Assembly: GCF_021278025.1 (NCBI RefSeq)
Contig: NZ_JAIBHJ010000002.1
Coordinates: 1-64,000, forward strand
Direction of reading: 5' to 3'
From: Motilimonas sp. E26
GTDB taxonomy: Bacteria; Pseudomonadota; Gammaproteobacteria; Enterobacterales; CBDFNC01
DNA: 64,000 nucleotides
A program made the position numbers and the translations under genes. Each line of letters opens with the position of its first letter. Within the stretch, counting starts at the first letter, position 1. The notes beneath the pieces are model-generated. The model saw only the letters and a list, made by a program, of their open reading frames with translations. It made no database searches and was not told the origin of the DNA. Below, piece by piece: positions 1-64,000 of this stretch.

Positions 1-10
1 TCAGGCTCAT
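1..10 (-). CDS. possible start of a gene running off the left edge (partial)
   Basis: On the minus strand an ATG at 10-8 is preceded by AGGA at 20-17 with about six bases between, a good ribosome binding site and start. Only three codons (M-S-L) lie in the window, so the product cannot be named. It would be divergent from the acyltransferase gene. Confidence 0.35.
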
Positions 11-331
11 ATCATTTCCTTAATCTATTGACGTTATTGTCTCAAAATTAAGTGTCCGATGGGATTAGACCAGAACAGTTGCGATTCTAGCGCAGCCAAG
101 ATTCATACTTTATTCACAAGCCCCCTTTAACAATTTGATGTTATAGTTTACGAAGTTTACGTATCTTGATTTTTCGATATCAAGTTACTCCTCAGCATAA
201 TGTGAGCTTGCGTTACTACCCTACGATTCAAGAAGTTAGCTAGCAGCAATGAGTTATAAATAGAGCTAATCAAAATTAAGCAAGTGTATTAGAAGTAATA
301 CAATAGGATGCTAGATATATAAGGAATATAT
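11..331. other. intergenic region, no gene seen
   Basis: AT-rich spacer between a possible leftward gene and the rightward acyltransferase gene. Divergent promoters are expected here, but I see no convincing -35/-10 pair and no strong palindrome. The only clear signal is AAGGA at 321-325, the ribosome binding site of the next gene. Confidence 0.5.
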
Positions 332-889
332 GTGATATTGAAAAAATTTTTTAAATTACCAGGGATACTACTTTTGAGAGTAAGGCTTAGTTTACATGGA
401 GTGACTTACGGCTCAAAATTGAAAGGTAAATCAGTCATTATTTCGAATATTGGTAACATTAAAATTGGCAACAATGTTAACTTGAACTCTTTCCCTGATG
501 GGGAACCCTTTAAAACAGGCTTACAGGCACACTGTAAGGATTCAAAAATATCTATAGGTAATAATTGCCTTCTAAATGGAACTAGGATTCATTGTCGAAC
601 TCAGGTTTCAATTGAAGATAACTGTATGTTTGGCCCAGGCTGTAAAATAGTTGATAACGATTCTCACCGTACATCAATTGATGTTATGAAGAGAAGAGAG
701 CCACCTGAGAGCTCACCAATTATTATTAGAAATAATGTATGGGTTGGAATGAACTCCCTTATACTCAAGGGGGTAGAAATTGGTGAAAATTCTATAGTGG
801 CAGCCAATTCAGTTGTCACAAAGTCCGTTCCTAAAAATACTCTTGTCGCGGGAAATCCTGCTCGTATTATTAAAAAGCTAGATGTATAA
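332..889 (+). CDS. hexapeptide-repeat acyltransferase (WbbJ/maltose O-acetyltransferase family)
   Basis: A 185-residue protein with the imperfect hexapeptide repeats of a left-handed beta-helix acyltransferase: I-G-N-N-V near residue 46, then I-G-N-N-C, I-E-D-N-C, I-R-N-N-V-W-V-G and I-G-E-N-S-I-V-A-A-N-S-V-V. It ends in the family signature G-N-P-A-R-I-I-K. Such enzymes move an acetyl or other acyl group from acyl-CoA to a sugar hydroxyl or amine in the cytoplasm. Next to a polysaccharide locus it most likely decorates the glycan, but it is the only gene here on the plus strand. The start is GTG, with AAGGA six bases upstream. The acyl group and acceptor cannot be read from the sequence. Confidence 0.85.
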   Translation: MILKKFFKLPGILLLRVRLSLHGVTYGSKLKGKSVIISNIGNIKIGNNVNLNSFPDGEPFKTGLQAHCKDSKISIGNNCLLNGTRIHCRTQVSIEDNCMFGPGCKIVDNDSHRTSIDVMKRREPPESSPIIIRNNVWVGMNSLILKGVEIGENSIVAANSVVTKSVPKNTLVAGNPARIIKKLDV

Positions 890-948
890 AACCAACAAAT
901 AAAAATAGGTGTCGCGATACCGGCACCCATGACCTCTCGATCGATAAT

Positions 949-1098
949 CTAAACCTTCCTCGCCAACGCCCCCGTCTGGCGTAAGCGTTCAATTAACCAC
1001 ACAATACGCCCCACATTTTCCATAGTACTTATTTCTAAGGAGCGACTATCTGGTGTTACGAAGAAATTAAATTTACTTTGTAGCAGAGCAAGGGTGAC
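949..1098 (-). pseudogene. C-terminal remnant of a coding sequence, 49 codons without a start
   Basis: On the minus strand an open frame runs from 1098 to a TAG at 951-949 and reads like real protein: its last stretch is E-N-V-G-R-I-V-W-L-I-E-R-L-R-Q-T-G, then A-L-A-R-K-V-stop. It has no start codon with a binding site and is closed upstream by a stop at the edge of an 11-bp inverted repeat. It is richer in G+C than the flanks. I do not recognise the family. The rest of the 890-1391 gap shows only short frames full of stops and looks like decayed DNA. Confidence 0.4.
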
Positions 1099-1153
1099 TC
1101 ACCTCATTCCCACAACGCACAAAATACGTATCATGGATACAAGAGGTGAGTCA
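1095..1153. repeat. perfect 11-bp inverted repeat with an internal palindrome
   Basis: TGACTCACCTC at 1095-1105 is repeated exactly, inverted, at 1143-1153. The 37-base interior carries a second palindrome at 1128-1140 (GTATC, three bases, GATAC). There is no T-run, so it is not an obvious terminator. It sits exactly where the 49-codon gene remnant loses its frame, as expected for a small inserted or excised element. Confidence 0.6.
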
Positions 1154-1391
1154 GTTTGGAGCGACAATATTTTCCTACATCAGATACTTACATGTTGAAG
1201 CACATTGATGTTATATCACGTGCAGTGAAAATAGACGGAAAATTCGCGATTAGTTAGCCAGACGATAACACTTTTCCTGTCGAAAACTGTAGATAAAATG
1301 ACTTATTTGTAGCATAAAAATCGAACAAGTCTTGCTACAATAAATAAGGTTACCTATCTGGCTAATAATAGTTCTACCAATAATAGATATA

Positions 1392-4300
1392 CTAATTATT
1401 AAAGCTTGAAGTCATTATTTCATATGAAGCCTCTTTACCTCCCACTTTTATTTCATCAATAAATAGTGTTCTCGATTTAATCTCTGGATTCAACACCCAA
1501 TCCCAGCGATATAATCCCCACTTAGGATAAGTATTATGGTTATAAGAGTCTACCGAATAGCCAACAGGCCCAGAATAATTAACAACTAAATTTCCGTTTT
1601 GCCATATTTTAACAAATCCATTTACTGGGTGGTGATAAACATTAAATACCCAATCAACCCAGACCAACCTCTCGTAATCAGAAATAATAAAAAGAGTCTT
1701 CTTCACTAATGGAATGGGTACTTTATCAGAACCCGCAACTTTAAAGCGATACTTGCCCTCAGCTGTAATCAAAGCGTACGGGGTAGATATATCTCTTTCC
1801 CAATTGCCGTCAGAAGGTGATGTGTGGACCTGAAAAATACTTTCAGCCCCTTTACTATAATCATAATCTCCACTCAGCATTGTAGAAAACGAAAACCATC
1901 GCTCAGCATACTCTTCAGAGATCAAGTCTCCCACTATTTCGGCCCTATGTGAGCCATGTACAAGAGGGTCTGAAATACTATTAAGTTTAAATTTGGCCGC
2001 GGCAAGTCCTCGCCTCACATATGAGGGAGCAGTTATTTTTTCGATGGAATAGCCTATATTGTCAGGGTATGCGACTTCATACTCATGCTGCGACGGGAAG
2101 AAATGATCCCAATTTACAACTTTAGTTACTACTGGCAATGGAGGCTGATAATTATTGTTAAGCTCATCACCTTTGAATAAAAAAGGTGCTGTTTTTATAT
2201 TAATGTTTCCTTTAATAAATTGATTGAGCGTTGTTAACCTTAAAAATTCTTCGTTGTATAGCTCTCCACCATCAGGTTCAGAAATATCAAAATAACGGTT
2301 ATTTTCTAGTACAAAGTTATCAATCATCCCCTCTGTGTATGGGTTTAAACGAATCACTTGGTAATATTTTGATGTATTATTACCTCCCATTAGCGTGTCG
2401 TGGTAAATGCCTTCAAAGTAATTATCGCGAATATTAACTTCGCCTACTGGTACATTTATAGGATTGTTAACTAAGTTTTGGTCAAATGGTTTTAGTCTAA
2501 TACCATAGCGACTATTTTTAATAAAATTATTAACTATAAAAATGCTATCTATAACTTTTTCATCGAAATATTTTGCTGGCGTTACATTTACCGAAAAGCC
2601 TCTTATGCCTGAAAAGCCATTGTTTTTCACAGTGATAGAGCGATAAGTATTAAATAGAATTGCATCAGATTTCGAGTCAATAAATTTGTTACTCAATACT
2701 GTTACATCTGTTGATGGTTCATCTGATACTAACTTCAATCCATAAATGACATCATAAAAATTATTATTCGTAATCGATATTGAGTCAGTTGAAGTATATC
2801 CTTTTAAATAATTGGCGGTTGAAACGCCAACGCACTCGGAAAAATTATTACTGTCAATTCTTGTGTTAATTGAAGCTCTACCAGGTGGTGGGAGATTGGT
2901 TGAAGATGTAACTCTAATGCATGCATCGCCAAAGCCATGGAAAGAGCTGTTTTTTATGATGGTCCCGTTAGATGAACTGATCAGGAGCCCATCATTTTTA
3001 TCTATAATCTCACTGTTAGTCGTGTAAATCCCTTTAAAATTTATATTATCTATCGTAAATTGCTCTATTGCTTCTAAGTTCCATAATGCGTTGCCACTAA
3101 ATTTCCCTTTGTTCGGAGAGATTAGTTTCGTGACAAAAGTAGAATCAGTACCAACAAAAGTCACATTCTTAGGAAAGTTATCCGGAAAAATAATTTCCGA
3201 CTCAAAATGGTATTCTCCGGATGGGAAATAGATAATATCATTAGTTTCAGCTGATTCTAGCAATCTTATCATTGCGCCACTATCGTCGGTTAAGTCATCA
3301 CTAATGAAGCCGTAATCTAAAACATTCTTAGTGTATTTGAAATCAGGTGCACCTGTTGGAGCTATAGTTGGCTCTAAAGTAGGGGCTGTAGTGGGTAAAA
3401 TTGGTGGCTCTGTTGGTATAGGTGTTGGTACCACCGTAGGCACAGGTGTTGGTACCACTGTAGGCACAGGTGTTGGTACCACTGTAGGCACAGGTGTTGG
3501 TACCACTGTAGGCACAACAGGTGGGACTGGTGTTGGTGCCGTAGTAGGTACGACAGATGGCACAGATGTTGGTAAAACAGTCGGAACCGCTGTGGGTATT
3601 GCTGTTGGGGTAACAGTTGGGCCAGTATAGTCTTGGCTAGGCTCAATCCACTCGTTAATCGGATAAGTTAACACTGGTTGAATAGAAGGATCCGCGGAAT
3701 AATTTTGAACATACTGAAATAAAGTGTCCAGCCAAGGTTCTAAATTTTCACCATCACCAATGTATGCTCTAGCATTGCGAGTATTGAATTTATTTTGAAA
3801 ATTTGTATTTGGTACAGAATCAATAAATGGATCATCTTTCAAAGATATTTGGAGTGCTGTTTCGATTTTTGAAACGGCATCAGCTTTCGATAAAACGCCA
3901 TCGCTACTATCAATATACTTCACAATCAAAGTTGAAAGAGGGGTGACATGACAACGATGGCGCTCTGTTAAATTGTCACAAACAGCCGTCATATTCGCTT
4001 GAAAAACTCGTCCATCAGAAAACGACCCAGAGAGCGCGTCAATTTTAACTCTATAGGTATCTAATTCTAGAGAATTAGTAAATTGGTATTTCCCTTGATT
4101 ATCTGTTTTTGTATTCGCGAATTCTTCATCTCCATTTGCTGATAATAACCTGACTGTTGCACCAACGATCGGGTCGTCAACAACAAAACCACTAATTGTA
4201 GCACTGACTTTTACATTAAATACTTGCTTTTCTACTCTACCATTAGAATTTTTGGATGTAGCGCTAAAGCCAAGAGGAACATTGGTTGAGGGAGCTAAGA

Positions 4301-4538
4301 ACATTAAGCGACTACGTTTCTCAACAAAGTGAACTTTTTGCCCTTGTGTTTGCTGCCATTTTATATCTGTCGCTTGAGCATCATCTAACTCGAGACTAAC
4401 GGGTGTTAATTCTTCAACTTGTAGATCAACAGATTTACTGATAGCGATATCGGGATTGGAGCTTTGTACCTGCGACTCATTATTACAGCCTGCTAATAAT
4501 GCAATAGATAGTAAGCAAAAAAGGGAAATTCTAAGCAT
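1392..4538 (-). CDS. lipoprotein with Ig-like/carboxypeptidase-regulatory domains, Pro-Thr linker, beta-helix and polysaccharide-lyase-like C-terminus
   Basis: A 1048-residue exported protein. The signal peptide ends in the lipobox L-L-A-G-C with the acylated cysteine at 18. Then come an N-terminal beta-sandwich region (about 25-110), a carboxypeptidase-regulatory-like segment (about 113-185), a helical region, and a low-complexity Pro-Thr-Val linker (about 303-399). A right-handed parallel beta-helix of pectate-lyase type follows (about 404-800, many N-N-x-F turns). The C-terminal domain (about 810-1048) resembles the heparin lyase I-like polysaccharide lyase family, with H-R-A-E-I near its start and W-x-F-N-V-Y-H-H later. 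It probably cuts or binds the polysaccharide made by the neighbouring locus, or an environmental glycan. Substrate and activity are inference; the modular layout is clear. Confidence 0.75.
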   Translation of the reverse strand: MLRISLFCLLSIALLAGCNNESQVQSSNPDIAISKSVDLQVEELTPVSLELDDAQATDIKWQQTQGQKVHFVEKRSRLMFLAPSTNVPLGFSATSKNSNGRVEKQVFNVKVSATISGFVVDDPIVGATVRLLSANGDEEFANTKTDNQGKYQFTNSLELDTYRVKIDALSGSFSDGRVFQANMTAVCDNLTERHRCHVTPLSTLIVKYIDSSDGVLSKADAVSKIETALQISLKDDPFIDSVPNTNFQNKFNTRNARAYIGDGENLEPWLDTLFQYVQNYSADPSIQPVLTYPINEWIEPSQDYTGPTVTPTAIPTAVPTVLPTSVPSVVPTTAPTPVPPVVPTVVPTPVPTVVPTPVPTVVPTPVPTVVPTPIPTEPPILPTTAPTLEPTIAPTGAPDFKYTKNVLDYGFISDDLTDDSGAMIRLLESAETNDIIYFPSGEYHFESEIIFPDNFPKNVTFVGTDSTFVTKLISPNKGKFSGNALWNLEAIEQFTIDNINFKGIYTTNSEIIDKNDGLLISSSNGTIIKNSSFHGFGDACIRVTSSTNLPPPGRASINTRIDSNNFSECVGVSTANYLKGYTSTDSISITNNNFYDVIYGLKLVSDEPSTDVTVLSNKFIDSKSDAILFNTYRSITVKNNGFSGIRGFSVNVTPAKYFDEKVIDSIFIVNNFIKNSRYGIRLKPFDQNLVNNPINVPVGEVNIRDNYFEGIYHDTLMGGNNTSKYYQVIRLNPYTEGMIDNFVLENNRYFDISEPDGGELYNEEFLRLTTLNQFIKGNINIKTAPFLFKGDELNNNYQPPLPVVTKVVNWDHFFPSQHEYEVAYPDNIGYSIEKITAPSYVRRGLAAAKFKLNSISDPLVHGSHRAEIVGDLISEEYAERWFSFSTMLSGDYDYSKGAESIFQVHTSPSDGNWERDISTPYALITAEGKYRFKVAGSDKVPIPLVKKTLFIISDYERLVWVDWVFNVYHHPVNGFVKIWQNGNLVVNYSGPVGYSVDSYNHNTYPKWGLYRWDWVLNPEIKSRTLFIDEIKVGGKEASYEIMTSSFNN
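3421..3516. repeat. 24-bp tandem repeat, four copies, in the Pro-Thr linker
   Basis: Four near-identical 24-bp units beginning at 3421, 3445, 3469 and 3493 encode repeated V-P-T-V-V-P-T-P on the minus strand. Degenerate units flank them on both sides. The period equals that of the linker in the first chitinase, but the residues differ. Copy number in such arrays often varies between strains. Confidence 0.85.
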
Positions 4539-4597
4539 TTAATCCTCTCAGTCAATTCATTTAACGAGAAAAGTTTTAACAAAATCCAAGTACCAAC

Positions 4598-5557
4598 TCA
4601 TCTATCCAAAGCGGTACTTTGATATCCATCCCGAACAAAAACCTTAATATTACTGGTCTTGTTCTGGTCGTAAACGTCAAGCAGAATTGCTAATGTGTCT
4701 TTTGTGTCTTGAACATTTAGGTCTTCAGCTGTCTCTGAACCAGAGCGGTAAAGATTATAATTCAACAATTGTATCAAGATAGAAGAAGAGTTATCGAAAA
4801 CAGATGTAAAAATGCTACTTAGCTCATCTTTAGGTAAAAAATGAGAACTGGCACGATATAATCCAGCTTCAAGATCATTGCTTAACTCGAGTCCACCGTC
4901 ATCCACTAAACGACATAATTGCTCTAAATGAGGTAAGCTTATCTTACTGCTATCAATAAACAGCAAATTAGGAAAATGATGTCGAGTAAAAACTCTTTCT
5001 GCTTGGTTTTCTTCAAAACCAATATCTGTGCGTAACTTTTTTTGCCCAGCACAATAAGCCTGCTGCTCGATTGACCCCTGCTCTAAACAATCTCGATATT
5101 CAAGGGGAACTTGAATAGGATAAGTTTCAACAAGATAGCCTTTATTAAGTTTTTGTTGTTTACCTTGCACTAGCAAATTCAACAGCATATAGGCATCAGT
5201 GGGAACAATACGGTTATACGGTTTGCGTAACGAGGCCTTACCTAGCTCAGGACTCATTGCACCTTCTGTATAAAGTAATGTAGCCGATTGAACATTGGGG
5301 TTCTGCTCAAAGTTTTCATACATAAAACTGCCAAATGCTATATTGGTACACCCTAAACAAGAGAAATATTTTTGGTCTATATATAAAATTTTTTCCGATT
5401 TTATAGAGGTATACAAAAGACCCAACAACCCTGCTGACGTAGTTAAATTATTGAACTTATTTTGATGTTCGGTTAAGTTTTCACAATGGCTAACTGCCAA
5501 CGAGTGAGAGCTCATTATAACCAAAATCAACATTATCAATTGCCGACAAATTTTCAT
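4598..5557 (-). CDS. secreted protein of unknown function
   Basis: I chose the ATG at 5557 (319 residues) over the GTG at 5572: GTGGGG precedes it at about six bases, and the protein then begins with a normal signal peptide (M-K-I-C-R-Q followed by a hydrophobic run ending S-H-S-L-A). The mature part has a C-L-G-C motif about 60 residues in and a few other cysteines, but no fold I recognise. The C-L-G-C pair could be redox-active or bind metal, which is speculation. It lies 59 bp upstream of the beta-helix/lyase lipoprotein on the same strand and may be co-transcribed with it. Confidence 0.6.
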   Translation of the reverse strand: MKICRQLIMLILVIMSSHSLAVSHCENLTEHQNKFNNLTTSAGLLGLLYTSIKSEKILYIDQKYFSCLGCTNIAFGSFMYENFEQNPNVQSATLLYTEGAMSPELGKASLRKPYNRIVPTDAYMLLNLLVQGKQQKLNKGYLVETYPIQVPLEYRDCLEQGSIEQQAYCAGQKKLRTDIGFEENQAERVFTRHHFPNLLFIDSSKISLPHLEQLCRLVDDGGLELSNDLEAGLYRASSHFLPKDELSSIFTSVFDNSSSILIQLLNYNLYRSGSETAEDLNVQDTKDTLAILLDVYDQNKTSNIKVFVRDGYQSTALDR

Positions 5558-5665
5558 AAAAACCCCACTCACTTAAAAAAACAATATTGAATCTATCTTC
5601 TATTGCTAAAATGGGTATATGCATGATGAGTAATGTCATAATTCGTAATACTGAATAATGCCATT

Positions 5666-6091
5666 TTACTCTCGCTTCCTGAAAGAAAAATAAAAAGGTA
5701 TGCTAACTAGAACTACACCTAAGGCGCTTGCCGATAAATCAGCTAAATCAAACTGACGTGATGGAAAAAAAATTTGCGCTATTTCTTCTAGGGAAAAAAC
5801 TGACAAAATAAAAAGCAAGCAAATTAAGAAGTGAGTCCTACGCTGGTATGCATTATACAAAAACCAATGAAATGAGAAGGTAATCAATCCGGAAGATAGC
5901 ATATGCAACGATTTATCTCCGCCAATAATCCATTGAAAGTAGTAAAAAAACCTAACCCCCACACCTGAACTTTTGCTAAAAGTTAATAAAAAAACAAAAC
6001 TACAAGCAAACAACAAAAAGAAAAAGCTAATAATATTTCTTTGCGTGTAAGCGATCAGGTCTTTTCTATTGATAAATTTCATTACTTTCAC
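5666..6091 (-). CDS. VanZ-like membrane protein
   Basis: A 141-residue protein with four predicted membrane helices (about 20-40, 60-80, 88-105, 118-136). It shows the VanZ-like pattern: D-K-S-L-H-M between helices one and two, then E-E-I-A-Q-I-F-F-P-S-R-Q-F-D-L-A-D with a following A-x-x-x-G. VanZ-like proteins occur in many envelope and exopolysaccharide loci; their reaction is not settled. It follows the WecG-type gene by 12 bp and is probably in its operon. The start is uncertain: GTG at 6091 or ATG at 6082, neither with a strong binding site. Confidence 0.75.
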   Translation of the reverse strand: MKVMKFINRKDLIAYTQRNIISFFFLLFACSFVFLLTFSKSSGVGVRFFYYFQWIIGGDKSLHMLSSGLITFSFHWFLYNAYQRRTHFLICLLFILSVFSLEEIAQIFFPSRQFDLADLSASALGVVLVSIPFYFSFRKRE

Positions 6092-6103
6092 TTATAAAAA
6101 GGC

Positions 6104-6832
6104 TTAAGAAAATTTTGCTTTCATCAACAACCAAAAAAACTTACTATTCGTCACTAAGTAGCGTTTCCACATTCTTCCTGGCTCTTGTAATACACGATAA
6201 AACCACTCTAGGCCGTATTTTTGCATCCACAATGGCGCTCGATTTACTTTCCCAGCTACGACATCAAATGTACCACCTACGCCCATCACAAAATCGACAC
6301 CTAATTTATCTTTCCATTTATTAATGAAGTTTTCTTTTTTTGGTGAGGTAATTGCAACAAACAATAATCTAGCGCCTGACTTAGAAATTTTATCAACAAC
6401 AGCTTCCTCATTGTCCCAAAAATATCCATTATGGTAACCAGCCACTTTTAGATTAGGATATAATTGCTGAACTTTATCAGCTGTTTTCTGAACAACCTCA
6501 TCTGTGGCTCCAAGTAAAAAAATCGGGAATTCATTTTCTTGGCTCATATTGAGTAAATTATGAAACAAATCGACACCAGCAACGCGTTCAGGTATATCTA
6601 AACCTAATAAACGACCTCCCCAAACAACCCCCATCCCGTCTATGTTAATAATATCGCACTGTTCAACAGACTCCGCTAATTGCAGATCCTTTTTCATATT
6701 AACCAATTTAGCAACGTTAACTACAACATGTTGAGTGAAGCCACCGGCTAATATCTTTTCCCTAATATGTGAAACCGTTTCAGACATAGTTGACGCATGC
6801 ATTTTAACGCCCAACATATTAATTGTTTTCAT
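6104..6832 (-). CDS. WecG/TagA/CpsF family glycosyltransferase (GT26)
   Basis: A 242-residue protein with the family landmarks: N-I-D-G-M-G-V-V-W near residue 63, F-L-L-G-A-T near 105, and the C-terminal G-V-G-G-T-F-D-V-V-A-G with R-A-P-x-W-M-Q. Family members add N-acetylmannosaminuronic acid or N-acetylmannosamine to a lipid-linked sugar at the inner membrane face. The wecB and wecC genes upstream supply UDP-ManNAcA, so transfer of that sugar is the natural reading. The start codon lies inside the end of the previous gene (14-bp overlap), with AAAGGAACG eight bases upstream, suggesting coupled translation. Confidence 0.88.
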   Translation of the reverse strand: MKTINMLGVKMHASTMSETVSHIREKILAGGFTQHVVVNVAKLVNMKKDLQLAESVEQCDIINIDGMGVVWGGRLLGLDIPERVAGVDLFHNLLNMSQENEFPIFLLGATDEVVQKTADKVQQLYPNLKVAGYHNGYFWDNEEAVVDKISKSGARLLFVAITSPKKENFINKWKDKLGVDFVMGVGGTFDVVAGKVNRAPLWMQKYGLEWFYRVLQEPGRMWKRYLVTNSKFFWLLMKAKFS

Positions 6833-8027
6833 TTATTGCGTTCCTTTGATTACTAAAGTAAGAAAATGAATAAAAAACCCAAGCCTGAGTCCATCTGATA
6901 TAGTTTGTGCTATTTGTGAAGAGTGGTGTTTTCTGATAAATAAATTTATTCTTGTTATTCAAATATAATTTATCAATTGACCAATTTATTGTTTTTTCAA
7001 CTTGCTTGATATCTTCAGCAGTTCCGCCCACTTTTAATAAAGTAAAAATAGCTTGTGAAACTGAGTGCATATCTAAAGGGTATTGATTATTATTATAATA
7101 TTTTGCGGCCCCCTCCTCAGAAAAGAATGATTTACGATAATAATCAAGGCCTTTTGCAATGCTTTCATCGAAAATATCTGTGTTTAGCGATTCCTTTATC
7201 AAATGAAGCGCTTCTAAGTTATAACCAGAATGAAAACCATCAATAAATTGATGATGCTCCCTATGACCATAAACCCAAGAACCATCCTCTCCTTGCTCAT
7301 CAACGGACAGTTTAGCGACATCTAAGGCAATGGTAGCAAGCTCAGAATCTTGATTTATTGTTGAAACTTTTGCTAGCCATGCCGCTCCCCATAAACTGGC
7401 ATTATGAACAAATGCCTTCTCGCCAGGGATATAAGCAATAAATGGTTTGCCATCAACTTCTGAGAGTAAACTTTTCTTTATAAAATATGCGGCATCGATG
7501 GCTGCATTTTTATATTCATTGTTATTTGTTAATTCACTTAGAGCCAAAAGTGCCTGACTAACATATATAGTAGTAATTACGTTTGGCTTTCCTTTAGGAA
7601 CAAAAAACGCCCTTGCATTCCAGTCAAAATGATAACCCCAGCAAGCATGCCCCCATTCCTTCACATCGCTTTTCACAGTTAACAACCAATCAGCTAACTC
7701 AATAGCTTCATTTAAATAGTCACTTGAATTCGTTTTTTTATACTGCTCTATCAAACCAAGAATAAAAAGCCCGATGCCTTTTGGGTTACGGCCTTTTGGA
7801 ATAAAAAACAAATCTCTAAAATTGACAACCGAACGTTTATGAAACTGAATCCAAGCAAGGCCGAAGTAGCCTTTTTTCAAACTAGGAAAGAGATTAAAAA
7901 ATTTACTATTAAGGCCATCAAATGGATCTGCTCCTTTGTATTCATTCTTCTGGGATGAAGATAAAATATCTTTCGAAATAGCGTTAACTCTATCTTGTAA
8001 TGTCATTTTTTCTTTTATTAATTGCAT
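6819..8027 (-). CDS. six-hairpin (alpha/alpha toroid) glycosidase-like protein in polysaccharide locus
   Basis: A 402-residue soluble protein made of repeating helical hairpins with conserved aromatic patches (W-G-H-A-C-W-G-Y-H-F-D-W near 136, N-A-S-L-W-G-A-A-W near 211, H-S-G-Y-N near 266, R-W-T-Q-A-W near 380). This is the look of the six-hairpin glycosidase superfamily. Related proteins sit in many exopolysaccharide clusters and are often given unsuitable database names. A catalytic acid cannot be assigned by eye, so it may be a glycan hydrolase, an epimerase or a structural relative. It overlaps the WecG-type gene and heads that operon. Confidence 0.6.
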   Translation of the reverse strand: MQLIKEKMTLQDRVNAISKDILSSSQKNEYKGADPFDGLNSKFFNLFPSLKKGYFGLAWIQFHKRSVVNFRDLFFIPKGRNPKGIGLFILGLIEQYKKTNSSDYLNEAIELADWLLTVKSDVKEWGHACWGYHFDWNARAFFVPKGKPNVITTIYVSQALLALSELTNNNEYKNAAIDAAYFIKKSLLSEVDGKPFIAYIPGEKAFVHNASLWGAAWLAKVSTINQDSELATIALDVAKLSVDEQGEDGSWVYGHREHHQFIDGFHSGYNLEALHLIKESLNTDIFDESIAKGLDYYRKSFFSEEGAAKYYNNNQYPLDMHSVSQAIFTLLKVGGTAEDIKQVEKTINWSIDKLYLNNKNKFIYQKTPLFTNSTNYIRWTQAWVFYSFSYFSNQRNAINENN

Positions 8028-8528
8028 ATCTTCTACCTAAAAATTCCACCTGTTATCTCACATAACAAAGATATTCACGAGAATCTAAATTCATGATCTA
8101 TATTGGAGAAAGTAGGAATAGCTATTTCGTCATAAAATTATTACTAAACGTCAACTTTACTCTATTCACCAAAACATTTTAATATTTTTCAACCCCAACC
8201 CCATGGAGATGAAGCAATGTCTGTGGATTAAAATTTTTAACAATTTTAATAATTAGTGCTTACGAGTAGAGCATTATCTTGCAGTAACAGATGTGTGACA
8301 AAACCCAAAAAATTAAATTCCAAATAGTAGAAAAAATTTAAAACTTCGTCAATAAATGTAAGTTTATTCAATAAAAATCACACCTTTTTCTTCATACACC
8401 TTAAAAACTTTACATTTTATTTTAAAAAACTTGAACTATTAAAATTTAAAACTTTAACTATAACTCCAATATCGTTTAAGCCACCCGTTACAACTAAGTT
8501 AAATTCTTTTCATTATCAATCCTAAAAG
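8028..8528. other. AT-rich gap without a gene
   Basis: About 500 bp, strongly A+T rich, between the CapK-like gene and the six-hairpin gene on the same strand. All frames are closed by stops within short distances. It probably holds the promoter of the downstream operon and the 3' end of the upstream one. I see no convincing terminator hairpin and no repeat. The sharp composition suggests decayed or inserted DNA. Confidence 0.5.
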
Positions 8529-9884
8529 TCAAAACTCTTCTATATTGCATATGGCATGCTTAACTTTTCCGTTCTGCGTTCTTGGAATGCTATCGACAAT
8601 AAATGTAACAACATCGATGCTATTACCCAGCTTTCTTTTAATATTGGATATTAGTAAAGAACGGCTAAAAGCATTATATTCACTAGCATCAACAACTAGT
8701 AAAACGTCAAGCTTTCTAATACTTTCTTGAATAAATTGGGCTGCATAAATCCCATTAATGTTCTTATACAATTGGCTAACCATTGTTAGCCTTTTTCCTC
8801 TATCTGTAATTAAATAATCTCGACTACGCCCCTCAACATTATCAACCACAGGATAATGTCGACCACAGGGACATTGCTTATTAGATAAGGTTACAAAATC
8901 ATTTGTTTTATATCTTAGAAAGGGAAACAAGTTATTGTTAAAATTAGTTCCAACTATCTCATGTAAACCACCATCTCTCTCATGGAATTCAACATAGCTA
9001 TAGTCAGTTAATTGATGGTAACGCCCATATTCACAAGTCCCAATAGCAGCCACTCGTTCAAATAGTCCATACCAATCAAAAACGGCACATTGAAATGTGC
9101 TTTCCAACAACTTTCTATCCCATATACTCAATGTTTCCGATGATGTAATGATCGCTTTTATCTTTCCAGGGTAATTCATCTTCCTATGTCGCAAATATTT
9201 TGCAATTGCAACAATAGACGAAGGATACGCCTGTATAATATTTGTGCCGAAATCAACCATTGCTTTTATATACAATGATATAGTTTTTTCTTCGAGGTGA
9301 AACGATGAGAAAAGTAGCATATTTTCAAAATATGAATATCGCCAAAATGGCGCTGTTAAGCTATCGACTGGCACAATCATGTCACCTCGCAACCAAGCTC
9401 TTTTATCACCGGGCTGATAGCCTGCCCACTTCAGCTGGCGCCAAACGAAAGCACTCTCCCTAATTACCGACTCTAGCGATTGGGGAACAGATAAAGGGAC
9501 ACCTGTTGTACCACTGCTAGCCCCCTTAATAGTGAAACCTTTATAGTTTTGATTTAAGAATAAATCGCCTCTTGTTAAATAGGTCGACTTTTCCATCAAT
9601 GGTAGCAGTTTTAGCACGTCAACATAATTATCGACATTATCAATGCTAAAATCTAACCTAGAATAATAAGGTGTATTTTCAAATGCATTTGTTACTTGCA
9701 AGCGTAACTGCTTATGAATAAAGTCATTGGCGCGATTTTTATCATATTCTAGCTGTTCAATCTCATCCTGAACCAGCCTCATAGCACGTCCTTCACGAAT
9801 AAATGAGCGAAAAACGGAACGAGAAGAAAGCAATAAGCTTTGCAAATAATGAGGTTGATTTTTATAAAACAACGACCTGAACAT
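8529..9884 (-). CDS. CapK/phenylacetate-CoA ligase-like adenylate-forming enzyme
   Basis: A 451-residue protein with the adenylate-forming P-loop G-A-S-S-G-T-T-G-V-P near residue 120, the core motif D-W-Y-G-L-F-E near 270, and the C-terminal hinge and lysine region ending R-T-Q-N-G-K-V-K-H. A cysteine-rich turn (C-P-C-G-R) precedes the hinge. This matches the CapK branch of phenylacetate-CoA ligase relatives found in capsule and exopolysaccharide clusters. These probably activate a carboxylic acid for attachment to the glycan; the acid is unknown. The start follows the GT4 stop by 13 bp, so it is in the wzx-wzy-GT operon. Confidence 0.8.
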   Translation of the reverse strand: MFRSLFYKNQPHYLQSLLLSSRSVFRSFIREGRAMRLVQDEIEQLEYDKNRANDFIHKQLRLQVTNAFENTPYYSRLDFSIDNVDNYVDVLKLLPLMEKSTYLTRGDLFLNQNYKGFTIKGASSGTTGVPLSVPQSLESVIRESAFVWRQLKWAGYQPGDKRAWLRGDMIVPVDSLTAPFWRYSYFENMLLFSSFHLEEKTISLYIKAMVDFGTNIIQAYPSSIVAIAKYLRHRKMNYPGKIKAIITSSETLSIWDRKLLESTFQCAVFDWYGLFERVAAIGTCEYGRYHQLTDYSYVEFHERDGGLHEIVGTNFNNNLFPFLRYKTNDFVTLSNKQCPCGRHYPVVDNVEGRSRDYLITDRGKRLTMVSQLYKNINGIYAAQFIQESIRKLDVLLVVDASEYNAFSRSLLISNIKRKLGNSIDVVTFIVDSIPRTQNGKVKHAICNIEEF

Positions 9885-9897
9885 CTATATAATTGTC

Positions 9898-10950
9898 CTA
9901 TGATAAAACATCACTGTCTAATTTTTTTGAAATAGAACTCCAACTCATATCCTTTACAGCCATAGTCTGATGAGAAGAATTAAAACTTCCTTTTCTATCA
10001 ACCAGTTTAGCTATACCGCGCGCAAAGTCATCTTCACTATCATTAACTAATACACCTAGATCATCTGTTAATATTTTCATCTGCGCGGATGTTCTTGTTC
10101 CTATAACAGCCATGCCCGCAGCAAGATATTCCAGTGTTTTTGTCACAGGCTGTACATCAAAATGTTCCGTCATAGGTACGAATGAAATACCAACATTCGC
10201 TTTTTCATAATAAGGGTTTAACTTGTTAAATGGGATCCTCCCATGAACGTTTACAATAGCTTCCAAACCAAGACTTTTCACCAATGCTTTAAGCTCGTCA
10301 ACTTCATTTGCGTAGCCATCGCCGATAATGTCGTAAGAAACAATGGAGCCGTCGGATGAACTTTTCAAATATGTAGCTAGACCTGTTACTGTTTTATGGA
10401 TATCCCTACAAGATAAAGTACCTACGTAAAGCAAAGATAAAGAATTAAAAGCTTTATCCTCTAATTGAAATTCGGGGCAACCAAGTGGAATAATGCTATA
10501 TTTTGAAATATTTAAAAAATCAGCAACAGATTTTGATATTACGGTTATTTTTTTAAAAAACAAAGATTCAAGCTTAAGCGTTTCATTGAATACTAAACGA
10601 TATAAATAACTATTATCTATAGCTACCGTTCTTATATCCATAATATAATCATTTTTACCACCAAACAGTTTGACCAAGCTACATAGCCTAAAGTATTTCA
10701 CAAATACTGTTGCATTTTTATCTTTAACCACTGATGCACAAAACCTAGCAAATCCAAACCATCGCTTAAAACCTTTATCATTACATTTATACTCTATAAC
10801 ATCTACACCACTTTCTGATATGGCCTCCATTCCATAATAGAAAGAGATATATACGACGTCATAATCATTTTTTAAATTTTTAGCATATTGATAAGTATCA
10901 ATTAGATAACCAAACTGATTGGGGCAAATAATGTATAACTTTTTTTTCAT
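9898..10950 (-). CDS. glycosyltransferase family 4 (GT-B fold)
   Basis: A 350-residue protein with a GT-B two-domain layout. The N-terminal domain starts M-K-K-K-L-Y-I-I-C-P. The C-terminal nucleotide-binding domain has L-L-Y-V-G-T-L-S near 180, I-I-G-D-G-Y near 214, V-H-G-R-I-P-F near 245, and the acceptor/donor motif L-E-Y-L-A-A-G-M-A-V-I-G-T near 290. It likely adds one sugar to the repeat unit on undecaprenyl phosphate at the inner face of the membrane. It sits 10 bp after the polymerase gene in the same operon. Donor and linkage cannot be read from sequence. Confidence 0.85.
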   Translation of the reverse strand: MKKKLYIICPNQFGYLIDTYQYAKNLKNDYDVVYISFYYGMEAISESGVDVIEYKCNDKGFKRWFGFARFCASVVKDKNATVFVKYFRLCSLVKLFGGKNDYIMDIRTVAIDNSYLYRLVFNETLKLESLFFKKITVISKSVADFLNISKYSIIPLGCPEFQLEDKAFNSLSLLYVGTLSCRDIHKTVTGLATYLKSSSDGSIVSYDIIGDGYANEVDELKALVKSLGLEAIVNVHGRIPFNKLNPYYEKANVGISFVPMTEHFDVQPVTKTLEYLAAGMAVIGTRTSAQMKILTDDLGVLVNDSEDDFARGIAKLVDRKGSFNSSHQTMAVKDMSWSSISKKLDSDVLS

Positions 10951-10959
10951 AAAATAGAC

Positions 10960-12297
10960 CTAATTTTTATGCATTCTAAAGCTTAAACTGATGCAGATAG
11001 CAAAAGCTAGCAAAGTAAAAGAAACTACATTAACCTGCATAACCAAAGAGTATACAGGATATAAAAACATAGTTAAAAAAATAAATACAGAACCAGATGA
11101 GAATATAGATACGTATACATTTTCATTTCGCCTCTCTATCAACGAATCTCTTAATAAACTAACCAGAAAAGCTAGCAGTATCATTACCCCTATGATCCCT
11201 ACATCCCATAAATAAGCAGTAAACTGAGTACTAGCAAAAAGCAAAGGTGACCCAAACACAACTGCTTCGGGAACAGTATCATTAGAACCTTTAGAAGAGG
11301 TTAGCCCATATCCGATATAAGCCTCAGCTGGCCAATATTTAGTTTGTTTTTCAAACCACATTTGAATTGCAAGGCCCCTACTAACTTCTGTGCTATCAAA
11401 ATCCCCCCCCTCTTGTTCTACAAAATACTCCTCATAAATGTTAACCACATATTCATCCATCCCCCTTCCTTCTCTTGCTCCTGTACTATAATTTTGGTTA
11501 TAGTTATATAATACGAGAAACAAAAAACCAAAAACCAAGAAAAGAGATGAAAAGATAACTTTAGGCCTTTTTATGTCTTTTAATTCCAAAACTGAGATCA
11601 TAATAAAAAACACTAAAGCGAGAACGATTTTAACTTCGATAAAAAATATTGTTCCAGCAGATAAGAATAGTGCTATATAATCAAACATCCCAGCTATATT
11701 TTTTCTCATCCTAGCAATACAAAGAGTAATGAAATAACATTGAAACAGTAGAAAGCCAGCACTATTTCCCCCTGCGCCTTCTGGGTTAAAGCCAAAGGTA
11801 CCAACTATTAAATCCCAATCCATCTCACGACCAGAAAGAGAGTTATGGGCAACAAATAGGAATTGGTGAACAACAAATGGAATTTGTATAATTGATATCC
11901 ATCTAATCTGCTTATAAAATAGCTCTAGACTTACTTCATTAAAACGTACATAAGAAAGACAATACAAAAGAACTGTTGGAATGAGATAGTCTTTAAAGGC
12001 AACTTTTTGCAGCTCAAACACTTCAGTTAAAAATAAAAAACTAACAAACAAATAAAACAACCAAACCAATAAAATAGAAGAAGATAATGTATGCTTTATG
12101 CCCTGATTTAACGCAAATAGAAACAACCAGAAAGCTAATGCCAAAAAAGCTATATTCCCCAACCAATAAAGCTCTGGAACTCCTAAATAACTGGCAAAAA
12201 CACCGATAAAAACAAGATTTAATGTAACAACTAATGACAAAAACATATTTTCGCCAAAACCATTAAACAGCACATTTAGAGAGTTTCTACTTAGCAT
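10960..12297 (-). CDS. Wzy-like polysaccharide polymerase / O-antigen ligase family membrane protein
   Basis: A 445-residue integral membrane protein with about ten to twelve hydrophobic helices and one large hydrophilic loop (about 270-345) before the last helices, the usual shape of Wzy polymerases and WaaL ligases. Sequence conservation in this group is low, so the call rests on topology and position between a flippase and a glycosyltransferase. It would join lipid-linked repeat units in the periplasm. It overlaps the flippase gene by 7 bp, consistent with translational coupling. Confidence 0.75.
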   Translation of the reverse strand: MLSRNSLNVLFNGFGENMFLSLVVTLNLVFIGVFASYLGVPELYWLGNIAFLALAFWLFLFALNQGIKHTLSSSILLVWLFYLFVSFLFLTEVFELQKVAFKDYLIPTVLLYCLSYVRFNEVSLELFYKQIRWISIIQIPFVVHQFLFVAHNSLSGREMDWDLIVGTFGFNPEGAGGNSAGFLLFQCYFITLCIARMRKNIAGMFDYIALFLSAGTIFFIEVKIVLALVFFIMISVLELKDIKRPKVIFSSLFLVFGFLFLVLYNYNQNYSTGAREGRGMDEYVVNIYEEYFVEQEGGDFDSTEVSRGLAIQMWFEKQTKYWPAEAYIGYGLTSSKGSNDTVPEAVVFGSPLLFASTQFTAYLWDVGIIGVMILLAFLVSLLRDSLIERRNENVYVSIFSSGSVFIFLTMFLYPVYSLVMQVNVVSFTLLAFAICISLSFRMHKN

Positions 12298-13544
12298 GCA
12301 ATAGCCTTAGAATTTTTAATTAATCGATAGCAAATACAGAATGAAACAATCATCATTATCATGGAAATAATTGAATAAACTTGTACCGCAAATAAAAAAC
12401 CGAAATTAATACTAAAAAAAACACCAATAGTAATTGCGACTGAATTAGAAATCTGCCAATAAAAATCAATATCTTGCCTACCCAGCACTAAGTATGAATG
12501 TGTTAATGGGCTCAAAATTAAAATAGCTAAAAAATTTGGCAGCAAAGCTATTGCATAATCTGATACAGGTAACCATTCATCCCCAAGAAAGAAGCTAGAT
12601 AAATAGCCGGAGAAAAAAACAACTACTACTGAAATAGCAATACCGATCAGACAAGTGAATATTGATATTCTTTTAAAGTTTTTTAAAGCGGCAATAGGGT
12701 TAACCAGTACTTCCCGTTTAATAACATCAGATGTAGCACTGGTTATAATATTTGCAGGCGCAATAAGAAACTTTATAGCGATGGCATACATGCCGATTTG
12801 AGCTGCATTATCGCTTATCAGCAATCCTGAAAGTAGAATAATCGCCCCACTAGTATAGCCCCTTAAAAAATGCGCTGGCGTTAAGTAAAGGACAGTTCTT
12901 CTAACTTTGGGCCAAAGTTGCTGTATCGATTTTTTATTAACTACATTATCTTCTTGGCTCTGAACGTTAGTATTGCGCATAAATAAAATATCAGAAAGCA
13001 GGTTGGCACAAGCAAAAGATGCAAAAATAGACGTAAAGCTAACGTAGCCAAAATAGTATAGAGCTAAAAATAAAATTGGAAAAATAGCAGCACGACTGAC
13101 TCTGGCTTTAGCGTTGTTCATAAAATTGCCAAAGCGAATATTTTTTTGAACCCTAAATTCAAAGCAACACATACTATAAAGTGATAAGAAAAAGACAAGA
13201 GTCGTCACCCACCAAGATAGTTCATTTGAACCATAAATAAAGAGCAACCCCACTGCAGTAATTGAAGAAGAGATTAGCAGATAGCGATTAAAAATTTTTT
13301 CGAGAATTTCGATTTGTTTATCTTCAATATTAAAAACTGAAAACTCCAGTTTTAATGTACAGAAAACACACAACACAGTTAACAAAGAAAAATAATATGT
13401 ATACTCACCAAAAACGTCAGGACCAGATAGCCTTGCAATAAGAGGGACGCTAGCAAATGAAATTAGCTGTGCAGCAGCAACTCCCCCTCCAGTCGTAAGA
13501 TACGCGCCAAGATTATCAATTTTTAAACGTTTCATTACAGCCAT
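12291..13544 (-). CDS. Wzx-like polysaccharide flippase (MOP superfamily)
   Basis: A 417-residue protein with about twelve membrane helices. The N-terminus has G-G-G-V-A-A-A-Q-L-I-S followed by P-L-I-A-R-L-S-G-P-D-V-F-G-E-Y, the typical opening of polysaccharide biosynthesis MOP exporters. It moves undecaprenyl-linked repeat units to the periplasmic face. It is the first gene after the terminator-like hairpin that follows wecC, and its 3' end overlaps the polymerase gene. The start lies just downstream of that hairpin, so its operon is either read through from wecBC or has its own weak promoter. Confidence 0.88.
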   Translation of the reverse strand: MAVMKRLKIDNLGAYLTTGGGVAAAQLISFASVPLIARLSGPDVFGEYTYYFSLLTVLCVFCTLKLEFSVFNIEDKQIEILEKIFNRYLLISSSITAVGLLFIYGSNELSWWVTTLVFFLSLYSMCCFEFRVQKNIRFGNFMNNAKARVSRAAIFPILFLALYYFGYVSFTSIFASFACANLLSDILFMRNTNVQSQEDNVVNKKSIQQLWPKVRRTVLYLTPAHFLRGYTSGAIILLSGLLISDNAAQIGMYAIAIKFLIAPANIITSATSDVIKREVLVNPIAALKNFKRISIFTCLIGIAISVVVVFFSGYLSSFFLGDEWLPVSDYAIALLPNFLAILILSPLTHSYLVLGRQDIDFYWQISNSVAITIGVFFSINFGFLFAVQVYSIISMIMMIVSFCICYRLIKNSKAIAC

Positions 13545-13570
13545 TCACACAAACCTTAGATTTATAAAAT

Positions 13571-13600
13571 AAAAAAGGCCCTGCGTAGTATTGCAGGGCC
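13571..13600 (-). terminator. intrinsic terminator between wecC and the flippase gene
   Basis: Perfect 8-bp stem: GGCCCTGC at 13577-13584 pairs with GCAGGGCC at 13593-13600. On the minus strand it is followed by six T residues. It lies 7 bp after the wecC stop and just before the flippase gene, inside what otherwise looks like one long operon. Confidence 0.85.
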
Positions 13601-13606
13601 AAACAC

Positions 13607-14848
13607 TTATCCCATAATTCCGCGAGTATCAATAACCACCTTGGTAGCGAACTGCGTTTTATCTGCTGCTTTAAACTGTTTATGGTCAACCAGTACAACG
13701 ATTATATTAGCTTTCTCTAAAGCTGTTTCTAGCGTTACCTGCTCAACACCAGCCTTAATTAGCTTTTCTGGTAAACTATGCACGTTTGGCTCAACAGCAA
13801 GTAGTTGCCCAACATTTTTTGCTGCTAGCTCTTCAACAATTTGTAGTGCTGGACTTTCACGTAAATCATCAATGTCAGCTTTAAAAGCTAAACCAAGGCA
13901 AGCAATAACTGGTCGCTTAAATTCATCAGCTGCTTTTTCAATTTGCGAGATCACATAGTAAGGTTTTTCATCATTAGTTAAACGCGCCTGACGAATAATT
14001 TTTGCTTCTTCTGGGCAGCTATCGACAATAAACCATGGGTCGACTGCGATACAATGACCACCAACACCTGGGCCAGGGCTTAAGATATTTACACGTGGGT
14101 GGCGATTGGCAAGCTTAATCAACTCCCACACATTAATTTTTAGCTTGTCACTAATAACAGAAAGCTCGTTGGCAAAAGCAATGTTGACATCACGGAATGA
14201 GTTTTCCGTTAGTTTGGCCATTTCAGCAGTACGAGCGTTGGTGATAATACATTCACCGCGTACAAAAGTTTTGTATAGATCTACCGCTCGCTCACTACAA
14301 GCTTTAGACATACCACCAATAACACGGTCATTTGCAACTAGCTCTTGCAGTACATAGCCAGGTAGAACTCGCTCAGGGCAATGAGCAACTTTAATGTCGG
14401 CAATATCACCTGCGTCTTGTGGGAAACTTAAATCCGGACGCGCTTCTTTTAACCAACCAGCTAGTTTTTCTGTAGCGCCAACCGGAGAGGTTGATTCAAG
14501 GATAACAAGGTTGCCCTTTTCTAATACTGGAGCAATGGCCTTAGCCGCTGCTTCAATATATTTAAGATCAGGTGCATTGCCTTCTTTAAAAGGTGTTGGC
14601 ACAGCGATCATAAACGCTTCAGCTGGCTCTGGAGTCGTTGTTGCGCGTAAGTTACCCGTTGTAACAACACCACGAACAACAATGTCTAAATCGGGCTCAA
14701 CAATGTGGATATTACCTTGATTAATGGTATCGACTGCGGCTTGGTTGACGTCAACGCCAACTACTTCAATACCACGAGAAGCAACAACAGCTGCAGTTGG
14801 TAAGCCAATGTACCCTAGGCCGATTACGGAGACTTTCTTAAATGACAT
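13607..14848 (-). CDS. wecC: UDP-N-acetyl-D-mannosamine dehydrogenase
   Basis: A 413-residue nucleotide-sugar dehydrogenase. The N-terminal Rossmann motif is G-L-G-Y-I-G-L-P-T-A; T-S-P-V-G-A-T-E lies mid-domain; the active-site loop is G-P-G-V-G-G-H-C-I-A-V-D-P with the catalytic cysteine; and the C-terminal domain has G-L-A-F-K-A-D-I-D-D-L-R-E-S-P. These match WecC, which oxidises UDP-ManNAc to UDP-ManNAcA with two NAD+. The 2-epimerase gene lies directly upstream. The start has AAGGAAT six bases before it. Length is within the family norm. Confidence 0.93.
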   Translation of the reverse strand: MSFKKVSVIGLGYIGLPTAAVVASRGIEVVGVDVNQAAVDTINQGNIHIVEPDLDIVVRGVVTTGNLRATTTPEPAEAFMIAVPTPFKEGNAPDLKYIEAAAKAIAPVLEKGNLVILESTSPVGATEKLAGWLKEARPDLSFPQDAGDIADIKVAHCPERVLPGYVLQELVANDRVIGGMSKACSERAVDLYKTFVRGECIITNARTAEMAKLTENSFRDVNIAFANELSVISDKLKINVWELIKLANRHPRVNILSPGPGVGGHCIAVDPWFIVDSCPEEAKIIRQARLTNDEKPYYVISQIEKAADEFKRPVIACLGLAFKADIDDLRESPALQIVEELAAKNVGQLLAVEPNVHSLPEKLIKAGVEQVTLETALEKANIIVVLVDHKQFKAADKTQFATKVVIDTRGIMG

Positions 14849-14898
14849 GGTTATTCCTTTACAATTTTGGTGTCTTTAGACGAATTTAAATTTTTGTT

Positions 14899-14972
14899 TT
14901 TTGCGGTATCAATACCGCTCCTACTGATTTTCTTTTCACATGCTATCGCGCGTAAATGCAGCTACTACAGAG
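14899..14972. repeat. REP-like extragenic palindrome, copy A
   Basis: Between wecB and wecC. The palindrome GCGGTAT-CA-ATACCGC at 14903-14918 is followed by TCCTAC. A degenerate inverted partner (AGAGCGGCATTCGATAC) lies near 14955-14972. The format (a Tn-GC lead, short palindrome, then CTCCTAC) is shared with copies at 18073, 28681, 28817, 35974 and 36021. It may form a stem-loop in the wecB-wecC transcript. Confidence 0.6.
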
Positions 14973-14984
14973 CGGCATTCGATA

Positions 14985-16115
14985 CTATTTAGCGAAGTGC
15001 TGTTTAATTTTGTTGATGATGCGTTCACATGCTTTGCCGTCACCGTATGGGTTATGGGCTCGGCTCATGGCTTCATATTCCGCTTCATTAGTTAATAGGC
15101 TTTCAACTGCGCTAATAATAGCTTGCTTGTCGGTGCCGACTAATTTCACCGTCCCCGCTTCTACCGCTTCAGGGCGTTCAGTGGTGTCACGCATAACTAA
15201 TACAGGCTTGCCTAGTGATGGCGCTTCTTCTTGAATACCGCCTGAGTCTGTTAAGATGATGTTCGCCTGGTTCATCAGGTAAACAAACGGCAGATAATCT
15301 TGTGGCTCAATTAGGTGAACATTATTTACATCTTTAAGGATGCGGTTGACTGGCTCACGAACATTTGGGTTCAAATGCACTGGGTATAGCACTTGGCTTT
15401 CAGGGTATTTTTGGGCAATTTCAACTAACGCTTCACAGATACGCTCAAACCCACCACCGAAACTTTCACGGCGATGACCAGTAACTAAGATCAACTTTTT
15501 AGTTGAGTCTAGTTCAGGGAATTTTGCCGCTAGGGTTGCATTTAAGTCTGTATCTTGTGCTAGCTTCTCTTTTATTAAAAATAATGCATCAATAACGGTA
15601 TTACCCGTGGTAGCAATACCGCTTGCAGCAATACCTTCTTGAAGTAAGTTTTGCTCAGAAGTACTGGTAGGTGCAAAGTGTAACGTGGCTATTGCACCAG
15701 TTAGCTTTCGGTTACCTTCTTCTGGCCAAGGCGAATATATGTTGCCAGTACGCAAACCAGCTTCAACATGACCCACAGCAATTTGTTGATAGTAAGCAGC
15801 TAAGCTAGTTGAAAGCGTTGTCGCCGTGTCACCATGGACAAGCACAATATGAGGTTTGAATTCTTCTAAAACTGGCTTTAAGCCCATTAGTATGTTAGAT
15901 GTAACGTCATATAATGATTGACCTGGCTTCATTATATTCAGGTCATATTCTGGCTCAATTTCAAATAAGTTAAGCACTTGGTCAAGCATTTCACGATGCT
16001 GTGCCGTTACACAGACTTTAGCCTCGATACCTTCAGCTTTAGATAATGCATGTACTAATGGCGCCATTTTAATGGCTTCCGGGCGCGTACCAAATACAGA
16101 TAAAACCTTGATCAT
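14985..16115 (-). CDS. wecB: UDP-N-acetylglucosamine 2-epimerase (non-hydrolysing)
   Basis: A 376-residue protein with the standard epimerase landmarks: [11 protein letters not shown] near the N-terminus, V-H-G-D-T-A-T-T near 93, H-V-E-A-G-L-R-T-G near 116, G-H-R-R-E-S-F-G near 216, and [10 protein letters not shown] with R-D-T-T-E-R-P-E near 290-315. It interconverts UDP-GlcNAc and UDP-ManNAc in the cytoplasm, feeding WecC. The 136-bp gap to wecC contains a REP-like palindrome, so the two are probably one transcript with differential decay. Confidence 0.95.
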
Positions 16116-16503
16116 ACTAAAACATCCCTAACTATAAATTGATGGCGTTAAAAGGCTCAGCATCATGTTACAAATGCTGGTTAAACCTCGATGACTCTTA
16201 GCTGGGTGATGTGGATATTAAAGGCTGATTCCCTTCGTTGTATTCCACACATCCATGCGTGAGACTATTTTGATCATTAAATAAATAATAAAAAGTGAGA
16301 GCTTGATCTAATTAATTGCTCGCACATTGTATGCATTACAATTAGTTTATCAAGTGTTCAAAGACACTTTAATGACAGGGTATCAGAGGGTTTGATGTTA
16401 AAACAATGATTTACAAGTGATAGTCTATTTACATTTTTGGATCAAATTTTATTTCTAGGCAAAAGACTGATACTCAAGCTCACCCTTTTGCCTGAGAAAA
16501 TAT
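16116..16503. other. gap between ugd and wecB with a terminator-like inverted repeat
   Basis: AGGCAAAAG at 16457-16465 pairs exactly with CTTTTGCCT at 16485-16493 across 19 bases. On the minus strand this lies just after ugd and is followed by an A+T-rich stretch without a clean T-run, so termination would be weak. The rest probably carries the wecB promoter. I found no ops/JUMPStart-like element. Confidence 0.45.
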
Positions 16504-17835
16504 TTACCTCTTTACCTGACGGCCAATCGAGTAATACGTTATTCCTCTCTTGCGCATATTTTCTGGTAAATAAAGGTTACGTCCGTCGAAAATAACGGGA
16601 GTAGACAACTCTTCTTTAATCAGGTCGTAATCAGGCGCTCTAAAGCTTTGCCACTCAGTACAGATAACCAGCGCATCAGCTCTTCTAAGAGCAGCTTCTT
16701 TTGTCCCCATTAAGGTGAAATCATCACGTGTGCCATAAATGCGCTGCGCTTCTTCCATCGCTTCAGGATCGTAAGCTTGCACGCTGGCACCTGCTTGCCA
16801 TAACGCTTCTATTAACACTCGGCTCGCAGCTTCACGCATATCATCTGTATTCGGCTTAAATGAAAGGCCCCATAGCGCGATAGTTTTCCCCTTAACATCT
16901 CCATTAAAGTGCTGAGAGATATATTCAAATAACTTTTGTTTTTGACGCGCATTTACAGACTCAACAGACTTTAAAACTTGCGGGTCATAGCCAATGTTCT
17001 CTGCGGTTTTGATTAAAGCTTGTACATCTTTCGGGAAACAAGATCCGCCATAGCCACAGCCGGGGTAAATAAAGTGGTAGCCAATGCGTTCATCTGAGCC
17101 AATGCCCTTACGCACCATCTCAATATCTGCCCCTAACCTTTCTGATAAGTTGGCGATTTCATTCATAAAGCTAATTTTGGTTGCTAGCATACAGTTAGCC
17201 GCATATTTGGTTAGCTCGGCGCTGCGCACATCCATTACTATGATGCGATCATGGCTACGGTTAAATGGGGCATATAGCTCGCGCATCAACTCTTCGGCCT
17301 CTTTATCAGCGGTGCCAATAATAATGCGGTCAGGTTTTTTACAATCGTTAACTGCCGCTCCTTCTTTTAAAAACTCAGGATTAGAGATTACTGAAAAATT
17401 AACATCCTGGTTTCTTGCTGAAAGAACACTTTCAACTTTAGCTTTTACCTTATCGGCGGTGCCAACCGGCACTGTCGATTTATTGATAATGACTTTAGGG
17501 CTTTGCATGTGTGTTGCGATAGTTTCTGCAACAGCGAGAACGTATTTTAAATCGGCCGAACCATCTTCATCGGGCGGTGTGCCAACTGCGATAAATTGCA
17601 GCTGACCAAATTCAACACCTGCTTTAGCATCAGTAGTAAAGTTCAACCGACCTGCTTGGTAGTTAAATTCTACTAATGGTGTTAAACCTGGCTCGTAGAT
17701 AGGGATTATGCCTTTCTTAAGCGCTTCTATTTTATTTTCATCTATATCCACACAGCAAACACTGTGACCAGCATCCGCCAATACAGCCGCTTGAACTAAA
17801 CCAACATAACCAATGCCAAAAACGGTAATTTTCAT
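16504..17835 (-). CDS. ugd: UDP-glucose 6-dehydrogenase
   Basis: A 443-residue dehydrogenase: Rossmann motif G-I-G-Y-V-G-L at 7-13, S-T-V-P-V-G-T near 120, [10 protein letters not shown] near 158, catalytic loop [12 protein letters not shown] near 258-269, and [14 protein letters not shown] near 323. It converts UDP-glucose to UDP-glucuronate, a common precursor of acidic polysaccharides. With wecB and wecC this locus can supply two uronic acids, pointing to an acidic glycan. The start has a weak binding site (GAGC). Confidence 0.93.
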
Positions 17836-18072
17836 ATTATTGCTCTGTAAGTTACACAGTTAAGCGATATGCTCACCTGTCTTTATAACTAAATATCTCT
17901 AGTGTTCATAATTACAATCTGAGTTGCAAGTATCCTAGCCTTTTGGCTGATGTTTTTGCCTGATTTACAGCAATTGTTATCGATTTTTTTTCATTCCCAA
18001 CGGTTATTCCCTAAGCAAGCTCAGCTTCGGGTGTGGTGAATACTGTGAATGCTTTGGTTATGGCGCGTAGGC

Positions 18073-18097
18073 TTTCGCAGCATAAATGCTGCTCCTT
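18073..18097. repeat. REP-like extragenic palindrome, copy B
   Basis: TTTC, then palindrome GCAGCAT-AA-ATGCTGC at 18077-18092, then TCCTT. Same format as the other REP-like copies in the window, with a different palindrome sequence. It lies between ugd (upstream side) and the chitinase terminator, in a 359-bp gap that otherwise shows no gene. Confidence 0.6.
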
Positions 18098-18116
18098 CGA
18101 TCCATTTTTATACCAC

Positions 18117-18146
18117 AAAAAAAGGCCAACTTACGTTGGCCTTTTT
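18117..18146 (-). terminator. bidirectional intrinsic terminator after the first chitinase gene
   Basis: AAAGGCCAAC at 18121-18130 pairs with GTTGGCCTTT at 18135-18144 around a TTAC loop. There are A residues on one side and T residues on the other, so it can work in both directions. On the minus strand it ends the chitinase transcript. Confidence 0.9.
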
Positions 18147-18194
18147 GCTTCATGCATTAATTAGCATGCTATGTCATTTGTGTTTAGTTGCCAA

Positions 18195-21146
18195 TTAAGG
18201 ACAAGTAACCACGTCCCAGAACCAGTTACCACCGGCTGCTGGTGTTTCCCATGCACCTGGGTTGTTTTTAGCTTTGTAACAAGCACCGTTGTAGCTTACT
18301 ACTGCGCCGTTTTGTACTGCAGTACCAGGAACGAATGGTGTTACATCGCTTGGTACAGTTGGCTCACCAGATGGTGCTGGAGTAGGCTCACCAGATGGCG
18401 TTGGTGTAGTACCGTTGTCACCGCCTGCTACAGGAACATTTGGTTGCTCAGCTGTACGACCATATGTTTTACCGCCCACTTCAAATGTGAAGTTAGTTGG
18501 TACTGGCATTGGCATGTAGATACGTAGTGCCACGTCAATTGTTTGACCTGGTTTCCATTCTACAGAGCCCCAACCGTCAGCTTTAAGCTGCACAGCGAAA
18601 CGGTGGAAGTCGTCAGATAGACCGCCCGCGTTACCTGAAGTTAGACCAGAAGTCGCGATTTTCTCTACCGACCATGTAGCACCTGAGTACATATCAACTA
18701 GGTTAGTGATACCTGGGCCTGCTGGAACAGCGTAAGGCTTAAGTGTATCGCTAATTTGTGCGTTCATTGGCACTGCTGGTGATGCGTTAAACGCAATTTT
18801 CGCACCAGATAGGTCAACGTTCGAGTTGTTAGTTAGTTTCAGAGCGATTTGGATTGGGTAGTTATCTTCACCTTTTGGTAGGTAACCCACTAGATCCACA
18901 TCTACGTCAACTGTTTCAGTTGCTGCTGGGAAGTTCTCATCACCTGCTTCGATGCCGTAAGGCGCAGCAGTTTTGATCATTTCGTAAGCTTTATCAGTTA
19001 GGGTGCTACCGAAGTAGTAGTGACCTAGACCGTTTTGCTCAGGCGTTGAATAGTCACCAGCCATTTCCCAGAACATGATACCACCCGCACCTTGGTCAAT
19101 TGCGTATTGAACTTTAGCTTGGTAAGACTTCATGTTTTCAGTAGATAGGAACACGCCCTTATCTTCATTCCACAACCAAGAAGCTTGTGCAACGTCGTCG
19201 TAATGCTCAACGTAGTTACCAATTGCTTGGCCTTCAGGCTTGCTAGTGTCGTGACCGTAAATGCTTACGTACGGTGTTGGTAGACCTTGCTTCAAGTTCT
19301 CTACGTGCCAGATTGGGTTTACACCCGCAAACATTTCTTTGCCATCTGGACCTAAGTCGTACCATAAGTTCTCAATACCTTGAGCACCTAGACCACATGG
19401 CGCGCCAGCTTTTGGAGATAGTGCGTCAGGACCTAAGTTACCACCCGTACCTAGGTAACATTCTTTTTGGTTAGCCAGTGCAGCTAGACCGTTGTAACCG
19501 TTAGTACCGCCTTGAACTTGCTGCCAACCACGAGTGTAGTATGGTAGACCGATGTTGATACGGCCGCCCGCTAGTGCAGTACGGAAGTATTTGTAAGACC
19601 AGTCAATGTTTAGGTAGCCTTGGCTGTTGTAGTATTTAGCATCGTTACCAGAGTAAATACCTGCATCAGCGATTTCGTTATCTACGCCATTGTCATACAG
19701 TGCCGCGTTGTGACCCACAAAGTGGTTCCATGCGCCGTGTAAGTCGTAAGACATGATGTTTACGTAATCTAGGTATTTAAGTGCTTGGAAGCCTTCAAAA
19801 CCACGTAGTAGGTAACCTGAAGATGGTGATGCGATAGTCAACAGGTAGTGCTGTGCATCTTTTTCACCTTGCTTGTCTAGCTCGTTACGTAGTGCTTCCA
19901 TTAGCGCCATGTAACCGCCCCATAGCTTGCCACGGTGCTGGTTAGAGATCGCCCAATCTTCTGGGTGACCGGCATCTGACATAGATGATGGGTATTCGTA
20001 ATCGATATCGATACCGTCAAAGTCGTAAGTTTCTACGAATTTAGCAGCAGATTTAGCAAATTTAGCAATTGCTTCATGGTTGATAGAACCGTCAGGCTTG
20101 ATAGTTAGGCTGTAGAAACCACCATCCATGTAACGGCCTTTGTCATCAAAGTGTGCACCTGTTTCAGCCCAACCACCAACAGATAGAAGCAGTTTAACGT
20201 CATGCTTCTTAGCGTATTGGTTTAGTAGGTTGAAGTGACCTTTGTATGGTAGAGATGGGTCCATCGCATTTTCAGCGCCTTCCCATGTCATGCCTGTAGC
20301 TGGGTTGTTTGGATCGTTTACGTCACCAACAGAAACTTCGCCTTGCTTATTAATGTGAGCAAATGCGTAGTTGATGTGCGTTAGGCTATCCCATGGCACG
20401 TCAGATGCTAGGAATGATGGTTGACCATTTGCGCCATTACGCCATGAAGTGAAGTAACCGATGATACGACGTGGGTGATCTGCGCCCATGTCTTCACGAC
20501 CGTCTGCATCATATACAGTACAGTAAGGTGTGTTAACACCTGGAGTTTGGTATAGACCTGCTGGCTTACAGTTGTCTGCAGTTGGTGGCAGTGTCGGCTC
20601 AGTAGTTGGTACTGGCGTTGGCTCAGCGGTTGGTACCGGAGTCGGCTCAGCTGTTGGTACCGGAGTCGGCTCAGCTGTTGGTACAGGAGTCGGCTCAGCG
20701 GTTGGTACAGGAGTCGGCTCAGCTGTTGGTACTGGCGTTGGCTCAGCTGTTGGTACTGGAGTCGGCTCAGCTGTTGGTACAGGAGTCGGCTCAGCTGTTG
20801 GTACTGGAGTCGGCTCAGCTGTTGGTACAGGAGTCGGCTCAGCTGTTGGCACTGGCGTTGGCTCAGCGGTCGGTTCAACCGTTGGAATTACGCCTTCACA
20901 TTGACCAAGAAGTTTCCATTCTTGCCAAGAACCAGAGCGCTCTGCAGGGTTGTTGTTTTGTGTCCACCAGTTAGCTTGGTAAGCAGAACCTTCAAATTGA
21001 ACTTGCGTTCCGCCAGTGAAAACACCTTGTGCGGTCCACTCTTCTAGGTTTGAACAATCGGCTGCTTGAGCGTTAAACGCCATTAAACATGCAGCGGAAA
21101 GGGTGCTAAGCGTAAAACCACGCTTCGCAAGAGGAGAAATGCTCAT
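18195..21146 (-). CDS. GH18 chitinase with N- and C-terminal chitin-binding modules and EPTPVPTA linker
   Basis: Start set at the ATG at 21146 (983 residues), with AAGGAAG upstream and a clean signal peptide ending A-Q-A at 28. An upstream in-frame start lacks both. Order: CBM5/12-like module (about 31-83, W-W-T-Q-N-N-N-P); linker of eleven E-P-T-P-V-P-T-A units (95-182); GH18 domain from about 222, with the full catalytic motif D377-G-I-D380-I-D382-Y-E384; a chitinase C-type beta domain (about 740-880); a second Gly/Pro/Thr linker; and a terminal CBM5/12-like module of about 50 residues ending W-F-W-D-V-V-T-C-P. It is a secreted enzyme cutting beta-1,4-linked GlcNAc chains. The linker and modules suggest action on insoluble chitin. 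It is paralogous to the next gene and separately terminated. Confidence 0.95.
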   Translation of the reverse strand: MSISPLAKRGFTLSTLSAACLMAFNAQAADCSNLEEWTAQGVFTGGTQVQFEGSAYQANWWTQNNNPAERSGSWQEWKLLGQCEGVIPTVEPTAEPTPVPTAEPTPVPTAEPTPVPTAEPTPVPTAEPTPVPTAEPTPVPTAEPTPVPTAEPTPVPTAEPTPVPTAEPTPVPTAEPTPVPTTEPTLPPTADNCKPAGLYQTPGVNTPYCTVYDADGREDMGADHPRRIIGYFTSWRNGANGQPSFLASDVPWDSLTHINYAFAHINKQGEVSVGDVNDPNNPATGMTWEGAENAMDPSLPYKGHFNLLNQYAKKHDVKLLLSVGGWAETGAHFDDKGRYMDGGFYSLTIKPDGSINHEAIAKFAKSAAKFVETYDFDGIDIDYEYPSSMSDAGHPEDWAISNQHRGKLWGGYMALMEALRNELDKQGEKDAQHYLLTIASPSSGYLLRGFEGFQALKYLDYVNIMSYDLHGAWNHFVGHNAALYDNGVDNEIADAGIYSGNDAKYYNSQGYLNIDWSYKYFRTALAGGRINIGLPYYTRGWQQVQGGTNGYNGLAALANQKECYLGTGGNLGPDALSPKAGAPCGLGAQGIENLWYDLGPDGKEMFAGVNPIWHVENLKQGLPTPYVSIYGHDTSKPEGQAIGNYVEHYDDVAQASWLWNEDKGVFLSTENMKSYQAKVQYAIDQGAGGIMFWEMAGDYSTPEQNGLGHYYFGSTLTDKAYEMIKTAAPYGIEAGDENFPAATETVDVDVDLVGYLPKGEDNYPIQIALKLTNNSNVDLSGAKIAFNASPAVPMNAQISDTLKPYAVPAGPGITNLVDMYSGATWSVEKIATSGLTSGNAGGLSDDFHRFAVQLKADGWGSVEWKPGQTIDVALRIYMPMPVPTNFTFEVGGKTYGRTAEQPNVPVAGGDNGTTPTPSGEPTPAPSGEPTVPSDVTPFVPGTAVQNGAVVSYNGACYKAKNNPGAWETPAAGGNWFWDVVTCP
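20608..20871. repeat. 24-bp tandem array, eleven copies, in chitinase linker
   Basis: Eleven 24-bp units encode E-P-T-P-V-P-T-A on the minus strand. Units differ only at a few third-codon positions, so they were amplified recently or are held alike by recombination. All six frames stay open through it, giving false open frames on both strands. Confidence 0.93.
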
Positions 21147-21177
21147 CTTGTTCTTCCTTAAACTAATCAATCTTATT

Positions 21178-21193
21178 GCAGGACGCGTCCTGC
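21178..21193. promoter_or_regulatory. 16-bp perfect palindrome upstream of the first chitinase
   Basis: GCAGGACGCGTCCTGC is fully self-complementary and lies about 32 bases before the chitinase start codon. It could be an operator for a dimeric regulator or, in RNA, part of a leader structure. No second copy was seen near the other chitinase. Confidence 0.5.
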
Positions 21194-21429
21194 TTCCTGT
21201 GCTAGCTATCCTAACTAGTACAGTCAATATACGTTTAAAAATTGATTTGGAGAAATGGAATTAAACAAAACGTGATCAAATCGCACTTATTTCAGTCGAA
21301 ATTGTTACATCGCTAGCCCTCATTGATAATTAATTTACTTTTAAAAACACTTTTTGAAGCCGATTTCACTAACCTTCTGCCTTTTAACCACAGAATAGAT
21401 ATGGCTATAGCTTTTTAATCGCTTTTAAA

Positions 21430-21464
21430 AGAGAGCTCACGCCGTTTTCAATCAAACGACGTGA
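21430..21464 (-). terminator. probable terminator after the second chitinase gene
   Basis: TCACGCCGTTT at 21437-21447 pairs with AAACGACGTGA at 21454-21464, with one mismatch and a six-base loop. On the minus strand it is followed by CTCTCTTTTAAAA. It begins 23 bp past the stop of the second chitinase. The remaining part of the 21147-21486 gap holds the promoter of the first chitinase and no gene. Confidence 0.6.
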
Positions 21465-21486
21465 ACCCATGGTTATAGTCCATTCA

Positions 21487-24400
21487 TTATTTTAACGTAC
21501 ACACCTTAGTCCATGACGAATCACTGGCAGAAGGCTCAGTGTTGGCTTGCCCCCAACTTGGTACCCAAATCGCGCCGTTATGAACCATTTTCTCGCCTTT
21601 TGCGTTATATGGTTTCCAGCCATCTTGATGTACGAAATCAGGATAAACAGGTAAACCTTCTGGACGGCAAAGATCCGCTAATGGTAGGTCTGGATGCTCT
21701 TGAGCAAGAGCATATTCCACTCCATCGATTTTCACTGTGTAATTAACCGGCCCTGTAATCGGTAAGTTATAAGTAAATTTGATCTTACCCGTTTCACCAT
21801 CAGCAATCGCTTGGTACTTAGATACGCTAAAGCTAATGCGATGGAAATCTCCTTTCAGACCGCCGATATTGTCACCATCATGACCCGACACAATACTGAC
21901 TGTATTAGCATTACCTGCAACCGCATTAGCCGGAGCCGATGTTGGGTAATCAAATGAAATTTCAACGAGGTCATCAATGGTCACACCCGCGTTATTTTCA
22001 ATGATAAGATCCGTCGTAATCGGGTAGTCAGCACGCTGTTTGTCTAAAGTAATCTTCAGGTCAACAGCTTGTGCGGGTATATTGCCTTCAATGATCTTGT
22101 TGCCGTAAGGCGCCGCAGACTTGAACTCTTCGTAAATGGTCTCCGTCATGGTATTACCCATGTGATATTCACCATTACCCGAAGCACATGCTGCTTCCGA
22201 TTTATCGGCCACATTTGAACGTTTGCCTTGTGCATCATATGGGTAACATGAGTAGTCGCCTGCTAGCTCCCAAAACATGATACCGCCGATACCTTGATCT
22301 TTGACGTAAGCAGCTTTAGTCAAGATTGACTTCTTATCTTCCATCGACAAGAAAGTTTGTGTCGTTGAGTTCCATAACCAAGGCGCGACGGCTTGCTCAT
22401 CGTAATGATACTCATACTGACCTTGGATCTGGTCGTAAGCTGTTTTATCGCCGGTGTAATCCGGTGAGTTAACGTATGTGGTTAGGTAAGAGCCAAGCAT
22501 GTTGTTTTGCAAGTTTTTCGCGTGCCACATTGGGTTTGAACCCGCTGGTACTTCTTGATCTTTTTCCAAGTCATGCCATAGGTTATCTAAACCTTTCGCC
22601 CCCGCGCCGCACTTACCGTGAGTACCTGCTGGACAATTGCTGCCTTTTGATTTGCCCCATAAGCCCGCTTCACCACCTGATACTTTTTCCCAACCACGGG
22701 TGTAATATGGAACACCTATATTGATACGCCCTGCTGGCATACCGCCGCGGTAATAATGAGCGGCCCAGTCCGTATTCAAGTAGCCCAGTTTGCCGTATTG
22801 CTGCGCCGCGTATACTTGCGCTAACTCGCCGTCTTTACCTGTATCGTAAAGTGCAGCATTGTGACCGACATACTCATTCCATGCACCATGTAAGTCGTAA
22901 GACATAATGTTGATGTAATCGAGGTAAGCGTTGGCTTCATAACGCTCCATACCACGTAAGAGCCAGCCAGAAGCAGGCGCCGCAACAGTTAATAGATAGT
23001 GTTGACCATCTTCAACCGAGGCTTTATCTAACTCTTCGCGCATGACCTTCATCAATTCAACATAGGAAGCCATTAAATGTGGGCGTAATTTATCAGAGAT
23101 CCAAAAGTCTTCAGGATGGCCCGCTCCTTTCATCGCAGAGGCGTATTCGTAGTCGATGTCGATACCATCAATTTTGTGCTTGCGAATAAACTCAACTGAC
23201 GATTTAGCAAACTTGGCAATGCCAGCATGATTAATTGAGCCGTCCATATTAGTGGTTAGCTTGTAGAAACCACCCGTTTGCTCACGGCCATCAGGGCCAT
23301 TAATGCCACCCGTTTCAGCCCAACCACCAACAGAAATCAGTACTTTCACATCATGTTGCATTTTACGCTCAACTAAACGAGCTAACTGCTCTTGTTGCGC
23401 TTGGCCTAAACCTACGCCTTGATCTTTACCAACATGGGCAAAGGCATAGTTAATGTGGGTTAAGTTCTCCCAAGGAATATCATCAACCAAGTAGTCTTGA
23501 TCAACATTTCCTTTATTACGCCAACTGGTAAAGTAACCAATCACGCGTCGAGGGTGATCGGCCCCCATTTTTTCGCGACCTTGATCATCGTAAACACTAC
23601 AGTATGGAACTTTTACACCCGGTGTTTGATATAAACCATCTGGGCGACAATCATTGCTCACCACGCCATCGTTAACCGTTAAAAAAGCATGTTGCTGCAT
23701 GCTCAAACCTTTCATATCTGTTGCTACTACAGTGATCTTAACGTCTTTAGTCACTACAAAATCAAAGGCATACTTGCCACTGAAAAAGTCTGAAACCGTG
23801 TCAGGCGTGAATCTAGCGATCGTTATCCCATCGCTCAAAAATTCAACTTGTTTTAAGCCATCGTCAGCATCACTAGCTGTTGCATTGATGGTAACGGTAT
23901 CTCCCAATTTAGCCTGTGTAGCACTCAAGCTAACGCTAACTTCTGGCGGCATATTTAGCACTTCTTTACCGTTTACAGTTAAACTCTGCTCAACCACAGC
24001 CCCTTTATCATCCGTGGCTGTTACAACGATATTATTAACGCCTGTTTCAACGACGAAATTGGCAAGGTAAGTCACCTTGTTACTTGTGCCATTATTGGGA
24101 CCTGGAATAAGGTCGATGACTTGACCGTTAACCATGACTTCAACGGCAGCAACTTGACCATCTTTATCTTCAGCCGTAACTTGCAACTGCACTTGTTCAC
24201 CAATCATAATTTCGGCGCCATCGGCCACACCCGCAACCGACATCGTCGGGGCTATATTATCAATGGTGCCAGTTTCAACTTGAATGGTTTGGCTCGCAAC
24301 ATTACTGGCTGCATCTTGGTCATCATAAGCAATTGCAGTTAATACATGAGTACCAGCAAGTGCTATCCAGCTTGCTTGGAACGGAGCGCTCATTGCTACA

Positions 24401-24825
24401 CCTATGGGTTGACCATCAATGAAAAATTCGACCTTTTTCACTTGACCATCTTCATCTACAGCACTGGCATTAAATGTAGTTAAAGTACCAGCAACAAGGG
24501 GAGTAACAGTATCAAGAGTGACCGTTGGTGGCACATTAATTACAGTGTCGCCACATTCACCTTTAAATTGCCAGTTAGCCCAATCAGAAGCACCAACAGC
24601 GGGTTGATCCCAGCTGCCCGCATACCATTTATTTTCAAATACCGATCCTTGGTGTTGAACCATTGTTCCTTTTGTAGCGTAGGTGCTTGAAGCATCCCAA
24701 ACAGGGATATCAGCACAATCATATAACGAGGCAGCTTGAGTATTAAAAGCCAATAAACAGGCGGATGTAATAGTACTGAGCGCAAAAGCGCCCTTGGCCA
24801 ATGAGGCCTTAGTCGATTTGTTCAT
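21487..24825 (-). CDS. GH18 chitinase with CBM5/12, three Ig-like repeats and C-terminal module
   Basis: Start set at the ATG at 24825 (1112 residues), with AAGGAT nine bases before and a signal peptide ending T-Q-A-A. Order: CBM5/12-like module (about 37-91); three Ig-like beta-sandwich repeats (about 98-184, 190-285, 291-386) each with the V-E-F/V-E-V strand and D-D/D-K-D-G turns; GH18 domain from about 420 with catalytic D553-G-I-D556-I-D558-Y-E560; a chitinase C-type domain (about 930-1040); and a C-terminal segment with W-V-P-S-W-G resembling a chitin-binding module. The catalytic region closely resembles the neighbour (C-R-P-D-G-L-Y-Q-T-P-G-V and G-A-D-H-P-R-R-V-I-G-Y-F-T-S-W shared), so they arose by duplication with replacement of the linker. 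Secreted chitin hydrolase. Confidence 0.95.
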   Translation of the reverse strand: MNKSTKASLAKGAFALSTITSACLLAFNTQAASLYDCADIPVWDASSTYATKGTMVQHQGSVFENKWYAGSWDQPAVGASDWANWQFKGECGDTVINVPPTVTLDTVTPLVAGTLTTFNASAVDEDGQVKKVEFFIDGQPIGVAMSAPFQASWIALAGTHVLTAIAYDDQDAASNVASQTIQVETGTIDNIAPTMSVAGVADGAEIMIGEQVQLQVTAEDKDGQVAAVEVMVNGQVIDLIPGPNNGTSNKVTYLANFVVETGVNNIVVTATDDKGAVVEQSLTVNGKEVLNMPPEVSVSLSATQAKLGDTVTINATASDADDGLKQVEFLSDGITIARFTPDTVSDFFSGKYAFDFVVTKDVKITVVATDMKGLSMQQHAFLTVNDGVVSNDCRPDGLYQTPGVKVPYCSVYDDQGREKMGADHPRRVIGYFTSWRNKGNVDQDYLVDDIPWENLTHINYAFAHVGKDQGVGLGQAQQEQLARLVERKMQHDVKVLISVGGWAETGGINGPDGREQTGGFYKLTTNMDGSINHAGIAKFAKSSVEFIRKHKIDGIDIDYEYASAMKGAGHPEDFWISDKLRPHLMASYVELMKVMREELDKASVEDGQHYLLTVAAPASGWLLRGMERYEANAYLDYINIMSYDLHGAWNEYVGHNAALYDTGKDGELAQVYAAQQYGKLGYLNTDWAAHYYRGGMPAGRINIGVPYYTRGWEKVSGGEAGLWGKSKGSNCPAGTHGKCGAGAKGLDNLWHDLEKDQEVPAGSNPMWHAKNLQNNMLGSYLTTYVNSPDYTGDKTAYDQIQGQYEYHYDEQAVAPWLWNSTTQTFLSMEDKKSILTKAAYVKDQGIGGIMFWELAGDYSCYPYDAQGKRSNVADKSEAACASGNGEYHMGNTMTETIYEEFKSAAPYGNKIIEGNIPAQAVDLKITLDKQRADYPITTDLIIENNAGVTIDDLVEISFDYPTSAPANAVAGNANTVSIVSGHDGDNIGGLKGDFHRISFSVSKYQAIADGETGKIKFTYNLPITGPVNYTVKIDGVEYALAQEHPDLPLADLCRPEGLPVYPDFVHQDGWKPYNAKGEKMVHNGAIWVPSWGQANTEPSASDSSWTKVCTLK

Positions 24826-24860
24826 TGCGTTTATCCTTAAACGAGCGAATGTATTATGAT

Positions 24861-24879
24861 TCGACTTTTCCCAAGTCGA
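24861..24879 (-). promoter_or_regulatory. leader hairpin upstream of the second chitinase
   Basis: TCGACTT at 24861-24867 pairs perfectly with AAGTCGA at 24873-24879 around a five-base loop. It is about 36 bases before the start codon. If transcribed, it would be a stable 5' hairpin just upstream of the binding site. The gap between this and the groL terminator shows no gene. Confidence 0.45.
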
Positions 24880-25104
24880 GCTAAAAACATAAAACATACA
24901 TCAAGCAAAAATAACAACGCAGATCACACTAAATTAATTGTTTAAAAAAACCACACTTAGTACAAATTAAAATTTAATATTAAAGTATTAAACACATCGC
25001 CAGCTGATTTAAAAACTGCCAAGCCGCTAATAAAACAACCTAAACATCAATATCTATAGATCTAGGTTCGAGCTAAGTTTTACAAGTTCACTATAAAATA
25101 GATA

Positions 25105-25131
25105 CAAAAAAGGCCAGCAGTGCTGGCCTTT
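25105..25131 (-). terminator. intrinsic terminator after groL
   Basis: AAAGGCCAGCA pairs with TGCTGGCCTTT (about 25109-25131) with a very short loop. A residues on the 5' side become the T-run on the minus strand. It is 62 bp past the groL stop and may also work in the plus direction. Confidence 0.88.
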
Positions 25132-25192
25132 CTATGTGCAAAAATAAAATCATAACATCATGATCTATCTCAGCTATTAGACTGGAACTGCA

Positions 25193-26866
<1,674 letters not shown>

Positions 26867-26889
26867 TTAAATTACATTCAATGCGTTAA

Positions 26890-27183
26890 TTAAGCTTCAA
26901 CCACGGCAAGGATGTCACCTTCGCTCATGATCAATACTTCTTCGCCGTTTAGTTTTTCTGTTTTAACGCCGTAACCTTCACTAAAAATGATTGTGTCGCC
27001 TACTTTTACATCCAATGCTTTAACGTCGCCATTTTCTAGAATGCGGCCATTACCCACTGCGATAATCTCACCGCGAGTTGACTTGGTTGCAGCTGAGCCA
27101 GTTAAAACGATACCGCCAGCAGACTTAGATTCTTGTTCTTGACGTCTAACGATAACGCGATCGTGTAAAGGACGAATATTCAT
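26890..27183 (-). CDS. groS: co-chaperonin GroES
   Basis: A 97-residue protein starting [12 protein letters not shown], with the mobile-loop region [13 protein letters not shown] near 20-32 that contacts GroEL, and a [13 protein letters not shown] roof strand. It caps the GroEL ring. It is the first gene of the groSL operon, with CAGGAGAAC as its binding site and a sigma-32-type promoter upstream. Confidence 0.99.
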
Positions 27184-27266
27184 TGAAGTTCTCCTGAGAG
27201 TTTAAGTTTATGTTGTTGCTATAAAAGACCTTGAGCAAAATGCTTTTGGTCAAATCCATGCTCACT

Positions 27267-27294
27267 AGATGGGGTTGCTACAGATTTTCTCAAG
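27267..27294 (-). promoter_or_regulatory. sigma-32 (RpoH) heat-shock promoter of groSL
   Basis: Reading the minus strand: CTTGAGA at 27294-27288, 13 bases, then CCCCATCT ending near 27267. This is very close to the RpoH consensus CTTGAAA-N(11-16)-CCCCAT. It lies about 85 bp before the groS start. Confidence 0.88.
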
Positions 27295-27363
27295 GGGAAA
27301 GATAAAAAAAATCAGAAAATTTCTGTGTTTTTTACAGGGTTGTGGGCTTTCTTACACTCAGAT

Positions 27364-27393
27364 ACAAAAAAAGGAGCTAAATGCTCCTTTTTT
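27364..27393 (-). terminator. intrinsic terminator after the DUF1107 gene
   Basis: AAAAGGAGC at 27369-27377 pairs with GCTCCTTTT at 27383-27391, with A and T runs on both sides. It lies 20 bp beyond the stop of the ytfK-like gene. Confidence 0.88.
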
Positions 27394-27412
27394 ACGTCGT
27401 CAAAACTGGATG

Positions 27413-27646
27413 CTAAGCAGCAACACTTTGCTGTATTTGCATCTCTTTGATGATGCGATTGACTTCACTCATGACTGAAAGCGCTTTTCTGTCAGCATCT
27501 TTATAGGCCACTAATTTGCCATTAACTACACGAAAGCGACCGACTCCGACAATATAGATTCGGCCATTGAAAAAGGCTTTTATATGTTTAGCGACTTGAC
27601 GAGGATGGTACTTTTTAAACGTTTTTAAAGATACAGCAACATTCAT
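27413..27646 (-). CDS. ytfK: YtfK-like DUF1107 protein
   Basis: Start placed at the ATG at 27646 (77 residues) because GGGAGAT precedes it and it fits the family start; the longer in-frame start adds 11 unconserved residues. The pattern K-K-Y-H-P-R-Q-V-A-K-H-I-K-x-F-F-x-G-R-I-Y-I and L-S-V-M-S-E-V-N-R matches YtfK of Escherichia coli, a small protein reported to promote (p)ppGpp accumulation through SpoT under phosphate or fatty-acid limitation. It is a single-gene unit with its own terminator. Confidence 0.85.
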   Translation of the reverse strand: MNVAVSLKTFKKYHPRQVAKHIKAFFNGRIYIVGVGRFRVVNGKLVAYKDADRKALSVMSEVNRIIKEMQIQQSVAA

Positions 27647-28010
27647 TTGGAAAATCTCCCTTGATGATGCCCCTAACATTACAGTTCAAAGTAATGAAGA
27701 GGACCAAACTAGCTGATTGTTCAGCTAAATCGCAAGCTCCATGCCACCAATGCTTTATTTAGAATTAAACCTATCCTTGGGTTTAACCCATACTTCAATA
27801 AGGCCCACCAAGCTGGTGAAAATTAATTATTGTGTCGAGTTTTACTCTGGTTAGACGCATTTGGTTCACCAAAGTTCATATTTTTTTGTTTGAATTTCGA
27901 CGCGAAGTAAAATACAGGGTTATTTTTTGCTTTTCAAGACACATCAGAATGAATCATAAAATAGTGTGATAACTGGCGGTTTGCTAAAAAAGTAATCAAT
28001 AGCAGAAACA
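27647..28010. other. gap upstream of ytfK, no gene seen
   Basis: About 360 bp between the ytfK-like gene and the fxsA terminator. It contains a 14-bp perfect palindrome, TTTGGT-TC-ACCAAA (27860-27873), which could be an operator, and an A+T-rich stretch suitable for the ytfK promoter. No frame of useful length. Confidence 0.4.
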
Positions 28011-28038
28011 AAAACAGCACGTGTTACCGTGCTGTTTT
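28011..28038 (-). terminator. intrinsic terminator after fxsA
   Basis: AAAACAGCACG at 28011-28021 pairs perfectly with CGTGCTGTTTT at 28028-28038 around a six-base loop. The A-run on the left is the T-run on the minus strand. It is 35 bp past the fxsA stop. Confidence 0.88.
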
Positions 28039-28072
28039 GATGAGTAAAGTATTGGGTGCGTGATATTGGCAA

Positions 28073-28582
28073 TTATTCTTTGCGCTCGTATTCACCTTCA
28101 ATGGTGTTGCCGTCGTTCACTTTGTTGTCGGCTGACCCTTGTTGGTTTGGCCCTTGAGGTGGCGGTGTAAAAGGCTGGCCACCGGTAAATCCACCATGAA
28201 AACCGCCATGGCTACCTGCCACCATTTGCAGCTGAAATTTATTCATCGCCGCTTTCGCTAACTTGGCTCTAATGCCTGGTTGCAACAACATTAAGCCGCA
28301 AAAATCAGTAACAAAACCAGGGGTCACTAATAATACCCCGGCGATAACTAGCATCATGCCCTCAATCAGTTGTTGGCCTGGCATTTCACCTTGGTTTACA
28401 CGCGCTTGCACTTTGAACATGGTTTGTATGCCTTGGCTACGCACTAACGCAGAGCCGACGAATGCAGTAACGACCACCAAGCCAACGGTTGGCCAAGCCC
28501 CTAAGAATCCACCGACTTTAACAAGAATGAATATTTCTAATAACGATGTGGCAGTAAACAATAAAAACAGTCTGGCAAACAT
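28073..28582 (-). CDS. fxsA: FxsA family membrane protein
   Basis: Start at the ATG at 28582 (169 residues), preceded by GAGG; the upstream in-frame start would add 31 residues unlike the family. It has hydrophobic helices at the N-terminus (M-F-A-R-L-F-L-L-F then E-I-F-I-L-V-K-V-G), a central G-x-x-x-V-x-x-T-A-x-x-G-S-A-L-V-R pattern, and L-V-T-P-G-F-V-T-D near 85, all FxsA landmarks. The C-terminal tail is hydrophilic and rich in Gly, Gln and Pro. FxsA blocks F-plasmid exclusion of phage T7 in E. coli; its native job is not settled. It has the usual neighbourhood near groSL. Confidence 0.9.
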   Translation of the reverse strand: MFARLFLLFTATSLLEIFILVKVGGFLGAWPTVGLVVVTAFVGSALVRSQGIQTMFKVQARVNQGEMPGQQLIEGMMLVIAGVLLVTPGFVTDFCGLMLLQPGIRAKLAKAAMNKFQLQMVAGSHGGFHGGFTGGQPFTPPPQGPNQQGSADNKVNDGNTIEGEYERKE

Positions 28583-28680
28583 AATAACCTCAGCCTTGAG
28601 TTCCATTTCATAAGCATAACAAGCATGCCGTAAATCACTATACCTAAATGCCTTTATCGGGCTTAGGGTTAACAATGCTA

Positions 28681-28841
28681 TTTCGCGATATAAATATCAC
28701 TCCTACCAAAGCCTGTATCGCCAACTGTAGGAGCTAAGCTTGCTCAGCAAACATTGCAAATTCCCTGAGCAAGCTCAGGTCCTACAAAAAAACACGAATC
28801 AGCAAATTTAACATACAAGGAGCGGAATTTATTCCGCGAAA
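28681..28841. repeat. composite REP-like element: paired inverted copies C and C' around a second inverted repeat
   Basis: Copy C at 28681-28706 reads TTTCGC, palindrome GATAT-AA-ATATC, then ACTCCTAC. Copy C' at 28817-28841 is the same format inverted (GCGGAAT-TT-ATTCCGC). Between them TGTAGGAGCTAAGCTTGCTC at 28726 onward is matched, inverted, with two mismatches in 22 bases at 28765-28786. The set fills the fxsA-dcuA gap (28583-28974), which has no gene. Confidence 0.75.
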
Positions 28842-28974
28842 AAATGTTTTTGCGAAAAAGCCTGCCTAGCTTACCTGAACTCTTACTTCGCCACAAAAAC
28901 AGCATTCGCTGTATATACCGAACTCATAGCCAAGTATTACCGAACTCGAGATAAAATTTATAAGCCTTAATCAC

Positions 28975-30276
28975 TTACAAAACCAAATTTGCCACCACAA
29001 AGCCCAGCGCCACAGAAGACGAAATGGTTACCACGCCTGGAATGACAAACGGATGATTGAATACGGCCTTACCAATGCGGGTTGAACCTGTGTCATCCAT
29101 TTCGACTGCGGCAAGTAAAGTAGGATAAGTGGGCAGCACAAATAAAGCGCTCACGGCAGCAAAAGAGGCTATCGCCGCTGCAGGGCTCACTCCAAGCATC
29201 AGTGCCGATGGGATCAACGCGGCAGTCGTTGCCGCTTGTGAATACAACAGCATGCTGGCAAAAAACAACACCACTGACAGCATCCATGGGTGATCCGTTA
29301 GCACCACTCCTGAGATTTCTTTAATGCCTTCAATATGGTTTGATACAAAAGTATCCCCCAACCATGCAACGCCTAGCACACAAATACACGCGCTCATGCC
29401 CGATTTAAAAGTGGCAGCATTGAGCACTTCTGAGGTATCTATTTTAGTGATGAATGCAATAAGGGTGGCTGCTGTTAGCATAAACACCATAATGGCTTCG
29501 TTGCGGGGCAATACAGGGGCATCTATCCAAGCAACCGTGTCACTAATGGCGGTGGCATAAGTAACCACAGCAACAATAGCGAACAAGAAAATCATGACTG
29601 ACAGCTTAGCCCCAGACTTAAGCTCTCTCGCTTGTCCTTGATGCAACGAAACCAAGCCTTTGGCTAAGCGATCTTGATAAACCTCATCATCCGCTAAATC
29701 TTTCCCCATAAACTGCGCCACAAATGCCCCTATCATGCAGGCAATAAACGTGGTTGGAATGCAAATAAGTAAAATTTGTAAGTAGCTCACGTTGTATTTT
29801 TCTAGCATGCCGCTCATTAACACTAACGCCGCAGAAATAGGTGACGCCGTAATCGCAATTTGCGAGGCGACCACGGCAATGCTTAGAGGACGCGAAGGCC
29901 TAATGCCCTGCTCCTTGGCCACTTCGGCAATCACAGGTAAAGTAGAAAAAGCGGTGTGGCCGGTGCCAGCAAACAAGGTCATCACGTAGGTTACTATCGG
30001 GGCTAAAAAAGTGACCTGTTTCGGATTTTTACGCAGTACACGCTCAGCTAACGAAACCAAATAATCTAACCCGCCTGCAACTTGCATTGCTGCTATCGCG
30101 GCGATCACCGACATAATAATAAGAATAACATCAATAGGAATCGTGCCCGGTGTCATGCCAAAACCTAACGTCAGTATCAATACACCTAGGCCACCAGCAA
30201 AGCCGATACCTATACTACCTAGCCGAGCACCTAAAAAAATGGCGCTTAATACAACCAAGAGTTCTACTACTATCAT
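28975..30276 (-). CDS. anaerobic C4-dicarboxylate transporter, DcuA/DcuB family
   Basis: Start at the ATG at 30276 (433 residues), with AGGAAC upstream and exact alignment to the family N-terminus (V-V-E-L-L-V-V-L-S-A-I-F-L-G-A-R). About ten to twelve membrane helices. Motifs: G-G-L-D-Y-L-V near 82, F-A-G-T-G-H-T near 110, S-Q-I-A-I-T-A-S-P-I-S-A-A near 148. These transporters exchange fumarate, malate or aspartate for succinate in the inner membrane, mainly under low oxygen. It more closely resembles DcuA than DcuB by eye. Monocistronic; the upstream gap to cutA holds no obvious FNR palindrome. Confidence 0.9.
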   Translation of the reverse strand: MIVVELLVVLSAIFLGARLGSIGIGFAGGLGVLILTLGFGMTPGTIPIDVILIIMSVIAAIAAMQVAGGLDYLVSLAERVLRKNPKQVTFLAPIVTYVMTLFAGTGHTAFSTLPVIAEVAKEQGIRPSRPLSIAVVASQIAITASPISAALVLMSGMLEKYNVSYLQILLICIPTTFIACMIGAFVAQFMGKDLADDEVYQDRLAKGLVSLHQGQARELKSGAKLSVMIFLFAIVAVVTYATAISDTVAWIDAPVLPRNEAIMVFMLTAATLIAFITKIDTSEVLNAATFKSGMSACICVLGVAWLGDTFVSNHIEGIKEISGVVLTDHPWMLSVVLFFASMLLYSQAATTAALIPSALMLGVSPAAAIASFAAVSALFVLPTYPTLLAAVEMDDTGSTRIGKAVFNHPFVIPGVVTISSSVALGFVVANLVL

Positions 30277-30449
30277 GATCTTGTTCCTATCGAGTTTCGT
30301 TATAAATCCGTACTCAATCATTAGCATGATTGGTTGAGAACTAATGCGAGTTTACTGGCGCAGTCCACACTACAAAAAATATCTATTCGTTTATATATCG
30401 AGATACCCTTATCATTGAACCTTAAGTCTAATCCAAGGAGTGTGTATTG

Positions 30450-30770
30450 ATGCAACAAACATACATTATGGTGCTGTGCTCTGCACCCGATAGCACGGAA
30501 GCCGATAAAATTGCAGGTGAAATTTTACGTGAAAAACTTGCGGCTTGTATTACCATGCAACCTAACGTGTATTCCTTGTATCATTGGCAAGGTGAGATAC
30601 AGCAAGATCGTGAAGTGCTAATGATGATAAAAACCACGGCCAGCTTGTTTGATAAGCTGTCTGAAGCTATTAAAAATCTGCACAGCTATGATACGCCGGA
30701 GATTATCGCGCTGCCGATAACACAAGGTGAACCACGATACTTAAACTGGATCGATCAAGTAACACAATAG
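30450..30770 (+). CDS. cutA: divalent cation tolerance protein CutA
   Basis: A 106-residue protein with the CutA core: C-S-A-P-D near the N-terminus, L-A-A-C-I-T near 33, Y-x-W-Q-G-E-I near 50, and K-T-T-A-S-L-F near 70, then the H-S-Y-D-T-P-E-I-I-A-L-P motif. A TTG three bases upstream could also serve as start, but the ATG is likelier with AAGGAG ten bases before. CutA is a small trimer linked to copper tolerance; in E. coli it sits next to dsbD, as here (80 bp downstream). Confidence 0.93.
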   Translation: MQQTYIMVLCSAPDSTEADKIAGEILREKLAACITMQPNVYSLYHWQGEIQQDREVLMMIKTTASLFDKLSEAIKNLHSYDTPEIIALPITQGEPRYLNWIDQVTQ

Positions 30771-30850
30771 AAAACCACGTTAACCATTTAATCGCTGGGC
30801 AACTTTCATGCGCCCAGTAGCTTTACTTAACGCATTTTCAAGGTAGTAAA

Positions 30851-32644
30851 ATGACTCGTTTTTTGGCATGTATTCTTAGTTTATTCTTGATTAGCACTAC
30901 GATAGCAGCAGGCGATCCACCTTTTAGTCAAACTAGCGTTAATTCAAGTAGCCCATTTAGCCAGCAGCCGAGTTTTTTACCAGTCGATCGGGCTTTTCAG
31001 TTTGCTTACCAACAGCAAGACGATGAAGTCTATTTAAACTGGGCGGTTACACCTGAATATTACCTCTATCAGCATCAATTTAGCTTTCAGGCGCAAGGCG
31101 TTGAGATATTGCTCCCTACCTTGCCTGAAGGCATTGCTTATCACGATGACTACTTTGGTGATGTGGTGATTTATCGCCAAGACACAGAAATTGTATTAAA
31201 TGTGCAAAACATCGCCAACGATGCGCAAATCAGCGTGACTTATCAAGGCTGCGCCGATGCGGGTTTATGCTACCCACCTGAAACCAAAGTAATTTATCTT
31301 AGCCCGCTAGAGGGGCAAACGAGTACAGCAAGTCAAAGCGACACGCCAGCACAGAGCAATGGTATCGTACAGCAAAAATTAGATCAGCAAAGCTCCAGCG
31401 GTCTAGCCGATATATTGTCCGAGCAAAGCTTACTCATTAGTTTGGGGTTATTTTTTCTCCTTGGTATTGGCCTTGCCTTTACTCCGTGTGTGTTTCCAAT
31501 GTACCCGATTTTGTCTGGCATTATTGTTGGGCAACAATCCTTAAGCACAAAACGTAGCTTTTTACTGTCGTTTACTTATGTGCAAGGCATGGCGCTAACT
31601 TACACCTTACTTGGTCTCGTGGTGGCGATGGCAGGACTGAAATACCAAGCTGCGTTGCAACATCCGGTGATCCTGATTTCATTGGCGGTGCTTTTTACGG
31701 TGCTCTCTTTGTCGATGTTTGGCTTGTTTAACCTGCAATTACCCAGCTTTATCAGTGAGCGTTTAAATAAGGTCAGCAATCAGCAGCAAGGTGGCAGCGT
31801 CAAAGGCGTGTTTTTAATGGGCTTGATCTCAGGCTTAGTTTGCTCACCTTGTACCACTGCGCCTTTATCAGGCGCTTTATTGTACGTAGCAGGCACCGGC
31901 GATTTAGCACTTGGCGGCGCGGTACTTTATGCCCTTAGCCTTGGCATGGGCTTACCTTTACTTGTTCTAGGCACCTCTGGCGGTAAATTTTTACCGAAAG
32001 CAGGCATGTGGATGGTGCACATTAAAGTGATATTTGGCTTTTTATTATTGAGTGTTGCCGTGGTGATGTTAGAGCGCTTTATTAGCGCTACAATAAGCAG
32101 CGTGTTATTTGCTCTTCTAGGTTTAGCTTTACTGGCATATTTAGCCCATGCACTCTGGCGCAGCGCACATCATTTAAAAACATTGGGGCTGGTTTGTATT
32201 GCATTAGCGGGCACAGCCGTGATTGGCTCAACCGCTGCACAGATCAGCGAGCAACAAAATACTAAGCAAGGTTTAAAGTCTCGCTTTATTTATGTCACTG
32301 ATTTATCTGAGTTACAAAATCAATTGGCTATTGCTAAACAAAATAATCAGGCCGTGATGGTCGATTTTTATGCGGATTGGTGCGTGGCCTGTAAGGATTT
32401 TGAAAAAGCCACTTTTACTCATAATGGTGTCATTGATCAGCTTGAAAATGTGGTCTTGATCCAAGCCGATGTCACTAAAAACAATGCCGATGATCAAGGC
32501 ATGCTCAGTGAACTAAATATTTTGGGCCTGCCCAGCATTTTGTTTTATAACCAGCAAGGTGAGCGTTTAACCCAAGCGCGTGTCACAGGCTTTATGGCTG
32601 GCGAGCAATTTTTACAACACTTGCAGCGCCATGAAATCCAATGA
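30851..32644 (+). CDS. dsbD: thiol:disulfide interchange protein DsbD
   Basis: A 597-residue three-part protein. A signal peptide (1-20) leads to a periplasmic immunoglobulin-like alpha domain with the redox pair C134/C140 (C-A-D-A-G-L-C). Eight membrane helices follow, with the C-V-F-P and C-S-P-C-T-T-A-P cysteines. The C-terminal thioredoxin-like domain has D-W-C511-V-A-C514-K. It passes electrons from cytoplasmic thioredoxin to periplasmic DsbC and cytochrome c maturation partners. All six catalytic cysteines are present. It overlaps no neighbour and precedes a LysR gene by 14 bp. Confidence 0.96.
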   Translation: MTRFLACILSLFLISTTIAAGDPPFSQTSVNSSSPFSQQPSFLPVDRAFQFAYQQQDDEVYLNWAVTPEYYLYQHQFSFQAQGVEILLPTLPEGIAYHDDYFGDVVIYRQDTEIVLNVQNIANDAQISVTYQGCADAGLCYPPETKVIYLSPLEGQTSTASQSDTPAQSNGIVQQKLDQQSSSGLADILSEQSLLISLGLFFLLGIGLAFTPCVFPMYPILSGIIVGQQSLSTKRSFLLSFTYVQGMALTYTLLGLVVAMAGLKYQAALQHPVILISLAVLFTVLSLSMFGLFNLQLPSFISERLNKVSNQQQGGSVKGVFLMGLISGLVCSPCTTAPLSGALLYVAGTGDLALGGAVLYALSLGMGLPLLVLGTSGGKFLPKAGMWMVHIKVIFGFLLLSVAVVMLERFISATISSVLFALLGLALLAYLAHALWRSAHHLKTLGLVCIALAGTAVIGSTAAQISEQQNTKQGLKSRFIYVTDLSELQNQLAIAKQNNQAVMVDFYADWCVACKDFEKATFTHNGVIDQLENVVLIQADVTKNNADDQGMLSELNILGLPSILFYNQQGERLTQARVTGFMAGEQFLQHLQRHEIQ

Positions 32645-32658
32645 GTGAGAGCGTCTAG

Positions 32659-33582
32659 ATGATTGAAAAAATCAGTCGGATTAATTTAAACCTGATTGTG
32701 AGTTTACATTTGCTGCTGCAAGAGCTGAGCGTAACCAAAGCCGCTCAGCGACAATTTATTAGTCAGTCGGCCATGAGTAAAAACTTAGCGAAGCTGCGCG
32801 AGTTGTTTAATGATCCGCTGTTAATTAAAGCGGGCCCTGAGTTAACCCCGACCAATAAAGCCATGCAACTGGCACCTGAAGTCGCCAAATTAGTGCAAGC
32901 CATGGATGGGCTATTTAGCTCGCAAGAGTTTGACCCGATGAAATGTCGCAAAGAGTTCACCATCGCCTCAACGGATTATGTCAGTGAATACATTCTGCCC
33001 AAGGCGCTGGCTGACATTTATCGCGCGGCGCCACATATTAGTATCAACGTCCAAAACTGGGATAAGCAAACCTATCAACTGTTAAAAGAAGGTAAGGTGG
33101 ATTTAGGTACTACGATCCAAGATCCCAACGCCAAAGACATGCACGCCAGCTTAATCAATCGTGACTATTTTGTTTGTATCATGCGCCAAGAGCATCCTTT
33201 AAGCGCAAAAACCAGTTTGTCACTGCAAGATTTTGCTGACTATCATCATGCCGTGATCACCGTTGGCACAGACAAAACCACCGCTATCGACCGAGCCCTT
33301 GCCGACAAAGGCGTGACGCGAAAGGTACGGTTACGAGTCAGCTCTTATCCATCGGCTGTTAATATGGTGGCGCAATCTAATTTATTACTGACTTTGCCAT
33401 CGCATATCGCCAAGCGCTTGTCAGAAGATCACCCTGTAACCATTAAACCCTTACCCATCGAAATCGACGAATTTGATTGCACCTTACAGTGGCATCATCG
33501 CAACCATCAAGATCCGGCCCATCGCTGGTTTAGAACGCGTTTGGCGGAACTGATCCAAGCCCAAGAGCTGGATCCGATTTAA
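32659..33582 (+). CDS. LysR family transcriptional regulator
   Basis: A 307-residue protein: N-terminal winged helix-turn-helix (L-L-Q-E-L-S-V-T-K-A-A-Q-R about 22-34, then S-Q-S-A-M-S-K-N-L-A-K-L-R-E-L-F) and a C-terminal effector-binding domain with T-I-A-S-T-D-Y near 103 and G-K-V-D-L-G near 150. It starts 14 bp after dsbD and could be read with it, though most LysR genes are separate. The target is unknown; the LysE exporter gene downstream on the same strand is a candidate. Confidence 0.9.
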   Translation: MIEKISRINLNLIVSLHLLLQELSVTKAAQRQFISQSAMSKNLAKLRELFNDPLLIKAGPELTPTNKAMQLAPEVAKLVQAMDGLFSSQEFDPMKCRKEFTIASTDYVSEYILPKALADIYRAAPHISINVQNWDKQTYQLLKEGKVDLGTTIQDPNAKDMHASLINRDYFVCIMRQEHPLSAKTSLSLQDFADYHHAVITVGTDKTTAIDRALADKGVTRKVRLRVSSYPSAVNMVAQSNLLLTLPSHIAKRLSEDHPVTIKPLPIEIDEFDCTLQWHHRNHQDPAHRWFRTRLAELIQAQELDPI

Positions 33583-33698
33583 TCTTTTAAATACACATTC
33601 CATTTTGGAATACTGTAAATTCTTAAAAGTCACTAAAGTAATAACCGATTCGGCACTACACTAAACAAATATTAATATTTGTTTAGATTCTTACCGTT

Positions 33699-34310
33699 AT
33701 GACTGAAGTCTTGTTCACGTTACTGGTGATTAATTTACTGGGCATGTTAAGCCCAGGTCCCGATATGATCATGGTGATCCGCTATGGCAGCACAGGCGCT
33801 AAACGCACCACATTATGTTGTATTCTTGGCATCATGACCGGATTTTGTGCTCATTTGTTATTGGCTATTTTTGGCGTATCAATGCTGATAGCTCAAGCCC
33901 CCATGGTGTTTACCACGGTGAAATACCTCGGCGCGGCTTATCTAGTTTATTTGGGCATAAAAGCATGGCGCAGTAATAAAAAAAGCCTTGAGTCTACCTG
34001 TAAGGGCCCGATCAAAGCACGTTATGCTTACTTAGAGGGACTACTTTGTAATTTGCTTAACCCTAAAGTGTTAATGTTCTTAGTTGCGACTTTTACGCAA
34101 ATTGTGTCGCCAGAAACCTCCACCAGCAATAAACTCTTTTTTGCCGCAACCATCGCCATTGAAGCCATTGTGGTTTGGGCACTGCTAGTCCGCTTTATCT
34201 ATTCGGGCTGGCTTAATACCTGGCTCCAAAAAAACCAACAACGAATTAACAAACTCTCAGGTGTTATTTTAGTCGGTTTGGGCAGCATCATTGGCATTCA
34301 AATGTCTTAA
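33699..34310 (+). CDS. LysE/RhtB family exporter
   Basis: A 203-residue membrane protein with about six helices and the LysE signature at the N-terminus (N-L-L-G-M-L-S-P-G-P-D-M-I-M-V). It also has K-Y-L-G-A-A-Y-L-V-Y-L-G near 80 and L-L-N-P-K-V-L-M-F near 120. The family exports amino acids or related metabolites. The substrate cannot be predicted. A LysR gene 117 bp upstream on the same strand is a possible regulator. Confidence 0.9.
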   Translation: MTEVLFTLLVINLLGMLSPGPDMIMVIRYGSTGAKRTTLCCILGIMTGFCAHLLLAIFGVSMLIAQAPMVFTTVKYLGAAYLVYLGIKAWRSNKKSLESTCKGPIKARYAYLEGLLCNLLNPKVLMFLVATFTQIVSPETSTSNKLFFAATIAIEAIVVWALLVRFIYSGWLNTWLQKNQQRINKLSGVILVGLGSIIGIQMS

Positions 34311-34334
34311 CCGATTCAAAAGATATCCTGAAAA

Positions 34335-34356
34335 CCCCGTTGCACTGGCAACGGGG
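34335..34356 (+). terminator. terminator-like hairpin after the LysE gene
   Basis: CCCCGTTGC at 34335-34343 pairs perfectly with GCAACGGGG at 34348-34356 around a four-base loop. The T-run (AATTTT) follows only after a few bases, so strength is uncertain. Confidence 0.6.
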
Positions 34357-34504
34357 ATCGAATTTTCACAATAACATCCGCCCATTTGTGTGAGCTGGGA
34401 TCTATACTAAAGTCTTACTAAGGGGGCATCAATTGACCGAAAGTCATGTTGGTGTTAGCTTGAGGTAAAAAATTAGCCCCATCTATTAACATGGATATGA
34501 TCCC

Positions 34505-35143
34505 ATGGACACGCCCTACACTATTGTTATAGCCGATGATCACCCCCTATTTAGAAACGCTTTATACCAAGCGGTACATATGGCGGTGAACAACGCAAAT
34601 TTACTTGAAGCCGATACCATTGATGGCTTATTGGCTTTACTAGAACAAACCGAAGACGTCGATTTACTGTTACTCGATTTAAAAATGCCTGGCGCTAATG
34701 GCTTTTCTGGCTTGACCCATTTACGAGGTTTATACCCTGATTTGCCTATAGTTGTCGTGTCTGCCAGTGAAGATGAAGCAGTGATCCGCAAGGCGATAAA
34801 ATTAGGTGCGATGGGATTTATTCCAAAATCGTCACCGATGAAGCAACTGGTCAGCGCCTTAAACCAAACCTTAGCTGGCGACCCTTGGTTACCTGAAGGT
34901 ATCGATTTAGATTACGTTGATCCTGAGCAGTCTGACTTTGCCGATAAACTCGCATTACTCACCCCGCAGCAATACCGAGTATTAGTGATGCTTAATGAGG
35001 GCCTGCTGAATAAACAAATTGCTTACGAACTCGGTGTTTCTGAAGCCACAGTAAAAGCTCACGTTACTGCAATATTTCGTAAATTAGATGTCAGCAACCG
35101 CACTCAGGCGGTGATCGCACTGCAACAAATGGAAGTTGATTAA
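34505..35143 (+). CDS. NarL/LuxR-type response regulator, CrbR/ErdR-like
   Basis: A 212-residue protein. Receiver domain 1-120 has the acidic pair I-A-D-D-H, phospho-acceptor L-L-D-L-K-M-P-G, V-V-S-A-S near 82 and the lysine in F-I-P-K-S-S-P. The C-terminal LuxR helix-turn-helix (about 150-210) has N-K-Q-I-A-Y-E-L-G-V-S-E-A-T-V-K-A-H-V. The overall pattern matches CrbR/ErdR regulators that pair with SSS-domain hybrid kinases to switch on acetyl-CoA synthetase. The CrbS-like kinase and acs both lie further along this window. Pairing is inference from family and neighbourhood. Confidence 0.85.
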   Translation: MDTPYTIVIADDHPLFRNALYQAVHMAVNNANLLEADTIDGLLALLEQTEDVDLLLLDLKMPGANGFSGLTHLRGLYPDLPIVVVSASEDEAVIRKAIKLGAMGFIPKSSPMKQLVSALNQTLAGDPWLPEGIDLDYVDPEQSDFADKLALLTPQQYRVLVMLNEGLLNKQIAYELGVSEATVKAHVTAIFRKLDVSNRTQAVIALQQMEVD

Positions 35144-35208
35144 TCACAGAGCCCTGCCCAAGGGCTCGGCATTTCCTCAATTATTGTCACTCGTTTTTAA
35201 GGTCTTCT

Positions 35209-36006
35209 ATGCTAAATCCAGATATTGAGCAAGCCGCTCAAGTACTCGCATCACGTCGTTTTCACCAGCAAGTTGGCCCTTTTCTCCCTCAAGCGCAACG
35301 GCCAAACAACTTTAATCAAGCATTTGCCATTCAACAAGCCTGCGCCAAACATTACAGCCAACTAGCGAGCACGCCACAAATTGGCTGGAAATGCGCGCAA
35401 CCCAATGGCGATAAAACCATTATTGGCGCCTTGTTTGAAAGTGAAATACAACACCAAACAACCATCTGCCCATTAGCAAGCACAGACGGCAAGGCGCTGA
35501 TTGAACCCGAGTTATGTTTTACCCTCAAAAGCGATTTACCGCCGCGCGCTGGCGCCTATAGCCAAACCGAAATTGATGATGCAATTGGCAGTACTCGCTT
35601 AGCTCTTGAGTTAATTCAAAGTCGCTTTGAGGCGCCTAAGCAAGCGAGCTTTTTTGACGCCTTAGCCGATGGTTTATTAAATCAAGGAGTATGGTTAGGG
35701 CCTGAGATCAAAGCTGCCACCGATCTAAGTTACAGCGAGTTTGAACTCACTATTGCAGTACAAGGTGAGCCCAATCAAGTACTAGTGGGTAAACATCAAG
35801 ATGGCCACGCTCGTGCCGGTTTATATTGGCTGGTGAATTTTTTATCGCAGCGAGGCATAGGCCTAAGCAAAGGCCAACAAGTGATCACCGGCTCATATGC
35901 GGGTGTCATCAGCTTACCATTCGACAAAATTATCCATTTTCAATATGGCAAGTTAGGGGAGTTTCAGTTGGAATTTCGCGATATAAATATCAATCCTACT
36001 AATTAA
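35209..36006 (+). CDS. 2-keto-4-pentenoate hydratase/fumarylacetoacetate hydrolase-like protein
   Basis: A 265-residue protein of the MhpD-like hydratase group. Markers are G-W-K-C near 58, the metal-binding acidic motif A-L-I-E-P-E-L-C-F near 103, a long loop with A-D-G-L-L-N-Q-G-V-W-L-G near 160, and G-Q-Q-V-I-T-G-S near 230. The family hydrates 2-hydroxydienoates in aromatic or related catabolism. The real substrate is unknown. The last eight or so codons are contributed by a REP-like repeat that runs over the stop codon, so the native C-terminus may have been replaced. It follows the response regulator by 65 bp. Confidence 0.75.
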   Translation: MLNPDIEQAAQVLASRRFHQQVGPFLPQAQRPNNFNQAFAIQQACAKHYSQLASTPQIGWKCAQPNGDKTIIGALFESEIQHQTTICPLASTDGKALIEPELCFTLKSDLPPRAGAYSQTEIDDAIGSTRLALELIQSRFEAPKQASFFDALADGLLNQGVWLGPEIKAATDLSYSEFELTIAVQGEPNQVLVGKHQDGHARAGLYWLVNFLSQRGIGLSKGQQVITGSYAGVISLPFDKIIHFQYGKLGEFQLEFRDININPTN

Positions 36007-36046
36007 ATCATACACTTAGTGTAGAATCAGAATTTATTCTGCGATA
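35974..36046. repeat. REP-like pair D/D' overlapping the hydratase 3' end
   Basis: Copy D (35974-35999) repeats the 18-base core TTTCGCGATATAAATATC found at 28681, followed by AATCCTAC. The inverted partner D' (36021-36046) has the palindrome CAGAAT-TT-ATTCTG after GTAGAAT. The stop codon of the hydratase gene lies between the arms. Confidence 0.75.
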
Positions 36047-36133
36047 CATCGCGCGCCATTTTCGCGCCATGAATTGCGCTCTCACTTGTTTCACCGCATA
36101 GCTGCGGCTTCTATATAATTGATGCCGCGGCTA

Positions 36134-36916
36134 TTACTTTTGCTGCAATCCCAGTAGATAGTTCTTGAGATTAACACCACGATTAGTAATACCGAGTTTA
36201 TTGCGTAAACTATTGCGATGGTTTTCAACTGTTTTTCGCGCCACATTCAAGGTGCTAGCAATATCCTTACTCGACATCCCCCCACGAATGAACTCAGCCA
36301 CTTGCAACTCTGATGGGGTAAGCACTTGCAGCAACTGAGCGTTCATACTCGGCGCATCGTTAATTAATGATGTCATGCTCGATTTGACAATTTCTAAGCA
36401 CATTCTCAGCATCGGATCTTGCAGTTGTTGCAACCGCTTTTCTACCTCAGGCAAGTGTTTATTACGCACCTCTTGTTGCAGCGACTCTGGCATTTGACTT
36501 TGCGGAGCGGACGTTAGCATGCTCAACGAACTCGCCAGTTCATTAATAATTTTATAATCCTGCTCAATCACTGAAAGTTTCGGCTCATCCGCTAACGCAT
36601 CGCGTGACTGAATTTGCAGTGCAAACACAGCAGGCTCCTGCGGATCACTCAGCCTTATTACCTCAAACACTAAATTAGCCACGGTAAAGGATAACGCACT
36701 GGTGGGATTTAAAATATACGCACGAAGCCCTTCAATGTTGGTGTGACCAATTAAAAAAACCAAATCATCCAAGCATTTAAGCTGTAGCGAAGAAACCGGA
36801 TAATTAGTCGCTAATATTTGTTCTGCTTGATCAAAAGCAACAAAATAAATGTCATTATTGGCTAATAACTGCTGATACATTTGCGCCGTAACTATCGGGT
36901 GTTGATGATGAATCAT
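36134..36916 (-). CDS. PAS-like/LuxR-type transcriptional regulator
   Basis: A 260-residue protein. The N-terminal half (about 10-110) looks like a PAS-type sensor fold, followed by a helical linker (120-190). The LuxR helix-turn-helix (about 195-258) has L-T-P-S-E-L-Q-V-A-E-F-I-R-G-G-M-S-S-K-D-I-A and K-T-V-E-N-H-R-N-S-L-R-N-K-L-G-I. No receiver aspartate is present, so it is not a classical response regulator. It is divergent from the sugar ABC operon and may control it in response to a small ligand; this is inference. Confidence 0.8.
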   Translation of the reverse strand: MIHHQHPIVTAQMYQQLLANNDIYFVAFDQAEQILATNYPVSSLQLKCLDDLVFLIGHTNIEGLRAYILNPTSALSFTVANLVFEVIRLSDPQEPAVFALQIQSRDALADEPKLSVIEQDYKIINELASSLSMLTSAPQSQMPESLQQEVRNKHLPEVEKRLQQLQDPMLRMCLEIVKSSMTSLINDAPSMNAQLLQVLTPSELQVAEFIRGGMSSKDIASTLNVARKTVENHRNSLRNKLGITNRGVNLKNYLLGLQQK

Positions 36917-37115
36917 TAACCTCTTTATCTCCTCGCTGTGTTCGCTATCAATAAGCCAACACTCAGCCTGTATAATACCTATATTTTACCTGTTTATCAC
37001 TTTATCCCCCGTAACAAACGGTGGTGAACTTCGCACTTAGGTAAAATGACAACGTGATGGTTTTACATCATAGCGCCACTATCTCATCAAAATATTGCTC
37101 ATTTAAAAGTCAAAC

Positions 37116-37131
37116 TGTGATTGTTATCACC
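37116..37131. promoter_or_regulatory. CRP-like binding site of the ABC transporter operon
   Basis: TGTGA-TTGTTA-TCACC matches the CRP consensus TGTGA-N6-TCACA at nine of ten positions. Its centre is about 62 bases before the start site implied by the TATAAA box at 37174, the class I position. Confidence 0.6.
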
Positions 37132-37148
37132 TTGTTAAAATGGTGGGA

Positions 37149-37179
37149 TGCGATCCCGATCGCACAAAACACCTATAAA
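37149..37179 (+). promoter_or_regulatory. candidate operator palindrome and -10 box of the ABC operon
   Basis: TGCGATC-CC-GATCGCA (37149-37164) is a perfect 7-bp inverted repeat covering the expected -35 position. TATAAA at 37174-37179 is a good -10 box, while the -35 hexamer itself is poor, as in activator-dependent promoters. The palindrome is a likely operator. The rest of the 36917-37297 gap shows no gene. Confidence 0.45.
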
Positions 37180-37297
37180 ACACCTAGAATAAATACCTAT
37201 TAAATACTCAACCCATAGCTAACGTGAAACAAATTTTACAACAGGGCGTTTCTTGCACCGAGAGAAATACACCTCACTATTAAGACAGAAGGTATGC

Positions 37298-38377
37298 ATG
37301 ATGAAAACAATACGATCTATTTGCCAATCTTTAAGCTTAACCGCATTGCTAACACTGAGTGCATTTACACAAGCAGAATCGAGTGCGACGCTGGGGCCAA
37401 ATGGTGAAACAGCCACTCCCTTTACCGATATCAAGCTAACCACTGAACAACAAGAGAGCCTAAAAACGAAAGCTTATACCGCTGCAATCTTGATGCATAG
37501 CACCTCAGACTGGTCCAGTGCATTAATTGCAGGCGCAAAAGATAGCTTTGGGCAACTTAATATAGAAGTCGTCGCTGTTACCGATGCCGAGTTTGATGCC
37601 AACAAACAGCGAACCGATGTTGAAACGATTATGGCCATGAAGCCCGATATATTAATAGCTTTAGTTGTTGATCCTGTTTCCGGTGCCGCAGCCTTTAAAC
37701 CCGCGGTAGAGCAAGGCAGCAAGTTAGTGCTGATCAGTAATCTACCAAAAGGCTTTGTGCATGGTAAAGACTACGCAGGCATTGTCACTGATGACTTATT
37801 TCAAATGGGCAAAATTGCCGCCGACCTGATTGCTAAATCCGTAGGAGGGAAAGGAAAAATAGGCTTTATTTACCACGAGGCTAACTACTACGTCACCAAC
37901 CAAAGAGACCAAGCGGTACTGACTCACCTAGCCAAAAATTATCCTGATATTGAGATAGTCGCGAAACGAGGCATTGCAAACGCCAACGATGGTGAGGTGA
38001 TCGCATCGGCATTAATCACCCAGTTTAACGACATTAAAGCCATTTATGCGCCATGGGACAGCATTGCAGAAGGCGTGGTGTCGGCCACTCGCGCAGCAGG
38101 ACGCAGTGATATCAAGGTGGTGACCATGGATCTCGGCGCAGCGAATGCCTTAGACATGGCGAAGCAGCGTAATGTTGCCGGCATTGTGACGGATTTACCC
38201 TATGACCTAGGCCAAACTCTGGCTCATATGGGCGCCCTTGCTAAATTAGGTGAGCCAACACCACCGTTTGTGACTGTCAGCGCCAGTGGCGTTACCCGCG
38301 AAAATTTAGCTCAAGCTTGGCAACATGCGCTGCGTAGAGAGCTACCAAAAGCGGTCAGTAAAGCCCTTAATAATTAA
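37298..38377 (+). CDS. sugar ABC transporter, periplasmic binding protein (RbsB-like)
   Basis: Start at 37298 (or the adjacent ATG at 37301), with AGAAGG upstream; the longer frame start has no binding site. The signal peptide ends near T-Q-A. The mature protein has the type I periplasmic-binding fold of the RbsB family: A-A-I-L-M-H-S-T-S-D-W-S near 50, D-V-E-T-I-M-A-M-K-P-D-I-L-I near 90, and V-V-T-M-D-L-G near 270. It captures a sugar outside the inner membrane for the following ATPase and permease. The ligand is not readable, but the GH3 gene at the end suggests a GlcNAc-containing glycoside. Confidence 0.88.
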   Translation: MMKTIRSICQSLSLTALLTLSAFTQAESSATLGPNGETATPFTDIKLTTEQQESLKTKAYTAAILMHSTSDWSSALIAGAKDSFGQLNIEVVAVTDAEFDANKQRTDVETIMAMKPDILIALVVDPVSGAAAFKPAVEQGSKLVLISNLPKGFVHGKDYAGIVTDDLFQMGKIAADLIAKSVGGKGKIGFIYHEANYYVTNQRDQAVLTHLAKNYPDIEIVAKRGIANANDGEVIASALITQFNDIKAIYAPWDSIAEGVVSATRAAGRSDIKVVTMDLGAANALDMAKQRNVAGIVTDLPYDLGQTLAHMGALAKLGEPTPPFVTVSASGVTRENLAQAWQHALRRELPKAVSKALNN

Positions 38378-38405
38378 ACGAGCTGCAATTAGGCAAGGAG
38401 GTAAT

Positions 38406-39896
38406 ATGGCTCAGCACGTCATTGAAGCACGTAATTTACAAAAAGGGTTTGATAACAACCCGGTATTAAAAGGGGTTAATTTCACCCTAAAAGCGGGCGA
38501 AGTGCATGCGCTTGTCGGTCAAAACGGTGCGGGGAAGTCAACCTTAGTCAAGCTGCTCAACGGTTATCATCAACGCGATGGCGGCACGGTTCACTTATTT
38601 GGCGAGCCTTGTCATTTTTCTAGCCCTCGCGAAGCCCAAGCAAAAGGCATCGCGATGGTGTACCAAGATCTCAGCCTGATCCCTAGCTTAAGTATTGCTG
38701 ATAATATTTTTTTAACCCAAAACGAGCAGACTACACCGTTAATTTCAAATCGAGAGCGTGAACGCCAAGCCGCTCCTTTTTTGGCTGCTTTAGGCGTAAA
38801 CATCGACCCAAGGCAAAAGGTCGAAAGTCTCAGTGTTGGCGAACAACAATTTGTTGAAATCGCTAAGGCCTTGGCCATGAAAGCCAAAATACTCGTGCTT
38901 GATGAGCCAACGGCTTCGCTATCAAACAATGAAATTAACGAGCTGTTTAAGGTGGTCAATAAACTCAAGTCACAAGGTATTGCCATTATTTATATCACCC
39001 ATTATCTCAGTGACATCATGAGAATTTGTGATGCAGTAACGGTGCTGCGTGATGGTTATACCGTACTCGAAACAGCCACAGCCGATACGTCCATTGATGT
39101 ATTAGTTGAGGCGATGCTTGGTCAAAAAGCAAACACTCAACTGACATGGGCTCGCCAAATTGTGCCCGATAACTCCGCGTCAGTTCCTTTGTTGGAGTTG
39201 CGTGACGTGAGCACCGCGATGCTTAGCCATGTTTCACTTAAAGTGATGCCTGGTCAAGTAATAGGTTTAGCCGGATTACTCGGTAGCGGGCGCACCGAAA
39301 TTCTGGAAGCCATATATGGGCTTACGCCGCTGACAGGCGGTGAAATTTTCGTTAACGGAAAACCAGTTTCCATCGCTTCTCCTCGGTCTGCCATCGAGAA
39401 GGGCATCAATATGGTACCCGAAGAACGACGATCACAAGGACTCGTGCTGGATTTTTCTGTGTCAGATAACGTGTTAATGGCTTCGTTTGAAAGAATATCT
39501 AACTCATTGTTTTTAAATAAATCAAAAGGTGAGTCCATTGTTAACGATACGATTAAAAAGTTAGGCGTCAAAACCACGGGAATGGATCAATCGGTTCGTT
39601 TCTTATCCGGCGGTAATCAACAAAAAGTGGTGATTGGTAAGTGCCTTTCTACTGATGCCAAAGTGTTACTGCTGGACGATCCCACTTTTGGTATTGATAT
39701 CAATGCCAAATACGAAATTATGAAAATTGTAAATCAATATGTCGCGCAAGGTAACGGGGTTATTTTTGTGTCGAGTGAGTACGCTGAAGTTGGTAGTTTT
39801 TGCGATGTCATTTATGTGGTTAATAAAGGACGTATTGTGCGGCAATTTAGCGAACAGCCCATGAGCGAAGAGCAGTTACTGGCGGCAGTGCAATAG
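38406..39896 (+). CDS. sugar ABC transporter, duplicated ATP-binding protein (RbsA/MglA-like)
   Basis: Start at the ATG at 38406 (496 residues), with a near-perfect AAGGAGGT. It contains two ABC domains: the first with Walker A G-Q-N-G-A-G-K-S-T, signature L-S-V-G-E-Q-Q and Walker B I-L-V-L-D-E-P-T; the second with a degenerate Walker A G-L-L-G-S-G-R-T-E, signature L-S-G-G-N-Q-Q and Walker B L-L-L-D-D-P-T. This asymmetric pair is normal for carbohydrate importers of the RbsA type. It energises uptake with the neighbouring permease. It lies 28 bp after the binding-protein gene. Confidence 0.95.
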   Translation: MAQHVIEARNLQKGFDNNPVLKGVNFTLKAGEVHALVGQNGAGKSTLVKLLNGYHQRDGGTVHLFGEPCHFSSPREAQAKGIAMVYQDLSLIPSLSIADNIFLTQNEQTTPLISNRERERQAAPFLAALGVNIDPRQKVESLSVGEQQFVEIAKALAMKAKILVLDEPTASLSNNEINELFKVVNKLKSQGIAIIYITHYLSDIMRICDAVTVLRDGYTVLETATADTSIDVLVEAMLGQKANTQLTWARQIVPDNSASVPLLELRDVSTAMLSHVSLKVMPGQVIGLAGLLGSGRTEILEAIYGLTPLTGGEIFVNGKPVSIASPRSAIEKGINMVPEERRSQGLVLDFSVSDNVLMASFERISNSLFLNKSKGESIVNDTIKKLGVKTTGMDQSVRFLSGGNQQKVVIGKCLSTDAKVLLLDDPTFGIDINAKYEIMKIVNQYVAQGNGVIFVSSEYAEVGSFCDVIYVVNKGRIVRQFSEQPMSEEQLLAAVQ

Positions 39897-39922
39897 CCGA
39901 ACAAATAAAAAGGATATTAAGC

Positions 39923-40906
39923 ATGAATGAAAAAACACTGGTGGCAAGCAGCCAACCTAAGTTCAACATCGCCTGGCGTGATTATATTATTTACTTTGTT
40001 TTTATTGGTATTTTTGTCTTTTTCTCGGTAGCACTCCACGATAAAGGCTTTTTATCATCCACTAACTTAATGAATATCGCCCGCCAAACCGCCACCATCG
40101 CAATCATGGCGGTGGGCATGACCTTTGTGTTAAGCGCGGCCGAAATAGATCTTTCCTTCGGCGCCACTTTAGCACTGGCCGCAATAGTGGCCGCGCTGAC
40201 ATTACAAGAAACCGACAGTATTTTCCTTGCGGTGTCTGCGGCGTTATTAGTAGGCACCATGATTGGTTTTATCAATGGTATTTTTGTCACTATGGTTGGC
40301 ATTCCCTCCTTTCTCGTGACCTTAGGCACCACAGGCATTATCACGGGGATCGCACGTTGGTCTACATCTTTGCAGTCGATTCCCATTGATAACGACACTT
40401 ATGCGTTTATTTTTGGCTCTGGCGATATCGGCCCCTTTTCTATCTTATTTGTATGGATTTTAGTGGTGACTGTGATTGGCGCATTTGTACTGCGTAATAC
40501 CACCTTTGGTAAGCATGTTTTAGCCACGGGCGGTAATAAAGTCTCGGCCATGTATTCTGGGATCAATATTAATCGCATAAAGCTTTATGTATTGATGATT
40601 AATGGCTTTCTCGCGGCATTAGCAGGCATTTTATATTCAGGCCGTCTCTACAGCGCACGCTACACCTTGGGCGAAAACGACCTGATGTTAGTGATTGCAG
40701 CGGTAATCATTGGCGGCACTAGCTTATTCGGTGGTAAAGGCACTGTTGTCGGCTCTGTGATCGGCGCACTGATTATGGGCATGGTTAATAACGGCTTGAT
40801 TTTAATGGGGCTGAATGTAGACCAACAGCTGATATTGCGCGGCATCATCGTCATTGTCGCTGTGACTTTTACCATGGGTCAGCTACGCCAATTACGCAAA
40901 AAATAA
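39923..40906 (+). CDS. sugar ABC transporter permease (RbsC-like)
   Basis: A 327-residue membrane protein with about eight to ten helices. It has the RbsC-type pattern M-A-V-G-M-T-F-V-L near 63 followed by E-I-D-L-S-F-G, G-I-P-S-F-L-V-T-L-G-T near 132, and G-G-T-S-L-F-G-G-K-G-T-V-V-G near 265. It forms the channel of the importer as a homodimer. It starts 27 bp after the ATPase gene and is followed 28 bp later by the GH3 gene, so the four genes form one operon. Confidence 0.93.
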   Translation: MNEKTLVASSQPKFNIAWRDYIIYFVFIGIFVFFSVALHDKGFLSSTNLMNIARQTATIAIMAVGMTFVLSAAEIDLSFGATLALAAIVAALTLQETDSIFLAVSAALLVGTMIGFINGIFVTMVGIPSFLVTLGTTGIITGIARWSTSLQSIPIDNDTYAFIFGSGDIGPFSILFVWILVVTVIGAFVLRNTTFGKHVLATGGNKVSAMYSGININRIKLYVLMINGFLAALAGILYSGRLYSARYTLGENDLMLVIAAVIIGGTSLFGGKGTVVGSVIGALIMGMVNNGLILMGLNVDQQLILRGIIVIVAVTFTMGQLRQLRKK

Positions 40907-40933
40907 TTAAATATATTAACTTAGGAGAAAATC

Positions 40934-42544
40934 ATGATTGCCGATAGCCAAATCAGCGCCATCATCAAGCAATGGTCGTTAAAAGAAAAAATAGGTCAGC
41001 TCTTTATCTTAGCGTTTCCCGGTAAAGACGCAGAGCAAGCCAGAAACATGATTGCCGAATACAACTTAGGTGGCTGCTATTTAAGTCAAGACAACGCGAC
41101 GACGTTTGCCGAAGCTCATCAGCTTAATAAAGGGCTAGAGGGAATATTACATCAACATCAGCGCCTGCCGCTGTTACTGGGTGTAGACCAAGAAGGTGCC
41201 TGGGGCGTGCTGGTGGGAGAATCAAGCACAGGCCCAGGTAACTTAGCCCTTGGCGTGGCCGACTCGGTAAAAAACACCGAACAAATGTATCATATATTTG
41301 GCGACGAAATGCGCTATGCCGGTTTTAACTGCATATTGGGGCCGTGCTGTGATGTGAACTTTAACTTAGCTTCTCCTATTATTGATACTCGCTCGTTTGG
41401 CGATCAAGTTCATAAAGTGAGTGCCCATGCGGCTGGAGCCGTAAGAGGCTTACATCAAGGCAACATTATTGCTTGTGCCAAACATTTTCCAGGCCACGGT
41501 GACACCCAAGGTGATACCCACCGAGATATTCCACAGGTTAATAAGTCATATGACGAGTTAAAAGCTAACGATTTGGCTCCATTTCAAGCCGCGATCAACG
41601 CAGGCGTTGATGTGGTAATGACCAGCCATATCCTTTATCCCAAGCTAGATACTCAACATCCAGCTACGTTGTCACCCACCATACTGCAGCAGGTGTTACG
41701 TCATGATATGGGCTTTGATGGCATTATCATTTCAGACAGTATGAATATGGGAGCCATTGTTCATCACTATCATCCGGTCGAAGCGGCCATTAAGGCCATG
41801 CAAGCCGGGATCACTATGATCATGCTATCTGAAGAGCATTACGATCATAGCCACGCCTACTTGGATAAACAGTTAGCAATGATCCACGGCCTAGTTGAAG
41901 CGGTGGAGTCTGGCGAGCTTGCAGAAAGTATTATTGAACAAGCACTACGCCGCGTGGTGCGCTTAAAACTGGAGAAGCTAACGCCAATGGCGCTATATCA
42001 AGAAGCGGATTTTTCGCAAGGATCATTGGTCGCCAAGCAAGCAGCGCAAGGGGGGGTAACTTGGATCCGAGGAGGCATCAATGGACAAGAGCAACCCCTC
42101 TACGTAATCAATGCAACGCCAGCATCCAGTTACAGCAATTTAATCAACCCAAGAGGGATTGGCCCCAATCAAGCACAATCCGCATACTCGCACTTTATCA
42201 ACGCGCTGAAACACACTCAGCTGAATTGGCAAGAAACCAGCTTAGAACAACTTTCTGAACAGGCAAAGCAAGGCTATATTGTGCTGGTTACAGAGAACCA
42301 CCCCCTTCCCGGAGAAGATTTTGAACAACAAGCTGCGCAGCAGCTAGTGCAACAATGCAGTCGCGATTTTGACAATTTAGTGGTGGTGGCACTGCGTAGT
42401 CCTTACGATTTATGCCAATATCCAGATCTTAAACACTACTTATGCGCCCATTCGGCACGGCCAGAGAGTGCAACTGCTGCAGCGCAAGTATTAGCCAATG
42501 AAGTAACTGCCGCACAAGGCTGCGCCGTCAGTCTCGTGAGGTAA
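40934..42544 (+). CDS. GH3 beta-N-acetylhexosaminidase-like glycosidase
   Basis: A 536-residue protein without a signal peptide, so probably cytoplasmic. The N-terminal TIM-barrel (about 10-345) carries the NagZ-type motif K-H-F-P-G-H-G-D-T near 178 with the following D-T-H-R-D dyad (Asp-His as acid/base) and the nucleophile region I-I-S-D-S-M-N-M-G near 270. An extra C-terminal domain (about 350-536) makes it longer than NagZ. It should release beta-linked GlcNAc (or a related sugar) from imported oligosaccharides. It is the last gene of the sugar-import operon, which ties its substrate to the transporter. Confidence 0.85.
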   Translation: MIADSQISAIIKQWSLKEKIGQLFILAFPGKDAEQARNMIAEYNLGGCYLSQDNATTFAEAHQLNKGLEGILHQHQRLPLLLGVDQEGAWGVLVGESSTGPGNLALGVADSVKNTEQMYHIFGDEMRYAGFNCILGPCCDVNFNLASPIIDTRSFGDQVHKVSAHAAGAVRGLHQGNIIACAKHFPGHGDTQGDTHRDIPQVNKSYDELKANDLAPFQAAINAGVDVVMTSHILYPKLDTQHPATLSPTILQQVLRHDMGFDGIIISDSMNMGAIVHHYHPVEAAIKAMQAGITMIMLSEEHYDHSHAYLDKQLAMIHGLVEAVESGELAESIIEQALRRVVRLKLEKLTPMALYQEADFSQGSLVAKQAAQGGVTWIRGGINGQEQPLYVINATPASSYSNLINPRGIGPNQAQSAYSHFINALKHTQLNWQETSLEQLSEQAKQGYIVLVTENHPLPGEDFEQQAAQQLVQQCSRDFDNLVVVALRSPYDLCQYPDLKHYLCAHSARPESATAAAQVLANEVTAAQGCAVSLVR

Positions 42545-42552
42545 AGAAAACC

Positions 42553-42576
42553 GCTCACGGTATTCATGCCGTGAGC
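42553..42576 (-). terminator. hairpin between convergent GH3 and kinase genes
   Basis: GCTCACGG at 42553-42560 pairs with CCGTGAGC at 42569-42576 around an eight-base loop. On the minus strand it is followed by GGTTTTCTTT, so it best terminates the kinase transcript. Confidence 0.7.
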
Positions 42577-42597
42577 CTCCCTTGCGTTTAGCTCACT

Positions 42598-45500
42598 CTA
42601 ATTATCCAATAAAGAACGGATCAAAGCTTTGAGTTTTAACGGCTTCACTGGCTTGCTCAAATAATGGTAACCGTGCTGTTTGATTTTTTGCATCATCTCA
42701 TCTTGGCGATCGGCGCTGATCACCACGCCGGGAATATCGCCATATTGCAAACGTAACATGTGCAGGGCTTGCAGACCGGTTTTGCCGCCACCAAGATGGT
42801 AGTCACTTAATATAATTTGTGGCAACCAGCCTTTTGACAGTTTTTCTATCGCAATATCAAGACTTTCAGCCACTACCACTTCACAGCCCCAGCGGCTTAG
42901 CAAATCACTCATGCCTGAGAGAATATCCACTTCATTATCGATACATAAAATTCGTGTGCCCGCCACGCCAACACTTGGCTGAGTCACTGGGTTAACCACC
43001 TGCACTTGCTGCGGTGCTGAGCGCTCAATCAACACACTAAATACCGTGCCTTTATTGGGCCAAGATCGCACTAACAACTGATGCCCTAACAATTTGGCGA
43101 GTCCTTTAGCAATGGCAAGCCCTAAACCTAAGCCTTGCTCTTGCGCGGTTTTAGAATGGTCTAAACGCAAAAACTCTTCAAAAATGTCAGCCAGTTTATG
43201 CTCTGGAATGCCCGGCCCATTATCCCAAACTTGAATTTCAACATGTCTCTTCGTGCGGCGCACACCCAATAGCACCTTGCCTTTTGGATTATAGCGAAAG
43301 GCATTAGTAAGAAAGTTCTGTAAGATCCGGCGCAGTAACTTAGGGTCGGAATACACCGGAATATTGGCGAGCAAGGTATGAAAGCTAACCCCATATTCTT
43401 TACCGAGCACACTAAACTCAGCATCGAGTTGATTGAGCACGTCGGTAATATAAAAATGCTTAAGTTTCGGTGTCAACTTACCAGCTTCTAGACGCGACAT
43501 ATCCAGTAAATCGCCAATTAATTCTTCTGCCGAGGTCAGTGAATCATCAATGTGCTTAGCCAGAGTGGATGTTTCTGGCGTGTTCGCCATTTCTCTTAAT
43601 GATGAGGTAAACAGCTTAGCTGCATTTAATGGCTGCATTAAGTCGTGGCTGACCGCCGCTAAAAAACGGGTTTTAGAGTGATTCGCCATTTCTGAAAGTT
43701 CAGTGGCATACATTAATTGCGCATTTAAGTGGGATAAGGCTTCGGTGCGCTCTGCGACTCGTGCTTCAAGGTTTTCATTTGCTTCTTTAAGGGCTTTTTC
43801 GGCTTCACGAAAGGGCGTAATGTCATAAAAGGTCATGACAAAGCCACCGCCCGGCATCGGGTTACCCTGCATTTGAATTTCTCGCCCATCGAGCCGAGTA
43901 CGCGATGATTCATGGGGCGTACCATTGCGCATATGTTCAAGACGCCGCTGGATCTGTGACTCAATATCACCCAATCCTAATAAGCCTTGCTCAGCATTGT
44001 AGCGCATAATATCTTCTATCGGCCGCCCCACTTGGATCAGCTCTTTGGGAAAAGAAAATAACTCAATATAACGGCGATTCCATGCCACTAATTGTAACTG
44101 GCTGTCGACCACCGAAATCCCTTGGTTGATGTGCTCAATCGCCCCTTGTAGTAGGCCGCGGTTAAATTGAAACAGCTCGGAGGCTTCATCCACTATGGTG
44201 GCCAATTCGTCCAGCTGCATATCGCGGCCTTGCAAGGCAGAAGACAACACCAACCGCGCTGAAGATGCGCCAAACACCCCAGCCAATAGGCGCTCGGTCA
44301 GCTCTATCAGTGACCCCGGCGCTTGCATCTCGGGCTTCAGCTCTAAATCATTAATGCGTGAATAACGGGTGTAATGTAACTTGACGCGACGACGGCCTAA
44401 AAACCGTGTAGCTAGCATTTCTAACTCTTCTACCCGCACTTTCGCTTGGTAAAATGCCACCGGATCTTTATCTATATTGCCAACAAAGCCTGATGCTTGC
44501 ATACGCTCACTTAGGGCTGATGAGGTTAAGCTTGAGCCAATTAAGTAGCCCAGTAAATTAGACACAATACTGAGTAAAATACCCCAATAAGCTGGGCTGA
44601 GATCGGTAAATAAACCAAACTGTGGCGGCGTGATTAACCAAATCAACGAGTTGCTATTTATATCACCGGGTAACCAATTTAGTTCATGGCATAAGGTTAA
44701 CAGCCAAAAACCAAACCCTAAGGTTAACCCTATGTAAACCCCCTTGCGATTACCGCTGCGCCAAAACAGCCCTAAAATTAACGCTGGCGCAAACAGGGCA
44801 ATGGCGGCAAATGACAACACGCCAATTGCCGCTAACGACTCGAGCTGACTAAACAGTAAGTGCGCGCCCCACGCCAGCAATAAAATAATGATGATCGCGG
44901 TGCGACGAACCTTGATCAGCAGATCTTTAAACTCAACAAAGCTGTTCTTTTCAAAATTTTGTCGGCGTAGCAACAAGGGTAAGACAATGTCGTTACTGAT
45001 CATAATAGACAAAGCTATAGTGGAAACTATCACCATGCCACTGGCCGCTGACATACCACCAAGGTAAGCGGCAATGGCAAGATAAGAGTGGTCAAAAGCC
45101 ATTGGCAAACTGATCACATAATGATCGGGACTCACGTGTTCGCCTAGCCATAAGTCTCCAGCCATCGCCAGAGGCAATACAAACGCGCCCATGGCTAATA
45201 GGTAAAACGGAAACAACCAGCGCGCCCAGTGCAAATCTTGGCCTTGATTATTCTCTACCACAGTGACATGAAATTGGCGCGGCAGACAAATCATCGCACA
45301 GGCCGAAAGCAAAGTAAGCACTAACATCTCTAGCCCTTGTGCCCAATTAAACGCCCCCGCTCTGGCACTGAATTTATCTGCAATGGGCGCGGTGATAGCA
45401 TCAGGTGCAGTATAAAAAACGTATAAAGCAAACACCCCCACCGCAACAAAGGCTATCAACTTAAGTAAGGATTCAAACGCCACGGCGATCATCATGCCGC

Positions 45501-46062
45501 GATGATGTTCGGTAATATCAATTTTACGAGTACCAAACAAGATAGTGAACATGGCAAGAGCAAGACTCACCAACAGCGCCATCAAGCCAGCATTATCTGC
45601 ATTTTGCACCGCCGCCACAGTCGGGGTGCCGAGTAACTCAAGCCCCATTACAATGGCGCGCAGCTGCAGCGCGATGTAAGGCAAAATACCAATAATGGCG
45701 ATAAGAGTGATCACCATCGCCAGCTTTTGTGATTTACCATAGCGCGCGGCAATAAAGTCGGCAATGGAGGTAATATGCTCACGCTTGGAAATGAGGATGA
45801 TCCGGCCAAGTAACTTCCAGCCAAGGGTAAATACGAGAATAGGGCCAAGATAGATGGGAATGAACGACCAAAAGTCGGTGCTGGCCTGCCCCACGGTGCC
45901 AAAGAATGACCAGGAAGTGCAGTACACGCCAATAGAAAGGCTGTACACCAAAGGCTGCCATTTTAAACGCTTAGCTTTGATTCGATCGCCCAACCAAGCA
46001 ATCAAAAACAATACACTAAGATAAACAACTGATACCGGCGCGACTAACCAGCCAAGATCCAT
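42598..46062 (-). CDS. hybrid sensor kinase with sodium/solute symporter domain (CrbS/CbrA/MxtR-like)
   Basis: A 1154-residue protein. The N-terminal sodium:solute symporter-like module (about 1-490) has twelve to thirteen helices. Then come a linker (about 520-640), a PAS domain (about 640-760), a coiled coil and HisKA with the phospho-acceptor in A-A-V-S-H-D-L-M-Q-P-L-N. The HATPase has N-x-x-x-N-A-F-R-Y-N, D-N-G-P-G-I-P and G-L-G-L-G-L-A-I. The C-terminal receiver has acceptor aspartate in I-I-L-S-D-Y-H and lysine in L-S-K-P-V-K. This architecture defines the CrbS/CbrA/MxtR group, which controls acetyl-CoA synthetase in Vibrio and Pseudomonas. The acs operon lies 7 kb away; the likely partner regulator starts at 34505. 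Confidence 0.92.
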   Translation of the reverse strand: MDLGWLVAPVSVVYLSVLFLIAWLGDRIKAKRLKWQPLVYSLSIGVYCTSWSFFGTVGQASTDFWSFIPIYLGPILVFTLGWKLLGRIILISKREHITSIADFIAARYGKSQKLAMVITLIAIIGILPYIALQLRAIVMGLELLGTPTVAAVQNADNAGLMALLVSLALAMFTILFGTRKIDITEHHRGMMIAVAFESLLKLIAFVAVGVFALYVFYTAPDAITAPIADKFSARAGAFNWAQGLEMLVLTLLSACAMICLPRQFHVTVVENNQGQDLHWARWLFPFYLLAMGAFVLPLAMAGDLWLGEHVSPDHYVISLPMAFDHSYLAIAAYLGGMSAASGMVIVSTIALSIMISNDIVLPLLLRRQNFEKNSFVEFKDLLIKVRRTAIIIILLLAWGAHLLFSQLESLAAIGVLSFAAIALFAPALILGLFWRSGNRKGVYIGLTLGFGFWLLTLCHELNWLPGDINSNSLIWLITPPQFGLFTDLSPAYWGILLSIVSNLLGYLIGSSLTSSALSERMQASGFVGNIDKDPVAFYQAKVRVEELEMLATRFLGRRRVKLHYTRYSRINDLELKPEMQAPGSLIELTERLLAGVFGASSARLVLSSALQGRDMQLDELATIVDEASELFQFNRGLLQGAIEHINQGISVVDSQLQLVAWNRRYIELFSFPKELIQVGRPIEDIMRYNAEQGLLGLGDIESQIQRRLEHMRNGTPHESSRTRLDGREIQMQGNPMPGGGFVMTFYDITPFREAEKALKEANENLEARVAERTEALSHLNAQLMYATELSEMANHSKTRFLAAVSHDLMQPLNAAKLFTSSLREMANTPETSTLAKHIDDSLTSAEELIGDLLDMSRLEAGKLTPKLKHFYITDVLNQLDAEFSVLGKEYGVSFHTLLANIPVYSDPKLLRRILQNFLTNAFRYNPKGKVLLGVRRTKRHVEIQVWDNGPGIPEHKLADIFEEFLRLDHSKTAQEQGLGLGLAIAKGLAKLLGHQLLVRSWPNKGTVFSVLIERSAPQQVQVVNPVTQPSVGVAGTRILCIDNEVDILSGMSDLLSRWGCEVVVAESLDIAIEKLSKGWLPQIILSDYHLGGGKTGLQALHMLRLQYGDIPGVVISADRQDEMMQKIKQHGYHYLSKPVKPLKLKALIRSLLDN

Positions 46063-46136
46063 GGCAAACCCAGATTAAGACATTTTCGCTATTGTTATTA
46101 AAGCGTTAAATCAACACAAGCAAAAACATCACAGAG

Positions 46137-47276
46137 TTAGATCTGGCGCTGCCGTGCCAAGTAAAACACAGGTAAAGCCAGCACCGCCATCAGCCAAAAT
46201 ATATTGGCTTGCCAAGTCGGGTAAAAATAGCCTGACATTAAGGTAAGTACCGCGGTAGTTAAACCTAAAGCAATCGCGGCATACAGGGCTTGCAGTTGAA
46301 TGGCATATTCCGCAGAGGCTTCTTCTGAAATGTAACGAATGGCGGCAATTTGCGCAGCGGCAAAGGTAATTGCGTGCATGGCTTGCGCCAGCACAATAAC
46401 GCTAATTTCGGTGGTACTTGCCAGTAAACTCCAGCGCACCGCAACCCCCACTGCCGCTAATAAAAACAGTTGGCTAGCACGCCATTGGCCAAACCATTTA
46501 CTGGCAAAAGCCATAAAGCACACCTCGGCCAATACCGAAAAGCCCCATAGATAACCGATACTGGTTTCGCTATAGCCCACGCTTTTCCAATAGATAGAGC
46601 TAAAACTATAATACGCCGCGTGACTGCCTTGAATACAGCTGGTGATAATAATAAAACGGATCACACTTGGTTTTTTTAGCACTTGCCACAGCGGCGTGCG
46701 AACGGTGTTTTGTACTTGAGTATCTTTAGGCAGGGTAGCGGGCTTGATTAAGCTCATTAGCACTAATGCCAATAGACTCGCCAACATGGCATAGAGAATA
46801 ATGTTGTGGTCAAAACGGGTGATCAGCCCGCCCATAATACTGGATGATACGATAAAGCTCACCGAGCCCCATAAGCGCACCTTGCCATAATCAAGGCGAA
46901 TTTGACTAACCCATTTTGATGCCAACGCATCGCCAAGTGGCATTAACGGCGAGATAATAAAGTTGGCGAGTAAGGTACCCAGCGCCAGTAACACAAAGCC
47001 TTGTAGAAATAGAAATACTGCAAAACAAGCTAATGTAAGGAAACACAAATAGCGGATCACAGGTAGCAGCTGGCTTTCTTTTTTTACCCGCGGCACAATC
47101 AATAAGCTAGCAATACAGCGCAAAAAAAGCCCTGTGCCTAACACCAAACCGATTTGCCCTGCGGTTAACCCCTCACCTTCCAGCCATAACGCCCAAAAAG
47201 GCAGGAAAATACCCCAAGCAAAGAAAAATAAGGAGAAAAAGCTGGCAAGCCAAAGGGGAGAAGATAAAAAAGGCAC
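46137..47276 (-). CDS. MFS transporter (HcaT/3-phenylpropionate permease-like)
   Basis: A 379-residue permease with about twelve membrane helices. The opening (F-F-A-W-G-I-F-L-P-F-W-A-L-W-L) and the conserved G-L-x-x-G-Q-I-G near 36 fit the HcaT-like branch. The substrate is unknown. The start is GTG at 47276 with AAGGAG eight bases upstream; both lie in a hairpin that could hide them. It is downstream of the pilin operon on the same strand (64 bp), so readthrough is possible. Confidence 0.85.
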   Translation of the reverse strand: MPFLSSPLWLASFFSLFFFAWGIFLPFWALWLEGEGLTAGQIGLVLGTGLFLRCIASLLIVPRVKKESQLLPVIRYLCFLTLACFAVFLFLQGFVLLALGTLLANFIISPLMPLGDALASKWVSQIRLDYGKVRLWGSVSFIVSSSIMGGLITRFDHNIILYAMLASLLALVLMSLIKPATLPKDTQVQNTVRTPLWQVLKKPSVIRFIIITSCIQGSHAAYYSFSSIYWKSVGYSETSIGYLWGFSVLAEVCFMAFASKWFGQWRASQLFLLAAVGVAVRWSLLASTTEISVIVLAQAMHAITFAAAQIAAIRYISEEASAEYAIQLQALYAAIALGLTTAVLTLMSGYFYPTWQANIFWLMAVLALPVFYLARQRQI

Positions 47277-47304
47277 TTAGTGAACTCCTTGGAGAATAAG
47301 TGCC
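47272..47304 (-). promoter_or_regulatory. hairpin masking ribosome binding site and GTG start of the MFS gene
   Basis: On the minus strand GGCACTTA (47304-47297) pairs perfectly with TAAGTGCC (47279-47272), which contains the GTG start. Inside, CTCC pairs with the GGAG of the Shine-Dalgarno sequence. The fold would block initiation until opened. Confidence 0.55.
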
Positions 47305-47340
47305 TATTGTAGCGAATAATAAATGATAATGTTATAAAAG

Positions 47341-48048
47341 TTATGGATAAGGAGGCTGCGGACAGACACCACCAGTACATTTAGCCCACGTTAATTCAAA
47401 ATTTGTGTCATTTCCTGGTTTGGGTCCCCAAGTATTATGATTCCTACACTGGGACATAACCTTGCATACGTACTTATCCGCACCAAATTTCATTTGGTCG
47501 CCTTGATAATATGGAGCATTCTCAACATAGCTTGGAGGTATATGTAATGGGTTTGAGGGATCTTGCACTAGTTTTAGAGGTGCTCCAGTACCAGAGCCGC
47601 CGCCATTAATAGAATCAAAAAACTCATCTGACTTAAACGTGGTAACAGGGGATAGATCTGAGGCCAAAGTTATACTTCTAGAATCACCTGAGTCTAACGA
47701 ATTCCAGCTGACATCAATAGTCAATTTTTTCAATTGCTTGCCTGTAGCAATCCCACTGCTTGGTACAATTGTTATATCTGTTGGAGATGATTTAGTCACG
47801 GTGAACGTAGTGCCATTATATGCCTGAGAAACTGCTCCGCTCACCACAACTGTAGAAAAATTACTTTCATCAAATACACGTATCTTTTCAAACGATTCCT
47901 GAGCCAAGCGAGCAGCAATCATATGTTCTTCTGCTTCAGCACTTTTCTTTCTCATGTGCTTTTGTAACCCAATAATTCCCATTACCCCTACTGAAATCAC
48001 CAGTAAAGAGATTAAGACTTCTAATAATCCAAACCCTTTATTACGCAT
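47341..48048 (-). CDS. type IV minor pilin PilV-like with C-terminal chitin-binding-like module
   Basis: Start at the ATG at 48048 (235 residues), with GGAG eight bases before and the prepilin leader M-R-N-K-G followed by F-G-L-L-E-V-L-I-S-L-L (cleavage after Gly, Glu at +5). This is a type III signal peptide with a hydrophobic helix, as in PilV. The middle is an ordinary pilin beta region. After a Gly/Ser-rich linker (149-155) the end (about 174-224) reads P-Y-Y-Q-G-D-Q-M-K-F, then Y-V-C-K, W-G-P-K-P and W-A-K-C. This is the spacing of CBM5/12 chitin-binding modules, and both chitinases here carry such modules. A tail C-P-Q-P-P-Y-P follows. Pilin identity is firm; the chitin-binding reading needs profile support. 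It overlaps pilX by 8 bp. Confidence 0.85.
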   Translation of the reverse strand: MRNKGFGLLEVLISLLVISVGVMGIIGLQKHMRKKSAEAEEHMIAARLAQESFEKIRVFDESNFSTVVVSGAVSQAYNGTTFTVTKSSPTDITIVPSSGIATGKQLKKLTIDVSWNSLDSGDSRSITLASDLSPVTTFKSDEFFDSINGGGSGTGAPLKLVQDPSNPLHIPPSYVENAPYYQGDQMKFGADKYVCKVMSQCRNHNTWGPKPGNDTNFELTWAKCTGGVCPQPPYP

Positions 48049-49156
48049 CAAAATCACTCCATCCACCTGGAACCCAATATGCCGACGCAGCATCTCCATT
48101 TAGACGGCTGGTTAAATAATCTGAGCGATAAACTATGTGCAGGGTGTTTTGATAGCCGAATGTATATTTGTAATCAAAAATAGCCGCCCCATGTATCTGC
48201 CCATTTAAATCAAAAGCGAAACTTGCCTGTGAGACACCTTCAGCAGAACCACCTGTCACATTGGTCGAATCAAAGGCATACAACAAACCGTAAATATTCG
48301 CAACTCCTGATAAACTACCATCCTGAACAATCAATGTAGTAGGGTCTCCATCTACACCAACATCAGCGGTCAACACACAGTCACCCTGAACCCAAAGGGC
48401 AACAGGCTTAGGTATAAGTGCTAAAGCAGTATCTATAGTCGTTTCATTACAATCAGCAATGACCGCAACCTCATCACTATCTCGAACATCAGTCCAATCT
48501 TTTTCTGGGACTCCCATATACGCTAAAAAGTTATCTCCACGAAGAGAGTCTACGCCCGTTTCATCTGAACCTGCAGGATATAAAGCAACAGAGGCGCCCG
48601 ATTTATCAAAAACAGGACCACCTGTTTGGATTGCATGTTCGGCATAGACGGGGCTATGGTTATATTCGCCGTTAATATTTATTGACCCAACGACTGTAGA
48701 AGAGCCAGCAGCCAATAATGGTGAATCAATAGTTTTCACACCATATCTAGCATCAGCTATACGACTTATAGTCTTAGTATTATTTCCGCTATCGCCTTTT
48801 CCTTTAGATGTGACTCGTACTGTGCTGCAATCGACACACATTTCTTCAATTTCAACGGTATATCTGTTAGCGTCTGTCACTGTATAAAGCTTCCTCCCCG
48901 ATCCTAAATCTGTACTAGGCAAAGCTGAAGCTTCTTTCCACCCCTTACTATTCATTAAGCTAAAGGCATAATCCATTCCCGCCTCAGCATTAATAAACGC
49001 TTCTCGATAGCGATAATCATTTGCTGCAATTTTACTTTCCATCACCCGCGATTTAACACTAAAAAAAGTAAAACTGGTTGCAGAGATAAGCAATAATAAA
49101 GTAACGGTTAGCATGGCTAACCCGGATTGCTTGCTTGAAAGTTGTGTTATTTTCAT
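48041..49156 (-). CDS. PilX-like minor pilin assembly protein
   Basis: A 371-residue protein opening with S-G-L-A-M-L-T-V-T-L-L-L-L-I, a hydrophobic N-terminal helix, then E-S-K-I-A-A-N-D-Y-R-Y-R-E-A-F-I-N-A-E-A-G-M-D-Y-A. This is the typical PilX N-terminal region with its conserved glutamates. The rest is a beta-rich domain with a C-V-D-C pair and a few other cysteines. It would join the minor-pilin initiation complex at the pilus tip. Its ATG overlaps the pilW stop (ATGA), indicating coupled translation. Confidence 0.82.
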   Translation of the reverse strand: MKITQLSSKQSGLAMLTVTLLLLISATSFTFFSVKSRVMESKIAANDYRYREAFINAEAGMDYAFSLMNSKGWKEASALPSTDLGSGRKLYTVTDANRYTVEIEEMCVDCSTVRVTSKGKGDSGNNTKTISRIADARYGVKTIDSPLLAAGSSTVVGSININGEYNHSPVYAEHAIQTGGPVFDKSGASVALYPAGSDETGVDSLRGDNFLAYMGVPEKDWTDVRDSDEVAVIADCNETTIDTALALIPKPVALWVQGDCVLTADVGVDGDPTTLIVQDGSLSGVANIYGLLYAFDSTNVTGGSAEGVSQASFAFDLNGQIHGAAIFDYKYTFGYQNTLHIVYRSDYLTSRLNGDAASAYWVPGGWSDFDA

Positions 49157-49854
49157 TGTCTATATAACTCCAAATTTCGAATTTGTATTTCTGATGACAT
49201 GGTTTCTGTTGCTGTTTTTTGCGCTATTGATACTTCGCCAGTTAAGTCAATTTTAATCAAACGCATTCTGGTTCTATCGCTATCAATCGTTCTGGGAGTA
49301 AATTTCAGTGATTTAATAGTGATTAAATTCGGGTCCGTTATTTTTTCCCATGTACCAGAAGAGGTGCAATCGGCAGGATTGGCATCAATTGAGTGGCCAA
49401 GCTGAACGGCATTATCTTTTAGGCGATAGCCAAAGCGCTCTTCCGCCTCTGGAATACCACCTGTTTTATTAAAATCGTACATAAACACTATACAGCTATC
49501 AGGGACACTATTGTGGGCAAAAATTTTCGTTGCCACGCCAGCAGAAGCAGCGCTCACAACGCCGCCAATGGTAATAGTTGCGTCCTCTTCCCACATAAAA
49601 TTATTAGCACCGGATACCGTGCCCATCGCATAAGAAATGGTATCCCCTCTATACCCTGCACGGCGAATATCAGATTCCATCAGGTGCATCACTGCCTGAA
49701 GGTCGGTTTTCATACGGGAGTATTTGATACTGTTGATGTTATTAACCACACCACTGACGTATAGGCTGGAGATCATGGCGATCACTAAGGTGCCTAGTAC
49801 TAGGGATATCATTAATTCGACAAGTGAGAAGCCGTGTTGTTTTTTTAGATACAT
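49153..49854 (-). CDS. PilW-like minor pilin
   Basis: A 233-residue prepilin: leader M-Y-L-K-K-Q-H-G, then F-S-L-V-E-L-M-I-S-L-V-L-G with Glu at +5 and a hydrophobic helix. The body has A-V-M-H-L-M-E-S-D-I-R-R-A-G-Y-R-G, the conserved PilW block. It functions with FimT, PilX and PilV in starting type IV pilus assembly. It overlaps fimT by 10 bp. Confidence 0.88.
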   Translation of the reverse strand: MYLKKQHGFSLVELMISLVLGTLVIAMISSLYVSGVVNNINSIKYSRMKTDLQAVMHLMESDIRRAGYRGDTISYAMGTVSGANNFMWEEDATITIGGVVSAASAGVATKIFAHNSVPDSCIVFMYDFNKTGGIPEAEERFGYRLKDNAVQLGHSIDANPADCTSSGTWEKITDPNLITIKSLKFTPRTIDSDRTRMRLIKIDLTGEVSIAQKTATETMSSEIQIRNLELYRQ

Positions 49855-50411
49855 TCCTTGTAACCTAATCCTACATCGCCTACTTGGCAGATTCTGACCC
49901 TGCCGCGTGGGCTAGTGATCACATTTAATTGTTTATGCTGCGCATTTTCTAGCCGAATTGTACCGCCATTTGCAGTTAAACGCACGGATGAAAATTGTAC
50001 TTTATTATCACTAAAGGTAACTGGTTCTACTGTTGCTAAAGTGATCTTCTCACCGTCAACCCAATCAGCACTGGTGTCTAGGCCATCTAATGTACAGGAG
50101 TTTGCCGTAAAACAATCGCAACTCGCTAAGTCAGTTAAACCCGTTTTCCATTTGTTACCTTGTTGGCAAAAATGAAGGTAGATGTTTTGATTACGCTTTA
50201 GCGCTTCGCTCTTGGCATGCATTAACCGGCTATAGGTAGATTCTGCAATACCTTTTAAGTTTTGATCTTGCGTTAAGCTTTGATAGGAAGGTAAACCAAT
50301 GCCAAGGATAATTCCCATGACCACTAACGCTATCATTAACTCTATTAAGGTAAATCCTTGGGTAAATTTACGGTTAAATCCGTAACTAAACCCCCTCACC
50401 TTTTTTAACAT
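49845..50411 (-). CDS. fimT: FimT/GspH-family minor pseudopilin
   Basis: A 188-residue prepilin: a somewhat long leader (about 18 residues, ending T-Q-G) before F-T-L-I-E-L-M-I-A-L-V-V-M-G-I, then the GspH/FimT beta domain with A-K-S-E-A-L-K-R-N near 67 and a C-terminal S-P-R-G-R-V-R-I-C. Several cysteines (C-D-C-F near 98). It is the first gene of the minor-pilin operon (fimT-pilW-pilX-pilV); the binding site AAGGGAAT precedes the ATG. The operon lacks pilY1 and pilE, which commonly complete it. Confidence 0.87.
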   Translation of the reverse strand: MLKKVRGFSYGFNRKFTQGFTLIELMIALVVMGIILGIGLPSYQSLTQDQNLKGIAESTYSRLMHAKSEALKRNQNIYLHFCQQGNKWKTGLTDLASCDCFTANSCTLDGLDTSADWVDGEKITLATVEPVTFSDNKVQFSSVRLTANGGTIRLENAQHKQLNVITSPRGRVRICQVGDVGLGYKECI

Positions 50412-50631
50412 ATTCCCTTCTTAGCCACTGGCATTTTAACATGAACAAAAAATAACCTCGATACTCAGATCACAGTTTAGTCAACTAAACGATAGATTTA
50501 TCACTTAGAAGCAGTTAAGTGATGTTTTTATTAATAGTGTGATCAGACTAAAGTCTGGCTAGTTAATCTTTGCTAGTTCGCTAAGCTCAAAAGAAGCGCT
50601 GAACAATTTCAAACCGTTAGAGGAGTTAATT

Positions 50632-52437
50632 GTGGCGGAGCACTTTACCTTTACCCATGCACCATTTGATTTGTTAACCAAAAATCAGCAGAAACTCTTT
50701 TTGGATCATTTAGATATTGTCTATTTCCCCGAACAAGCTCACTTCATAAAGCAAGGTGAGACCGCTAGCTTGCTTTATATTGTGCTAAAAGGATTGGTGG
50801 AAGAGTTCAGCGAGGCAAACCAATCCATTTTCGCTCACTACACTAATAACGACTTCTTTGATATTCGCAGCCAATTTGGCAGCCCATGCAAACACGATTA
50901 TCGAACAATAGAAGAAACCATTTGCCATACTCTGCCAAGCGATGTATTTCGTGATTTGCTCAACAGCAACGCTGCCTTTGCCGATTATTTTCAACGGGAT
51001 TTAGCACAAAAATATGCACAACTTGAAGCGCGTGAAGGTAATAAAAACTTAGCTGAGTTTATTCTGACCCGTATTGATGACTCTAACGTGCAACCTGCCA
51101 TAGTTATTGGCAGCGATGTGAGCTTAAAAACCGCCACTAAAATGATGCTAGAACAAAAGTTGGAAACCTTAATTGTTGAGCAAGACGGGCTTTACGGCAT
51201 GCTCACTGGTACCGATTTGTTGCGCGCGGCAGTATTAGACGAGCAAACGTTAGATTCCGCCGTCGCCCACTACGCCAATTACCGTTTAATTAGTATTGAG
51301 CAAGGTGACTTTTTGTTTAACGCCATGTTGGCCATGACCCAGCATCAAATAGAACGGGTGGTGGTAAAAAACGGCGACAGCATCGTTGGTATTATGGAAA
51401 TGGCTCATGTGCTGAGTTTATTTTCCACCCACTCCCATGTGATTGCGCTACGTATTGCACGTGCGAAGAATATTGAAGAGCTAAAAAAAGCCGCGCAAAC
51501 TTTAAATAATCTGGTCGAAAACCTCACCAACAACGGCATTAAAATTGTGTTCATTATGGAGCTACTGGCCACCATGAATGGTCAGATAATGAAGAAGCTG
51601 TTTGAACTATTAGTCCCAGAGTCGGTGCAAAACCAAGTTTGTTTGATAGTCATGGGCAGTGAAGGACGTGGCGAACAAATATTAAAAACCGACCAAGATA
51701 ACGGTTTAATTTTAGGCGAGCATCTTATTTGGCCTGAGCAACGAGCTACATTAGCAGCGTTTAGTCAGCACTTACTTAGCTTTGGTTATCCGCCCTGCCC
51801 CGGTCAAGTGATGGTTAACAACCCGTTTTGGGTAAAAACCAGCAATCAATGGCATGAGCAAATTGAACAGTGGTTATTACACGGACAATCGGGTGACAGC
51901 GAAAGCTTGATGCAATTAGCCATTATTAATGATGCCCATGCCGTCGCAGGTGATAAAACGCTTTTGCCCCCGTTAAAACAACAAATAATAGATGGCTGTA
52001 AAGGTAAAGAAGTCATGCTGTCACAGTTTGCCCGCATCGCCTTACAGTTTGGCTCACCTTTGAATTTTTTTGGCCATATCAAATCTAATGATGCTGGGCT
52101 TGATATTAAAAAAGGCGGCATATTTACTATTGTTCATGGCATTCGCTCATTGGCGATTGAACAAGGCATTGCTACAACCAATACTTTGGCGCGCATTAGA
52201 GAGCTAGCCAAATTACGGGTGTTAGAGCAAAAACAGTCACAAGATCTGCAAGAAACGCTGCAACTGTTTTTTTGGCTACGATTAGAGCAACATTTAACAC
52301 CTCACCAGCAAGGTATGAACTTACTCGATATTACTCAACTTACCCCCAACGAACGCGATCTATTACGCCACGGTCTACATGTAGTGAAAAAATTTAAAAG
52401 CTTTTTAGCCCACCACTTTATGATTCGAGATTATTAA
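50632..52437 (+). CDS. cyclic-nucleotide/CBS-domain DUF294 nucleotidyltransferase-like protein
   Basis: A 601-residue cytoplasmic protein. It has a cyclic nucleotide-binding-like domain (about 10-115), two CBS domains (about 150-270), a DUF294 nucleotidyltransferase-like domain (about 290-430) with G-S-E-G-R-G-E-Q near 344 and T-D-Q-D-N-G-L-I following, and a DUF294 C-terminal domain (about 450-600). It starts with GTG after AGAGGAG. The protein precedes the exonuclease and acs in many gammaproteobacteria and probably has a signal-transduction role in acetate metabolism. The exact reaction is unknown. Confidence 0.9.
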   Translation: MAEHFTFTHAPFDLLTKNQQKLFLDHLDIVYFPEQAHFIKQGETASLLYIVLKGLVEEFSEANQSIFAHYTNNDFFDIRSQFGSPCKHDYRTIEETICHTLPSDVFRDLLNSNAAFADYFQRDLAQKYAQLEAREGNKNLAEFILTRIDDSNVQPAIVIGSDVSLKTATKMMLEQKLETLIVEQDGLYGMLTGTDLLRAAVLDEQTLDSAVAHYANYRLISIEQGDFLFNAMLAMTQHQIERVVVKNGDSIVGIMEMAHVLSLFSTHSHVIALRIARAKNIEELKKAAQTLNNLVENLTNNGIKIVFIMELLATMNGQIMKKLFELLVPESVQNQVCLIVMGSEGRGEQILKTDQDNGLILGEHLIWPEQRATLAAFSQHLLSFGYPPCPGQVMVNNPFWVKTSNQWHEQIEQWLLHGQSGDSESLMQLAIINDAHAVAGDKTLLPPLKQQIIDGCKGKEVMLSQFARIALQFGSPLNFFGHIKSNDAGLDIKKGGIFTIVHGIRSLAIEQGIATTNTLARIRELAKLRVLEQKQSQDLQETLQLFFWLRLEQHLTPHQQGMNLLDITQLTPNERDLLRHGLHVVKKFKSFLAHHFMIRDY

Positions 52438-52439
52438 CC

Positions 52440-53063
52440 ATGCTTTTTCAACGGTTACTAAGACCATTTGATAAGATGCGTGCAGCAAAGGGACCATTTG
52501 CAGGGTTATTTACGCCATGTAGCGTAGATGAAGTCGTTTCAATTGATTGCGAAACCACCAGTTTAGATCCACAAAGCGCAGACATTTTAACCATAGGTGC
52601 AGTTAAAATTCGTGGTAACCAAGTGCTTACCTCACAAAAACTGAGTTTAAAAATCCAGCCTCCTAAACCTATTAATCAAGACTCAATTCCAGTTCATCAC
52701 ATAAGAAATCAAGATATAGCTGGCGCCATGAGCCTAGAGCAAGCTTTGCCAATATTACTCACCTTCATTGGTAACCGCCCCATTTTGGGTTACTTTGTGA
52801 AATTTGATATCACCTTAATTAACCGTTATACCGAGCTGTATTACGGCTTTCATTTACCGAATAAACCCATCGAGCTATGCCATGTGTACTATAAAAAGGT
52901 AAACACTTATTACCCAGACGCATGGCTTGATCACAAATTTGAAACCTTAGCTGACACCCTAGGTGTTCCCATTATTGGTCGTCACAGCGCCCTTGGGGAT
53001 GCGATCACCGTCGCGTTAATGTATTTACAGTTACAACAAGGTAAACGCCCGAAACTAATGTAA
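52440..53063 (+). CDS. DnaQ-like 3'-5' exonuclease
   Basis: A 207-residue DEDD-type exonuclease: Exo I motif S-I-D-C-E-T-T-S-L-D near 36, Exo II N-R-P-I-L-G-Y-F-V-K-F-D near 115, and Exo III H-S-A-L-G-D-A near 180 with the catalytic His and Asp. It resembles the epsilon subunit of DNA polymerase III but stands in the DUF294-acs neighbourhood, where such a gene is regularly found. It begins two bases after the DUF294 stop, so the two are co-translated. Confidence 0.9.
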   Translation: MLFQRLLRPFDKMRAAKGPFAGLFTPCSVDEVVSIDCETTSLDPQSADILTIGAVKIRGNQVLTSQKLSLKIQPPKPINQDSIPVHHIRNQDIAGAMSLEQALPILLTFIGNRPILGYFVKFDITLINRYTELYYGFHLPNKPIELCHVYYKKVNTYYPDAWLDHKFETLADTLGVPIIGRHSALGDAITVALMYLQLQQGKRPKLM

Positions 53064-53172
53064 GAAGTAATAAAAATACTTTTATATCAAAAACTAAAAA
53101 TAATTTTTTCGCCACCTCCCCATTATTCACGGGTTAGTCAGATACACCACATGTTACAAAAATTAATATTTA

Positions 53173-53215
53173 GGTGAAGCGGTTCACATTACTTTAACCT
53201 TTACCCGTCTATGAT
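53173..53215 (+). promoter_or_regulatory. CRP-activated (class II) promoter of acs
   Basis: GGTGA-AGCGGT-TCACA (53173-53188) matches the CRP consensus at nine of ten positions. TATGAT at 53210-53215 is a good -10 box. The implied start near 53222 puts the CRP centre at about -41.5, the class II position, with no clear -35 needed. E. coli acs is also CRP-activated. Confidence 0.6.
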
Positions 53216-53374
53216 GTTCACCAAAATATTAAGTCTCAGTTTTATATAGTGTTAGCCAAAGGTCTAATTGTTAAAACTCATGTTTTATTCGAGTTTAATT
53301 ATATATTTCAGGCTAGCGCCAGCCTGCAACAGTGGCATAGCAAAACTGATAGTGATTCCCTTCAAGGAGTGATA

Positions 53375-55324
53375 ATGAGTGATATAAAGGTTTATCCAGT
53401 ACAAGAAAACATCGCAAAGAATGCATTAATTGATGATGCGGGCTACCAAAAGATGTACCAACAATCGGTTGTTAACCCAGAAGGTTTCTGGCGTGAACAA
53501 GGTAACATTGTTGATTGGATCACCCCTTATACCAAGGTAAAAAATACTTCTTACGACCCAGGCCATGTCAACATCAAATGGTTTGAAGATGGTGAACTAA
53601 ACGTTTCAGCCAACTGTATTGACCGTCACTTAGCAACTCGTGGCGATGATGTAGCTATCATTTGGGAAGGTGACAACCCTGCCGAAGACAAAAAATTAAC
53701 CTTCAAAGAATTGCACCAAGAAGTGTGTCAATTTGCTAACGCATTAAAAGCGCAGGGCGTGAAAAAAGGCGACGTGGTGTGCTTATACATGCCAATGGTG
53801 CCTGAAGCGGCTATTGCCATGTTAGCTTGTACCCGCATCGGCGCGGTTCACTCTATTGTATTTGGTGGTTTCTCACCGGATGCATTAGCAGGTCGTATTG
53901 TTGACTCTAACTCTAAGATAGTCATTACTTCTGATGAAGGTCTACGTGGCGGCCGTGCGGTACCGTTGAAGAAAAACGTTGATGAAGCCCTCGCAAACCC
54001 TGCTGTTACTTGCATTGAAAAAGTGATTGTACTCAAACGTACCGGCGGTGATGTTGCTTGGAATGATAGCCGCGATGTGTGGTGGCATGAAATTACTGAA
54101 AATCAATCGCTAGAATGTGAGCCTGAAGCAATGAATGCGGAAGACCCATTATTCATTCTTTACACTTCTGGTTCAACGGGTCAACCAAAGGGCGTTCTGC
54201 ACACTACAGGTGGTTACCTAGTGTACGCGGCCATGACCTTCAAATACATTTTTGATTACCAACCTGGTGATGTTTACTGGTGTACAGCTGATGTAGGTTG
54301 GATCACTGGCCACACTTATTTGGTTTACGGCCCATTGGCAAATGGCGCAACCACCATTTTATTTGAAGGTGTGCCGAACTACCCTTCAACGGCTCGTATG
54401 AGTGAAGTAGTTGATAAACATCAAGTAACTATTCTTTACACTGCGCCAACTGCAATCCGCGCATTAATGGCGAAAGGTGATGAAGCAACCGCTGGTACTA
54501 AACGTACTTCACTACGTGTGATGGGCTCTGTGGGTGAGCCAATCAACCCTGAAGCGTGGGAGTGGTACTACCGTGCTATTGGTAATGCAAGCTGTCCAAT
54601 TATGGATACTTGGTGGCAAACAGAAACGGGTGGCATTTTAATCACGCCACTGCCTGGCGCCACGGCACTTAAACCCGGCTCAGCCACACGTCCGTTCTTT
54701 GGCGTGCAACCTGCGCTAGTAGATAATGAAGGCTTGATCTTAGATGGCGCAACCGAAGGTAACTTGGTAATGCTAGACAGCTGGCCGGGCCAAATGCGTA
54801 CCGTTTATGGCGATCATGAACGCTTTGAACAAACTTACTTCTCAACCTTTAAAGGCATGTACTTTACCGGTGATGGCGCACGCCGTGATGAAGATGGTTA
54901 CTACTGGATCACAGGTCGCGTTGATGACGTATTAAACGTGTCTGGCCACCGCATGGGTACCGCTGAAATTGAAAGTGCACTAGTTGCGCACCCAATGATA
55001 GCTGAAGCGGCCGTAGTGGGTGTACCACACGAAATTAAAGGTCAAGGTATCTATGCCTATGTCACCCTAAACGCAGGCGAAGAGCCAACGCCTGAGCTAC
55101 ACGCTGAAGTGAAGCAATGGGTACGTAAAGAGATAGGTCCAATCGCTACACCTGATGTTTTACATTGGGCAGAAGCGCTACCAAAAACCCGTTCAGGCAA
55201 GATTATGCGCCGGATCCTACGTAAGATCGCAACGGGCGACACCGGTACATTAGGCGATACTTCAACACTGGCGGATCCTTCTGTGGTTGATAAACTGATT
55301 GAAGAAAAATCCAAGGTAGTATAA
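53375..55324 (+). CDS. acs: acetyl-CoA synthetase
   Basis: Start at the ATG at 53375 (649 residues, family about 650), with AAGGAG upstream; the longer frame start would add 42 residues unlike the family. Motifs: [11 protein letters not shown] near 263 (P-loop), [10 protein letters not shown] near 412, [10 protein letters not shown] near 500, and the acetylatable lysine in P-K-T-R-S-G-K-I near 610. It makes acetyl-CoA from acetate, ATP and CoA through acetyl-AMP. Its kinase and response regulator candidates lie in the same window. Confidence 0.98.
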
Positions 55325-55370
55325 AAGGGTTATTGAAAGCATAAGAAAAAATTCCATTCTACACTCGCTT

Positions 55371-55398
55371 GCCGGCTTTTTAGCCGGCTTTTTTTTTA
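55371..55398 (+). terminator. intrinsic terminator after acs
   Basis: GCCGGCT at 55371-55377 pairs with AGCCGGC at 55382-55388 around a four-base loop, followed by ten T residues. Confidence 0.92.
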
Positions 55399-55567
55399 AC
55401 TAAAAAGTATAGAAAGCAGTGTAATAAACTGATTTAACTAGCTTTAACATCATAAAACCGATGCTTTCAAGTTTTGTTTCATCAATTCAAACATGTCTTG
55501 ATCTTTGTCTAATTACCGCTTAATTTGGCAACATATCTGCAAAGATCTTGTTAAGAGAAATGGATCA

Positions 55568-56020
55568 ATGTCAAAAAATTGCAAAGTTCTATTATTAAAC
55601 GGCCCCAACCTTAATTTACTCGGCATGCGTGAACCAGAAATCTATGGTGCGCAGACCCTTGCCGATGTGGTTGAAGATCTCACTCGCTTAGCTGAGACGT
55701 TCGAACTGGATCTTGATCACCTGCAATCAAACCGTGAATACGAGTTAATCGAAAAGATCCACCAAGCTATGGGCCATGTTGACTATATTATTATCAACCC
55801 TGCCGCTTTCACCCACACCAGCGTTGCACTTCGCGATGCGCTACTAGGCGTTAACATTCCCTTCTTTGAAGTGCATATATCTAACGTCCACGCTCGGGAA
55901 AGTTTCCGCCACCACTCTTACTTAAGTGATAAGGCTACCGGCGTGATTTGCGGCTTTGGTACTCAAGGTTATGAATTGGCTTTAAGAGCAGTCGCCAATA
56001 AACTAAAAACGGCAGAGTAA
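55568..56020 (+). CDS. aroQ: 3-dehydroquinate dehydratase, type II
   Basis: Start at the ATG at 55568 (150 residues), matching the family N-terminus ([13 protein letters not shown]); the longer in-frame start is unlike the family. Further motifs: Q-S-N-R-E-Y-E-L-I near 49, [12 protein letters not shown] near 71, [14 protein letters not shown] near 98. It converts 3-dehydroquinate to 3-dehydroshikimate in the shikimate pathway. In many gammaproteobacteria accB-accC follow; here they do not. Confidence 0.95.
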
Positions 56021-56035
56021 TTAACAATTGTGTAA

Positions 56036-56055
56036 AACTACCCATATGGGTAGTT
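56036..56055. promoter_or_regulatory. 20-bp perfect palindrome after aroQ
   Basis: AACTACCCATATGGGTAGTT is fully self-complementary. There is no T-run, so it looks more like an operator than a terminator. It is about 190 bp before the hybrid kinase gene. Confidence 0.5.
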
Positions 56056-56107
56056 ACATTAACATCAAAAAGTTGTCATTATCTACCTCGTGCTTACGGT
56101 CTACATT

Positions 56108-56145
56108 TACACAACAGTGTGAGAGCGGTTGTGTAATCCGTTTTT
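56108..56145 (+). ncRNA. possible small RNA or leader with hairpin and T-run
   Basis: TACACAAC at 56108-56115 pairs perfectly with GTTGTGTA at 56128-56135, followed by TCCG and six T residues. Together with the palindrome upstream and the strong terminator at 56180 this gap is rich in RNA-like structure. No family is recognised. Confidence 0.25.
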
Positions 56146-56179
56146 TACGCCATTGACACGAGAGAGCTAATTGGCGATT

Positions 56180-56205
56180 GCCCGACTATGTCGGGCTTTT
56201 TTTTT
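56180..56205 (+). terminator. intrinsic terminator before the hybrid kinase gene
   Basis: GCCCGAC at 56180-56186 pairs with GTCGGGC at 56190-56196 around three bases, followed by nine T residues. It ends aroQ or a small RNA and lies only about 17 bp before the next start codon. Confidence 0.88.
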
Positions 56206-56222
56206 ACTAGTAGCCTTATGAT

Positions 56223-58028
56223 ATGCTAACGCTTCCCAGTATTTCAGAACTCAAATTATTGATGTCGCCGCAACCGAATAAACGTGATCGCATTTGTCCT
56301 TTTAGCGGTTATTTTGCCGATGAAGCAAAAGAGGCCCAAGCGCAACAACAGCTGTGGCCAAGCCAAGCCCAAACCATACGCGTTCCTCTGATTATTTTTA
56401 GTGTCCTAATTGTCTGTGCTAGCTATCTCGATTATGTTCAATATCAGTTCGAACCACACTACTTTGTATTTTTAAGTTTACGCTTACTATTAGCGGGATT
56501 AGCAGGCAGTATTTATTGGCAATCAACTAAAGCCAGTAAGCCACGCCACTTTAATGCGCTGGTAGGCGTCTTCCAACTTTATATATTGTGCTTTTTCTTT
56601 GCGATTTTTTATGATCGTTGGTTTCTCAACCCCTTACCTAGTATTTCAGAAACCTTTTATACGGTGTTGTTCATAAGCTACCCCCTCCTAGCTTGTTATG
56701 TATTTCCCAGTCGTTTGTGGATTTCTCTGTGGCATAGTTTGCTGGCCGTGTTGATGTATATCTTTATTATCAACATGATCCCTGAGACACGACTGGAGCA
56801 TCACATTACCGAACTAATTACCTGCCTATTTTTTGTTTATTACTCATATCACTTAATGCGCACCCGCCACCGCGATCAACGCCAATTGCTACTTTATGAA
56901 GCGCAACAACAAAACGCCTTGTCACTGGCAATTAAAGTAAGCCAAGATAAATCACGCTTTATTGCTGCGACCAGCCACGATTTACGCCAACCCCTACACA
57001 GTTTAAATATTTACAACGAGCTATTAACGCAGCAGTTAAAAGCAACTCCAAGTATCAACTTACTCGAAAAATCTCGCCTTGCCATCGATTCTTTAAGCCA
57101 ATATTTTGAAGCCCTGATTGATATTTCCCGATTAGATGCCGGTAATACGCCTTCTGAAAAGGTTCATTTTCAATTGCAAAGTGTATTAAAAAGCGTGGTT
57201 GACGAGCTGCAAGCATTAGCCCAGAAAAACCAAGTTAAGCTAGCACTCGTTAATACCCATTTTATCGCCTATAGCGACCCTATATTAGTGAGAAAAGTAT
57301 TGGAGCAACTGGTTAAAAATGCACTGATACACAGCAGAAGTGACAAAGTACTAATTGGCATTCGTCGACAAAATGGTAAGGGACTAGTACAAGTTTGGGA
57401 CCAAGGCCAAGGTATACCAGCCGATCAAATAGACAATATTTTTGATGAATTTAAACAGCTGGATAACCCTGAACGCAATCGTAACAAAGGCTTAGGCCTT
57501 GGCTTAGCCCTCGCTAAAAAAGTAAGCAATTTGTTAGCGCTCAATTTGACCGTCACCTCAACACCTAACCATTGCTGTGTTTTTAGCTTTGAGTTGCCAA
57601 AAGGTGACGCCAGTAAGCAGATTCTGTTGCAAAGGGATGAAGGCGAAAAAACAGAGCAAGCCAACCAAGCAGTATTGCTCGTTGATGACGATGAGATGGT
57701 TTTAGAGGCCATGACGGCGATGTTAGAGAGCTGGGGCTACCAAGTGTTTCAAGCAGCTAATGGCAACCAAGCGATGGCTCTCGCCATGGAACATACTGTT
57801 CAACTAGTGATCACCGACTACAACTTACCCGGTGGATATAATGGGCCAACTTTGCTCAACAAGCTCAACCAACAATATCAAACTACTTTACCAGCCATTA
57901 TTCTTACGGGTGATATTAACTTAACCCCTTGCCACTCCACTCAGCAGTACGGTTATTTATTACTGCATAAACCAGTGAAAGGCGCACAACTAAGAATGGC
58001 AATCAGAAAGTTATGCCCGTCTTTGTGA
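56223..58028 (+). CDS. hybrid sensor histidine kinase with N-terminal membrane domain
   Basis: A 601-residue protein: about six membrane helices (about 55-200), HisKA with acceptor His in A-A-T-S-H-D-L-R-Q-P-L-H near 262, HATPase with K-N-A-L-I-H, D-Q-G-Q-G-I-P and G-L-G-L-G-L-A-L, and a receiver (about 475-600) with V-D-D-D-E, acceptor Asp in V-I-T-D-Y-N and lysine in L-H-K-P-V-K. The kinase core resembles the CrbS-like one. The start is uncertain, since no clear binding site precedes the ATG. Its 3' end overlaps the convergent response-regulator gene by 18 bp. Confidence 0.9.
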   Translation: MLTLPSISELKLLMSPQPNKRDRICPFSGYFADEAKEAQAQQQLWPSQAQTIRVPLIIFSVLIVCASYLDYVQYQFEPHYFVFLSLRLLLAGLAGSIYWQSTKASKPRHFNALVGVFQLYILCFFFAIFYDRWFLNPLPSISETFYTVLFISYPLLACYVFPSRLWISLWHSLLAVLMYIFIINMIPETRLEHHITELITCLFFVYYSYHLMRTRHRDQRQLLLYEAQQQNALSLAIKVSQDKSRFIAATSHDLRQPLHSLNIYNELLTQQLKATPSINLLEKSRLAIDSLSQYFEALIDISRLDAGNTPSEKVHFQLQSVLKSVVDELQALAQKNQVKLALVNTHFIAYSDPILVRKVLEQLVKNALIHSRSDKVLIGIRRQNGKGLVQVWDQGQGIPADQIDNIFDEFKQLDNPERNRNKGLGLGLALAKKVSNLLALNLTVTSTPNHCCVFSFELPKGDASKQILLQRDEGEKTEQANQAVLLVDDDEMVLEAMTAMLESWGYQVFQAANGNQAMALAMEHTVQLVITDYNLPGGYNGPTLLNKLNQQYQTTLPAIILTGDINLTPCHSTQQYGYLLLHKPVKGAQLRMAIRKLCPSL

Positions 58029-58649
58029 TAGCAAACCTAACTCATTAGCGCGAGTAACGGACTCTGTGCGATTAGATACCCCAAGTATCTTAAACAAACC
58101 ACGTAAATGAAACTTCACTGTGTCTTCTGAAATATTCAAAATATCGGCCACTTTTTTATTGGGATAGCCCTTTGCAAGAAGTTTAAGCACATCCATCTGC
58201 CGCGGAGATAAGGAGTACTCGGGTGACTGCGCTAAAGATTCCTTATATTGCTTAATGCCCAGTGCAATAGACTCGGGAACGTGAATATGGCCATCAATAA
58301 TAGATTCAATAGCACGAACAAGAGCGTCAGGTGGATAAGATTTAGGAATAAATCCCATCGCACCAGCATCAAGCGCATCAGAGATCTGTGAAATATCTTC
58401 AGAAGCCGACACCACCGCAATAGGCAACAGAAAATCACGCGCCGCTAAGGCGTGGATCATACTAAAGCCGTCCATCTCTGGCATCGAAAGATCCATTAAA
58501 ATAAGATCAGGCGCAACCTCAGATAGTTCCCCTAAGGCTGAAGCGGCACTTTCAAAAATGACCACCTCTGCTCCGGTATTTTTTAAAATCAGCTCCATAC
58601 CGTGTAAAAACAAATGATGATCATCTATCACTGCAATTTTAATATTCAT
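58011..58649 (-). CDS. NarL/LuxR-type response regulator
   Basis: Start at the ATG at 58649 (212 residues), with GAGAG upstream. Receiver: I-D-D-H-H near 9, acceptor Asp in L-I-L-M-D-L-S-M-P-E, V-V-S-A-S near 82, F-I-P-K-S near 104. LuxR domain: L-S-P-R-Q-M-D-V-L-K-L-L-A-K-G-Y-P-N-K-K-V-A and S-E-D-T-V-K-F-H-L. Its 3' end overlaps the convergent hybrid kinase, a likely partner. Similar to the regulator at 34505 but distinct. Targets unknown. Confidence 0.9.
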   Translation of the reverse strand: MNIKIAVIDDHHLFLHGMELILKNTGAEVVIFESAASALGELSEVAPDLILMDLSMPEMDGFSMIHALAARDFLLPIAVVSASEDISQISDALDAGAMGFIPKSYPPDALVRAIESIIDGHIHVPESIALGIKQYKESLAQSPEYSLSPRQMDVLKLLAKGYPNKKVADILNISEDTVKFHLRGLFKILGVSNRTESVTRANELGLLSQRRA

Positions 58650-58967
58650 ATTTCTCTCACTGCGGCCAACCCTCATCATATCTGTTTATCTTTTTACAAT
58701 CATAATGCTATGAAGATGTAATTATATAACTGGGTACCTAGTCATAGATTCGCGTAACTAATCTTGGCTAGATCACACTTTAAGTACTAAGCTTAATACC
58801 AAATGCAACATTTTTTTAACAATTAATGTCATTTATGTGATCAAAACGCTAGCTACAGCTTCATTGCAAATAATTGGCTTAGCAACTATGAGCATAAATA
58901 ACAAAAAATTGCGTGTTAACAAAATTGCATCTTACCAACGGGCTCTGGTTAATTTGGAGAAAGTCTT
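58650..58967. other. divergent intergenic region, no gene seen
   Basis: About 320 bp between the leftward response regulator and a rightward membrane-protein gene. Two half-sites resembling CRP (TGTGATC motifs, one on each strand, about 60 bp apart) occur, but neither is a full palindrome. GGTACC lies in an imperfect inverted repeat near 58730. Promoters in both directions are expected here. Confidence 0.35.
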
Positions 58968-59390
58968 ATGCTTAGCAAGGTGACTTACGAAGTACTCCCT
59001 AGCACCTACCTATTAACAGGTATCGGAAGTATCTCTATGCTCGAGCCCTATTACGGTGTGATTGCAGGCTTTATCTTATATTCTATTGGCGCCTTGATTT
59101 GGGTAATGCGCTCTAATTACCGCAGAAAAGATGAGCACCGAAAACCGACTAGAACCCACTTTGTTTGGCCTGAATGGCTCTACGAGTTCACCCCTTTTAT
59201 ACTCATCGCAGGTGCGGCTTGGTTATTACAAGCCATCCCCGAAACAGGAACGATGGTAGCAGCAACAGCAATAGTGCTTTACGCATTACACAAACTCTAT
59301 CAACGCTACCAACACCGCCAACATGAATGGCAAGAGATCAGCATTTACGCCCCGACCCGACGCTCGTCAAATAGAAAAATTGATCAATAG
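58968..59390 (+). CDS. small membrane protein of unknown function
   Basis: A 140-residue protein with about three or four hydrophobic helices (about 18-48, 78-95, 100-118) and basic ends (R-S-N-Y-R-R-K near 52, Y-Q-R-Y-Q-H-R-Q near 118). ATTTGGAGAA gives a fair binding site (GGAG). I recognise no family. A 256-bp gap to prmA follows, with no gene or clear terminator seen. Confidence 0.6.
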   Translation: MLSKVTYEVLPSTYLLTGIGSISMLEPYYGVIAGFILYSIGALIWVMRSNYRRKDEHRKPTRTHFVWPEWLYEFTPFILIAGAAWLLQAIPETGTMVAATAIVLYALHKLYQRYQHRQHEWQEISIYAPTRRSSNRKIDQ

Positions 59391-59646
59391 CATAAACTCT
59401 TAAAACGTAAATAAGGGTTATTTATTTGACTTGCTACGCTTCTCTGATTAGCTAACAGCAAGATATGAAGCGCCCCTGAAGGCTTGCAAAACCTAGTTAT
59501 TGTAAGCTGTTACAACATCACTGCCGCCACCATTAGCTCCCATTTCCTTTGCGCGAGTAGTAGCCAGTGTTACCATTAGCAGCAGAGGATGACTACCCTG
59601 CGAAAGTACTCATCTGCGTTTATATGTCAAACAATGAGAGACAGCT

Positions 59647-60528
59647 ATGCCTTGGATCCAATTAAAACTTAACGCTACCTCAGAAACGGCTGAGCCAATT
59701 AGCGAACTACTGCAAGATTCTGGCGCCTTAGCCGTCACGTTTTTAGATGCCCATGACACGCCCATTTTTGAGCCATTGCCCGGCGAAACCCGCCTTTGGG
59801 GAAATACCGATATCGTCGCTTTATATGAAGCCGACCAAGATTTGTTTCCTATTGTCGAAGCCTTAAAACTACACCCCATTATGACACCCGATTTTGCTTG
59901 GAAAGTTGAGCAACTTGAAGATAAAGACTGGGAGCGCGAGTGGATGGATAATTTCCATCCAATGAAATTTGGCAAGCGATTATGGATTTGTCCGAGTTGG
60001 CGTGACGTGCCAGACGAAAGTGCGGTAAACGTCATGCTTGATCCTGGTCTTGCTTTTGGCACTGGGACTCACCCCACCACACATTTATGTCTTGAGTGGC
60101 TAGAAAGTTTAGACTTAGCCGGTAAAACGGTGATCGACTTTGGCTGTGGCTCTGGTATTTTAGCCATTGCCGCCTTAAAGCTTGGCGCCGCCAAAGTCAT
60201 TGGCATCGATATCGACCCCCAAGCCATTACCGCTAGCTTAGATAATGCGAGTCGAAATAACGTAGCAGACAAAATAGAATTATACCTAGCGAAAGATCAA
60301 CCTGAAGGCCTATTAGCAGATGTGGTGGTTGCCAATATTCTCGCAGGTCCACTTCGTGAGCTGTTCCAACCGATTAGCGCACTAGTCAAGCCACAAGGGT
60401 TATTAGGCTTATCAGGCATTTTAGAACAGCAAGCCGACGAACTAAACGCTGTATACAAGGCGCAATTTAATATGGATAGCCCAACCATAAAAGATGAATG
60501 GGCACGTTTGTCCGGCCAAAAAATCTAA
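59647..60528 (+). CDS. prmA: ribosomal protein L11 methyltransferase
   Basis: A 293-residue protein of family-typical length. It has an N-terminal substrate-recognition domain (M-P-W-I-Q-L-K start), linker W-E-R-E-W-M-D-N-F near 100, and the SAM-binding motif [13 protein letters not shown] near 160. The catalytic [11 protein letters not shown] follows near 228. It trimethylates ribosomal protein L11. The order prmA-dusB-fis is conserved in related gammaproteobacteria. Confidence 0.97.
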
Positions 60529-60646
60529 TATCAAAACGACACTCCCTGATGGACTTGCCGCCAAGGAGTGTGATCCAAAGCAGCTCAAACACTAAATATA
60601 GGGCGTTTTGCAAGTATTTTTTTTACAAAATGTCTATTTATTAACC

Positions 60647-60684
60647 TTTCCTCGAGCGCCAAAAATGCGTACACTACGCCGCCC
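60647..60684 (+). promoter_or_regulatory. candidate growth-rate-regulated promoter of dusB-fis
   Basis: TACACT at 60670-60675 is a possible -10 box with a G+C-rich discriminator (ACGCCGCCC) after it and a poor -35 (TTTCCT) 17 bp upstream. Weak -35 plus G+C discriminator is typical of stringent-controlled promoters such as E. coli dusB-fis. A+T-rich tracts upstream could bind Fis. Confidence 0.4.
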
Positions 60685-60706
60685 ATGTGAGAGGTAAGTG
60701 CGTTTC

Positions 60707-61666
60707 ATGCGGATTGCAGATTATAAATTAGACAACCCAGTTATTTTAGCACCTATGGCAGGTATTACCGACCGGCCATTTCGTCAGCTGTGTAGAAAAT
60801 ATGGTGCCGCCTTGGCGGTGTCAGAAATGTTGTCCAGTAATCCATTGGTCTGGTCTACCGAGAAATCGAAAAACCGGATGGATCATGAAAATGAAACGGG
60901 CATACGCTCTGTACAAATTGCTGGTTCAGATCCTGAGTTGATGGCCGCAGCAGCACGTGAAAACGTAATGCGTGGCGCACAAATAATTGACATCAACATG
61001 GGCTGTCCAGCAAAAAAAGTAAATAAAAAGTTAGCCGGCTCAGCATTGATGCGCGAGCCCGATTTAGTAAAAGCCATATTAGAAAGTGTGGTGGATGCGG
61101 TAGATGTACCGGTAACGTTGAAAATACGCACCGGCTGGGATCCCGAAAACCGTAATGGCATTGAAATAGCTCAGCTAGCGCAAGCTGCTGGCATTCAATC
61201 ATTAGCGGTCCATGGTCGAACTCGCCAGTGTATGTATAAAGGCAACGCCGAGTACAACACCATAAAAGCGATCAAGCAAAGTGTAAGCTTGCCTGTGGTG
61301 GCTAATGGGGATATTACCTGCCCTAAAAAAGCGAAAGAAGTACTGGTTTATACTGGTGCAGACGCCGTAATGATAGGAAGGGGAGCACAAGGACGACCTT
61401 GGATATTCCGAGAAATAGCCCATTTTTTAAGGACTGGCGAATTTCTGGCCCCACCTAGTCGGGACGAAATAGCTGAGAACTTATTAGATCATGTTGCACA
61501 ATTGCATGATTTTTATGGGGAGTATACAGGTACCCGTATCGCTCGCAAACATGTGGGTTGGTACCTAAAAGAGCAACCGAATACTGAAGATTTTCGTAAA
61601 AATTTTAATACCTTAGAGTCTGCAATGATACAGCTTAAGGTATTAGAAGATTTTTTCATGCATTAA
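60707..61666 (+). CDS. dusB: tRNA-dihydrouridine synthase B
   Basis: Start at the ATG at 60707 (319 residues), aligning to the family start M-R-I; a GTG nine bases upstream is closer to GAGG but not homologous. FMN-binding [12 protein letters not shown] near 16, M-G-C-P-A-K-K near 97 with catalytic Cys, H-G-R-T-R near 165, and [10 protein letters not shown] near 222. It reduces uridine in the tRNA D-loop. Co-transcribed with fis 26 bp downstream. Confidence 0.96.
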
Positions 61667-61692
61667 ACTAAACAAAGAAGAGCTGATATCTT

Positions 61693-61992
61693 ATGTTCGA
61701 ACAAAACATTTCTTCTGAAGCGCTAACCACTACTACCAGTGTTCCAGCGACAGGCCAGACGACTCAACGCCCACTTCGTGATTCAGTACAACAAGCAATC
61801 ACGAACTATTTTGCCCAGTTAAACGGTCAAGATGTAACTGAATTGTATGATCTGGTACTTTCTGAAGTAGAAGCGCCATTACTAGATGTAATCATGCAGT
61901 ACACTCGTGGTAACCAAACACGCGCAGCAAACATGATGGGCATAAACCGTGGCACACTTCGCAAGAAGTTGAAGAAATACGGCATGAACTAA
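61693..61992 (+). CDS. fis: DNA-binding protein Fis
   Basis: A 99-residue protein: the N-terminal arm, then [10 protein letters not shown] near 27, L-N-G-Q-D near 44, and the C-terminal helix-turn-helix [22 protein letters not shown] (split here between helix and turn). It bends DNA and coordinates growth-phase expression. Length and sequence are near-identical to E. coli Fis in the binding region. It follows dusB in the usual operon. Confidence 0.97.
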
Positions 61993-62020
61993 TCAAACAA
62001 GCTTAATTGCTTGTAATAAA

Positions 62021-62054
62021 AAGGGTTTAGCTATTATAGCTAAACCCTTTTTTT
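62021..62054 (+). terminator. bidirectional terminator after fis
   Basis: AAGGGTTTAGCT at 62021-62032 pairs with AGCTAAACCCTT at 62038-62049 around a five-base loop, with seven or more T residues after it and an A-run before it. It can serve both fis and the convergent arfA. Confidence 0.92.
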
Positions 62055-62080
62055 GTCTTCTCATTTTACTCAACAATGAA

Positions 62081-62129
62081 GCCTAGGCTAAAATTAACGG
62101 GCTATGCAACCATTAACTTGAGGCTAGGC
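62081..62129 (-). promoter_or_regulatory. stem-loop spanning the arfA stop codon
   Basis: The arm at 62113-62129 (last arfA codons) pairs with 62081-62097 at 14 of 17 positions; the loop of 15 bases contains the TAG stop. In E. coli a hairpin in the arfA message is cut by RNase III or causes termination, giving a non-stop message. This is placed to do the same. Confidence 0.6.
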
Positions 62130-62329
62130 TCCATGCCTTTACCAAATTTACCTTTACGCTGGTAGCTTCCCTTACCTTTTTTAGCCTTTTCAATACGTTG
62201 CTTAAATAACGGCGTATGTAATACAGCCTTCACCGCACTTTCACCTATGGTACCTTTGTGCAACAAAAAGTCTGTTTGACCTTGCCCTTGCGGTAGAATT
62301 GCTACCTTTTTTTTATTTTTTTTCATCAT
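62102..62329 (-). CDS. arfA: alternative ribosome-rescue factor A
   Basis: Start at the ATG at 62329 (75 residues), with AGGTG before it; a GTG at 62335 is in frame. The core [14 protein letters not shown] then [16 protein letters not shown]-x-R-K-G-K matches ArfA. The N-terminus has about 20 extra residues including a poly-lysine run. ArfA recruits RF2 to release ribosomes stalled on non-stop messages when tmRNA fails. The C-terminal tail is encoded inside the stem-loop noted above. Confidence 0.88.
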
Positions 62330-62339
62330 TTTCACCTAT

Positions 62340-62369
62340 AAAAAAGCCGTGCTAGTTATTTAGCACGGC
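62340..62369 (-). terminator. intrinsic terminator between the 62418 gene and arfA
   Basis: On the minus strand GCCGTGCTA pairs with TAGCACGGC (62369-62361 with 62354-62346) around six bases, then six T residues. It separates the upstream secreted-protein gene from arfA. Confidence 0.9.
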
Positions 62370-62417
62370 ACATTATTGAACCAAATTCAGTCACTACGCA
62401 ATAGAAATCGAATGGCT

Positions 62418-63416
62418 TTATTGGTTTCTTTTCAGATTAAAGTGGAAGAACTCACTGGAGCCATCATCGTTATCACAAACTAAGGCACCTTTAATGTAAT
62501 TTTCATTGTCTTCTGAAATCATTAAAGACTCAGCTTTAGTTAATACTGCTTTACCGTCTTTTTGTAAAATAGCTGAGTAGAATGTCAGATCAATTTCATT
62601 TTCAGTGGCATACTTCACCATAGGTAACACACCAATAAAGCTCCCTAAAATGTAGCCTTTCTTGTTAATGTTACTGGCGGCTTCAATCGATGCGGTAAAA
62701 ACTAGACTATCTAGCTTTTCTGAATAGGTCGCGCCCGATAAACCCGCTTCAAAACCGTGCATCCTAGGCAAAATTACTTTTTTCACTACTAAGTGCTCAA
62801 CTTGATCACGCCCACCCAACATGTACTCTACTAGCTCAGCAGTTTTAACTTCAAAAATTAAGTTATCGCCGAAATTACCACGGTTGAGTATATAAGTATG
62901 CTCATTCGCAACAGCTAAGCCTTCAATATTAAACTCTTGTTTTTCAGTAAAATTACCCGCTTTATGGAGCTGACTATAGAGCGGTGTTAATGAGCGCTCA
63001 ATAATTTTAGAGTGATCTTGACTAACCAAGTAACCCCATTCACGCACCATAGCTTTAGAGCCAGAGCCTAAGATTAAAAAGGCTTTACCTTCCTCAAAAG
63101 GCACCAGCGTCATCGACTCATAGTCGGGCTTAATATCACTGCCTAAGGTGCCATTCTCGGTTAAGCTTTCAGCCGGAAATTGCTTAATGGTCGTTAACGA
63201 GTCAACATTAAATGCTTTATCGAGTTTGTAGAGAAAAGGCGACATATCACTAACAGCAAAAATGCCATCACCCGTAGTGACCAGTGAAGAAGCTGCAGGG
63301 ACTTTTTCACTATGCACTGCGTCACCTAATTCAACCACATATTTGTGCCCTGTTCGCGCATGGGCTTGCCCTATCACTGATGCCAGTAATAGCACCATGA
63401 CTACTTTATTAAACAT
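62418..63416 (-). CDS. secreted protein, probable beta-propeller, function unknown
   Basis: Start at the ATG at 63416 (332 residues), with GGGAG five bases before. The signal peptide M-F-N-K-V-V-M-V-L-L ends near Q-A-H-A. The mature part has repeating beta-strand patterns (G-D-G-I-F-A-V-S-D near 50, P-D-Y-E-S-M-T near 98, F-N-I-E-G-L-A-V near 165, F-E-A-G-L-S-G-A near 245) with a D-N-D-D-G-S-S near the C-terminus. Such E-x-M/E-G-L repeats recall six-bladed propellers of the DUF6929/SdiA-regulated type, but I cannot name it firmly. Separately terminated. Confidence 0.65.
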   Translation of the reverse strand: MFNKVVMVLLLASVIGQAHARTGHKYVVELGDAVHSEKVPAASSLVTTGDGIFAVSDMSPFLYKLDKAFNVDSLTTIKQFPAESLTENGTLGSDIKPDYESMTLVPFEEGKAFLILGSGSKAMVREWGYLVSQDHSKIIERSLTPLYSQLHKAGNFTEKQEFNIEGLAVANEHTYILNRGNFGDNLIFEVKTAELVEYMLGGRDQVEHLVVKKVILPRMHGFEAGLSGATYSEKLDSLVFTASIEAASNINKKGYILGSFIGVLPMVKYATENEIDLTFYSAILQKDGKAVLTKAESLMISEDNENYIKGALVCDNDDGSSEFFHFNLKRNQ

Positions 63417-63673
63417 CCTTGCTCCCGCCATATTATCGCTATAAAAAGTTTATTAAAAAATATGCTCAAACTTTACAAGTTATTGCCTTGTAAATCTATT
63501 AATCAACAGGCAAAGCTAAAATAATATCCCTAAACGACTTCAAGAGGCGAGATCAAAAATACAGAAACAAGGGCTACTCTAAAAAACTCATACTAACGAG
63601 TGAGGATATCAGTTTTAACCTAATGTTGCCTAATTGGTCAAAACTGATATTGATGACAAGTACCACAGGTAAA

Positions 63674-64000
63674 CTAACTAAGTATGCGTTGTTGCGCTTT
63701 CTGCCAAAACACCTTCACCATTAATACCGCGAGTAACACACTTGAGCCAATAGTGATCCAACTTGGTAGTAATTGATGATCCATTGCCGACAGTGGCGCC
63801 ACCTGAAAACCATACACGGCAACCAAATAGTTAGTTAACGCACCAAAGACCAGCGACATACCTATTACGCCAACTAAGTAAGCCACAAGTGCGCGATTGC
63901 CTAACTCTTTATACACCACACCGAGTGTCGCCACGTTAGTCGCCGGACCCGCCATCATAAATACCAATACCGCCCCGGGGCTAATCCCCGACATGAGTAA
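63674..64000 (-). CDS. permease, C-terminal part (SO_0444-like/DUF318 family), partial
   Basis: The frame stays open to the window edge (L-L-M-S-G-I-S-P-G), so the true start is outside; the ATG at 63994 is internal. About three or four helices. M-A-G-P-A-T-N-V-A-T-L-G-V near residue 15 of the visible part is the conserved G-P-x-T-N motif of ArsP/YraQ-like permeases, including the SO_0444 copper/zinc efflux group. The upstream 257-bp spacer (63417-63673) shows no gene. Confidence 0.75.
   Translation of the reverse strand, partial: LLMSGISPGAVLVFMMAGPATNVATLGVVYKELGNRALVAYLVGVIGMSLVFGALTNYLVAVYGFQVAPLSAMDHQLLPSWITIGSSVLLAVLMVKVFWQKAQQRILS

Follow-up and report, generated by a model that had tools for sequence, protein, structure and literature searches.

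The minor pilin PilV of Motilimonas sp. E26 is a protein of two parts: sequence profiles and a predicted structure together demonstrate a pilin joined to a tail that is homologous to CBM73-type modules, and this tail is present in each of the four Motilimonas genomes that we examined. In our preferred reading, to which we give a probability of roughly 60%, PilV is a modular minor pilin of the I type, it belongs to the complex at the tip of the pilus, and it displays a CBM73-like module that most likely grips crystalline chitin or a similar β-1,4 glycan. The gene lies in a stretch of 64,000 nucleotides, which we call the window, from a genome of 4.6 Mb in 84 contigs.

Table 1. Features of the window that bear on PilV and its surroundings
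Feature	Coordinates	Strand	Description or basis
pilV	47341..48048	minus	modular minor pilin of 235 aa (I-subunit type); CBM73-like tail
Prepilin leader MRNKG	48034..48048	minus	mature start FGLLE with Glu5; N_methyl match
Pilin module, residues 6-145	47614..48033	minus	N-terminal helix and beta core; AF2 model, VIA alignment
Gly/Ser-rich linker, residues about 146-162	47563..47613	minus	sequence; pLDDT 33-39 for residues 131-160
CBM73-like module, residues 163-224	47377..47562	minus	profile matches; VIA alignment of model residues 166-227
Cys195	47464..47466	minus	corresponds to C366 of CjCBM73; invariant in 4/4
Gln200-Cys201	47446..47451	minus	Cys201 corresponds to C372 of CjCBM73; Gln200 at the expected place of W371
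Trp207	47428..47430	minus	aligned with contact residue Y378; aromatic in 4/4
Phe217	47398..47400	minus	aligned with contact residue W386; Phe in 3/4, non-aromatic in M. pumila
pilX	48041..49156	minus	K subunit type; PilX_N 24.8 bits, just below cut-off 25.5
pilW	49153..49854	minus	J subunit type (by operon order); N_methyl; PRK10557-type 69.4 bits, cut-off 120
fimT	49845..50411	minus	H subunit type; GspH domain 6.8e-10
Block divergent from M. cestriensis	47320..49590		pilX and pilV in full, plus the 3' portion of pilW
Chitinase	18195-21227		Pfam CBM_5_12 present
Chitinase	21487-24897		GH18, ChiC, Big_7; no CBM_5_12 at E ≤ 0.001
GH3 gene	40934-42544
ABC ATPase gene	38325-39896

From the letters alone, the sequence-only reading had proposed that the open reading frame at 48048-47341 on the minus strand encodes a PilV with a pilin leader, a linker, and a tail of about 60 residues with the spacing of aromatic residues, Gly-Asp, and Cys that is typical of chitin-binding modules, and all of these are present. 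The cleavage region consists of MRNKG followed, after the cut, by FGLLEVL, and it matches Pfam's N_methyl family (E = 3.7e-5). Residues 4-63 match the NCBIfam model for PilV (TIGR02523, type_IV_pilV) at 52.7 bits, above the cut-off of 52.2. The linker differs in length among the PilVs of the four Motilimonas species. In the tail (residues 163-224), 17 columns are invariant in all four proteins (D, P, H, P, P, Y, Y, D, Q, K, Y, C, C, G, P, W, and C).

The spacing in the tail goes beyond chance, as profile matches in the same genome and in the PDB and the scores of shuffled sequences indicate. We compared a profile of the tails of the four Motilimonas PilVs alone (the tail profile) to the E26 genome in six frames. 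Besides PilV itself (E = 1.4e-33), it matched four other proteins at E ≤ 10: a GH18 chitinase on contig C14 (1.5e-7, the best of these), a GH5 cellulase-type enzyme at C12:114665 (1.3e-4), an S1 trypsin-type protease on contig C31 (3.1e-4), and a metallophosphatase on contig C39 (0.29, which is not significant alone). All four of these proteins also have matches to Pfam's CBM_5_12, two of them over the cut-off and two under it. CBM73-type modules are carried by a metallophosphatase with hemopexin repeats (L097, 4192-7974) and by a trypsin-type protease (L099, 1907-3616). Among 177,635 sequences from the PDB, the first match of the tail profile was 6z41 at 2.5e-4, and the next was at 5.6. Since 6z41 is the CBM73 of CjLPMO10A (as described in PMC8449059), the PilV tail has profile similarity to a CBM73. 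Single-sequence searches of the PDB with phmmer, using the whole PilV or the tail alone, found nothing at E ≤ 10. A mixed profile of PilV tails and four enzyme modules reached CbpD (2.6e-6), whose C-terminal module we take to be a CBM73, and GbpA (6.1e-6); these matches are not independent of the others.

A reverse profile, made from six enzyme-type modules without any PilV (the enzyme profile), found the PilVs of M. eburnea (3.2e-9), M. cestriensis (8.2e-6), and the window (0.032); the PilV of M. pumila was not among its matches at E ≤ 10. The tails of the first three scored 40.6, 29.7, and 18.0 bits, respectively, and the best scores from shuffling were 15.5, 12.3, and 11.2 bits, so that for each tail, none of 5,000 shuffles matched the real score. 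The tail from M. pumila scored 9.0 bits, which was reached by 10 of 5,000 shuffles. When the tail profile was aligned to the enzyme profile with hhalign, the probability was 97.6 over 50 columns, versus 77.9 over 24 columns for 14 CBM5/12 modules from the same genome. Similarly, the tail profile gave 15.9-35.4 bits to the six CBM73-type modules and -0.3 to 11.0 bits to the 14 CBM5/12 modules.

The tail had originally been assigned to the CBM5/12 type, and this part of the earlier proposal did not hold up. The PilV of the window has no match to Pfam's CBM_5_12 (PF02839) at E ≤ 10, nor to any CBM model in NCBIfam, and the scores of the tail profile favor CBM73-type modules. As for the other PilVs, that of M. 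cestriensis scored 15.9 bits with CBM_5_12, under the cut-off of 26.2, and those of M. eburnea and M. pumila had no match at E ≤ 1. Judged by its sequence, the tail is of a type nearer to CBM73 than to CBM5/12. We refine its family label to CBM73-like, and chitin binding is a strong candidate for its function.

In the CBM73 of CjLPMO10A (CjCBM73), W371, Y378, and W386 contact chitin, Y351 and W390 belong to the core, and the bond between C366 and C372 is described as unique to CBM73 (PMC8449059). (We numbered the residues of 6z41 by counting from C340, and the letters agree at all of the named positions.) By alignment, all four PilVs have both cysteines of this pair (C195 and C201), and the bond between them is predicted. 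The equivalents of the two core aromatics (Y180 and W221) are kept in all four proteins, and so is Gly208-Pro209. More broadly, the PilV tail, 6z41, and the C-terminal CBM73 of GbpA have the layout Y-x-x-x-D/G-x-V...Y-x-C-(5)-C...[YW]-x-P...W in common. Unlike the CBM73s of CjLPMO10A and GbpA, the PilV module is attached to a pilin, not to an LPMO; it has Gln in place of W371; and it is missing the N-terminal cysteine of the disulfide that joins the N and C termini (C340-C396). None of the four PilVs has a cysteine at the position of C340, and C224 lies near the position of C396. Because the C340 cysteine is missing, we call the module CBM73-like and not a member of CBM73; from these alignments, it is a divergent module of that kind.

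The contact positions bear on the main alternative, which is that the tail descends from a true CBM73 and has lost chitin binding in the window species, where it would now be a structural cap or a binder of peptidoglycan, DNA, or another surface glycan. In favor of it, W371 is replaced by Gln200 in the window and by Asn in M. pumila, where just one of the three contact positions is aromatic. Against it, the window PilV has aromatic residues at two of the three positions, and it retains the two core aromatics and the pair of cysteines typical of CBM73; in M. cestriensis and M. eburnea, all three positions are aromatic, with Trp at that of W371 and Phe at that of W386. The enzyme profile's marginal match to the window tail, and its silence on M. 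pumila, are in favor of this alternative. So is the rate of divergence: between the PilV of the window and those of the three relatives, identity is 71-73% in the N-terminal helix, 32-40% in the core, and 37-41% in the tail. Because the tail and the core diverge alike, the tail shows neither special conservation nor decay when set against the pilin that carries it. Overall, we consider a loss of chitin binding to be possible but doubtful.

The gene for PilV is the last in an operon with the order fimT-pilW-pilX-pilV, in which adjoining genes overlap by 4 to 10 bases. The mature PilX starts with LAMLT and is without Glu5, which is present in FimT, PilW, and PilV; a missing Glu5 is described as the mark of the capping subunit (PMC10191384). 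The E26 genome has a second set of the fimT-pilW-pilX-pilV type on contig C23. Its PilV has 155 amino acids, without the linker and the tail, and ends with ...SPLSHFSSDNIFKDLTGN, at the position where the linker of the window PilV starts. Short PilV paralogues (in frames of 149-155 amino acids) are also found in M. pumila, M. eburnea, and M. cestriensis. Large PilY1-like genes (identified as PilY1 by eye) accompany two minor-pilin clusters that lie in tandem on another contig of E26 (C18; L041).

Unexpectedly, part of the operon differs from that of M. cestriensis, although the two species are otherwise close. The nucleotide identity is 95% up to position 47319 and 93% from 49591 on (BLAST pieces). 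Within the block between these positions, which ends at 49590, identity is 42-70% per 100 bases, with a mean of about 53%, and the borders are sharp. At the protein level, PilW is 66% identical, PilX 49%, and PilV 45%, versus 93% for FimT, 98-99% for the neighbors (98% for an MFS protein and for a CBS protein, 99% for a histidine kinase), and 99% for the GH3 protein. The other pilin clusters, which are 71-98% identical between the two species, are thus also looser than the neighbors, but none is as different. Both versions of the block keep the module. The simplest reading is that the block was replaced by recombination, because steady fast divergence would less readily yield such borders.

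These identities also fit another alternative, in which the main selection is for variation of the exposed tip (under pressure from phage or kin recognition, for instance) and the module is simply carried along. We consider this improbable, as the cysteine pair, Tyr180, Trp221, and Gly208-Pro209 are kept in all four PilVs, which is more than passive carriage would demand. A further reading is that the block might be an exchangeable tip cassette: Motilimonas would recombine whole tip complexes, each with its own version of the chitin-binding-type module, and so retune the pilus to other forms of chitin or to the glycans of other particles. This reading is speculative and, in our view, rather unlikely.

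The sequence-only reading had suggested comparing a predicted structure to known chitin-binding folds. The full-length AF2 model (four sequences) has a mean pLDDT of 59; a model of the tail alone was poor (50). In VIA, residues 36-133 of the full-length model align with chains of GspK-GspI-GspJ, EpsI-EpsJ, and XcpV-XcpW, with Z from 8.2 to 7.4. The best match to the core is chain I of 3ci0 (GspK-GspI-GspJ; Z of 8.2 over 78 residues, rmsd 3.0), so the model supports a resemblance of the PilV core to the I subunit of the tip complex (GspI-like). Separately, residues 166-227 of the model align with a chitin deacetylase from V. cholerae (386-433, Z of 5.1), chitinase B (448-498, 4.7-4.9), MmChi60 (505-550, 4.3), and chitinase C of S. 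griseus (32-79, 4.3). We take these ranges to be the chitin-binding modules of the chitinases, and 386-433 of the deacetylase to be such a module as well. The chitinase entries do carry chitin-binding modules according to PMC8449059, which names them by entry. The Z scores for the module are modest: domains of phage tails match at a similar level to the module (8fqc, 5.1), unrelated enzymes reach 4.5-5.7 on the core, and VIA warns that a Z under 8 may reflect only a common arrangement. 6z41 was absent among the best 50 VIA entries; GbpA (8gul) was there, with one alignment that spans both parts of the model. Foldseek found no significant match in the PDB (the best E was 0.075), and its first rows included chitinase B from Serratia and the EpsI-EpsJ pseudopilins, with unrelated proteins in between. 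Because the Z scores are modest and phage tails score alike, the fold is supporting evidence for the kinship of the module, short of proof, and it does not name the ligand.

Together, the profiles, hhalign, and VIA uphold the earlier proposal that PilV combines a pilin with a module akin to the chitin-binding modules of secreted enzymes. That the tail is instead just the usual pilin D-region at the C terminus, as its four cysteines and its C-terminal position could suggest, is very improbable, since the GspI-type alignment stops near residue 133, the linker sets the tail apart, a tailless paralogue exists, and the tail profile matches enzyme modules.

We also searched more widely for CBM73-type modules. 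On proteins of any kind, there were matches in at least 72 of 394 genomes from the order (at 1e-5, with the four Motilimonas included) and in 10 of 369 genomes from the class (at 1e-6, with E26 included). (In many genomes, the candidates that we scored were the 16 or 17 from a first look.) Inspection for leaders covered short frames, and none of the six from outside Motilimonas (G013, G216, G189, G630, G516, and G434) has a prepilin leader; the frame from G516 runs off its contig. A match in G023 to query residues 149-228 (7.8e-4) is in a frame that we read as a trypsin-type protease, and we took it to be due to chance.

Other PilVs have tails of different kinds. In the genus that we label g12 (L113-L134), a PilV resembling the one in G057 occurs in 22 of 24 genomes, and the 20 tails that we examined contain no cysteine. 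A profile of 12 of these tails gave weak and partial matches to a chitinase module (0.014) and a chitin deacetylase (0.016); with hhalign, it scored 76.7 over 22 columns to CBM5/12 and 2.6 to the Motilimonas tails. In Oceanisphaera and other genomes (L070-L073 and L042-L046, of which L071-L073 are from Oceanisphaera), PilV-type pilins lie in frames of about 660-710 amino acids. By eye, these have a large cysteine-bearing C-terminal region in common, unlike the Motilimonas tail, and they appear to be another group of modular PilVs.

The genomic context is that of a chitin degrader. Chitin degradation is reported for Motilimonas, as are type IVa pili in all genomes studied (PMC13182010), and the E26 genome has 35 matches to CBM_5_12 at E ≤ 1, of which 23 are over the cut-off. 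In the window, the sequence-only reading had noticed GH3 and ABC genes, which we found, and two chitinases with modules of the CBM5/12 type; this is correct for the first of these chitinases, and the second had no match to CBM_5_12 at E ≤ 0.001 (Table 1). Cellulose is also a possible ligand of the PilV tail because the same type of module is found on the GH5 cellulase-type enzyme.

Pili from other bacteria offer partial parallels. The DNA-uptake pili of V. cholerae bind chitin (PMC6762196), and the minor pilins of its competence pilus are encoded by overlapping genes in the order fimT-pilW-pilX-pilV (PMC13249403). These genes (VC0858-VC0861) resemble those of Motilimonas in order and overlaps, the two features that we compared, and a grafted module does not feature in the passages of PMC13249403 that describe them. 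Adhesive domains grafted onto modular pilins are known from the tips of other pili (PMC8179133, PMC9934059). In PilB and PilC of Streptococcus sanguinis, a ligand-binding domain is grafted via a linker onto a minor pilin, presumably at the tip, and the module of PilC binds glycans (PMC8179133, PMC9934059). The S. sanguinis grafts are a vWA domain and a ConA-like lectin, whereas the Motilimonas graft is CBM73-like, and the pilin that carries it is the I-type member of a set made up of FimT, PilW, PilX, and PilV. On the basis of PMC9934059 and PMC10191384, we infer that PilV is located at the tip of the pilus. Among the open-licence PMC papers listed by our literature searches, none was on a chitin-binding module on PilV.

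In our preferred reading, the GspI-like N-terminal part of PilV would assemble with FimT, PilW, and PilX into the complex from which a type IVa pilus is started and which forms its tip, and the flexible linker would display the CBM73-like module at the tip. The module would most likely grip crystalline chitin or a similar β-1,4 glycan on particles, and extension and retraction of the pilus would then draw the cell onto the food particle.

Whole pili of Vibrio are known to bind chitin; to our knowledge, it is not settled which part of the pilus is responsible. If our reading is true, a tip subunit equipped with a chitinase-type module would answer this question directly in another chitin degrader, and the known modular pilins would be joined by one whose I-type subunit bears a module of the chitin type. 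The sharply bounded block, if general, would show that the tip complex evolves by block exchange. For a marine chitin-degrading bacterium, we predict that the pilus may serve as a fishing line for chitin.
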